Below are positions 1-35,770 of a stretch of 35,770 nt of DNA, in pieces. The notes beneath the pieces are model-generated. The model was not told where the DNA came from and searched no databases. It was given only the letters and a program-made list of their open reading frames with translations. The stretch spans positions 1-35,770 of the forward strand of contig CADABS010000030.1 in assembly GCA_902786245.1 (NCBI GenBank). The letters run 5' to 3'. How positions within the stretch are numbered: position 1 is the first letter of the stretch; every line of letters starts with the position of its first letter. Both the position numbers and the translations under genes were made by a program. Source of the stretch: an uncultured Erysipelotrichaceae bacterium (GTDB lineage Bacteria > Bacillota_I > Bacilli_A > Erysipelotrichales > Erysipelotrichaceae).

Positions 1-860
1 AAATAATCCACTATTACTGGATGCCCCTGCGGAACCCTGCCATATGGCATTTCATTATCCACGAACGGACAGTCATATGTCTTTGCCATTTCTTCCGCTT
101 TTTTCTCCAATGCTTCAAAGTAGCTGCGATTATGCTTGTTGTATATCTCATCATAAAGTGGCAAAAGATCAGGACGCTTTTCGGCAATATAATCCATAAT
201 TGTCTTCTTGAAGCCGCCTCGCAGATTCAGATTCTCAAGCCAGAACAAATCGCATTGATTATGCACACGCTCAAAAATGGCTTCCAAGTCTGTGATGCCG
301 GGAAATACGGGAGATACGAAACAGACTGTGCGGATACCTGCATCGTATATCTTTTTCATGGCGGCAATTCTGCGTTCAATGCTGACTGCGGCATCCATTT
401 CGTTTTTGAAATTCTCATCAAGCGTATTTATCGACCACGAAACGGTAACCTGTCCCAGCTTTTTCAGCAGGTCAATGTCACGCACTACCAGATCGGACTT
501 CGTGCAGATCAGGATATCCGCACCGCTGCCGATAAGCTGCTCCAACAGCTTTCTTGTATTGCCAAACCGCTCCTCTTGCGGATTGTATCCGTCAGTGACC
601 GAGCCGATTACCACTCGCTGACCGGAATACTTCTTCGGATTTTTTATTTCAGGCCAACGCTTAACATCGAGAAAGGTTCCCCATTCTTCAGTATGTCCAG
701 TAAAGCGTTTCATAAAGGAAGCATAGCAGTACTTACAGGCATGGGTACATCCCACGTAGGGATTCACAGAATATCCGCCCACGGGCAGACTGGATTTTGT
801 CATGATATTTTTTGTTTCGACCTCACCGATGAGAACGCCGTCCATATTTATCTGTGCCAT
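1..860 (-). CDS. SPL-like radical SAM protein, larger member of a mobile radical-SAM pair (3' end off window)
   Basis: The reverse strand is open from ATG at 860 (GGAGGAACAAAGAGC just before it) to the window edge, giving at least 286 residues. Near residue 37 it reads GCTHACKYCYA, the CxxxCxxC cluster motif of radical SAM enzymes, and the surroundings (PYVGCTHAC, then GSVTDGYNPQEE further on) resemble the spore-photoproduct-lyase-like branch that binds a 4Fe-4S cluster and cleaves S-adenosylmethionine. The start lies 13 bases inside the preceding radical SAM gene, so the two are probably translationally coupled. Such adjacent pairs with a MarR regulator are known as mobile radical SAM pair systems; their substrate is unknown. 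The C-terminus cannot be judged. Family assignment is firm, substrate is not. Confidence 0.85.
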   Translation of the reverse strand, partial: MAQINMDGVLIGEVETKNIMTKSSLPVGGYSVNPYVGCTHACKYCYASFMKRFTGHTEEWGTFLDVKRWPEIKNPKKYSGQRVVIGSVTDGYNPQEERFGNTRKLLEQLIGSGADILICTKSDLVVRDIDLLKKLGQVTVSWSINTLDENFKNEMDAAVSIERRIAAMKKIYDAGIRTVCFVSPVFPGITDLEAIFERVHNQCDLFWLENLNLRGGFKKTIMDYIAEKRPDLLPLYDEIYNKHNRSYFEALEKKAEEMAKTYDCPFVDNEMPYGRVPQGHPVIVDY

Positions 861-1537
861 GCTCTTTGTTCCTCCAATACCTTATTAAAAGACTCCGGCA
901 GCTCCTGAATCATATTTTCATCCCCAATGATAGGTTCAAGATCTTCCTTCATAAAAACGGGAATTCCGGCTTCGTGTGCCTGATCCGTAAGTGACCATGC
1001 CCATTCCGGCTCGGTACGCACCTTCTTGCTTTGCGCTCCGGTCATGGTACCGACAACGAGCCAATCAATGCAGGAAAGGTCTACTTCACCGGGATCATCA
1101 AACAGCGGTTCAAATGTCACATGATAATGCTTTGCCCGGATATTCTTCCGAAGAGCATCGATTCTCCATAGTTCTGACTTTCTCGTTACCGTCACTCCGA
1201 ACCACGCATTATCAAGGTCTGTATCAAAATTCAACAAATCAGGTCGCTTGCTCAGAAAGAGAAACTGGTGCTGTGGGTTTTCACGTATCTTCGCAAACAC
1301 CTCGTTCCGCCATTCATCCTGCCAACCGGCAAGATCGCTCATACCGGTTAGCAGAAAATTCTGCGGACGTTTTTTTTCCATCATTTTGAGCTTCCCCGGA
1401 AAAAACTCCGGTTTGGCAAAATCATCGATCATATGCCAGCGTTTCACGTTGTTACGGGCGTAGCAGTATTGACAGCCAACAGTACAGCCGATGACCAGAT
1501 TCATGTTCTGTATCTGATCCTTTATACAAATGCTCAT
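848..1537 (-). CDS. Radical SAM protein, smaller member of a mobile radical-SAM pair
   Basis: This 229-residue protein carries IGCTVGCQYCYARN at about residues 16-29, the CxxxCxxC motif that ligates the 4Fe-4S cluster of radical SAM enzymes. It is short for the superfamily and ends soon after the core barrel (FLFLSKRP, then VGTMTG). Its ATG overlaps the stop codon of the marR reading frame by ATGA, and its own end overlaps the start of the next radical SAM gene by 13 bases, so the three form one operon transcribed leftwards. Known families place this type of small radical SAM protein beside an SPL-like partner and a MarR regulator in mobile regions of Firmicutes. Function is undefined; the pairing suggests a shared reaction or a modification relay. 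Confidence 0.85.
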   Translation of the reverse strand: MSICIKDQIQNMNLVIGCTVGCQYCYARNNVKRWHMIDDFAKPEFFPGKLKMMEKKRPQNFLLTGMSDLAGWQDEWRNEVFAKIRENPQHQFLFLSKRPDLLNFDTDLDNAWFGVTVTRKSELWRIDALRKNIRAKHYHVTFEPLFDDPGEVDLSCIDWLVVGTMTGAQSKKVRTEPEWAWSLTDQAHEAGIPVFMKEDLEPIIGDENMIQELPESFNKVLEEQRAWHR

Positions 1538-1972
1538 TCTTCACGCCACCCTTCAAGATTTTTTTGAATGCGTTCGAGATATGACTCAAACTGCACAATC
1601 TCGTTTTCCGAAAAGCCTTTATAATAGATCCTGCCCATTCCGGCAGAGACATCGTCATAATCAACTTTTAATTTATGTGCTTTTTCAGTAAGATAGAGAA
1701 GTGTTTTTCGCTTATCCTGCTGATCCTGTTCACGGCGGATAAGGCCGCTTTTCTCCATTCTTTCAAGCATGGTAGTAAGCGATGTGATGGCAAGTGGCAA
1801 GACCACATTTTTCCGACACGGTTTTGATTGGCACACCGTCCTCCTGCCATAACGAATAAAGAATACGTCCCTGTGCGCCATTGAAGGCGTCGATGCCTTT
1901 TTTTAATAAAATCCGCTCGAAAATCCTGTCCCCAAGCTGTTTTATTTTTGTTACTAAAAATCCACCATTCAT
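1534..1972 (-). pseudogene. MarR-family regulator of the radical-SAM pair, frameshifted by a 7-bp tandem duplication
   Basis: Two minus-strand frames together make one MarR protein: residues 1-59 start at ATG 1972 (MNGGFLVTKI) and end with SEKCGLA, and the remainder continues in another frame from ITSLTTMLERMEKSGLI to the stop at 1534. The break falls on two exact copies of TGGCAAG at 1788-1794 and 1795-1801. Removing one copy joins the halves as EKCGLAITSLTTML, exactly the recognition helix region of MarR proteins, so the duplication is clearly the lesion. As read, the frame ends shortly after the duplication and the DNA-binding helix is lost. The gene heads the operon with the two radical SAM genes and would normally repress it. 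A simple 7-bp repeat can also revert, so this could be a switch rather than dead DNA. Confidence 0.85.
1788..1801. repeat. 7-bp tandem duplication inside marR
   Basis: TGGCAAG is present twice head to tail with no spacer. It adds one base modulo three and breaks the marR frame; one copy restores a full-length MarR protein. Confidence 0.9.
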
Positions 1973-1980
1973 CGCAGATA

Positions 1981-2031
1981 CTCCTATATCGTAGTTTCTA
2001 TAATTCTACTATATAGGAGTGTTTTTGTCAA
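1981..2031 (-). promoter_or_regulatory. Promoter and palindromic operator of the marR/radical-SAM operon
   Basis: Read on the minus strand, TTGACA (2031-2026), a 17-base spacer and TAGAAT (2008-2003) make a near-consensus sigma-A promoter. It is overlapped by an inverted repeat with 14-bp arms, 1981-1994 and 2006-2019, matching at 13 of 14 positions with an 11-base spacer. The arms cover the -10 box and the marR ribosome binding site, the expected position for autorepression by MarR. Confidence 0.75.
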
Positions 2032-2086
2032 TGGATAAACTATGAACACTCTTCCAGATAAATGAATAATATATATCACCGAAACA

Positions 2087-2126
2087 GAGAAACGCCTCTG
2101 AACCACATCGGCTCGGAGGCGTTTTT
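2087..2126 (-). terminator. Rho-independent terminator after the small ORF
   Basis: An 8-bp stem (2091-2098 with 2116-2123, AACGCCTC/GAGGCGTT) lies between the 61-residue ORF and the marR promoter. On the minus strand it is followed by TTTCTCTGTTT, and on the plus strand by TTTTT, so it could work in both directions. Confidence 0.6.
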
Positions 2127-2127
2127 G

Positions 2128-2313
2128 TTATCTCTCTTCAGGTGGGCAGATCTTCGGGAGGATTTCAAGGAAGTGCTGACCGATCTTTTCTGCATCATAG
2201 CCGTTGGCCTCGCAGATGAACCGGACGGTATCCGGCAGTAGCACATGCCCCTTTGCTTTCTCCGCTTTGTATTTCTGCCACTCCTCATATTCTTTGTTTG
2301 TGATTTGCTTCAT
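2128..2313 (-). CDS. Conserved small protein, 61 residues, unknown function
   Basis: A 61-residue acidic and lysine-rich protein beginning MKQITNKEYEEWQKYKAEK. The start at 2313 is chosen because GAGGTAACCGCC precedes it; the frame stays open further upstream but that part would run into the preceding gene. It begins 25 bases downstream of the MBL-fold gene on the same strand and ends before a hairpin terminator, so the two are likely co-transcribed. The N-terminal half should be helical; I see no cysteine cluster, signal peptide or known motif. I do not recognise a function. It may be an accessory to its neighbour, but nothing in the sequence proves that. Confidence 0.6.
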   Translation of the reverse strand: MKQITNKEYEEWQKYKAEKAKGHVLLPDTVRFICEANGYDAEKIGQHFLEILPKICPPEER

Positions 2314-2338
2314 GGCGGTTACCTCGTTAAATTGGAAT

Positions 2339-3097
2339 TTACAGACCGATGCTTTCCCCGTCTTCAGGAACCCGAACTCTCGAAAGGGCTTTTTCTTCTG
2401 CAAACCCCATTATGTCTTTTCGAGTAAGCAAGGCATGATTGACACTATCCAGATGGGATGCAATCACGATGGCCTGCGGAGCCGCCGTGCATGTTTTTTC
2501 GATATCAGACAGATTCATGATTAATCTGCCCAGCGGTGTAGTCGCTTCACAGCAGTTCAGAATGATAGCTTCCGGGTAATACTTCCTGATTGTTTGCTCC
2601 ACTTCTGAGCAGAAAATCGTATCAGCAGCAAGATACAGACACTTTTCTCCGGGAGCTTCGAATACATAGCCGCAGACTTCACCCATCTTTTCAACAACTT
2701 TATCGTTGTCACCATGAATTGCCTTTGTCTTGTGGATCGCAACACCGCCTATGGTCAAGAGCTCTGATTCAAAAGCGACTGTATTTTCAAAACCCATCTC
2801 CCGAATCTTTTCTGCATCCATTCGATTCTGTGCAATGATTCTAAGATCCTGAGGCAGATAATCCGGGCTAAAATGGTCAAAGTGAAGATGCGTCACAAGG
2901 CAATAGTCAATGTTCCTGAGAATGTTTTCAGGGCTGTCTGGCAAAGCATTCATCGGACATTTGATCTCTTGCATTTCCGGCTTGACAGCTTTAGCTGAGA
3001 ATCCAGTTCCCTGTTCCTGAAGCCAAGGATCAACCAGAAAGGTGATCCCACCATACATGATTTTCAATGTCGCATTTCTAATTTGCTGGATATACAT
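2339..3097 (-). CDS. MBL-fold metallohydrolase (UlaG-like)
   Basis: A 252-residue protein with THLHFDH near residue 72, the HxHxDH zinc-binding motif of the metallo-beta-lactamase fold, preceded by FLVDPWL and followed by a late SHLD that can supply the last histidine. This pattern fits the UlaG-like branch, hydrolases of uncertain substrate in the cytosol. A GTG at 3109 would extend it by four residues, but GGAGAAGAAC sits directly before ATG 3097, so that start is preferred. A -10-like TATAAT lies at 3138-3133. The gene is followed by the small 61-residue ORF. No signal peptide. A second, only distantly similar MBL-fold protein lies at 11860-12645. Confidence 0.8.
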   Translation of the reverse strand: MYIQQIRNATLKIMYGGITFLVDPWLQEQGTGFSAKAVKPEMQEIKCPMNALPDSPENILRNIDYCLVTHLHFDHFSPDYLPQDLRIIAQNRMDAEKIREMGFENTVAFESELLTIGGVAIHKTKAIHGDNDKVVEKMGEVCGYVFEAPGEKCLYLAADTIFCSEVEQTIRKYYPEAIILNCCEATTPLGRLIMNLSDIEKTCTAAPQAIVIASHLDSVNHALLTRKDIMGFAEEKALSRVRVPEDGESIGL

Positions 3098-3163
3098 GTT
3101 CTTCTCCACAAAATTCCGATTTCCCGCCGTTTATTATACCGACGATGTATGAACATTTCTACC

Positions 3164-3196
3164 GATAAAAATAGCCGGGACACCCCGACTTCCCGG
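3164..3196 (-). terminator. Terminator downstream of the hsdM remnant
   Basis: On the minus strand a 6-bp GC-rich stem (CCGGGA/TCCCGG, arms 3191-3196 and 3175-3180) is followed by TATTTTTAT. It separates the Fic/hsdM unit from the MBL gene. Confidence 0.55.
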
Positions 3197-3197
3197 G

Positions 3198-3235
3198 CTT
3201 ACCCCTCAAACGCCAACTTACCCCTCAAGCGGCAA
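3198..3235. repeat. Tandem 19-bp repeats, possible remnant of an insertion sequence end
   Basis: Two adjacent 19-bp units at 3198-3216 and 3217-3235, both starting CTTACCCCTCAA, match at 17 of 19 positions. They sit exactly where the hsdM homology has been lost. Multiple short repeats at the termini are typical of IS21-family elements, but no transposase is present, so the IS assignment is only a suggestion. Confidence 0.4.
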
Positions 3236-3878
3236 AACCGGCGGAGGAATAATTAAATTGTATCAATCCCGGTGTTTTTATATCGCATATAACATCATCT
3301 GCTTTCGGATCCATCAGTTCTACCATCATACGGATAATATGTCTCGGTGTTCTAAACTGTCCATTGCGTCCTGACTGGGAGATCTTTGAAAGAAGATATT
3401 CATATGTATCACCGCGTACGTCCGCAGACTGTGATTCATTCATTAATGTGTAAATATCATCAAGAGAATCTACCACTTTTGAGAGAAGGAGCGGTGTCGG
3501 AAGTTTAAAGATTGCATCATCCATGTATTTGGAATATGCACTATTTTTATCTCCATGAAGGCTCTTAATAAAGGGGAATACCCATTCCTGTACGACGCTG
3601 TACATCTTGCCGGCAGGAAAGTCATGAAATACGCTCCATTTCAATTGCTGGCCATCTACAGTGCGATCGCCAATCTGTACTTCACTTGCGAAGATACTCT
3701 TGTATGGCAGGCCGAGCATAGCTGCTTCTTTTGCTCTAAGGTTATCTGAATCATCCAGATCATGAATGAACATCAGATACGTAATCTGCTCGATTACATC
3801 CAGCGGATTCACCAATCCGCCTGCAGCGAATATATCACACAGGCCATCAATTCTGTTTTTCAGTTCTCCAGTAATCAT
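3225..3878 (-). pseudogene. hsdM: hsdM remnant: N-terminal part of a type I restriction-modification methyltransferase
   Basis: The frame from ATG 3878 (GGAGAAGACAA before it) encodes an HsdM N-terminal helical domain (GELKNRIDGLCDIFAAGG; IEQITYLMFI) and the start of the N6-adenine methylase domain (GQFRTPRHIIRMMVEL). Homology stops at DVICD, where intact proteins continue with the SAM-binding motif PACGTAGF; instead about 18 unrelated residues run to a stop inside the 19-bp repeats. No catalytic NPPF, no hsdS and no hsdR are in the window, so the enzyme must be inactive. The start overlaps the Fic stop codon as ATGA, so the two were translationally coupled, a common arrangement of Fic genes within type I RM loci. 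The truncation looks like an insertion or deletion event. Confidence 0.85.
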
Positions 3879-4933
3879 TTGTCTTCTCCATTCCATATGT
3901 AAGATGTATACCGGCCGCCGCCAATTTTGGTGATTTCACCATTTGCAAGCAATTCTGCCAGGGTTCTCTGCACCGTTGCCTGACTGATATCAGGACACAA
4001 TTCCATAAGTTCTGCTTTGGTAATCTTCCCGAGATGATCTTTGATCAGTTCCCGGATACGCTCAGCTTTTGTGAAACCACCTGTAGATAGTAATTTCACC
4101 CTGCTGCTGAATTCACGGTATGCAGCAGCGATGACACCGAGCATATATCTTACAAACGGCAGATAATCATTTGTGCCTTCATGCCATTCATACGAACTCT
4201 CCTGCAGCACTTCGTAATATGTTTCTTTGGAATCAGTGATCAGTTTTTCAATACTGATATACTTCCCCACAATGTATCCGGATCTGTAAAGCAGAAGCAG
4301 TGTCAGCAGCCTGCTCATGCGCCCGTTGCCGTCATTAAACGGATGTATACATAGGAAATCCAGAATGAACATAGGAATCAGAAGAAGCGGATCCATTTCC
4401 GGATCACTGACTGACTTTATGAATTCATCACATAGCCTGTCCATCGTTTCTGGTGTTTCCCAGGCTGAAACCGGCTGGAAGCGTACCCTCTGTGTTCCAT
4501 CTGGCAGTTTCTCCGCAATGACATTATCGGAGTTTTTGAAGTTTCCTCCGATTGACATGCCGCTGAACTTATACAGATCCCTGTGAAGCTGAAGAATCAT
4601 GGATGAGCGGGGCGGAATGTAATCATAGCTTTCGTGGATCGTAGTCAGTACATCGCGATACCCTGCAATTTCTTTTTCACTCCGTGTTTTTGGCATCGTT
4701 TTTTCACGTACAATCAGCTTCAGTCTTTCATCTGTTGTTATGATGCCTTCAATGCGGTTGGACGCTTCCGTACTCTGGATCTTTGCGATCTCCAGCAGCT
4801 GTGTGAGAAGATCACTTTCAGCTTCCAGAAACAAAGTCTGTTCACCTTTGAACTCATGAATCACTGTCAGCATATTCACAATGTTCGGCGTTAAAAGCTT
4901 TGCATATTCATTTTTGTAGTTGAACTCTCTCAT
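3875..4933 (-). CDS. Fic-family protein with C-terminal winged helix
   Basis: 352 residues. HPFNDGNGR at 197-205 matches the HxFx(D/E)GNGRxxR active-site motif of Fic proteins, which transfer AMP or another nucleotide group from a nucleotide cofactor to a target protein. SNRIEG at 58-63 fits the (S/T)xxxE(G/N) inhibitory helix, here N-terminal, so the protein should be auto-inhibited (class II). Residues about 290-345 look like a winged helix (ITKAELMELCPDISQATVQRTL), suggesting DNA binding and perhaps autoregulation. Start ATG 4933 follows GAGGTAACTGA. The next gene is the broken hsdM, overlapped by ATGA. Upstream lies an array of four related 15-bp sites that could be its operator. Target unknown. 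Confidence 0.9.
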   Translation of the reverse strand: MREFNYKNEYAKLLTPNIVNMLTVIHEFKGEQTLFLEAESDLLTQLLEIAKIQSTEASNRIEGIITTDERLKLIVREKTMPKTRSEKEIAGYRDVLTTIHESYDYIPPRSSMILQLHRDLYKFSGMSIGGNFKNSDNVIAEKLPDGTQRVRFQPVSAWETPETMDRLCDEFIKSVSDPEMDPLLLIPMFILDFLCIHPFNDGNGRMSRLLTLLLLYRSGYIVGKYISIEKLITDSKETYYEVLQESSYEWHEGTNDYLPFVRYMLGVIAAAYREFSSRVKLLSTGGFTKAERIRELIKDHLGKITKAELMELCPDISQATVQRTLAELLANGEITKIGGGRYTSYIWNGEDK

Positions 4934-4953
4934 TCAGTTACCTCATTTCAGAA

Positions 4954-5071
4954 TCAATTTACTCATTTACGATATATTTGATGCAATTGAAGTATATCAC
5001 ATCATTTACACTTTCAATTTATTCATTTATCAGCAAAATGAGTAAATTGATCATTGCGGTGAGTAAATTGA
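4954..5071. promoter_or_regulatory. Four-site operator array upstream of the fic gene
   Basis: The motif TCAATTTACTCATTT occurs at 4954-4969 and, with one change, at 5014-5029, then in inverted orientation at 5036-5050 and, with the last bases altered, at 5058-5071. The sites straddle the region where the fic promoter must lie. The winged-helix end of the Fic protein is the obvious candidate binder. Confidence 0.55.
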
Positions 5072-5076
5072 ACTCC

Positions 5077-5104
5077 GAAAACAATAAAGCAGGCATGCGC
5101 CTGC
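5077..5104 (-). terminator. Integrase terminator
   Basis: Ten bases after the integrase stop, GCAGGC (5104-5099), a 4-base loop and GCCTGC (5094-5089) form a perfect stem on the minus strand, followed by TTTATTGTTTT. Confidence 0.75.
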
Positions 5105-5114
5105 AATATTGAAT

Positions 5115-6266
5115 CTATTCATATTTTTCAGCGTTGCGCTGATTAATTGCCTTAATTCTGTCTTTTTCATCCGATACTGCGTAATCCAGAGACATCGTAG
5201 CTGACTCATGGCCCATCAGGTCGCGAATCACTGCCGGATTTGTACCGGCGTTATGAAGATCCGTACTGAACTGATGCCGCAGCATATACAGGGTAAATGT
5301 GACCTTTGCCTTCTTTGCCACATTGCCCACCAGTGTGTCGATATCATCAATATCCATCAGTTTTCCGGCTCGATCCGAAAGAAGAATATTGTTAAGCGAC
5401 CAGTTGACGCATTCTTCCAGAATCGGTTTCAGCTGATCAGGAATGGGGACATTGCGTATTGACTGCTGTGTTTTCGGTGCGCCTATTTCAAGGATGCTTT
5501 CCACCGTACTGTGTGCCGCTTTTGAGATGGATATGAACCCCTCATCCAGATGAATATCCGATTTCATCAAGGCAAAGGTTTCTGCCGGCCTCAGACCGCA
5601 ATAGTACATGATCTGTATCGCATAATATACCGCCTTGGATCGATAGCTTCCGGAGGGTGATGAACTGTTGTAACAAAGCAATGTATTACAGAATGTCTGC
5701 AGATCCTCTTCGGAGATTTCTTTCTTTCGATGTTTTCCCTGTCTGCATTCAGGTATTACGACAGCAACTGTCCTGTCTATCACATTGATATTCTGCATTG
5801 CACATGCTTTATATATACGCCGCCATACTGCCAGCAATCCCGCTACCTGGCGCTTTGTATGCGTTCTGGCATATGTGTTGATGGATTCCTGAATATTGGC
5901 GGATGTGATCTTGTCAATCGTCTTATCGCCGTATCTTTCAATGCCGTACTTATAGAAATAGTCGTGTTTCTTTCTGGTCTTTTGCCTGACAGGAAACAGA
6001 TCGAACGTTTTTTCATAAAGGCTGGATACTTTTTTGAAGTTGCTGACGGAGTATCCGCTGCGCATTTTAAGCAGAGTTTCGTCACGCAGCTGGCATGCGA
6101 ACTGCAGTGCCTGCTTTCTGCTCTCAAAATCATCGATTTTTATGGATTTTCTGAAAGTCTGATCGTACATCCGGATACATATCTCAAATGAATGTGCTCC
6201 GGCTTTACTGATACGTTCTGTTATATATTTTTCACTCCGTTTAGATCTTGCTGCTGTCTTTGCCAT
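5115..6266 (-). CDS. Tyrosine recombinase (integrase) of an integrative mobilizable element
   Basis: 383 residues in the usual three-part layout: an N-terminal arm-binding-like domain (about 15-70), a SAM-like core-binding domain (about 80-165) and a catalytic domain (180-383). Catalytic residues visible are R226 (CGLRPAE), a lysine near 265, R330 (YMLRHQ), H353 (MGHES) and the nucleophile Y362 (LDYA). The first position of the HxxR box is tyrosine (YMLR), a common variant. The start overlaps the end of the cI-like repressor gene by 26 bases, so both are read from one promoter, and a hairpin terminator follows. It should insert and excise the element, with the small HTH protein at 7250 as a candidate directionality factor. 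Confidence 0.92.
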   Translation of the reverse strand: MAKTAARSKRSEKYITERISKAGAHSFEICIRMYDQTFRKSIKIDDFESRKQALQFACQLRDETLLKMRSGYSVSNFKKVSSLYEKTFDLFPVRQKTRKKHDYFYKYGIERYGDKTIDKITSANIQESINTYARTHTKRQVAGLLAVWRRIYKACAMQNINVIDRTVAVVIPECRQGKHRKKEISEEDLQTFCNTLLCYNSSSPSGSYRSKAVYYAIQIMYYCGLRPAETFALMKSDIHLDEGFISISKAAHSTVESILEIGAPKTQQSIRNVPIPDQLKPILEECVNWSLNNILLSDRAGKLMDIDDIDTLVGNVAKKAKVTFTLYMLRHQFSTDLHNAGTNPAVIRDLMGHESATMSLDYAVSDEKDRIKAINQRNAEKYE

Positions 6267-6909
6267 CTTCTTCGTAAATATCTATCTCAGTCTGTTTGCT
6301 GCTTCTGGAATTCTTCATATCGGAGTATGAACTATCCCAGAAATCCTTGAACTTTTCTGTCACATATTCCCGCATTTCATCCTTCGGCCCGCAGGAATAG
6401 ACAATCAGATATGTCATTGCCTGTCTGATCCATGCGTCATTGTTCCTAATGCATTCAATACATTCACCATAATCCTGATCAATATAGCCGGATGTCGTCA
6501 TCAGAACATGTGAGTCTTCCATCCACTTGATCAGCGTGTCCATCATTACACTTCTCTTTTTTGTCATCGTCTCCCAGAAATGCTGATACTTGTAATGAGG
6601 AATCACAAATCCTTCCAAATCAACCCTGTCTTCATCGATCTTTTCACCTGCAATGTATTTTGTGCCATCATCCATCACCATTGCCTTTTCGCTTAACATT
6701 CCCTTTAAATACTCAACGGAAACATCAAATTCTTTTGCGAGCCTATCCAGCTGATCGGGAAGAATCATTTCTTCCCGGTAGATTCCTTTTACTGTATCAA
6801 GAGATCTGTCCAGCAGATCTGCAATATCAGACTGTTTCAGATGATTCTGCTTAGAGATATATTTAACCCGCTTTTTACTGAATCTTATTTTTTCACTTTG
6901 CTTCGCCAT
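6241..6909 (-). CDS. XRE/cI-like repressor of the mobilizable element
   Basis: 222 residues. ATG 6909 is preferred to the longer frame because GGAGGATGAGAGA lies directly upstream. Residues about 15-70 make a helix-turn-helix: YISKQNHLKQSDIADLLD, then DQLDRLAKEFDVSVEYLKGML, which is the end of an XRE domain. The rest is an all-helical, charged region without a recognisable protease or sensor motif. The gene overlaps the integrase and diverges from the plus-strand genes at 7035. A perfect palindrome at 6962-6986 between the two directions is the likely operator. The layout matches phage-like repressor control of an element's excision and replication genes. Confidence 0.8.
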   Translation of the reverse strand: MAKQSEKIRFSKKRVKYISKQNHLKQSDIADLLDRSLDTVKGIYREEMILPDQLDRLAKEFDVSVEYLKGMLSEKAMVMDDGTKYIAGEKIDEDRVDLEGFVIPHYKYQHFWETMTKKRSVMMDTLIKWMEDSHVLMTTSGYIDQDYGECIECIRNNDAWIRQAMTYLIVYSCGPKDEMREYVTEKFKDFWDSSYSDMKNSRSSKQTEIDIYEEDGKDSSKI

Positions 6910-6961
6910 TCTCTCATCCTCCAAAAGTGTGATAGCCCGGCACATAAATTCATCTTGTCTA

Positions 6962-6986
6962 AAAAGTGTTATTAAGTAACACTTTT
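6962..6986. promoter_or_regulatory. Perfect palindrome, operator between divergent element genes
   Basis: AAAAGTGTTA and TAACACTTTT (10-bp arms, 5-base spacer) form a perfect inverted repeat. A half-site, CAAAAGTGTGA, recurs near 6921, just upstream of the repressor's ribosome binding site. The XRE protein is the probable binder. Confidence 0.65.
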
Positions 6987-7034
6987 ATTGTAGTTGTTGA
7001 TGTTGCAGACTGTCAACTTCAGTTTGGAGGGTAT

Positions 7035-7253
7035 ATGGGTTATTCATACAGAAGAAGCAAAGCGAAAACCAGATGTAATGAGCGGATTTATTCTGCGGCG
7101 GAAGAATATGGTCTTTATCATTGGCAAATCGCAGATCTGCTCGGCATGCGGGAAGATACATTTTCAAAGAAACTGAGACATGAGCTTCCTGAAGAAGAAC
7201 AGGATCTGATCATTGCCACAATCCGCAGCTATCGAAAGGAGTACAGCGAATGA
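7035..7253 (+). CDS. Small HTH protein of the element, 72 residues
   Basis: ATG 7035 follows GGAGGGTAT; the frame is open upstream but without a better start. The protein is basic, and residues about 20-50 (YSAAEEYGLYHWQIADLLG, then DTFSKKLRHELP) form a helix-turn-helix like those of small Cro-type or phage-associated regulators of Firmicutes. It is the first gene of the plus-strand operon and overlaps the next gene by four bases (ATGA). It is divergent to the cI-like repressor, the place where a Cro or activator gene is expected. The exact role is inferred from position only. Confidence 0.7.
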   Translation: MGYSYRRSKAKTRCNERIYSAAEEYGLYHWQIADLLGMREDTFSKKLRHELPEEEQDLIIATIRSYRKEYSE

Positions 7254-7516
7254 CTGCAGAAGCGAAAAAAGAAATTGTACAGGAATATTTCAGCAGAGAT
7301 GAAGCTGGCGAATATCTTCAGGTAGACGGCAGAAAGATTGATTCATTCCGGAAAGCCGGCCTGCTCAGATACGGAAGATTAGGAAGAAACTATATTTACC
7401 GCAAATGCTGGCTGGATGATTTCATGGAAGAATGGGCCGGATATGATCTGAGTTCTGAAGAAAATATCCGGCTTGCCATTCAGGCGAGAAACTGGAGGTC
7501 TGTACATAATGTATGA
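7250..7516 (+). CDS. Excisionase-like HTH protein, 88 residues
   Basis: Residues about 13-50 (YFSRDEAGEYLQVDGRKIDSF, then KAGLLRYGRLGRNYIY) look like a MerR-type winged helix of the excisionase family, with the LGRNYIYRK wing contacting DNA. Such proteins bend the attachment site and drive an integrase toward excision. ATGA overlaps join it to the gene before and the gene after. The remaining C-terminal part (LDDFMEEWAGYDLSSEEN) is acidic. The assignment rests on fold-like sequence and on its position in an element with a tyrosine integrase. Confidence 0.65.
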   Translation: MTAEAKKEIVQEYFSRDEAGEYLQVDGRKIDSFRKAGLLRYGRLGRNYIYRKCWLDDFMEEWAGYDLSSEENIRLAIQARNWRSVHNV

Positions 7517-8604
7517 AAGATGATCAGAAAAGCCAGGCTGCTGTAACAGCCGGTTATACAGAGCCTCAGCAAATGGATCTGTTCTCAGATGATGGCATTT
7601 ACATGAAGACTGCTTCGGAACTTGATAATTCGCCTGTTGAATGGCTTGTTCCCGGCTGGATTCCTAAAAGAGGCATTACATTGCTTTGCGCAGACGGCGG
7701 TACCGGAAAAACATTTATATGGATCTCACTTCTTGCCAGTCTGTCCAGAGGCGAAAGCACATTTCTGAGGTATGATCCTCATCTGCATTCAGCGCATACC
7801 GTCATGTGTTTCAGCGGCGAAGATCCTGAAAACATTATTCGCGCCCGCCTGGAGAAAGCCGGAGCAGATCTAAAAAATGTATACGTCTCAGCACAGGATT
7901 CAGAAACCAGCCACGATATAACATTTCAAAGCAGCCAACTTGAAAAGATCATCCGCAAGTATCAGCCGGCAATCATCGTTTTTGATCCGCTGCAGAGTTT
8001 TATCGGCAGCAACGTTGACATGTCACGGCGCAACCAGATGCGAAGCGCCTTAAAGCCTCTTGGGTTTCTGTCCTCGAAATATAATCTGCCGGTGCTGATC
8101 ATTATGCATACGAATAAACGGCCCGGTGAAAGCGGCCGTGACAAAATGGCGGACAGTTCAGATATATGGGATCAGGCAAGAAGCGTCATGATGTGCGGCT
8201 TCGACGAGAATAAGCAGCGTTATATTTCTCTGGAAAAATCAAGCTACGCAAATCATATGGAGGTACCGACAATCATATTCAGTCTGGATGAAGGAAAAGT
8301 GCATTTTGTAGAGACTACGCCAAAAAAGATGAAAGACTTCGTCAAAGATGCCCGGGATCAGCGTAAAGAAGCTGCCCAGCTGGATCACCCGACGAAAAAA
8401 CAGGAATGTGCAAATGAGATTCTCCGGATCCTGTCTGAGTACAACGGTGAATGCCCGGGAGAAATCATGGTTGGTCTTTTATCGGAATCAGGCTACAGCA
8501 ACAAAACAATCCGAACAGCGAGAGAAGATCTGCAAAAAACAGGATTCATTACAAATAAGAAAAACAGCGAATCGAGAACGATCATTCACCGAACAGAAAA
8601 ATAA
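7513..8604 (+). CDS. RepA-like AAA/RecA-fold ATPase
   Basis: 363 residues. CADGGTGKT at 59-67 is the Walker A motif and AIIVFDPL at 153-160 the Walker B, followed by IMHTNK around 200, as in the hexameric RepA helicases of mobilizable plasmids and elements. The C-terminal 60 residues (CPGEIMVGLLSESGYSNKTIRTAREDL) form a winged-helix-like module that may bind an origin or a partner. The start is fixed by an ATGA overlap with the preceding gene. It could unwind DNA for autonomous replication of the excised element or process transfer DNA. No primase or separate initiator is visible, so how replication starts is open. Confidence 0.85.
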   Translation: MKDDQKSQAAVTAGYTEPQQMDLFSDDGIYMKTASELDNSPVEWLVPGWIPKRGITLLCADGGTGKTFIWISLLASLSRGESTFLRYDPHLHSAHTVMCFSGEDPENIIRARLEKAGADLKNVYVSAQDSETSHDITFQSSQLEKIIRKYQPAIIVFDPLQSFIGSNVDMSRRNQMRSALKPLGFLSSKYNLPVLIIMHTNKRPGESGRDKMADSSDIWDQARSVMMCGFDENKQRYISLEKSSYANHMEVPTIIFSLDEGKVHFVETTPKKMKDFVKDARDQRKEAAQLDHPTKKQECANEILRILSEYNGECPGEIMVGLLSESGYSNKTIRTAREDLQKTGFITNKKNSESRTIIHRTEK

Positions 8605-8668
8605 GATGTTCATGACCGTTATGCCGGCATCAAGGCATCTGAATATTCCATTACAGTAATGACCTTCC

Positions 8669-8710
8669 TGTCCCATCTTCACATCTCGATGACAATGGGA
8701 CATTATGTCC
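8669..8710. repeat. Overlapping inverted repeats between repA-like gene and oriT
   Basis: TGTCCCAT (8669-8676) pairs with ATGGGACA (8695-8702), and the overlapping GGACAT-T-ATGTCC (8698-8710) is a perfect palindrome. The two structures cannot form together. ATGTCC and GGACAT motifs recur just after the relaxase gene. This may be a regulatory or origin structure. Confidence 0.45.
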
Positions 8711-8759
8711 TGACTTGAAAACAGATTTTTAAACAGCTGGAATTAATATCTGAAAAGAG

Positions 8760-8878
8760 CCTCCGCAGGAGGTGAAGAAACACCAAGCCTTTGGTGTAGC
8801 AAGTTACACCAAGCGCGCTTGGTTACACTTGTCCTCCGGAGGGTCTTCAGCGCCAGACAGGCTCAATTCGGTCTGGCG
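8760..8878. other. Candidate origin of transfer (oriT): cluster of five palindromes
   Basis: Within 120 bases ahead of the relaxase are CCTCC/GGAGG (8760-8772), CACCAA/TTGGTG (8781-8796), a 32-bp imperfect palindrome centred on CCAAGCGCGCTTGG (8800-8831), CCTCCGGAGG (8833-8842) and CGCCAGAC/GTCTGGCG (8851-8878). Dense hairpins directly upstream of a MobV gene are where its nick site is normally found. The nick position cannot be read from sequence alone. The rest of the 8605-8935 gap has no convincing ORF. Confidence 0.6.
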
Positions 8879-8935
8879 GCAATCTCCGGCAGTTCATATC
8901 TCTGCAGGAGATACTCACATTGCGGAAAGGATAAC

Positions 8936-10285
8936 ATGGCTCACGTGGAAAAATATACGAAGGCTGATGTCACCGGTATTTTCATTCATTACGACCGTAC
9001 ACCGGGACATGAGCTTTCCAATAAGGATATCGATTCATCAAAAACGCATCTCAATTACAATCTGGCTGATCACGATCAGCCTCTGAAACAAAAGTCGTTT
9101 CTGAGTAAACGGCTGAAGGAGGTTATCACGAACGGCAGGAAGAATCAGAATGTCGCCTGTGACTGGATCATCACTCAGCCACAGGATGTAAAGGAGAACG
9201 ACTCCAGAAAATTCTTCGAAGAAGTTTATGACTATCTCGCTGGCATGTACGGCAGGAAGAATATTATTTCTTCCTATGTCCATATGGATGAGATCGGGAA
9301 GACACCTCATATGCATTTTTGTTTCATGCCGGTGCAGACACTTGAAGATGGCACTGAAAAGCTGAATGCAAAAGCTGTCGTCGGAAGAAATGAATTGAAC
9401 AGATTCCATCCTCAGCTGCAGAAAGAAATCGACAAACGCATGGGTTACCACGTGTCAATACAATCCGGTATCACGCAGGCGCAAGGCGGCAACAAGACTG
9501 TCAGACAGTTAAAATCCGAAACTGCGGCAGCCGGGCGGCTACCGGAAGGGAAAAAATCTTTGTTAGGCGATCACAAAACCTATACATCTTCAGAAAATGA
9601 GCTGCTGCAGGAAAAAGCAAAACTGGGAATTGCTTATGAAACCGAATTGAAAGAACGTCCTGAATTGCAAAGGCAGCAGGCCCAGAAAACCTATGCATTG
9701 AATCAAAGAGAGAAAGAACTGGACCAAAGGACCGTAAAACTGGATCTTCTGCAGCGTGATTTGGAACAGCAGAAAAAACGAATTGAGTTATATTCCAGGC
9801 AGGCTGAAGAAGAATACCGACGCAAAATGGCTGAAGCAGATATTGCGCCAGAGCGATTGACAGAACTTGAAAATGAAAACAGAAGCCTGCGCGAAACGGT
9901 CGAATCCATATTCAGATACTTCGGAACAAAATTGATGTACTCAATTCCCGGAATGAAGGAGAGAATCGTACTGGCTGCTGATTACAATGAAGATCCTTCT
10001 ATGCTTTTTACGCAGGTCATCGAGAAACGGTTCATTGCACCGATCCGCAGAAAACTCGATGAATTGAATGAGAGATTTCTAAAATTACAGAATGTAGTAT
10101 TCTCGGTATTCTCCAGTCTTCATACTCTGAACAACAATGATCTAGGGACAAAGGAAACCGCATCAATGGAAAGCGAGTTGAATCACGATCTCGAATCACT
10201 TTACCGGAAAGAAGAACTTACGGATGTTTATGATGCCGCCAACCAGCAAAAGCAGGATCATTTCATTCATGATTTGTTTGAATAA
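8936..10285 (+). CDS. MobV-family relaxase (Mob/Pre)
   Basis: 449 residues from ATG 8936 (GGAAAGG before it). The N-terminal relaxase domain shows motif I (HYDRTPG, then IDSSKTHLNYNL, residues 18-42) and the metal-binding motif III (HMDEIGKTPHMH, residues 116-127) typical of MOBV enzymes, which nick oriT and pilot single-stranded DNA. Residues about 225-310 form a long charged coiled coil (ALNQREKELDQRT and following). There is no coupling protein or mating-pair gene nearby, so transfer would depend on a helper conjugative element. It lies directly downstream of the palindrome cluster and is followed by a terminator. Confidence 0.9.
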   Translation: MAHVEKYTKADVTGIFIHYDRTPGHELSNKDIDSSKTHLNYNLADHDQPLKQKSFLSKRLKEVITNGRKNQNVACDWIITQPQDVKENDSRKFFEEVYDYLAGMYGRKNIISSYVHMDEIGKTPHMHFCFMPVQTLEDGTEKLNAKAVVGRNELNRFHPQLQKEIDKRMGYHVSIQSGITQAQGGNKTVRQLKSETAAAGRLPEGKKSLLGDHKTYTSSENELLQEKAKLGIAYETELKERPELQRQQAQKTYALNQREKELDQRTVKLDLLQRDLEQQKKRIELYSRQAEEEYRRKMAEADIAPERLTELENENRSLRETVESIFRYFGTKLMYSIPGMKERIVLAADYNEDPSMLFTQVIEKRFIAPIRRKLDELNERFLKLQNVVFSVFSSLHTLNNNDLGTKETASMESELNHDLESLYRKEELTDVYDAANQQKQDHFIHDLFE

Positions 10286-10324
10286 AATATCTTAATGTCC
10301 CTGTTCAGGGGCAAAAATCAAAGG

Positions 10325-10368
10325 ACATCATGGTCACGTCAGTAAAAAATCATGATGTTTTTTCTTTT
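10325..10368 (+). terminator. Terminator after the relaxase gene
   Basis: ACATCATG (10325-10332) and CATGATGT (10351-10358) form an 8-bp stem followed by TTTTTTC. An alternative pairing of ATGTCC with GGACAT would use part of the same arm. Confidence 0.6.
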
Positions 10369-10411
10369 CTCAGCTACCTTTTCAATAATAACGCCTGTTT
10401 TTCTATTTGTC

Positions 10412-10456
10412 CGATACGCAAACGATACGCAAATGATACGCAAAAACTTGCGTATC
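10412..10456. repeat. Three 11-bp direct repeats plus one inverted copy, near the element's right end
   Basis: GATACGCAA recurs at exact 11-bp spacing (units beginning 10412, 10423 and 10434), and TTGCGTATC at 10448-10456 is the inverted copy. One-turn spacing places all sites on one face of the helix. They resemble arm-type integrase sites or replication iterons. Confidence 0.65.
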
Positions 10457-10507
10457 AAGCTGTATTTGTGCTGTATCCATAATGCATATCAGAATGCCTT
10501 AAGCATC

Positions 10508-10535
10508 AAAAAAAGCCTTATTTTAAAGGCTTTTT
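10508..10535 (-). terminator. Terminator, serves tRNA-Val and probably both strands
   Basis: AAAAGCCTT and AAGGCTTTT pair across a 5-6 base loop with A-tract and T-tract on either side. On the minus strand it lies 50 bases after the tRNA-Val 3' end. Confidence 0.7.
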
Positions 10536-10582
10536 GAGCTGTCTTGCACTTGTGCTGCAAGTGTTTTGACAAAAAGAAAAAG

Positions 10583-10655
10583 TGAGCGCTAAGGGACTCG
10601 AACCCATGACCCCTTCCACGTCAAGGAAGTGCTCTCCCAACTGAGCTAAGCACTC
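10583..10655 (-). tRNA. tRNA-Val (GAC)
   Basis: The minus strand folds as a cloverleaf: acceptor GAGTGCT/AGCGCTC, D arm GCTC/GAGC, anticodon arm CTTCC-TTGACGT-GGAAG giving anticodon GAC, and T loop TTCGAGT. CCA is not encoded. The T stem ATGGG/CCCTT has one U-U mismatch (position 50-64) in the half nearest the mobile element. tRNA 3' ends are frequent integration sites, so this may be the element's attachment site. Confidence 0.95.
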
Positions 10656-10667
10656 ATGTGCTTAACT

Positions 10668-10676
10668 ATATTAGCA
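10668..10676 (-). promoter_or_regulatory. Extended -10 promoter of tRNA-Val
   Basis: TGCTAATAT on the minus strand, 12 bases before the tRNA 5' end. No good -35 box is seen, as expected for extended -10 promoters. Confidence 0.5.
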
Positions 10677-10734
10677 CAGTTTTTTGTGATTGGAAACAAA
10701 AGATTTTTACCTTATCATGATATCGGTGATTAAA

Positions 10735-11307
10735 ATGAAAGCTATTTTACTGGACGGAGTCAGAACAGACAGTATCGGATATACACAGGCACTGCAGGAT
10801 CTGCAGAATCTTTCTGCTGAAAAAGGCATTGAAGTATGCCATATCCGGCTGAAGGATGAACTGATCCAGGGATGCACCGGCTGCGGAAAATGCATCAAAG
10901 CCGGAAAATGCTTATACAATGAACAGGCAAATACGGTATCGGAAGCGATGAAAACCGCTGATGCACTGATCATAGCCGCATCTGTTTATTACGGCGGTCT
11001 CGACAGCAGAATGAAATGCCTGCTGGACTGCCTGTTCCACAGTGCACCGCTTGCCATGGCAAATAAACCTGCCGGATCGCTTCTGATCTGCCGCAGCAAA
11101 GTACAGAACGGATGGATGAATCTTCTTCCGTATTATGCCGAAGCAGACATGATATACATTACCGATCAGTTCCATGGTGAAATCAGTGAATCATCCTATA
11201 CAGAGGAAAACAGAAAAACAGTCGCCCATCTGGTACAGATGACAGTATCTCTGCATGGTGCAGCGGAAGCTGATCTTCCTGAGCGGCGGATGCATTTTGT
11301 CCGCTGA
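10735..11307 (+). CDS. Flavodoxin-like NAD(P)H-dependent oxidoreductase
   Basis: 190 residues from ATG 10735 (MKAILLDGVR, GGTGATTAAA before it); longer frames lack a ribosome binding site. It has the flavodoxin pattern of an N-terminal strand, a CTGCGKC segment near residue 48, and IIAASVYYGGLDSRMK near 80-95, where FMN-dependent reductases read PVYxxxxxxxLK. The CxxCxxC arrangement plus a cysteine-bearing CLLDCLFH occurs in the iron-sulfur flavoprotein-like branch, so a cluster is possible but unproven. It probably reduces quinones or similar small molecules in the cytosol. Its stop abuts the stop of the convergent MerR gene with no base between them. Confidence 0.7.
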   Translation: MKAILLDGVRTDSIGYTQALQDLQNLSAEKGIEVCHIRLKDELIQGCTGCGKCIKAGKCLYNEQANTVSEAMKTADALIIAASVYYGGLDSRMKCLLDCLFHSAPLAMANKPAGSLLICRSKVQNGWMNLLPYYAEADMIYITDQFHGEISESSYTEENRKTVAHLVQMTVSLHGAAEADLPERRMHFVR

Positions 11308-11781
11308 TTATTCTGTCAGACTTCCCTCGCGGAAATCATGAATGATCTGATTGAATTCATTGATTCTTTCATCCACTTCCTCTGCCGGAAGTTTTTTATA
11401 ATAATTGATATCTTTGTATTTCTCTGCTTCTTTGAAATACCAGCATTTATAATCGACGATCTTCATCATTCGGTTCAGTTCATCGATCTGCTTCTGCAGA
11501 TTTTCTTTCTGCCGGCTGAACATCAGATAGCGTTCATGGATCGTATCATTGCCCTGCAGATACAGTTCCATAAACCTTCTGATTTCTTTGATCGGCATGC
11601 CGCAGCGTTTGAGTACGGTAATGGTATACAGCGGTTCAAAATCCTCTTCGGAAAACTGACGGATACCGCTCTCACTCCTGCGTACAAACGTCAGCAGCCC
11701 TTCTTTATCATAATAGCGGAGCGTATAGGCACTGATGCCTGTTCTTTCTGCTACGTCGCTGATGGAATAATATCTGCTCAT
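11308..11781 (-). CDS. MerR-family transcriptional regulator
   Basis: 157 residues. The N-terminal domain reads YYSISDVAERTGISAYTLRYYDKEGLL, the winged helix of MerR proteins, followed by the second HTH-like part (TVLKRCGMPIKEIRRFMEL) and a long dimerisation helix. No metal-binding cysteine set is present at the C-terminus, which instead resembles the small-molecule or stress-sensing members (NmlR/AdhR type). ATG 11781 follows AGGAGAATCGAAAAA. It is divergent to the MBL-fold gene, whose promoter carries a typical MerR site, so it very likely activates that gene. The flavodoxin-like gene converging on it could be part of the same response. Confidence 0.85.
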   Translation of the reverse strand: MSRYYSISDVAERTGISAYTLRYYDKEGLLTFVRRSESGIRQFSEEDFEPLYTITVLKRCGMPIKEIRRFMELYLQGNDTIHERYLMFSRQKENLQKQIDELNRMMKIVDYKCWYFKEAEKYKDINYYKKLPAEEVDERINEFNQIIHDFREGSLTE

Positions 11782-11797
11782 TTTTTCGATTCTCCTC

Positions 11798-11828
11798 TTG
11801 ACTTAGAGTATACTCTAGGTTTTACGTT
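11798..11828 (+). promoter_or_regulatory. MerR-type promoter with 19-bp spacer and palindromic operator
   Basis: TTGACT (11798-11803), a 19-base spacer and TACGTT (11823-11828). The spacer holds the perfect 14-bp palindrome TAGAGTATACTCTA (11804-11817). Overlong spacers with a central palindrome are the hallmark of promoters that MerR proteins untwist to activate. Confidence 0.8.
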
Positions 11829-11859
11829 TGATATACAATAAATGCAGGAGGCTTGAAAT

Positions 11860-12645
11860 ATGACACAGGCAAAAGCTGACAGAGTTGAAATGACACAGGC
11901 GGATTTCGGCAGAATTGACGGAACCAAAGTATACTGGCTGGGAGGCGGCGGAGCGATGATCAACAGCCGCGGAACCGTTATTCTGATCGATCCTCTGCTG
12001 GAAGGATTTGATATGGACGTTCTGACGGATGCACCGTTCCGTTCCGAAGACATGCCGCACGCAGATGCGGTCATCATTACCCATTGCGATAATGACCATT
12101 TCTCCAAACCGACGCTGAAGTCGATCAAGGACAGAGTGGATGCAGTCCATACAACGCATTATGTTGCGTCCTTATGCAAGGAAATCGGTATTGAAGCGCA
12201 GGGCCATGACATTCATGAATCATTCACGGTCAATGATATCAGGATTACACTGACACCGGCTGACCATGCATGGCAGAACGGTTCGCCGAAGCATTCCAAA
12301 GAACGGTATTTTGCGATGGAGGATTACTGTGGATTCCGTCTGGAGACAGCAGACGGCATCGTCTGGATGCCAGGTGATTCCAGACTGCTGGAAGAACAGC
12401 TTCACCAGGAACCCATGGATCTGATCCTGATGGATATTTCCGATTCCAAATGGCATATCGGTCTGCCAGGTGTCGAGAAAATGGCGGCAGCCTATCCGGA
12501 TACACCGCTGATTCCGATTCACTGGGGATGCGTCAACGCTCCGGACTGGAAAGAATTCAATGGCGATCCGGCTGTTGTCAAAGAACTGATCGTCAACCCG
12601 CAGAGACTGTATGTCAAAGCGGTCGGAGAACCGTATTCACTGTAA
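11860..12645 (+). CDS. MBL-fold metallohydrolase under MerR control
   Basis: 261 residues. THCDNDHF near residue 75 is the HxxxDH form of the zinc motif of UlaG-like metallo-beta-lactamase-fold hydrolases, with LIDPLLEG upstream and MPGDSRLLEEQL and IPIHWGCVN later supplying the aspartate and last histidine. No signal peptide; it should be cytosolic. ATG 11860 has AGGAGG 9 bases upstream. It is preceded by a MerR-type promoter and followed at once by a terminator, so it is transcribed alone. The substrate is not evident. The first histidine pair differs from the canonical HxHxDH (HCDNDH), which may change metal content. Confidence 0.8.
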   Translation: MTQAKADRVEMTQADFGRIDGTKVYWLGGGGAMINSRGTVILIDPLLEGFDMDVLTDAPFRSEDMPHADAVIITHCDNDHFSKPTLKSIKDRVDAVHTTHYVASLCKEIGIEAQGHDIHESFTVNDIRITLTPADHAWQNGSPKHSKERYFAMEDYCGFRLETADGIVWMPGDSRLLEEQLHQEPMDLILMDISDSKWHIGLPGVEKMAAAYPDTPLIPIHWGCVNAPDWKEFNGDPAVVKELIVNPQRLYVKAVGEPYSL

Positions 12646-12667
12646 AAACGCCGAAAGGCGTTTTTTC
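12646..12667 (+). terminator. Terminator of the MBL-fold gene
   Basis: AAACGCC-GAAA-GGCGTTTTTT directly after the stop codon: a stem with a GAAA loop and a 6-T tail. Confidence 0.85.
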
Positions 12668-12674
12668 TTACAGG

Positions 12675-12701
12675 CAAAAAGAAAACCGCGGTATCCGCGG
12701 T
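12675..12701 (-). terminator. Terminator of tRNA-Ala
   Basis: ACCGCGG-ATA-CCGCGGT on the minus strand followed by TTTTCTTTTT, eight bases after the tRNA 3' end. Confidence 0.8.
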
Positions 12702-12708
12702 CATGCAG

Positions 12709-12781
12709 TGGAGCTTAGGAGACTCGAACTCCCGACCCCCTGATTGCGAACCAGGTGCTCTCCCAGCTGAGCTAAAACCCC
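12709..12781 (-). tRNA. tRNA-Ala (CGC)
   Basis: Cloverleaf on the minus strand with acceptor GGGGTTT/AAGCTCC, including the G3-U70 pair that marks alanine tRNAs. The anticodon arm CCTGG-TTCGCAA-TCAGG gives anticodon CGC (codon GCG). The T loop is TTCGAGT. CCA is not encoded. An extended -10 (TGCTACAAT, 12807-12799) lies upstream. Confidence 0.95.
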
Positions 12782-12824
12782 AATTGAATGCGTTACCTAT
12801 TGTAGCACATTCAGATGATTTTGG

Positions 12825-13808
12825 TTACTCTAATATAAATTTCAGAGAAGCTTTTTCATTTTTGTAATGCAGTTCCAGCAAAGCTCCGTTGATCATGGTC
12901 ATGGACGGCATGGTATGGCCGATATCCGCTTCCCAGATGACCGGAATATCCGTGAAAACACTGCGGAATCCGTCCGCATAGCTCATGCCTGTTTCGCTGG
13001 ATTCGAACAGTACCCGGCCGATCAGAACGGCTTTTGTGTTTTTGAACCATCCGGCATACTTCATCTGCAGCAGCGTTCTGTACATGACTTCCGCGCTCTG
13101 TGAGAAATTGTCAAAATACCAGATCACGCCGTCATCCGCATATCTTTGAACAAATGATTTCGCTCCGTCATACGGCGTGCCGATCAGATCCTTGAGGACA
13201 TCGATGCATCCGCCGATGCATCTGCCTGTGACATTGAGTTCCTTTATATCGCTCTTCCATCTGACCGGTGTATCCATTTCGATCTTCTCCGCCAGGAAAG
13301 AAGGCGTCTTCATATATTTTGAAAAGCTTTTCTGCTCCATCAGACCGCCTTTGATGATCCTGAGGTTATTGCGGAGGTATTTCGGCAGCGGGACCAGATC
13401 ATAGCTGCCGGCATTGCAGCCGTAGATCGTAGCGATATCGTATTTTGATGTCAGCGGGAACAGCAGTCCGGTCGGATCGGAGGCGCCCATGATCCATTTC
13501 GGATGTTTCTGCATATCGCGGAAACGGACATAGGGCAGGATTTCAAACAGGAAATCGCCGCCCGCTGCGCACATAATCATATCTGTTTCCTCATCATTGA
13601 TCAGACTGTTCAGTTCTTTTCCGCGCGTCTCTGCATCGCCGCCGCGGACATCATTCAGCCGCACCGACGCTGTCTCTTTTAATATATATTCTTCTTTCCG
13701 CAGTCTCTGCAGCGAGCGGTCAAACTCATCGAGTTTTCTGCCGACACCGGCACTGGGTGCACAGATGCCGATCGTGCTTCCCTTCTCTATAAATGCGGGA
13801 TATATCAT
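12825..13808 (-). CDS. S66-family serine peptidase (LD-carboxypeptidase / MccF-like)
   Basis: 327 residues. The N-terminus GSTIGICAPSAG and the segment GGDFLFEILPY are typical of S66 peptidases. The nucleophile elbow is IMGASDPTG near residue 107, and the catalytic histidine is in DIGHTMPS near 300. The GGCIDVLKDLIGTP segment also fits. At the usual catalytic glutamate (LLLED or FLE in relatives) the sequence reads WYFDNFS, so the acid would be aspartate. Members cut the LD bond in muropeptides or hydrolyse acylated nucleotide antibiotics; the closest branch here looks like MccF-like immunity proteins of Firmicutes. No signal peptide, so cytosolic. GGAGGAAAGAAACA precedes ATG 13808. Confidence 0.85.
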   Translation of the reverse strand: MIYPAFIEKGSTIGICAPSAGVGRKLDEFDRSLQRLRKEEYILKETASVRLNDVRGGDAETRGKELNSLINDEETDMIMCAAGGDFLFEILPYVRFRDMQKHPKWIMGASDPTGLLFPLTSKYDIATIYGCNAGSYDLVPLPKYLRNNLRIIKGGLMEQKSFSKYMKTPSFLAEKIEMDTPVRWKSDIKELNVTGRCIGGCIDVLKDLIGTPYDGAKSFVQRYADDGVIWYFDNFSQSAEVMYRTLLQMKYAGWFKNTKAVLIGRVLFESSETGMSYADGFRSVFTDIPVIWEADIGHTMPSMTMINGALLELHYKNEKASLKFILE

Positions 13809-13832
13809 TGTTTCTTTCCTCCTGATGTATTG

Positions 13833-13864
13833 AAAAAAGAATTCACTGCCCGGGCAATGAATTC
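13833..13864 (-). terminator. Terminator of the HAD-amidase-lactonase operon
   Basis: A 26-nt nearly perfect palindrome (GAATTCA...TGAATTC around TGCCCGGGCA, 13839-13864) followed on the minus strand by TTTTTTC. It separates the lactonase from the S66 gene. Confidence 0.85.
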
Positions 13865-13873
13865 GTGAAGATC

Positions 13874-14806
13874 TTACTTTGCTATCAGCGATACTGCCTC
13901 CGGCACATGAATCGAACTGACCTGCTTTCCGACGGTTCCGTCTTCATTGATTTCAAAGGAAACCACTGTATTGGAAAAACGGTTGGCGCTCAGCAGATAT
14001 CCGTCGAGAAGAATGAAATCGCGGGGATGCCTGCCGCCACAGGAAACGGTCTGGATCAGACGCGGTGTTTCTCCTGTCAGATCAATGACGGAAATGATAT
14101 CTTTTGTCCTTGTTGAGACATAGAGGAATCTTTCATCTTCGCTCAGACGCACTGCCGCCGTATCGCGCTGGTTCTTTTCGTTGTTTTCCAGAACCGAAAT
14201 GGAAGACAGGATCTTCCAGGTGCCGCTTTCAATGACAAACAGTTCATTGCTCAGTTCAGATACCAGATACAGCGTCTTTCCGTCTTTTGAGAAGACACCG
14301 TGTCTGGGGCCGGTGCCGGCATTGAAATCGATACTGCCGGTACGGTTCAGTTCTCTGTCAAACAGCATGACGCGGTCCAGGAACAGACACGGAACAAGGA
14401 TCACATCGTTCCACAGCATGACCTGATGGCAGCCCGCCCCCTGACGGATATGCACATTCTGCACCAGTTTCAGTCCGTTTTCCGTTTTCTGCAAAACCGT
14501 AAATGTTCCGGCATGGTAGTTGGCTGTATAGACATATGTATCATCGGCCGTGATGAAGCAGGATGTTCCGTCTTCATAGCTGACCTGATGCAGGATCTCT
14601 CCATCCGCACCGATCACTGCCGCTCCGGATCCGTTCGGAAAATCGCCGGTGCTTACCAGGGTATCTCCGTTATCCGCAATATACTTCGGATTTTTGATCC
14701 GGCAGAAAAGAGACGGATCGCTGAGGATGCCGTTTTCAAACGAAAAGCGGTAGATTCCTTCGCTGCCTGTTCCGGTATATGTTCCGGCGTATACTGTTTT
14801 TTTCAT
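13874..14806 (-). CDS. Lactonase-family beta-propeller protein (6-phosphogluconolactonase-like)
   Basis: 310 residues starting MKKTVYAGTYTGTGSEGIYRF, the signature start of the seven-bladed Pgl-type lactonases, and repeating blade motifs such as VYTANYHAGTFTVL, GPRHGVFSKDGKTLYLVSELSN and RHPRDFILLDGYLLSANRFSNTV. The RH pairs in the last two motifs are conserved in the family. In YbhE/Pgl proteins the reaction is hydrolysis of 6-phosphogluconolactone, but many relatives have other substrates. The start overlaps the amidase stop as ATGA; AGGAGGAAAAAGC precedes it. Last gene of a three-gene operon. Confidence 0.8.
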   Translation of the reverse strand: MKKTVYAGTYTGTGSEGIYRFSFENGILSDPSLFCRIKNPKYIADNGDTLVSTGDFPNGSGAAVIGADGEILHQVSYEDGTSCFITADDTYVYTANYHAGTFTVLQKTENGLKLVQNVHIRQGAGCHQVMLWNDVILVPCLFLDRVMLFDRELNRTGSIDFNAGTGPRHGVFSKDGKTLYLVSELSNELFVIESGTWKILSSISVLENNEKNQRDTAAVRLSEDERFLYVSTRTKDIISVIDLTGETPRLIQTVSCGGRHPRDFILLDGYLLSANRFSNTVVSFEINEDGTVGKQVSSIHVPEAVSLIAK

Positions 14807-15585
14807 GCTTTTTCCTCCTCAGGCTCCGGTACGGGAACAGGTTCAAATCCGCAGTATGCGCAGAATGCCTGATAATACAGCTCCGCCGCATCCGCATATC
14901 CCTGTTCATTTGCCCATCTGCCGACATCGTCCGCATTCGATACATGGATCATCTCCGTGATCACGACCGGAATTTCCGACTGCTTCATCAATGACCATGT
15001 TTCCAGATCAGACGGCTGCTCATCTTCGAGGCCGACTCTCTTCAGCCGGAAGGTTCCTTCGGTATACGGTTCGTAATACATATATCCGACATCGACGGAT
15101 GAAACCTGTCCTTCGAATGTTTTCTGCAGCTGCTGTGCCAGACCGAGACTCTGTTCATGATTCTCTGAGGACGGAACATCGGCATAAATATGCATGCCGG
15201 AAACCGACGGATCGGGATCGTAGGCCGCATGAATAGAAAGGACAAACTCGGGCTGCTCGGTATTGATGAAAGCCGCCGCATCGCTCACTGCCAGCGGGGT
15301 CTGTGCTTCATGTGTACGCAGAGCTGTGAAGCGGCTGTCATAGGAGATTCTCTCCATCAGGGCATCTGTCACGCCTTCGCTATAGTCCGATTCATTGACC
15401 AGACCGGTATTGCCTTTGTTATCGCCGCCGTATGCTGCGTCAATGACGATTCTGATCTTTCTGATATTTTCTGCCGTACCGGTACATCCGGCAATGCCTG
15501 TTCCCAGACTCACGAACAGAAATACTGCCGCAAGAATCAGGATCAGCGGCTCTCTCAGCTGTTTTTTCTGACGTCTGCTGCTCAT
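14803..15585 (-). CDS. Amidase_3-like lipoprotein with altered zinc site
   Basis: 260 residues. A membrane segment (about 14-32) ends in GIAGC, a lipobox, so the protein is probably a lipoprotein facing outward. The rest matches N-acetylmuramoyl-L-alanine amidases of the Amidase_3 type: RIVIDAAYGGDNKGNTG, FVLSIHAAYD, and EMIHVSNADD near the end. In active enzymes the first motif is DPGHGG, whose histidine binds zinc; here it is AYGG, with tyrosine. The second histidine (SIHA) and the late glutamate are kept. It may be catalytically weak or a binding or activator protein. Overlaps both neighbours by ATGA, so it is tightly coupled to the HAD phosphatase and the lactonase. Confidence 0.7.
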   Translation of the reverse strand: MSSRRQKKQLREPLILILAAVFLFVSLGTGIAGCTGTAENIRKIRIVIDAAYGGDNKGNTGLVNESDYSEGVTDALMERISYDSRFTALRTHEAQTPLAVSDAAAFINTEQPEFVLSIHAAYDPDPSVSGMHIYADVPSSENHEQSLGLAQQLQKTFEGQVSSVDVGYMYYEPYTEGTFRLKRVGLEDEQPSDLETWSLMKQSEIPVVITEMIHVSNADDVGRWANEQGYADAAELYYQAFCAYCGFEPVPVPEPEEEKA

Positions 15586-16415
15586 TGTATTACACCTTCA
15601 TATTCTTCCAGAAGATCATCTGCCTGCATCAGGTCAATAATCTTCTGCATCAGTTTTTCCATCCGGCTGTCTTCCCCGTAATCGGCCTCGGCCATGTAAT
15701 TGGCCCGGCCGTCTTCCATCAGTTTCTTTGCGACATCATACGCTTTGGGGGATTCCGGATTATAGACGGCGATTGCCTTGCCGCCGTGTTCTTTGACAAG
15801 CTTCATGCACGGCACATCCGTCAGGCCGTCCGCGATATAGACCATCCTGGAGAACGGCAGCGGCCGTTCCTTCGGATCGACATATTCATTCACTTTTTTA
15901 TCATCGTTCTCATCCAACGTCTGCTTGTTGATGCGGAAAATATACTGCGTCTTGGTCGTATAGTTGACGATCTGCGCCGGCCATTGCGCTGTACCGTTTT
16001 CGTAGTAATAGCTGCAGGCATAGATCTTTGTAAATTCATCCGCGATCGGCGTGCTTTCAATGATCTCTTTCATGCCGGAGGAAATGATGTAATGTTCCAT
16101 CAGAAAACCGTGTCTGCGGGCATAGGCATTGATTCTGGAAAACCAGGTATCCACACCCGGATACAGGACAATATCCCTGCCCAGATGATAGAACATGTCT
16201 TTGCACAGCGGACTGCCGGTTTCATCGAACTTCTTTTTCAGCATATAAAGATATGCACTGATTCCGTCCATTTTATGACGGACGCTTAGTTCCGTGACCT
16301 CATCCCAGAATTCACCCGGATTCTCATAGCCCAGAGAAGGAATCAGACTGTATTCCTGCATGTCTTTCGTGCAGAGTGTTTTATCAAAATCATAAAGTAT
16401 CGCTGCTTTTTTCAT
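15582..16415 (-). CDS. HAD-family phosphatase (phosphoserine phosphatase-like)
   Basis: 277 residues. ILYDFDKTLCTKDMQ at the N-terminus is HAD motif I with both catalytic aspartates. IISSGMKEII near residue 110 is motif II, and YIADGLTDVPCMK near 195 is motif IV (DGxxD). A long cap lies between motifs I and II, as in the C1-capped phosphoserine-phosphatase-like HADs. Substrate unknown. First gene of the operon with the amidase-like and lactonase genes, with an extended -10 promoter 7 bases before the ATG, so the leader must be very short or absent; no strong ribosome binding site is visible, only AATACCTTT. Confidence 0.8.
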   Translation of the reverse strand: MKKAAILYDFDKTLCTKDMQEYSLIPSLGYENPGEFWDEVTELSVRHKMDGISAYLYMLKKKFDETGSPLCKDMFYHLGRDIVLYPGVDTWFSRINAYARRHGFLMEHYIISSGMKEIIESTPIADEFTKIYACSYYYENGTAQWPAQIVNYTTKTQYIFRINKQTLDENDDKKVNEYVDPKERPLPFSRMVYIADGLTDVPCMKLVKEHGGKAIAVYNPESPKAYDVAKKLMEDGRANYMAEADYGEDSRMEKLMQKIIDLMQADDLLEEYEGVIQ

Positions 16416-16421
16416 AAAGGT

Positions 16422-16430
16422 ATTATAGCA
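16422..16430 (-). promoter_or_regulatory. Extended -10 promoter of the HAD operon
   Basis: TGCTATAAT on the minus strand. Transcription would begin within a base or two of the ATG at 16415, implying a leaderless mRNA. Confidence 0.6.
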
Positions 16431-16436
16431 TGCCGG

Positions 16437-16465
16437 AAATAAACAGCGCCCCTTTTCCGGAGCGC
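16437..16465 (-). terminator. Terminator of pepV
   Basis: On the minus strand GCGCTCC, loop GGAAAA and GGGGCGC form a 7-bp stem followed by TGTTTATTT, right after the pepV stop. Confidence 0.6.
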
Positions 16466-16471
16466 CGTATG

Positions 16472-17833
16472 TTATATATTCAGAAGTTTCTGAATTGCCG
16501 CGACATAGATTTCTGCCTGCAGCAGCAATTCATCGATTTCCACAAATTCGTTGACGTTGTGGATATGGTAGTCACGGCCCGGGAATGCACATCCGAATGC
16601 GATCGTATGGTCAATGCCCTTGGCATATGTTCCGCCGCCCATTGTCATCGGCTGTGTTTCCATATCGCCGGTTACATCTCTGTATGCCTCGACCAGTGAT
16701 TTTACCAGCGGGGAATCCGGAGAGAAGAACAGCGGTTCTACCGTATTGAGCACTTCGATCTCGCCGCCTTCATCGGAGAGATTCGGAGTCATCAGCTTCA
16801 CGACCTGCTTCGCATTCATCGTCACCGGGAAACGGATATCGATGGATCCTTCGATGACGCCGTCTTTCATGGAAATCACGCCGTTGTTCCAGGTCAGTGC
16901 GCCGTATTCATCGCTGCAGTCAGCACCGCATCCGCTTCCGTCTGTCGCCAGTCCGAAATGCGAACAGTAGAAGTCCACAAACGGATCCTGGTAGCCGGCC
17001 TGCTTCAGTGCCATGAACAGATAGGAGATCGCGTTGGTGCCGAGTTCCGGCATACTTGCATGGGCAGCCACGCCGTTGACGGTGATGACCGTTCCCTCTT
17101 CTGTTTCATTCAGTTCAAAATCGATCGGTACATTGTTCAGATAATCCTCGAGCTTCTTTTTCGAGAATGAGCATTTATCGACCGTGATGGTGCATTTTGC
17201 GCAGACGGCATTGCGTACAGTGCCGCCCTGAATCGCCCGGATACCGGTCTTGCGGGAACGGTACTTCGCCGCAATCATGCCCTTTTCACCGAATACACCG
17301 GGGAATTCTCCGTCCGGTGTGAAACCGTAATCGACGCTGCCTTCTTTTTCGACATAATGTTTCAGACAGCGGGAACCGGATTCTTCATTGGTGCCCATGA
17401 TCAGACGGATCCGCTTATTGACCGGAATGCCCATGTCACGGATGACCTTCATTGCGATCATGCTGGCGACAACTGCGCCTTTGTCATCACTGACGCCGCG
17501 TCCGTAGAGCACGCCGTCTTTTTCGGTCATTGTATACGGGTCTGTATCCCAGCCGTCTTCCTTTTTCGCCGGGACAACATCGAGATGGCCGACGATACCG
17601 ATCAGTTCCTTGCCTTCGCCCATCTCCGCATATCCGGCATAATTATCCAGATTGACAGTCCGGAAGCCGTCCGCTTCCAGCATATCGAGTGCAGTTGTCA
17701 GCGCTTTTTTCGGTCCTTCTCCGAAAGGTGCATCCGCTGTGGGAGTTCCCTCTTCACTTTTGACAGCTACCAGTTTTCCAAGCTTATCCAGCATATCTTC
17801 CCGATAGCCCTTTACCATAGATCTGACATCCAT
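16472..17833 (-). CDS. pepV: Dipeptidase PepV (M20 family)
   Basis: 453 residues. ATG 17833 is chosen because GGAGGTTTAAAC precedes it; a start 18 bases upstream would swallow this site. Metal and catalytic residues sit in GHLDVVPA, SDDKGAVVASM, GTNEESGSRC, TPDGEFP and GGGTYAK, the M20A pattern of PepV, a cytosolic two-zinc enzyme that cleaves dipeptides with broad specificity and supplies amino acids from imported peptides. The lid domain (about 190-330) is present and length is normal for PepV (about 465). It is transcribed from its own unit with a terminator after it. Confidence 0.9.
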   Translation of the reverse strand: MDVRSMVKGYREDMLDKLGKLVAVKSEEGTPTADAPFGEGPKKALTTALDMLEADGFRTVNLDNYAGYAEMGEGKELIGIVGHLDVVPAKKEDGWDTDPYTMTEKDGVLYGRGVSDDKGAVVASMIAMKVIRDMGIPVNKRIRLIMGTNEESGSRCLKHYVEKEGSVDYGFTPDGEFPGVFGEKGMIAAKYRSRKTGIRAIQGGTVRNAVCAKCTITVDKCSFSKKKLEDYLNNVPIDFELNETEEGTVITVNGVAAHASMPELGTNAISYLFMALKQAGYQDPFVDFYCSHFGLATDGSGCGADCSDEYGALTWNNGVISMKDGVIEGSIDIRFPVTMNAKQVVKLMTPNLSDEGGEIEVLNTVEPLFFSPDSPLVKSLVEAYRDVTGDMETQPMTMGGGTYAKGIDHTIAFGCAFPGRDYHIHNVNEFVEIDELLLQAEIYVAAIQKLLNI

Positions 17834-17879
17834 GTTTAAACCTCCATGCATAAAAACAATAAATATTATAGCAGAATTC

Positions 17880-18635
17880 TCAGAAACTGATTTCCAATCC
17901 GACCGGACAGTGATCCGATCCGAGAATATCCGTATAGATCATCGCATCGCTGACCTGATCCATGATTCTGTCGGAAACCAGGAAATAATCGATCCGCCAG
18001 CCTGTATTTCTTTCTCTGGCTTTGAAACGGTAGCTCCACCAGGAGTATTTCACCGTATCCGGATACAGTGTCCGGAAGGTATCGCGGAAACCGGCCCCGA
18101 GCAGTTCGGTCATCTTCTGTCTTTCTTCATCAGAGAAGCCGGCATTCATATGATTCGTATCCGGATTGCGGATATCGATTTCTTCATGTGCCACATTCAG
18201 ATCGCCGGTATAAATGACCGGTTTGCCATTGTCAAGTTTCTGCAGATGCTTTCTGAGCATGTCCTCCCATTCCATCCGGTAGGGGAGTCTGGCAAGACCG
18301 TCTTTCGAGTTGGGCACATAGGCGCAGACAAACCAGAAGTTTTCAAACTCCAGGGAAATGACTCTTCCTTCTTTTGTCACGTCGCCTTCGATTTCATACA
18401 GCACCTGCAGCGGTTTCTGCTTTGTATAGACCATCGTGCCGGAATAGCCTTTGCGCTCAGCGCTGTTCATATATCTGTACCAGCCGCTGAATTCCATGGA
18501 TTCATCCAGCTGATCCTCCTGCATTTTCGTTTCCTGAACGGCAAAAATATCGGCATCCGCTTCCGCGAAGAAATCAGCGAAGCCCTTCTTCATGCAGGCT
18601 CTCAGACCGTTGACGTTCCACGAAATCAGTTTCAT
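17880..18635 (-). CDS. xth: Exodeoxyribonuclease III (AP endonuclease)
   Basis: 251 residues from ATG 18635, which overlaps the pepP stop as ATGA. The start MKLISWNVNGLRA, and QETKMQ, YSGTMVYTK, TGDLNVAHEEID, GWRIDYFLVS and GSDHCPVGLEI cover all catalytic motifs of the ExoIII/ExoA family. These enzymes incise at abasic sites and trim damaged 3' ends in base excision repair. The length matches Bacillus ExoA. Co-transcription with an aminopeptidase is probably just housekeeping linkage. Confidence 0.93.
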   Translation of the reverse strand: MKLISWNVNGLRACMKKGFADFFAEADADIFAVQETKMQEDQLDESMEFSGWYRYMNSAERKGYSGTMVYTKQKPLQVLYEIEGDVTKEGRVISLEFENFWFVCAYVPNSKDGLARLPYRMEWEDMLRKHLQKLDNGKPVIYTGDLNVAHEEIDIRNPDTNHMNAGFSDEERQKMTELLGAGFRDTFRTLYPDTVKYSWWSYRFKARERNTGWRIDYFLVSDRIMDQVSDAMIYTDILGSDHCPVGLEISF

Positions 18636-20434
18636 TTCACAATCTTCCGTGTGGCATTTTTCAGCCATGCCAGATCATCCGCACCGAGATGTTTCTGCAG
18701 TGATTCATAAACGAAGCTGTGATATGCATTGATCTGATCGATATCTTCTTCGCTGAGATACTTCGGATCGATCGCATCGAGTTCATACGGGCAGTATGTC
18801 AGATCTTCAAACCGCAGGAACTGACCGTAGAAATTCTTCTGGTCTTTGACGATAAGCAGTTCGTTTTCGATCCGGATGCCGAGCTTATTGGGCAGATAGA
18901 CACCCGGTTCATTTGTGACGACCATACCGGGTTCCAGACGGACGGCCGGACGGGCAGGTGTTCCCATGCCCCAGCGGATCCCGTGGGGACCTTCATGAAC
19001 GCTCAGCACATGACCGACGCCGTGGCCGGTGCCGCACTGATAATCGATATTGATATTCCAGAGCGGACCGCGGGCAAGAATATCGAGGTTGTTTCCCGCT
19101 GTTCCATACAGGAACTTTGCCCTGCCCAGTGCCAGATGGCCTTTGAGGACCAGCGTATACAGCATCTTTTCTTCATCGGTCAGCTCGCTCAGGGCAATCG
19201 TCCGGGTAATATCCGTTGTGCCGTCTTTGTAGGTTCCGCCGGAATCCACCAGCAGGAAGCCGCGCGGATGGATCGGTGAATAGTTTTCTTCCGTCGCGGA
19301 ATAATGCATCATGGCACCGTTTGCCTGATAGGCGCAGATCGTCGGGAAGGAAGGCTCAATATAGTCTTTTCCTTCTTCTCTCATACGGTACAGATAATTC
19401 TGTGCAGTCACTTCCGTCAATTCATCCGAGGATACGTTTTCCTTGACCCAGCGGATGAAGCGGACCATCGCTACGCCGTCTTTGATATGGGCATTGCGGA
19501 TATTGCGGATCTCCGTGCTGTTCTTCAGCGCCCTGAACATGGCAACCGGAGAATTCTGATTGATGACCGTATTGTCTGAAGCCAGCTGCGTATAGAGAAC
19601 CGTATTCAGCTTGCGCAGCGATGTCATGATCTTCTTCCCGTGCAGGGCTGCCAGGTCTTTGGTCAGAGCGGTATATGCTTTTACCGTCACATTGTTTTCT
19701 TTCAGATATCTGCGGACCGGGTCCGGGAGTTTCTTTGCGTCGATGTAATAGCAGACTCTCCGCTGTGTCATCAGAACATATGCATAGGCGACCGGTGTGC
19801 AGGCAATGTCATTGCCGCGGACATTGAGCAGCCAACAGGGATCTTCCAGTGCCGTCAGGATCAGCACATCCGCACCGGCCTTTTTCATTGCCTGCCGGGT
19901 TCTTTCGATTCTGTCTGCGGCTGTTTCTCCTGTATATTTCTTTGCCAGAAGATATACCGGTTCCTGCGGCATCTGCGGACGCTGTTTTCCCCATACCATG
20001 CCGGCCAGGTCTTCCGATACCATCATCGACGCGTTTTTCATTTTCAGCGCATTGTTCAGGTGCAGGCTGTCGGCTGCGGACACGACTCTGCCGTCAAATC
20101 CGAGCACACCGTTTTCCGGCGTGTTTTCAATCAGAAACTGCAGAACCGGCGGAACACCTTCCTGACCCATGCGCATCAGGGTCACTTCTGTTCCCTTCAG
20201 TTCATTCTCCGCCTGGGTAAAGTATCTTCCGTCCGTCCATAATCCGGCAAATGTCTCAGTGATGACCGTGCATCCGGCTTCACCGGAGAATCCGGAAATA
20301 AACGACTTTGCCTTGAAATAATCTGCTGTATATTCTTCCGAGAGATGATCGTCTTCATTCGGAATATAATACACATCGATACCGCGTTCTTTCATCAGGC
20401 TGCGTACAGCTTTGATCTTTTCATTTGTATTCAT
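18632..20434 (-). CDS. pepP: Aminopeptidase P family protein (Xaa-Pro aminopeptidase, M24B)
   Basis: 600 residues from ATG 20434 (GAGGCAGATT before it); a longer frame reaches upstream but has no ribosome binding site. Two creatinase-like N-terminal domains (about 1-300) precede the pita-bread catalytic domain with ligands in VDSGGTYKDGTTDITRT, GTGHGVGHVLSVHEGP, TNEPGVYLP and GIRIENELL. This large form resembles eukaryotic-type cytosolic aminopeptidase P and removes N-terminal residues before proline. A TATAAT box (20462-20457) lies just downstream of the terminator at 20479, so pepP has its own promoter next to the putative ncRNA. Confidence 0.92.
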   Translation of the reverse strand: MNTNEKIKAVRSLMKERGIDVYYIPNEDDHLSEEYTADYFKAKSFISGFSGEAGCTVITETFAGLWTDGRYFTQAENELKGTEVTLMRMGQEGVPPVLQFLIENTPENGVLGFDGRVVSAADSLHLNNALKMKNASMMVSEDLAGMVWGKQRPQMPQEPVYLLAKKYTGETAADRIERTRQAMKKAGADVLILTALEDPCWLLNVRGNDIACTPVAYAYVLMTQRRVCYYIDAKKLPDPVRRYLKENNVTVKAYTALTKDLAALHGKKIMTSLRKLNTVLYTQLASDNTVINQNSPVAMFRALKNSTEIRNIRNAHIKDGVAMVRFIRWVKENVSSDELTEVTAQNYLYRMREEGKDYIEPSFPTICAYQANGAMMHYSATEENYSPIHPRGFLLVDSGGTYKDGTTDITRTIALSELTDEEKMLYTLVLKGHLALGRAKFLYGTAGNNLDILARGPLWNINIDYQCGTGHGVGHVLSVHEGPHGIRWGMGTPARPAVRLEPGMVVTNEPGVYLPNKLGIRIENELLIVKDQKNFYGQFLRFEDLTYCPYELDAIDPKYLSEEDIDQINAYHSFVYESLQKHLGADDLAWLKNATRKIVK

Positions 20435-20478
20435 AATCTGCCTCATTTCAGGTGTAATTATACATGAAGAGCAGAAAT

Positions 20479-20515
20479 TAAAAAAAGAATCCACTCATGA
20501 CCTGGATTCTTTTTC
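20479..20515 (-). terminator. Strong terminator between the tandem RNA element and pepP
   Basis: AAGAATCC and GGATTCTT (20504-20511 with 20485-20492) pair across an 11-base loop, with a run of Ts on the minus strand and TTTTTCTTC on the plus strand. It would end the minus-strand RNA before pepP. Confidence 0.8.
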
Positions 20516-20611
20516 TTCTTTTTTTCTTCGGCGTCATTGCGCCGACGTGAAATATATGTTTTCGCTGTTCACAGATTTCTCTGTGTGATTAATTTATTCA
20601 CTTTTACGGGA

Positions 20612-20775
20612 CTTTATTGTCCATTGGTCTGCCCTCATGCAGACTTTCACTTTCTTTCGTGAATGTTTTCTTCGCCCCTCTTCGACGTTCTCTGCATCTT
20701 CGAAGTGAGCGGCTCTCAATATTCGAGCAATACCTCTTTCATTTTCTTGTACCTCCGTTATTATTTCTGCGGTAC
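20612..20775 (-). repeat. Tandem module A (promoter-distal copy)
   Basis: 164 bp, offset exactly 185 bp from module B at both ends. Contains the micro-ORF at 20742-20716 (MKEVLLEY), stem arms 20700-20705/20680-20685 and hairpin 20627-20644. Confidence 0.85.
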
Positions 20776-20796
20776 AGAATTTTTTTGATTCTTACT

Positions 20797-20960
20797 CTTT
20801 ATTGTCCATTGGTCTGCCCTCATGCAGACTTTTTACTTTCTTTTTTCTGATCGCTTTCTACGCCCCTCTCCGTGTTCTCTGCAACGCCGGAGTGAGCGGC
20901 TATCAGTATTCGAGCAATACCTCTTTCATCTCCTTGTACCTCCATTATTTTTTCTGGTAC
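20797..20960 (-). repeat. Tandem module B (promoter-proximal copy)
   Basis: 164 bp, related to module A along its whole length but diverged most in the central stem and in an A-rich linker. Its micro-ORF (20929-20903) encodes the same MKEVLLEY peptide, with only a TAC/TAT difference from copy A. Eight residues are too few to prove coding. Confidence 0.85.
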
Positions 20961-20975
20961 TTTATCTGCACCTTC

Positions 20976-20984
20976 AATATAGCA
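20976..20984 (-). promoter_or_regulatory. Extended -10 promoter of the tandem RNA
   Basis: TGCTATATT on the minus strand; initiation about 7 bases downstream would fall just before the first module. The same extended -10 form precedes the tRNA-Val, tRNA-Ala and HAD genes. Confidence 0.5.
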
Positions 20985-21029
20985 AAGATAAAATAAATGA
21001 ACAGTCTAGGCAGAAAAAATTATTTATTC

Positions 21030-21071
21030 TATAATTACTTTGTTGGGTGCCCGGAAAGGGCGATTTTTTTT
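21030..21071 (+). promoter_or_regulatory. nudC promoter (-10) and leader hairpin with T tract
   Basis: TATAAT at 21030-21035 is followed by TGCCC-GGAAA-GGGCG (21048-21062) and eight Ts (21064-21071), directly before the GGAGGA ribosome binding site. The short stem could be a weak intrinsic terminator or pause site in the nudC leader. Confidence 0.45.
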
Positions 21072-21081
21072 GGAGGACTCT

Positions 21082-21897
21082 ATGATACAGAATATCGATC
21101 CTCACATCTATCACAATGAATACCGGCCGGTGCCGCCGCACGGCACCGATATCGTTTTCTGCTTTGACGGGAATACTGTATTTCTCCAACCCGATCATAC
21201 CGTATATCATGTCAGCGACCTCCCGGACAGCCATGGTCTGTACTGGCTTTTCTGCATCGATGACGTACAGTATTATCTGCGCGAAGAGATCCCGGAGGAT
21301 GCCGTCGGTGAAAACATACGGACACTGCGCGGCTTTGAACCGCATTATCTCGGCTTTGCGGCGATTACCGCATGGCAGATCTATGTCTGGAAAAACGAGA
21401 ACCGCTACTGCGGCAGATGCGGACATCCGATGAAGGAAGACAGCAGAGAGCGGGCAATGCGCTGCCCGGACTGCGGCCATATCGTCTATCCCCGCATCAA
21501 TCCCGCTGTCATCGTCGCCGTCAGGAATGATCAAAACCAGCTGCTGGTCACCAAATATGCCAACAGCACCTATAACCGCTATGCGCTGATTGCCGGCTTC
21601 AATGAAGTCGGTGAAACCATTGAAGAAACCGTGATCCGGGAAGTCAAAGAAGAAGCCGGACTGGATGTAGAGGACCTTCATTACTACAAATGCCAGCCCT
21701 GGTCCTTTTCTTCCACCCTGCTGTTCGGCTTCTGGTGCCGGGTAAAAGGCGATGATACGATCCGCATTGATGAAAATGAACTCAAGACCGGACGCTGGGC
21801 AGACCGGAGCGAACCGGAAATTGACCCCGGCGACCAGGCTTCTCTGACCGCGGAAATGATCCGTATATTCCTGGAGGGAAAAGATACCGATGAATGA
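21082..21897 (+). CDS. nudC: NAD(+) diphosphatase NudC / RNA decapping Nudix hydrolase
   Basis: 271 residues from ATG 21082 (GGAGGA before it). A zinc ribbon (CGRCGHP, then CPDCG) is followed by a perfect Nudix box (GFNEVGETIEETVIREVKEEAGL without gaps to G-x5-E-x7-REUxEExGU) and the NudC signature CQPWSFSSTLL in place of SQPWPFPxS. The family splits NAD(H) to NMN and AMP and removes NAD caps from RNA 5' ends. The N-terminal domain (1-100) is divergent. It overlaps the following glycosidase gene by 8 bases, an unusual pairing. Confidence 0.9.
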   Translation: MIQNIDPHIYHNEYRPVPPHGTDIVFCFDGNTVFLQPDHTVYHVSDLPDSHGLYWLFCIDDVQYYLREEIPEDAVGENIRTLRGFEPHYLGFAAITAWQIYVWKNENRYCGRCGHPMKEDSRERAMRCPDCGHIVYPRINPAVIVAVRNDQNQLLVTKYANSTYNRYALIAGFNEVGETIEETVIREVKEEAGLDVEDLHYYKCQPWSFSSTLLFGFWCRVKGDDTIRIDENELKTGRWADRSEPEIDPGDQASLTAEMIRIFLEGKDTDE

Positions 21898-23185
21898 TAT
21901 GATCATTTATCAGATCTATCCGCTGGGTCTGTGCGGAGCGCCGTTCAGAAATGACGGAAAGCAGGTTTCAAGGATCCTGCGCATCCTTGAATGGATACCG
22001 CATCTGAAACAGCTCGGTGTCAACGCCATCCTGTTCAATCCGGTTTTCGAAAGCAGCACCCATGGCTATGATACACGCGATTATACACAGATTGACTGCC
22101 GTCTGGGTTCGAACGAAGACTTTCAGCAGGTCTGCGATGCCCTGCATGAAGCAGGATTCCGGATCATTCTCGATGTCGTTTTCAACCATACCGGCAGGGA
22201 TTTCGGACCGTTCCGGGATGTATGCAGAAACAGAGAAAACAGCCGTTACCGTGACTGGTTCTATATTGATTTTGATGACTGCAGCAGACGGGACGGCTTT
22301 TCGTATGCCGACTGGGACGGCCATCAGGAACTGGTCAAGCTGAATCTGCAGAATCCGGAAGTCAGAAGATATCTGCTGGAACGGGCGGATCAGTGGATCG
22401 GGGAATTCGATATCGACGGATTCCGTCTCGATACCGCCGCCATTCTGGACAGAGACTTCCTGTACCTTCTGTGCAGCCATATACGCGCCTATGCGCCGGA
22501 TTTCTTTTTCCTCGGTGAAATGACCGGCGGAGATTACCGGGAACTGCTGGCGGAAGGACTGCTGAACAGCATCACGGATTATGAGCTGAAAGAAGCACTG
22601 GTCCATGCGTTCCGCACCGAAGATCTGCGGTGCATCGCGGATCTTCTGCATGATCAGATCCGCAGGGGTCTGCCTATTCAAAACCTTCTGACATTTGCGG
22701 ACAACCATGATACGGACCGGTTTGCCAGCATCATCAGAGATGAAAAGAATCTTTCCTGTGTATATGCGCTTCTGACAGCGCTGACGGGCATACCGTGCAT
22801 ATACTACGGCAGCGAATGGGCAGCCGAAGGGAAAAAAACACCGTATTCCGACCGGAAGGTGCGGCCGGAGTTCAAACATCCCCGTTTCTCACAGCTTACC
22901 GGTGACATCGCCGCGATGTTCCGCATGCGCAGCACCTACAGCATCTTCCGGGAAGGCGATTTCCATCTGCTGTATATCTCGGAAAAGCAGATAGCATTCC
23001 GCAGACGCAGTCACAGAGGACAGCTGACATTCGCCATGAATCTCTCCGGCAGTCCGGCGGAACTCAAGGCAGACCCGGAAGTCGGTCAGGGGCTGGATCT
23101 GATCAGCCGGAAGACGGTCCGGTTCAGCGGCTCCATGCATGTACCGGCACACAGCGCCTGTTTCTGGTACAGCGACTGGATCTGA
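21890..23185 (+). CDS. GH13 alpha-amylase-family glycosidase
   Basis: 431 residues. The four GH13 regions are clear: ILDVVFNHTG, DGFRLDTAA (nucleophile D), FFLGEMTGG (acid/base E) and FADNHDTDR. There is no signal peptide and no carbohydrate-binding or N-terminal domain, so it is a short cytosolic enzyme, perhaps acting on maltodextrins or cyclodextrins as in the neopullulanase-like group. A small C-terminal beta domain ends the protein. The start ATG lies inside the end of nudC (8-base overlap), so it should be translated from the same mRNA. Specificity cannot be read reliably. Confidence 0.88.
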   Translation: MNDMIIYQIYPLGLCGAPFRNDGKQVSRILRILEWIPHLKQLGVNAILFNPVFESSTHGYDTRDYTQIDCRLGSNEDFQQVCDALHEAGFRIILDVVFNHTGRDFGPFRDVCRNRENSRYRDWFYIDFDDCSRRDGFSYADWDGHQELVKLNLQNPEVRRYLLERADQWIGEFDIDGFRLDTAAILDRDFLYLLCSHIRAYAPDFFFLGEMTGGDYRELLAEGLLNSITDYELKEALVHAFRTEDLRCIADLLHDQIRRGLPIQNLLTFADNHDTDRFASIIRDEKNLSCVYALLTALTGIPCIYYGSEWAAEGKKTPYSDRKVRPEFKHPRFSQLTGDIAAMFRMRSTYSIFREGDFHLLYISEKQIAFRRRSHRGQLTFAMNLSGSPAELKADPEVGQGLDLISRKTVRFSGSMHVPAHSACFWYSDWI

Positions 23186-23186
23186 A

Positions 23187-23212
23187 TAAAAAAGGAAACA
23201 CATCGGTTTCCT
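23187..23212 (-). terminator. Terminator of the comF-secA-prfB-rluA unit
   Basis: On the minus strand AGGAAACCG...GTTTCCT (7-bp stem, 6-base loop) with TTTTTTATT after it. The stem overlaps the stop codon of the pseudouridine synthase by one base. Confidence 0.8.
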
Positions 23213-24081
23213 CATTGCAGGAGTCTGCGCATTTCTTCCGGCATTTCCTGCTCAATATGTATTTCTTCACCGCTGAAGGGCTGACGCAGACGGATCTCTG
23301 CGCAGTGCAGTGCCGGCCGGTGCAGCAGTTCCATATTCCCGCCGTACAGTCTGTCCCCTTCCAGGGGATGGCCGGCATGGGCCATGCCTGCCCGGATCTG
23401 ATGGGTCCTTCCGGTCCGGATGGATATTCTCAGCAGACTGCGTCCGGCTGTTTCTTCAATCACTTCATAATCGGTTATGCACAGCTGGCCGCTGCGGGAA
23501 ATCTGTCTGTCCCTCCGGCCTGCTTTTTTCTGAATGCGGTACTCCATCGTACCCTGTTTCTTTTCAAAGATGCCTGCGGCCACTGCCAGATACTGCTTAT
23601 GCAGAAGATCTTCATCGCGCTGTCTCGACAGCCTTGCGGCAGCGATCTGCGATTTGGCATACACCATGATCCCCGATACATCCTTGTCAAGACGTCCGAC
23701 TGCCCGGATGGTAAATCTGCCGCCGTAGTAATTCTGCAGCAGCGTACCCATGTCATCATCGAGATGTTCATGGCTGGGATGGCACGGCATGCCGGCCGGT
23801 TTGTTTACGATGACGAGATCTTCATCTTCGTACAGGATATCCGGCTTTCCGCCGATTCTGACCGCATGTGCTTCATCGTGCTGGGAGAAGACAAGATCAA
23901 TCCTGTCTCCTTCGTGCAGGATCTGCGTTACCCGGCATGTTTCTCCGTTGCATAAGATACCGCCGGTGAATTTCAGTCTTGAGATTTCCCGCCGGGAAAG
24001 ACCGGTGAAATCAGACAAGACGGTCTTAACCATAAGACCGTCCTGTTCTCTGCCGATCATAAAACTGACCGTTCTGTTCAT
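23212..24081 (-). CDS. RluA-family pseudouridine synthase
   Basis: 289 residues. An S4-like N-terminus (LSRREISRLKFTGGILCNG) precedes the catalytic domain with YEDEDLVIVNKPAGMPCHPS, VGRLDKDVSGIMVYAK (the RLDxxTSG motif with the catalytic aspartate), and ISIRTGRTHQIRAGMAHAGHPLEGDRLYG. Members isomerise uridine to pseudouridine in rRNA or tRNA; which site is modified cannot be told from sequence (RluD, RluC and RluA forms are similar). ATG 24081 overlaps the prfB stop as ATGA. Last gene of its operon, followed by a terminator. Confidence 0.9.
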   Translation of the reverse strand: MNRTVSFMIGREQDGLMVKTVLSDFTGLSRREISRLKFTGGILCNGETCRVTQILHEGDRIDLVFSQHDEAHAVRIGGKPDILYEDEDLVIVNKPAGMPCHPSHEHLDDDMGTLLQNYYGGRFTIRAVGRLDKDVSGIMVYAKSQIAAARLSRQRDEDLLHKQYLAVAAGIFEKKQGTMEYRIQKKAGRRDRQISRSGQLCITDYEVIEETAGRSLLRISIRTGRTHQIRAGMAHAGHPLEGDRLYGGNMELLHRPALHCAEIRLRQPFSGEEIHIEQEMPEEMRRLLQ

Positions 24082-25194
24082 GACTGTTTGTCGCTCTTGA
24101 TCTGCGACCGCAGATAGCTGTCGATAAAGCCGTCCAGGTCGCCGTCCATGACTGCCTGGATGTTTCCGACTTCATAGCCTGTCCGCAGATCTTTGACCAT
24201 CGTATACGGATGGAAAACGTAGGAACGGATCTGTGATCCCCATTCATTGGCTTTGACTTCGCCGCGGACCGCTGCCGCTCTTTCTTCGTTTTCCTTGATC
24301 CGCAGCTGCAGCAGTTTGCTCTTCAGCATATTCAGACATGCTTCACGGTTCTGCAGCTGTGAACGCTGGGTCTGGCAGAATACAACGATGCCGGTCGGCT
24401 TGTGCGTCATGCGCACCGCAGAGTCGGTTTTGTTGATATGCTGGCCGCCTGCACCGGATGAACGCATCGTAATGACATCCAGATCCTTTTCATCGATTTC
24501 GATTTCCGCGTCGTCTTCAAACTGCGGCATGACTTCCACCGACGCAAAACTTGTATGGCGGCGGGCATTGGAGTCAAACGGCGAAATGCGGACGAGACGG
24601 TGGATGCCGTGCTCCGCTTTCAGATAGCCGTAAACCATCGGACCTTCGATCAGTACCGAGCAGGACTTCATGCCGGCTTCTTCACCTTCCTGATAGTCCA
24701 TCAGGGTGATCTTGAATCCCCGGCGTTCCGCCCAGCGCATATACATGCGGTACAGCATGCTGGCCCAGTCCATCGCCTCCGTGCCGCCGGCACCGGGATG
24801 GATTTCCAGAATTGCGTTGTGGTTGTCATATTCGCCGGACAGCAGCACCTGAATCTCAAACGCATCAAATTTCTTCATCGTCTCCTCAAATTCTTCACTG
24901 ACAAGTTCATTCATGTCAGGATCGAATGAGGAAGACAGCTCTGTCAGCCCTTCGTTCAGTTCACCCAGAGCTGCGTCAAGGGCTTCGTGTGTCGATACCA
25001 GTTCTTTCAGCTGGTTTGTTTCCCGGATGATCCGCTGGGCTTTTTTCTGGTCGCTCCAGAAATCCTCCGCGTTCATCAGCTCATTATTCTCTTCTATCTT
25101 CTTACGTTTAGACGCGAGGTCAAAGAGAGTAGCCAAGCGACTCCAATTTGGCCTGGCTGCGAGCTACGCTCTGTTTCATTTCATACAGTTCCAT
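24078..25194 (-). CDS. prfB: Peptide chain release factor 2, with programmed +1 frameshift
   Basis: ATG 25194 (GGAGGAATAAAA before it) opens a 24-codon frame that ends at an in-frame TGA (25122-25120). Skipping one base, T at 25122, at CTTTGAC lets the ribosome continue in the +1 frame: CTT then GAC CTC GCG, giving 371 residues. This is the classic autoregulatory site: scarce RF2 slows termination and raises frameshifting. The SPFDSNARRH segment (codon-recognition SPF) and SSGAGGQHINKTDS (GGQ) confirm RF2. The usual AGGGGG stimulator just before the CTT is missing; only a GGAG 13 bases upstream is seen. It starts 2 bases after secA, a conserved Bacillota pairing. Confidence 0.95.
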
Positions 25195-25196
25195 TT

Positions 25197-27551
25197 TTAT
25201 TCCTCCTGATTTGCCGGCATGACCCGTATGTTCATGCAGTATGCAACGATTTCCTGCGAAATCGTGCGCATCATTTCTTCAAACAGTTCAAATCCTTCCT
25301 GCACATAGGCCTGAAGCGGATTATGCGACGCATAGCTGCGCAGACCGATGCCGCTGCGGAGCTTGTCCATCATGTCGATATGATTGGACCATGCCCGGTC
25401 GAACATGCGGAGCGCTGCTTCCTTTTCCATCGGGATGACCTTTGCCTTGACCGGTGCGATCTTGTTTTCGTATGCCTCCCAGGCTTTGTTTACGCAGAGA
25501 TCGACCATATCCTCACGGCTCTTTCCGTTCAGATCCGAAGCCGAAACCAGATTTCTGAATCCGATATCGTTGAGACCTTTAACAAGTCCTTCCGTATCCA
25601 CTTCCTGATTGCGCGATTCCATATTTGTATGGGATGCCGCCATATCCGAGATGACCCGCTTGAACATATCATGGATCACGACATGGACATCTTCATTTTC
25701 AAGGATGTAGTTTCTCTGTTCATACATCGTTTCTCTCTGCTGGCGCATGACATCGTCATACTGCAGCAGCTGCTTACGGGCATCGTAGTTGACGCCTTCG
25801 ACTCTGTGCTGAGCACTGGAAATCGACTTGGTAACGGTCTTGGATTCGATCGCGGTATCGCCCAGCGACGCAAACAGACTTTCCATTCTTTCCGAACCGA
25901 ACCGGACCATCAGATCGTCCTGTACGGATACATAGAATCTCGACATGCCCGGATCGCCCTGACGTCCTGCACGTCCGCGCAGCTGGTTGTCGATACGTCT
26001 GGATTCATGACGCTCGGAACCCAGAACGCACAGACCGCCGAGTTCACGCACGCCTTCACCCAGCTTGATATCGGTGCCTCGGCCGGCCATGTTGGTCGCG
26101 ATCGTAACTGCACCGCGTCTGCCGGCATTGGCAATGATCTCCGCTTCTCTTGCATGGTTCTTGGCATTGAGGACCTGATGGGGAATCTTGCGCTGATGGA
26201 GATACTTGGAAATCAGTTCCGATGTTTCGACCGCAATCGTACCGACCAGCACCGGCTGTCCCTTCTCATGCTTTTCAACGACTTCGTTGACCAGGGCATT
26301 GAACTTGGCTCCCTTTGTGCCGTATACGGCATCCGGGTAATCGATCCGCTTGACCGGTACATTGGTCGGGATCTCAAAGACATACATATTGTAGATTTCA
26401 AGGAATTCTTCTTCCTCTGTCTTTGCCGTACCGGTCATGCCGGCCAGCTTGTTGTAAAGACGGAAGAAATTCTGGTAGGTGATCGTTGCCAGTGTTGTTG
26501 TTTCCTGTTTGATGGAAATGCCTTCCTTGGCTTCGACCGCCTGATGGAGACCGTCGGACCACTGTCTTCCCTTCATCAGACGTCCGGTGTTCGGGTCGAC
26601 GATGACGACTTCGTCATTTTCTTCATCGACGACATACTCGACATCGCGCGTCATGATGTAATTGGCCTTCAGAGCCTGATTGATATGATGAAGCAGCTGG
26701 GTATGCGACAGATCGTACAGGTTGTCTACCCGGAAGACACGCTCTGCTTTGGAAACACCCTGTTCCGTCAGCTGCACGCTTCTGGATTTGACATCGATCT
26801 CATAGTCTTCGTCTTCTTTCAGCTTGGAGACAAAACGGTTGGTCTGCAGATACAGATTCGCTGTCTGCTTCTGTCCGCCGGAAATAATCAGCGGGGTACG
26901 GGATTCATCGATCAGGATCGAGTCGACTTCGTCCACCAGAGCGAAGTTCAGCCCCCGCAGAACCCTGTCCTGGACTCTGGTGACCATGTTGTCACGCAGG
27001 TAGTCAAAACCGAGTTCGGAGTTTGTCGTATAGGTGATATCGCATGCATAGGCTGCACGCTTCTGCGCTTTCGACAGCTGGCGCAGATTCAGACCGACCG
27101 TCAGACCGAGCCAGCGGTGGATCTGTCCCATCCACTCCGAGTCACGCTGCGACAGGTATTCATTGACCGTAACAACATGCACGCCTTTACCTTCCAGAGC
27201 GTTGAGATATACCGCCATGACCGAAGTCAGGGTCTTGCCTTCACCGGTCTTCATTTCCGCAATATCGCCGCCCTGCATCACCGCTGCGCCCATCAGCTGC
27301 ACCGGATACGGGAACTCGCCGATAACTCTGCGGCAGGCTTCTCTTGCCGTCGCGAATGCTTCAACAAAGATATCGTCCAGCGTCGCACCGTTTGCCAGTT
27401 TTTCTTTCAGTTTCGGTGTCATCGCCTTCAGTTCGTCATCAGACATTTCTCTGTATTTCTTTTCAAGATCCAGCACCGGCTGAATCTTTTTTTCTATCTG
27501 TCTCAGTTTACGGCCGTCTTCATTGAAGATACGGGATAAAACATTTGCCAT
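25197..27551 (-). CDS. secA: Preprotein translocase ATPase SecA
   Basis: 784 residues from ATG 27551 (GAGGAGGTTAT before it). MKTGEGKT (100-107) is Walker A and LVDEVDSILIDESRTPL carries Walker B; IATNMAGRGTDIKLG and GRAGRQGDPG complete the helicase motifs. The protein pushes preproteins through SecYEG at the membrane. It ends at NIRVMPANQEE without the linker and CPCGSGK zinc tail of longer SecAs, a form seen in several Firmicutes and mollicute relatives. A promoter lies at 27588-27616, inside the end of comFC. Confidence 0.97.
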   Translation of the reverse strand: MANVLSRIFNEDGRKLRQIEKKIQPVLDLEKKYREMSDDELKAMTPKLKEKLANGATLDDIFVEAFATAREACRRVIGEFPYPVQLMGAAVMQGGDIAEMKTGEGKTLTSVMAVYLNALEGKGVHVVTVNEYLSQRDSEWMGQIHRWLGLTVGLNLRQLSKAQKRAAYACDITYTTNSELGFDYLRDNMVTRVQDRVLRGLNFALVDEVDSILIDESRTPLIISGGQKQTANLYLQTNRFVSKLKEDEDYEIDVKSRSVQLTEQGVSKAERVFRVDNLYDLSHTQLLHHINQALKANYIMTRDVEYVVDEENDEVVIVDPNTGRLMKGRQWSDGLHQAVEAKEGISIKQETTTLATITYQNFFRLYNKLAGMTGTAKTEEEEFLEIYNMYVFEIPTNVPVKRIDYPDAVYGTKGAKFNALVNEVVEKHEKGQPVLVGTIAVETSELISKYLHQRKIPHQVLNAKNHAREAEIIANAGRRGAVTIATNMAGRGTDIKLGEGVRELGGLCVLGSERHESRRIDNQLRGRAGRQGDPGMSRFYVSVQDDLMVRFGSERMESLFASLGDTAIESKTVTKSISSAQHRVEGVNYDARKQLLQYDDVMRQQRETMYEQRNYILENEDVHVVIHDMFKRVISDMAASHTNMESRNQEVDTEGLVKGLNDIGFRNLVSASDLNGKSREDMVDLCVNKAWEAYENKIAPVKAKVIPMEKEAALRMFDRAWSNHIDMMDKLRSGIGLRSYASHNPLQAYVQEGFELFEEMMRTISQEIVAYCMNIRVMPANQEE

Positions 27552-27587
27552 ATAACCTCCTCGACCATTCCATTAAAATGCCATCAT

Positions 27588-27616
27588 ATTATAGCGGTTT
27601 ACCTTTTAAATAGCAA
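27588..27616 (-). promoter_or_regulatory. secA promoter
   Basis: TTGCTA (27616-27611), 17-base spacer and TATAAT (27593-27588) on the minus strand. The -35 box lies within the comFC coding end. Confidence 0.65.
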
Positions 27617-28234
27617 CGAAACACGGTTCTTCCGCACCCATCTGTAATTCACGGATACGGCATAGATGCGGATCTGTATATTTCTGCCTTCCAGACAGCG
27701 CAGAGCACCGAGTATTGTCGATCCGGTCGTGACCGTATCATCGAACAGAACGATCTTCTCAGGCAGCACCGCATCTTCTTTCAGCCGGATCGCATCCGCC
27801 ATTTTCAGACGCCCAGCCCGGTCCTGTTTTTTCTGTTCGCCGGCTGCGGTTTTCTCAAAAGCATCCAGCACCGGCAGCCCGGTACATGCCAGCATTCCCC
27901 GCAGATGATGAAAGCCGCGCTGTTTCTGCCGTTCCGGTGTACTGGGCATGGGAATCATTGTCCAGCCCCTGTACATCCGTTTCACCCTGTTTTTCTCCTC
28001 CGTCAGAAAGACATCCGCCAGGGCTTCATCGCAGCATTCTTTGTACTGGATCAGACAGGCGGAAAAGGCTTCATTGTACAGATAGGACGCATATACAGGA
28101 ACACCGTGAAAGCGGAACCGCCAGCGGATCTTTTCCCATTGCGACCGGCAGGAAGAACAGAGCGGATCTTCGCCGATCAGGATATCCGTCAGACTGCCTT
28201 CCATCAGATCTTTTCCGCACATCAGACAGCGCAT
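27599..28234 (-). CDS. comFC: ComFC: phosphoribosyltransferase-like competence protein
   Basis: 211 residues from ATG 28234 (GGAGGAGGCAAACCG before it), overlapping the comFA stop by 13 bases. CLMC and CSSC (residues 3-6 and about 26-29) form a zinc finger, and the PRPP-binding loop IVLFDDTVTTGST lies near 165, as in ComF-family proteins. ComFC works with ComFA in DNA uptake during natural transformation, beside the inner membrane. The RQKQRGFHHL segment is another family hallmark. Located between comFA and secA. Confidence 0.92.
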   Translation of the reverse strand: MRCLMCGKDLMEGSLTDILIGEDPLCSSCRSQWEKIRWRFRFHGVPVYASYLYNEAFSACLIQYKECCDEALADVFLTEEKNRVKRMYRGWTMIPMPSTPERQKQRGFHHLRGMLACTGLPVLDAFEKTAAGEQKKQDRAGRLKMADAIRLKEDAVLPEKIVLFDDTVTTGSTILGALRCLEGRNIQIRIYAVSVNYRWVRKNRVSLLFKR

Positions 28235-29367
28235 CGGTTTGCCTCCTCCAGCTGCCTGCGGCATTTTTCCGCAAGGCTGCTTTTTGTCCGGCACAGAAAC
28301 AGTACATCCCCGTCCGGCTTCTGAAAGGATCTTCCTGCCCGGCCGGCAATCTGGATCAGCGATGCCTCATCGAAGACGGCATGGTCCGCATTGTATACCG
28401 CCACATCCGTGCCGCTGACCGTGACACCCCGCTCAAGAATGCTGGTACAGACGATCAGTCCGTTTCCGCAGCTGCGGAAGCGTTCAATCACTTCGTCCCT
28501 GTTTTCTGTCCGGCTTGTACAGATCATGCATTTATCAAACAGACAGAGAAACCTGCCGAGTCCTTCCGCTGCGGCAATTGTCGGAACGAAGACCATCCGG
28601 GGATGATCTCTGTGCTGTCTGGTCCAGCGGACCAGCCGGATCAGAAGAAACAGATGGAAACCGGTATGAATCTGCGGCACCGGCAGCGGATGCCCGTGCG
28701 GTCTTCTGTTCAGTACCAGTTCCGTAATGATTCCCTTTTCTTTCATATCCTTCAGTTCCGCGTCCGGTGTAGCCGTCAGATAGATCCTGTGTCCCCGGCA
28801 GGCCGATGCCGCAATCCCATGGAGTACGGCATTGTCTTTGTAGGGAAAGGCATCCGGCTCATCGAGGATCAGCAGATCGAACGCCTGATAATACCTGTAG
28901 AGCTGATGGGTCGTGCAGATGATCAGATCGCCGTCTGTTTCGGCTGTATGGCCGCCGCATACGGCAATGACCCTGGCATGCGGAAAATACTGTGCCAGAC
29001 GTTCCCGCAGTTCCAGTACGACCTGCCTTCTCGGGATGGCAAAGCATACTTTCTTCCGTTCCTTCAGCGCTTCCGCAATACTCTGCACAACAATTTCTGT
29101 CTTGCCGGCTCCGCAGGCACAGTGCAGCAGGATGTCACCGCTCTTGACATACTGCGCACACGCGGATGCGATCCGTGCCTGTGCCTGCGTCAGAGGATAC
29201 TGCAGAATATATTCTTCGCTCCCGGCCGGTATTTCTTTCAGCGATACCGCTTCTTTTTCTTCTTCGATCAGTGCTCTGCCGAACGATATGCATCTGCGGC
29301 AGTACCATCCCCTGCTTCCGTGATAAAAGTATTCCTGATCCGTATTCATACATCTTGGACACTGCAT
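28222..29367 (-). CDS. comFA: ComFA: DEAD/DEAH-box DNA translocase of competence
   Basis: 381 residues. An N-terminal four-cysteine zinc site (C3, C6, C23, C26: CPRC...CRRC) precedes the helicase core with CACGAGKTE (83-91, Walker A), LLILDEPDAF (DEAD-like), LTATP and the C-terminal domain with QIAGRAGR. ComFA uses ATP to pull single-stranded DNA through ComEC. The start MQCPRC is the first ATG before the zinc finger; the 30 codons of open frame upstream look non-coding. Its ribosome binding site GAGAGG lies in the 3' arm of a 9-bp hairpin. ComFC follows with a 13-base overlap. Confidence 0.92.
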   Translation of the reverse strand: MQCPRCMNTDQEYFYHGSRGWYCRRCISFGRALIEEEKEAVSLKEIPAGSEEYILQYPLTQAQARIASACAQYVKSGDILLHCACGAGKTEIVVQSIAEALKERKKVCFAIPRRQVVLELRERLAQYFPHARVIAVCGGHTAETDGDLIICTTHQLYRYYQAFDLLILDEPDAFPYKDNAVLHGIAASACRGHRIYLTATPDAELKDMKEKGIITELVLNRRPHGHPLPVPQIHTGFHLFLLIRLVRWTRQHRDHPRMVFVPTIAAAEGLGRFLCLFDKCMICTSRTENRDEVIERFRSCGNGLIVCTSILERGVTVSGTDVAVYNADHAVFDEASLIQIAGRAGRSFQKPDGDVLFLCRTKSSLAEKCRRQLEEANRCAV

Positions 29368-29403
29368 AATAAAACCTCTCTGCTGTATATATACGCAGAG
29401 AGG
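29368..29403 (-). promoter_or_regulatory. Hairpin enclosing the comFA ribosome binding site, terminator-like
   Basis: On the minus strand CCTCTCTGC (29403-29395), an 11-base loop and GCAGAGAGG (29383-29375) make a perfect 9-bp stem followed by TTTTATT, then ATG at 29367. It could terminate the YdcF transcript and also hide the comFA ribosome binding site (GAGAGG). Confidence 0.65.
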
Positions 29404-29410
29404 CAGGAAA

Positions 29411-30628
29411 TTACGGCTGCATAAAATTGAAATAAAATGACAGTGCCGCAGCGGCAATATTCACGAGTATCATTCCGCTCAGGATCAGGATCTGCTTGCC
29501 CCGGTGTTCTGTCAGCAGCCCGATAAACTCCCGCACCGCCGCATTCGGCCAGAAATACCATTTCGTATCCGCACCGATGCCCTGTGCTTTCAGTTTGACA
29601 TAGCGGGCCATCAGACCGCTGCGGAATACATGATACCTGCTTGTCGAGAAGATGACTTTCGCACTGGGACCGGCCGCATCGATGAGTTCTTTTGCATTGC
29701 GCATGTTTTCATATGTATTGGTGGACTGATCTTCCATCAGAATATCTTCTTCCGGCACACCCTGTTCCAGAAGCCAGTTCTTCATCGAAAGACTTTCGGA
29801 AATCGCCTCATCCGGACCCTGTCCGCCCGACGTGATGAATTTCGGATGTTTTCCGGTTTCGGCAATCTGTTCATTGTAAAACCGCAGAGCCCTTTCGATC
29901 CTTCCCCGCAGCAGCGGTGTCGGCGTTCCGTCCGGACGCAGTCCGCAGCCGAGTACGATGATATAATCCTTGTCTTTATCCGGTTCGAAAAACGCTGTGC
30001 GGATATTCGCATAGACCGTCCCTATCAGCATAAACAGATAATAGATAAATACCGATTCGAACAGTGCAAACAGCACATCATGGATCAGCCCGCCGATCTC
30101 GGATCCGGCGTAATTGGACAGCTGCTGTCCCCAGATGCCGGCCAGGATCAGGAGGGAAAGAATGATTCCGAGCAGATTGACAAACCCTTTTCCTTCATAG
30201 CGGATCAGAAAGATATTCGAAATGATCAGCGCCGCGGAGAAAACGACCAGAAACGGTGTCGTCACCCATGCATACAGCATGCTCAGGCTGTGAATTTCCT
30301 CAAACAGATGAAACGAAGCCGACTGATCCGGCGCAAATACATACAGGAGATGAAAGAACGTCCCGACCGTCAGAAACGCAGTAAACGCCGCATAGTAGAT
30401 CGTATTGTAGGAATACGGATTGTACTCCAGCTGCTTCCGCAATGCGTCCGTCAGGAATACGATGCTCAGGACCAGTGCCAGCAGGATGACAAGATCGCTC
30501 AGAAGAATGCCATGGGGCAGATGAAGCAGGCTGATCACGCCGTACGTCAGAAAAGATGCAGTCCAGAGATACAGTATATTCCATACTTTCGGTTTGACAT
30601 CTCTTGTATCAAATCTGACTTTTTTCAT
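29411..30628 (-). CDS. Multi-spanning membrane protein with YdcF (DUF218) domain
   Basis: 405 residues from ATG 30628 (AAAGGACACGGAA before it). About seven hydrophobic segments fill residues 15-215 (for example ILYLWTASFLTYGVISLL, VFIYYLFMLIGTVYA). The soluble DUF218 domain follows (DYIIVLGCGLRPDGTPTPLLRGRIERAL, then ITSGGQGPDEAISES, MEDQSTNTYENMRNAKEL), and a last membrane segment (ILILSGMILVNIAAAALSF) sits at the C-terminus. Proteins of this type (SanA/ElyC/YdcF) are linked to envelope biogenesis and antibiotic resistance, with unknown biochemical activity. It lies 13 bases after the YjiH gene. Confidence 0.85.
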   Translation of the reverse strand: MKKVRFDTRDVKPKVWNILYLWTASFLTYGVISLLHLPHGILLSDLVILLALVLSIVFLTDALRKQLEYNPYSYNTIYYAAFTAFLTVGTFFHLLYVFAPDQSASFHLFEEIHSLSMLYAWVTTPFLVVFSAALIISNIFLIRYEGKGFVNLLGIILSLLILAGIWGQQLSNYAGSEIGGLIHDVLFALFESVFIYYLFMLIGTVYANIRTAFFEPDKDKDYIIVLGCGLRPDGTPTPLLRGRIERALRFYNEQIAETGKHPKFITSGGQGPDEAISESLSMKNWLLEQGVPEEDILMEDQSTNTYENMRNAKELIDAAGPSAKVIFSTSRYHVFRSGLMARYVKLKAQGIGADTKWYFWPNAAVREFIGLLTEHRGKQILILSGMILVNIAAAALSFYFNFMQP

Positions 30629-30641
30629 TTCCGTGTCCTTT

Positions 30642-31829
30642 CTATCCGAGTGCCGAAAGCAGTACAAACAGCCAGTGCGCAGCAGCACCGGCTGCGATGC
30701 CGCCGATGGTATGGCAGAGAATGGCCTTGCCGATCAGATCCTTGCAGTCAAGACTGTCCATCATCGACGCATGGGTGCTGAGATAGCCGCTCCAGCACAT
30801 GCACATCGCCGTAAATACAGCAATATCGCCGGCATTTGCCAGACCGCTTCTGACCAGACTCGCCGTCAGACTCAGAGCCGCCCCGGCAGCTCCCAGGGCA
30901 GTCACAGGCACACCGATCGCTTCCGGCGACGAAAAACCGAACAGCGGCCGCAGCAGAAAATCCGCCTTTGACGCAAGCATCGGCAGCAGCCGTATGCCTT
31001 CATAAGCACTTCCGGTATATTCGCCGGATGCGGAAGGACCGTTGATCAGCATCATCATGATCGTACAGATGATCAGAACACCCGGTACGATACTGACACC
31101 CATCTTCAGACCGGCATGTCCGCCTTCCAGAGAAGAAGCCATGATCCGGCTGGCGATGCCGCCGTCCCGGACCGGACGCATGTTTTTCGGCACCGCCGAT
31201 TCTTTGCCTGCGGAAAAACTATCATACGCTTCCGCACCGTAATATTTCTTTGTGAACACAAGCATCAGGCGGGTACTGACAACGCTGCCGATCAGAGCAC
31301 CGGCCAGACCGACCAGCACCGCCGAGCCCAGAGACTCGCCCATCTGCGGCGAAAGACTGTACATATATGTACATACGATCAGACCCATGCCGAAGGCGGT
31401 ACCCAGATTCGTCAGCGCCGGAAACTGGTGCTTTGTGAAATAGCGGCGGAAATGCCTGTCTTCCGCCAGGGCCAGAATTGCCGGATTATCCGAAAGAAAT
31501 GTCGTTACGATTCCCAGCGCAGCTGCCCCGGGAAGACCGAAGACCGGTGCCATCAAAGGCTGCAGGATCCGGTTTGCGAGCGATACAAATCCGAATTCGG
31601 ACAGCAGAGACGAAACCGCACCCATAATGACGCAGATCGCAGTGATATAAAGAACGGTATCGATCAGAAGCCGGTAGGCAGTGTTCATGATCGTATTCAA
31701 TGTGTTTGCCAGTCCCATCTGCACGGCAAACAATGCGAACAAAGCGATAAAAAATACCGGAAACAGATAGGTTTCCAGACACAGTTCAGGTTTATAGGAT
31801 ACTCCTGATTCGTTTTTTTCAGATTCCAT
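30642..31829 (-). CDS. YjiH-family (nucleoside-recognition / gate domain) membrane protein
   Basis: 395 residues starting MESEKNESGV, with about nine hydrophobic helices. Conserved patches LPGAAALGIVTTFLSDNPAILALAED and GLPVTALGAAG-like stretches (SSPEAIGVPVTALGAAG) match the YjiH/nucleoside-recognition domain, a gate-like fold found in transporters of uncertain cargo. AGGAGCGCTGT precedes ATG 31829. It is divergent to a LysR regulator and followed by the YdcF gene, so a LysR-controlled export or membrane system is likely. Function beyond membrane transport cannot be assigned. Confidence 0.8.
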   Translation of the reverse strand: MESEKNESGVSYKPELCLETYLFPVFFIALFALFAVQMGLANTLNTIMNTAYRLLIDTVLYITAICVIMGAVSSLLSEFGFVSLANRILQPLMAPVFGLPGAAALGIVTTFLSDNPAILALAEDRHFRRYFTKHQFPALTNLGTAFGMGLIVCTYMYSLSPQMGESLGSAVLVGLAGALIGSVVSTRLMLVFTKKYYGAEAYDSFSAGKESAVPKNMRPVRDGGIASRIMASSLEGGHAGLKMGVSIVPGVLIICTIMMMLINGPSASGEYTGSAYEGIRLLPMLASKADFLLRPLFGFSSPEAIGVPVTALGAAGAALSLTASLVRSGLANAGDIAVFTAMCMCWSGYLSTHASMMDSLDCKDLIGKAILCHTIGGIAAGAAAHWLFVLLSALG

Positions 31830-31966
31830 ACAGCGCTCCTGTCATGCGCGGTGCAGCGCAAAGAAAATTGTATGTTTCATTGTCCCCTGCGTCAATCCAT
31901 GATATTTCGGGCCTGCATGTGCACAATCTGATGCCTTTGGTGCAGGAATGGAAGTATAATGACAAT

Positions 31967-32863
31967 ATGATCGATACAAGGCTGCATTCATTATTGAAAG
32001 TATATGAGACCGGAAGCTTTACCAAAGCTGCACAGGAGCTTTCCCTGACGCAGCCGGCGGTTTCCCAGCATATCCGTTCGCTGGAAAATGCGCTGAATGT
32101 GCAGATTTTCGAGCGCCATAACAACGTGATCAGCCTGACCCGTGAAGGTGAGCTTGTTGTACAGTACGCAAAGCGCGTCAATGCGCTGTACAGCACCCTG
32201 CTCGAAGAACTCTCTTCGGAAACTTCCATCCTGAGAGTCCTCACCGTAGGCATCACCCATACCGCTGAAAGCAACCAGATCGCCGCAGCCCTGGCCGGTT
32301 TTGCCAATGCGCATGAAAACCTGACTGTCAAAATGATCACGAATTCGATCGACAACCTGTATGCGATGCTGAAGAATTATGAACTGGATTTCGTCATCGC
32401 CGACGGCCGGATCAATGACCCTTCTCTGCAGCACATGATGCTGGATACGGACTATCTCGTTCTTGCCGTGCCGCCTTCGCACCGCCTTTCCAAACGCAGT
32501 ATGGTGACGCTGGATGAACTGAAAAAAGAAAAACTGATCCTCCGGCTGCCGAATTCAAATACAAGAAACCTGTTCATCGCTTCCCTGGAAAGCCAGAATC
32601 TGCGCATCGATGATTTCAATGTCGTTCTGGAAATCGACAACGTCGCTACGATCAAAGATCTGATCCGGCATGATTTCGGTGTGTCCGTCCTGCCCAAGAG
32701 CGTCTGCCTGGATGAACTGAAAAAGAAAAAGATCAATGTTCTTCCGATCGAAAACCTGACAATGATCCGGGAAATCAACCTGGTCTGCACCAAAGATTTC
32801 CGCTATCCTGAGCTGCTGCAGGAAATTGCACAGGAGTATGTCAAAACAAAAAGTGTTTTCTGA
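31967..32863 (+). CDS. LysR-family transcriptional regulator
   Basis: 298 residues from ATG 31967 (MIDTRLHSLLKVYETGSFTKAAQELSLTQPAVSQHI), the standard LysR winged helix start; upstream open frame (to 31844) is not used because it lacks the family's start. The C-terminal substrate-binding-like fold runs to the end (LDFVIADGRIND, FGVSVLPKS). No strong ribosome binding site is visible; GGAAGTATAATGACAAT precedes it. It diverges from the YjiH gene, and the 137-base gap between them holds the shared control region. A LysR next to the gene it controls, under its own divergent promoter, is usual. Confidence 0.88.
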   Translation: MIDTRLHSLLKVYETGSFTKAAQELSLTQPAVSQHIRSLENALNVQIFERHNNVISLTREGELVVQYAKRVNALYSTLLEELSSETSILRVLTVGITHTAESNQIAAALAGFANAHENLTVKMITNSIDNLYAMLKNYELDFVIADGRINDPSLQHMMLDTDYLVLAVPPSHRLSKRSMVTLDELKKEKLILRLPNSNTRNLFIASLESQNLRIDDFNVVLEIDNVATIKDLIRHDFGVSVLPKSVCLDELKKKKINVLPIENLTMIREINLVCTKDFRYPELLQEIAQEYVKTKSVF

Positions 32864-32885
32864 ATATAAAATTGCAAATTTATCC

Positions 32886-32914
32886 TTGCAAAGACAATTG
32901 TAATTTGCTAATAT
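32886..32914 (+). promoter_or_regulatory. tRNA-Lys promoter
   Basis: TTGCAA (32886-32891), 17-base spacer and TAATAT (32909-32914), 20 bases before the tRNA. Confidence 0.65.
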
Positions 32915-32933
32915 TATTAAGCACTGCAGAAAT

Positions 32934-33009
32934 GACTCCTTAGCTCAGTTGGTAGAGCAACTGACTCTTAATCAGTGGGTCGAGGGTTCGAGTCCCTCAG
33001 GAGTCACCA
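32934..33009 (+). tRNA. tRNA-Lys (CTT)
   Basis: Cloverleaf with acceptor GACTCCT/AGGAGTC, D arm GCTC/GAGC, anticodon arm ACTGA-CTCTTAA-TCAGT (anticodon CTT), T arm GAGGG-TTCGAGT-CCCTC and discriminator A. CCA is encoded, unlike the tRNA-Val and tRNA-Ala genes in this window. Confidence 0.97.
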
Positions 33010-33015
33010 TAGTAA

Positions 33016-33043
33016 AACGGCTGATCGCTTCAGCCGTTTTTTT
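33016..33043 (+). terminator. Terminator of tRNA-Lys
   Basis: AACGGCTGA-TCGCT-TCAGCCGTT, a perfect 9-bp stem, followed by a run of Ts. Confidence 0.85.
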
Positions 33044-33044
33044 C

Positions 33045-33201
33045 TGTTCTGTATGCTGCGTACATTCTGCCGGATATCATCATATCCGCGGATACTGACG
33101 CAATCCACCGCGCCGCAGAATACGCAGTTCATCTTTTCCCCGCGCCATCGGCAGTCCATCTGAGAGACTGTGCTTCTGCCCGGACTTTCCGCGTCATCGG
33201 T
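33045..33201 (-). pseudogene. Possible DUF3795-like remnant
   Basis: A minus-strand frame reads TDDAESPG, then MDCRWRGEKMNCVFCGAVDC with four cysteines, before a degenerate tail that runs into the tRNA-Lys region. An in-frame TAA lies just upstream of TDDAE. The cysteine-rich patch is loosely like small DUF3795 proteins. A GGGGAAAAG sits before an internal ATG. The match is weak and this may be chance. It lies between two decayed segments. Confidence 0.22.
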
Positions 33202-33268
33202 TTACCTGCATTCATTACGGACGTATTCGCATGTATGGTCAGGCACAGACAGAGAAAAACGAAGCCTT

Positions 33269-33590
33269 TCAGCTCCGTTCACTGTGCAGGGGCGAAAACG
33301 GACAGCGTCTGCCGATGCACTGATTATTCATGGAAGACCGGGTACAGATGATCTGCCTCTTCTTCATCTCAATCCCGAATGTATCTTTTACATAATCGAC
33401 CGCCGCAAGGATCGATAAATAGGAATCCCGCTTGCAGCACCGGGGTCCGCCGGTTTCAGCGATCCTGTCCAGTGCCTTTGCGGTCATCCGGTGCCACAGC
33501 GCAAACAATTCCTGGCTCAGAGGCGTTGAACCGGAGATGATTGATCCGGCAGATCAGCCTGGCACCGCATGTCAGACATTCTTTGCGCAT
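33269..33590 (-). pseudogene. DUF5714-like gene with a large internal deletion and frameshift
   Basis: From ATG 33590 (GGAGGAAC before it) the frame encodes MRKECLTCGARLICRI, the start of DUF5714-type proteins. A different frame then continues with ISGSTPLSQELFALWHRMTAKAL and GGPRCCKRDSYLSILAAVDYV, ending near QCIGRRCPF, which matches the family's C-terminus. The middle, including the usual GACGFWGCCGA region (about 80-100 residues), is absent, and the junction shifts the frame near 33545. The cysteines that remain (CxxC, CC) would not make a working protein. It lies just after the PstS-like gene on the same strand. Confidence 0.7.
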
Positions 33591-33604
33591 GTTCCTCCTG
33601 ATGA

Positions 33605-35074
33605 TCAGTTGACCGGTGCATAGCCGGACATCTCTACAATCTTCTGTCCTTCTTCGGAAAGGATCCAGTCCAGCAGTGCCTTTACATTCGGCTTGTCATT
33701 GGATTCCAGCACTGCGCATTCCACTTCGGCAGTCAGCGGGTAGGCACCGCTGCGGATGTTTTCGACGGATGCTTCGATGCCGTCGATCTTCAGCATCTTT
33801 ACATTTTCCTCCTGGTGCAGTCCTTCCAGGAAGTAGCGGAATGTATAGCCAAGCGCACCTTTTTCATTATTGTATTCAGCGACCATCTGAATGACCCCTG
33901 TCATGGAGTCAAACACTTCATATGTCTTCGGTGTCTGCAGCGGTGTATCACCCATGAAATACTCCATCATGACCTGCGAGCCGGAACTCTCGGGACGCTG
34001 GAACGCAACGATTTCCTGGTCTTTGCCGCCGACTTCCTTCCAGTTTCTGATCTTTCCGGAATAGATATCTTTTACCTGCTGTACGGTCAGACTTTCGACC
34101 GGGTTGTCTGCTTCCGTAAAGAAGACAAATCCTTCTTTTGCGATCGGTGTCAGAACGATCTTTTTGTTTTCGCTTTCGGCATAATACTTCTGTTCTTCTG
34201 AGGGACGGGCACCGAAGAACATATCCGCATCGCCCCTGATCAGCCGGTAGTAGCCCTGGGAACTGTTCGTGAATGAAACATATCTGCCGTTGGTGAATTC
34301 ATAGTCGCCCTTGATATATTTCTTTTCGATTTCACCGATATTCTGATATACGTTCTTGGCAAACGAGGAATACATCGGATAGCAGGCTTCGGCACCGTCC
34401 AGCACCGGCATATCTTCTTCCTTTTCAATGATCAGAGAAGCCGGATGGTCCAGCAGATACAGCTTTGAAGGATTGCTGTACGGCATATAATCCGAAAAAT
34501 CAGTACTCGAGAAATGATTCATATATCTGAAACTGTGTCCTTTGTATTTATATTCCGGACTGTTGAGGAAAAAGACGGTTCCCGCCGCAATCACAATGAC
34601 AGCAGTCAGCGCCAGCGGAATGATCTTTTTATCCGGACGGAAGCCGTAGACCAGACCATAGGACAGCAGCGCATTCCACAGCAGCAGTCCCGCTGCCAGA
34701 GCACAGAATTCCGCATACTGCCCCATCAGGCCCATGGCAAACATGGCCGGCAGGGCCGGAAACATGAATACGCCAAGTACCGAATACAGTTTATATACGG
34801 AACCGCCTGTCACCAGCATGGCAATCAGCGTTACCGCAATCAGCGCCAGCAAAAGCATATAGTTCATCCGGAACAGATCCGCATTGACGAATTTTCTGAG
34901 CAGAACATACAGAAACGTATCGCTGGCAATCATGAAGCAGATCAGCCAGACGGTAAAGTCAATATTGAATATGGAACCCACCGGCATGCCGGACATGAAT
35001 CCGAGCAGCGCCGATGTCATCAGCGGTACAATAAAGAATCTCGTATAAAGGTTTACATATTTTTTCATCATCAT
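33605..35074 (-). CDS. Membrane protein with C-terminal PstS-like substrate-binding domain
   Basis: 489 residues. About six hydrophobic segments (roughly 9-31, 38-59, 71-91, 98-118, 121-145 and 150-171) are followed by an extracytoplasmic domain (175-489) of the PBP-like fold. It holds GYYRLIRGDADMFFGA, LTVQQVKDIYSGKIRNWKEVGG, FQRPESSGSQVMM and LDWILSEEGQKIVEMSGY, all typical of PstS and related phosphate-binding proteins. No permease or ATPase is adjacent, so this is not an ordinary ABC binding protein; the binding domain is tethered to a bundle of helices. The first ATG overlaps the stop of the XRE gene (ATGA). It may sense or scavenge an anion, but this is inference. Confidence 0.75.
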   Translation of the reverse strand: MMMKKYVNLYTRFFIVPLMTSALLGFMSGMPVGSIFNIDFTVWLICFMIASDTFLYVLLRKFVNADLFRMNYMLLLALIAVTLIAMLVTGGSVYKLYSVLGVFMFPALPAMFAMGLMGQYAEFCALAAGLLLWNALLSYGLVYGFRPDKKIIPLALTAVIVIAAGTVFFLNSPEYKYKGHSFRYMNHFSSTDFSDYMPYSNPSKLYLLDHPASLIIEKEEDMPVLDGAEACYPMYSSFAKNVYQNIGEIEKKYIKGDYEFTNGRYVSFTNSSQGYYRLIRGDADMFFGARPSEEQKYYAESENKKIVLTPIAKEGFVFFTEADNPVESLTVQQVKDIYSGKIRNWKEVGGKDQEIVAFQRPESSGSQVMMEYFMGDTPLQTPKTYEVFDSMTGVIQMVAEYNNEKGALGYTFRYFLEGLHQEENVKMLKIDGIEASVENIRSGAYPLTAEVECAVLESNDKPNVKALLDWILSEEGQKIVEMSGYAPVN

Positions 35075-35526
35075 TTCTCCCGGGTCATGTTTCTGAAGAT
35101 TTCCCTGATTTCATCCATATCAAAGGAGGATGCTATTCTCTCATCCTTCGGATTCAGGATCCGGTAATGAGAGGAAATGACATTCTGCTGGATGCGGTAT
35201 CCTCCTGTTTTCTCAATGTCGCGCCACCATACCTTTCCGCCCATCGTGGAAGGATAGGATATTTCCGTATCGCTGTATGCGATATTCCTGATCTGCTCAA
35301 GAATATGCGTATCGGCAGAATCCGCAAACAGACGGCTGTCCGCAAAAAGCGCGCACAGCGCAATGCATTCCGTCCAGGAAAGCGTCCGTCTCCCCTTCTC
35401 TGTTTCAACGAGCGATTTTCTGGACATGCCGAGCATGCCTGCCATCTGTTCCTGATTCAGACCGTATTCGGCACGGATCAGTTTTTCGGAAGCGCTCAGA
35501 TTTCTGATCAGTTCTTCTTTCTTCAT
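35071..35526 (-). CDS. XRE-family regulator coupled to the PstS-like membrane gene
   Basis: 151 residues. EYGLNQEQMAGMLGMSRKSLVETEKGRRTL (about 20-48) is a helix-turn-helix of the XRE type. The C-terminal 90 residues (WWRDIEKTGGYRIQQNVISSHYRILNP) resemble a small sensor-like region found in membrane-associated XRE proteins but I do not recognise it. The start at ATG 35526 has weak spacing and only AAAAAGTAAAAAT upstream, so translation may depend on a short leader. The stop overlaps the membrane gene by ATGA, making a two-gene operon. A palindrome at 35539-35554 in its promoter suggests autoregulation. Confidence 0.8.
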   Translation of the reverse strand: MKKEELIRNLSASEKLIRAEYGLNQEQMAGMLGMSRKSLVETEKGRRTLSWTECIALCALFADSRLFADSADTHILEQIRNIAYSDTEISYPSTMGGKVWWRDIEKTGGYRIQQNVISSHYRILNPKDERIASSFDMDEIREIFRNMTREK

Positions 35527-35538
35527 ATTTTTACTTTT

Positions 35539-35586
35539 TGTGTAATTTTACACATTCACTATACTATAGATGACGGTCTGATACAA
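35539..35586 (-). promoter_or_regulatory. Promoter and palindromic operator of the XRE operon, divergent with the edge gene
   Basis: On the minus strand TTGTAT (35586-35581), 17-base spacer, TATAGT (35563-35558). TGTGTAA-AA-TTACACA (35554-35539) is a perfect palindrome just downstream, placed to block initiation. An extended -10 for the opposite direction (TGATACAAT) overlaps at 35579-35587. Confidence 0.7.
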
Positions 35587-35618
35587 TAGGAACTGAACTG
35601 TTTACGGAGGCTTAGGTT

Positions 35619-35690
35619 ATGCGTATTAGCTGTCTGATGGAAAACACCACGGAAACACCCGGCTGTATCGCAGGATCTTACGCAAAGTAA
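35619..35690 (+). pseudogene. N-terminal stump of an MBL-fold gene (23 codons)
   Basis: ATG 35619 (GGAGGCTTAGGTT before it) opens MRISCLMENTTETPGC, which closely matches the start of a common family of MBL-fold hydrolases (MKxTxLxENT...). After residue 18 the family's EHGLS continues in relatives, but here GSYAK and a stop follow. A terminator comes 22 bases later. It is either a decayed gene or a fragment left by a rearrangement. The window ends before the downstream sequence can be judged. Confidence 0.5.
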
Positions 35691-35711
35691 GTGAAACCAG
35701 GTCTTGAGTTG

Positions 35712-35741
35712 AGGAGATACTCAGAAGAGTGCCTCCTTTTT
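35712..35741 (+). terminator. Terminator after the MBL stump
   Basis: AGGAGATACTC-AGAA-GAGTGCCTCCT with two mismatched positions in the stem, followed by TTTTT. Confidence 0.6.
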
Positions 35742-35770
35742 AACAGACCATAATGAAAAACTGCAGGACA

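Follow-up and report, generated by a model that had tools for sequence, protein, structure and literature searches.

A previously undescribed tandem RNA family with embedded micro-ORFs in gut and rumen Erysipelotrichaceae, with a candidate translation-gated fold

A stretch of 35,770 nucleotides from an uncultured Erysipelotrichaceae bacterium (the window) carries two related modules on one predicted minus-strand transcript with its own promoter and terminator (20479-20984), and these belong to a previously undescribed RNA family of gut and rumen Erysipelotrichaceae. Comparison with homologues argues, with high confidence, for a real, autonomous and partly coding RNA family, which displays the defining features of no known kind tested. 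This comparative sequence evidence shows the gene family and its autonomy, coding selection on a first micro-ORF (ORF1), covariation of two hairpins (C and S) and of a kissing interaction, and pairings that would be mutually exclusive. The predicted features are listed here in window coordinates.

20475..20984, minus strand: predicted transcription unit as a whole, about 490 nt, bounded by the extended -10 and the terminator, transcription start predicted near 20969 (sequence; conserved promoter, 75 loci in 12 genera; terminator inverted repeat)
21000..21007, minus strand: AGACTGTT box, -35-like (homologue alignment)
20976..20984, minus strand: extended -10, TGC-TATATT (sequence)
21030-21035 (TATAAT -10), 21040-21047 (TTGTTGGG), 21048-21062 (hairpin) and a T run, all within 21030-21071, plus strand: divergent promoter with predicted tiny divergent transcript, conserved with the RNA
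20936..20960, minus strand: module 1 hairpin S (GUACC/GGUAC) with SD1 GGAGG in its loop (covaries across genera)
20903..20929, minus strand: module 1 micro-ORF1, MKEVLLEY (coding signature, 63 distinct sequences)
20861..20898, minus strand: module 1 hairpin C, loop UGCAGA at 20878-20883 (11 covarying pairs)
20812..20829, minus strand: module 1 hairpin E (GUCUGC/GCAGAC); 5' strand UCUGCA at 20823-20828, alternative kiss with loop C; SD2 (GAGG) in loop
20792..20809, minus strand: module 1 probable micro-ORF2, MDNKE
20749..20776, minus strand: module 2 hairpin S (UGUACC/GGUACA) with SD1
20716..20742, minus strand: module 2 micro-ORF1, MKEVLLEY (coding signature)
20673..20711, minus strand: module 2 hairpin C, loop AUGCAGA at 20691-20697 (covariation)
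20627..20644, minus strand: module 2 hairpin E, kissing strand UCUGCAU at 20637-20643, SD2 in loop
20604..20624, minus strand: module 2 probable micro-ORF2, MDNKVP
20529..20585, minus strand: 3' domain, hairpins F 20570-20585, G 20549-20563 (weak here) and H 20529-20544 (F and G recur across genera)
20475..20521, minus strand: intrinsic terminator, arms 20475-20493/20503-20521, T run 20480-20486 (inverted repeat)

Locus, promoter and distribution

The modules are visible as direct repeats, with an 83-nt segment at 88% identity (offset 187) and a 36-nt segment at 100% identity (offset 185) that holds, in both copies, the GTCTGC/GCAGAC hairpin described in the earlier note together with CCAATGGACAATAAAG. 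That note had placed two related modules in exact register at an offset of 185; the modules stand, and the register is not exact because a 2-nt slip separates the ORF1 part (187) from the hairpin part (185). Also borne out are a minus-strand unit running from an extended -10 (TGCTATATT, 20976-20984) to a strong terminator, and the micro-ORF MKEVLLEY in each module, where the SD GGAGGTAC is followed by ATGAAAGAGGTATTGCTCGAATA(C/T)TGA (8 aa). The 506-nt strand folds at z = -7.7 relative to dinucleotide shuffles. That first reading missed a probable second micro-ORF (ORF2) after each GCAGAC hairpin, the SD1 hairpin, a kissing pair (TGCAGA/TCTGCA), and the nature of the promoter, which is conserved and non-canonical and has a divergent promoter next to it.

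In the homologue alignment, 75 loci of 12 genera have AGACTGTT or a close variant ahead of the RNA, followed after 18 nt by a -10 box, with the 18-nt spacing exact in nearly all homologues; farther upstream the homologues carry an A-tract, ATTATA and CAACAA. The AGACTGTT element is a rigid non-canonical -35-like box, not TTGACA, and could reflect an activator or sigma factor dedicated to it. Within the genome of the window, the search for other genes with the AGACTGTT/-10 promoter gave three further pattern matches, no more than the control, and hence no regulon, and a search for the upstream element elsewhere in this genome found nothing above chance.

Read on the opposite strand, the upstream region contains TATAAT and TTGTTGGG, with a hairpin and T-rich tail in 48 of 74 loci, and the divergent promoter in the window was also recovered independently by pattern scan. 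Its conserved form, TATAAT-N4-TTGTTGRG followed by a hairpin and T run, predicts a terminated transcript of about 30 nt, and transcription from it seems to terminate at once. The divergent promoter is present even at loci with no gene on that strand (e.g., L190 and L202). Antisense pairing between the divergent transcript and the RNA was considered and rejected, own combinations scoring 7.51 and cross-genus combinations 7.58, i.e., no excess. On the plus strand at 20626-20645 and 20811-20830, hairpin E and the T-rich complement of GAAAGTGAAA together score as terminator-like, and such a hairpin could stop antisense transcription.

The earlier description of an unrecognised RNA is upheld by a search of Rfam 15, which gave no match and only chance-level weak scores of at most 21 bits. 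The covariance analysis proposed at the time assigned the element to no Rfam family and found covarying stems among homologues, and the proposed copy-number comparison showed that the number of modules varies among genomes. Together with the conserved promoter, these results favour the original suggestion of an ncRNA with repeated functional units and its own promoter and terminator. By BLAST, one module is present in most of 35 same-genus genomes, far more than chance would give, and absent from another family of the order. The 40 named contigs matched by a core pattern search all belong to Erysipelotrichaceae, Solobacterium sp. or Lactimicrobium massiliense, a cultured strain of which (Marseille-P4301) has a copy. 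The covariance model matched 43 of 196 same-family genomes and 93 of 316 genomes of the order. In all, the model places the element in about 90 genomes, and reading of the sequences confirmed 12 genera (its own and 11 further), all within one family. Weak matches outside the family (E 0.001-0.01; in the class and in a second family of the order) proved on reading to be chance hits within protein genes, and the matches G209 and G303 inside the family are false positives, lying in protein genes or without the element. The window holds two full modules, one genome carries an array of at least four at a contig end, and two others have three ORF1 units; further genomes have several separate loci, the range extending from one module to tandem arrays with at most five model matches per genome. 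Targeted literature searches gave no description of the RNA, although some published list of predicted RNAs may contain it as an unnamed entry.

Coding signature and covarying structure

Micro-ORF1 has the consensus M-K-[KEQR]-[VI]-L-[L/K]-[E/N]-[Y/F/I], with 0-3 or more extra residues. Among 63 distinct ORF1 sequences, gathered with a peptide pattern that biases positions 2, 4 and 5 (K/R, V/I/L and L/I/M-like), codon 4 is only Val or Ile and codon 5 is Leu in 63 of 63 with all six Leu codons used, which needs many separate changes at one position. Single-base codon differences comprise 3854 synonymous and 1480 nonsynonymous cases (72% vs. 25% expected), as counted over pairs of related sequences without phylogeny, and frame 0 yields 21 distinct peptides compared with 49 and 55 in the other frames. 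Homologues from independent DNA and covariance searches give the same ORF1 pattern. The codon comparisons indicate that micro-ORF1 is a real coding sequence under amino-acid selection. The earlier note had counted a protein-coding conservation pattern against an RNA; such a pattern is found in the 8-codon ORF1, and conserved RNA structure is present alongside rather than replaced, which suggests that the RNA is both structured and coding. The C-terminal end of the peptide varies (EY, NY, EI, EYSL, YIC), unlike classic arrest peptides, in which the last residues matter most. Selenocysteine insertion at the ORF1 UGA stop was rejected, as most homologues stop at TAA or TAG.

Hairpin C, placed directly after the ORF1 stop, shows compensatory changes at 11 of 11 pairs among 91 distinct sequences aligned to the covariance model. 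Its covariation score is 0.415 vs. 0.155 for shuffled and at most 0.131 for slid structures, the slid controls being of particular weight because a model-fitted alignment leans to its own structure. The single compensated pair noted earlier in this stem is present (CUCCG/CGGAG to CUUCG/CGAAG), whereas the register with a G-G mismatch gives way to CGCUC-A-CUUCG/CGAAG-A-GGGCG, whose A.A mismatch is supported by the homologues and covaries. Hairpin E varies little in the same 91-sequence alignment and is the only hairpin recovered by RNAalifold on a plain MAFFT alignment, because MAFFT misplaces the arms of C. The SD1 hairpin S also covaries (score 424 vs. a permutation maximum of 396), with variants that include GUACC/GGUAC, ACAUA/UAUGU, GAUAGAU/AUCUAUC and AAGACA/UGUCUU.

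When the C loop is combined with the 5' strand of E from its own module, 56 of 75 combinations allow a kissing interaction of 5 bp or more, compared with 17% of cross-genus combinations, and the summed score of this pairing, 394, exceeds the permutation maximum of 348. The pairing falls into classes by genus, namely GCAGA/UCUGC, CCAGA/UCUGG, ACAGA/UCUGU and GUAGA/UCUAC. By sequence complementarity, 51 of 79 modules have a kissing strand that overlaps hairpin E, and there the two pairings could not coexist. As hairpin E is weak or lost in genera g36 and g46, where the kissing pair stays, a two-state switch would not be universal. Hairpins F and G of the 3' domain recur across genera with different sequences in the alignment comparison. 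A second kissing pair, between AACUG after ORF2 and the loop of hairpin G, was tried and rejected (own 3.49 vs. cross-genus 3.54).

After the GCAGAC hairpin comes ACC(A/G)ATG, 8 nt behind the GAGG of the hairpin loop, and this probably marks a second micro-ORF of about five codons beginning MD-, with its SD in the GTCTGC/GCAGAC loop. The reading frame is exactly five codons long in 49 of 80 distinct sequences, compared with 6% by composition; residues beyond MD vary and are not conserved as amino acids. In most homologues a conserved AAYUGAAUA lies some 20-24 nt downstream of the start codon of ORF2 (e.g., L070 after 6205); this motif is kept even where a longer ORF2 reads through it, and conservation of the ORF2 stop could belong partly to this motif.

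Proposed translational gating and competing readings

The reading preferred here, in which confidence and doubt are about evenly balanced, is an autonomous RNA gene whose fold would be gated by translation of ORF1 (a translation-gated riboregulator). Its dedicated promoter would produce a structured transcript of about 490 nt in which each module contains a translated 8-codon micro-ORF1 and probably a micro-ORF2 of about five codons, with SD1 held within the small hairpin S and hairpin C directly after the ORF1 stop. The C loop (NCAGA) would kiss the UCUGN strand, or that strand would close hairpin E and cage SD2. When a ribosome starts on ORF1 or completes it, S and the base of C would open and the equilibrium of C:E kissing with hairpin E would shift; this shift would control ORF2 as well as folding of the 3' domain, such that the state of the RNA would depend on ribosome flow over the conserved M-K-x-V/I-L-L peptide. 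Expression of the RNA, translation of ORF2, the direction of the switch and an output in trans are elements that we infer. Translational gating is the simplest account of the selection on ORF1, the post-stop hairpin, the kissing pair and the SD2 cage. More tentatively, the element might found a new class of autonomous 'ribosome-flow sensor' RNA, in which translation of micro-ORF chains, with nothing encoded downstream, would set a fold acting in trans, with transcription from a promoter class of its own that comes with a tiny, terminated divergent transcript.

Among the closest known systems are translational attenuators of the ErmC/ErmA type. They share a short ORF with its own SD and a strand with two competing partners, where pairing with one partner cages the following SD; leader ORFs in tandem are found there as well. 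Mutually exclusive pairings around a downstream SD are predicted here in 51 of 79 modules, the SD being that of the five-codon ORF2. In contrast to those attenuators, the RNA has no regulated protein gene in cis, the 'regulated' ORF has about five codons, the C-loop pairing is a kissing interaction, and the N-terminus rather than the C-terminus of ORF1 is conserved. By analogy, the RNA would work like a translational attenuator yet lacks the defining feature, a regulated gene in cis. The dual-function RNAs RNAIII, SR1 and VcdRP are likewise stand-alone and of regulatory size, and their short translated ORF would have its counterpart in ORF1, for which coding selection and a stand-alone context are seen here, but their ORFs have tens of codons rather than eight, and the present RNA has up to several tandem copies and strong switch-like internal pairings; it gave no Rfam match to these families. 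The ilvB-II uORF-type motif (PMC10272879), found by comparative genomics, also combines a conserved start and in-frame stop with structured RNA, but it lies at a fixed distance upstream of one gene, whereas the gene downstream of the RNA here is not constant, and the RNA has a terminator of its own at its end.

Alternatively, although this is considered unlikely, the output could be a micropeptide, with ORF1 a leaderless peptide gene for a signal or intracellular ligand, tandem copies raising its dose or variety, and the structures only controlling translation. The strong selection on the ORF1 amino-acid sequence is consistent with this, as are arrays that multiply ORF1 more often than E/ORF2 and variants that stand side by side in L047/L213 (MKKVLLNY, MKEVLLNY, MKEVLLEF). 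A leaderless communication peptide gene of the same size, 8 aa, is known in Firmicutes, and the SIP/LCP peptides of RopB systems (PMC10518010) share with ORF1 a short frame without signal sequence and with its own promoter. However, ORF1 is embedded in a conserved structured RNA, its peptide is charged (K, E) and not hydrophobic like known LCPs, and no receptor gene travels along: pepP, a metal ATPase, nudC and prfB are among the neighbouring genes, and a RopB-like receptor is not adjacent in the window or at most loci. No constant RopB/RRNPP receptor was found next to the RNA, the HTH_3 genes near it in some genera having no Pfam TPR match; such HTH_3-type regulators occur at L206, L216, L183 and L203 in several other genera and, though not constant, are possible partners of the RNA. 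Neither the conserved kissing pair nor the second micro-ORF would be explained by a peptide output. Both features speak for the RNA as the output, and the tandem multiplication of ORF1 slightly favours the peptide.

A type I toxin-antitoxin system, with ORF1 a toxin repressed by the structures or by the divergent tiny transcript, is improbable. The tight structure around the SD, the multiple copies and the divergent small transcript would be in keeping with it, but such systems are defined by an antisense RNA and a hydrophobic peptide of about 20 or more residues, whereas ORF1 encodes a charged peptide of 8-10 aa without a membrane span, and the predicted divergent transcript neither overlaps the RNA nor shows complementarity above chance. 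To our knowledge, known type I toxins are all well above 8 aa.

Still less credible is a cis-acting leader (attenuator or riboswitch) of pepP, which the earlier note had raised as a double sensor. Both the leader-like uORF with terminator and the position of pepP as the next gene in the window and in a large share of same-genus genomes fit such a role, and within the genus the gene order secA-prfB-rluD-(amylase, nudC)-RNA-pepP-xth-pepV is old. In many same-genus genomes, however, the RNA and pepP are separated by a convergent metal P-type ATPase, identified by its sequence start only, or by other genes; pepP itself, an M24 aminopeptidase, is served by a separate -10 box beyond the terminator. 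Neighbours in other genera are unrelated; no constant co-directional downstream gene was found, the next gene varying and lying on the opposite strand in 15 of 37 loci. A pepP leader as the general function is already refuted. Least credible of all is that the element is a mobile DNA repeat or an already known stable RNA (tmRNA, 6S), since the stand-alone, structured character and the multicopy state in some genera are offset by a tmRNA at C46 and, at C2, a 6S-like match that falls below the family cut-off, both in the same genome, by the absence of an Rfam match, by searches of viral, phage and plasmid collections that gave no match to the RNA, and by synteny conserved within the genus.

Significance and other features of the window

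Genes of eight codons are invisible to annotation, and here one appears under clear amino-acid selection in 12 genera, inside a folded stand-alone RNA. If the preferred translation-gated model is true, the element would be an attenuator that lost its gene and is now a free-standing regulator, and it would become testable whether ribosome flow over the micro-ORF is the signal that the RNA transmits; were a trans target found, it would become an unusual dual-function RNA. Either way, a sizeable RNA family is added to a poorly studied gut and rumen group.

Elsewhere in the window, prfB (RF2; 25078-25200, minus strand) carries a programmed +1 frameshift site of the usual kind, ...TCT CTT TGA C..., behind a start segment of about 24 codons. 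At 5115-8604, a phage-type integrase, a small protein and an AAA_25 ATPase lie upstream of a tRNA gene and are a possible integrative element. At 3225-4933 (minus strand), a Fic/DOC protein adjoins a short ORF with matches to HsdM_N and to the beginning of an N6 methylase domain, which may be a type I methylase that has been truncated or frameshifted.
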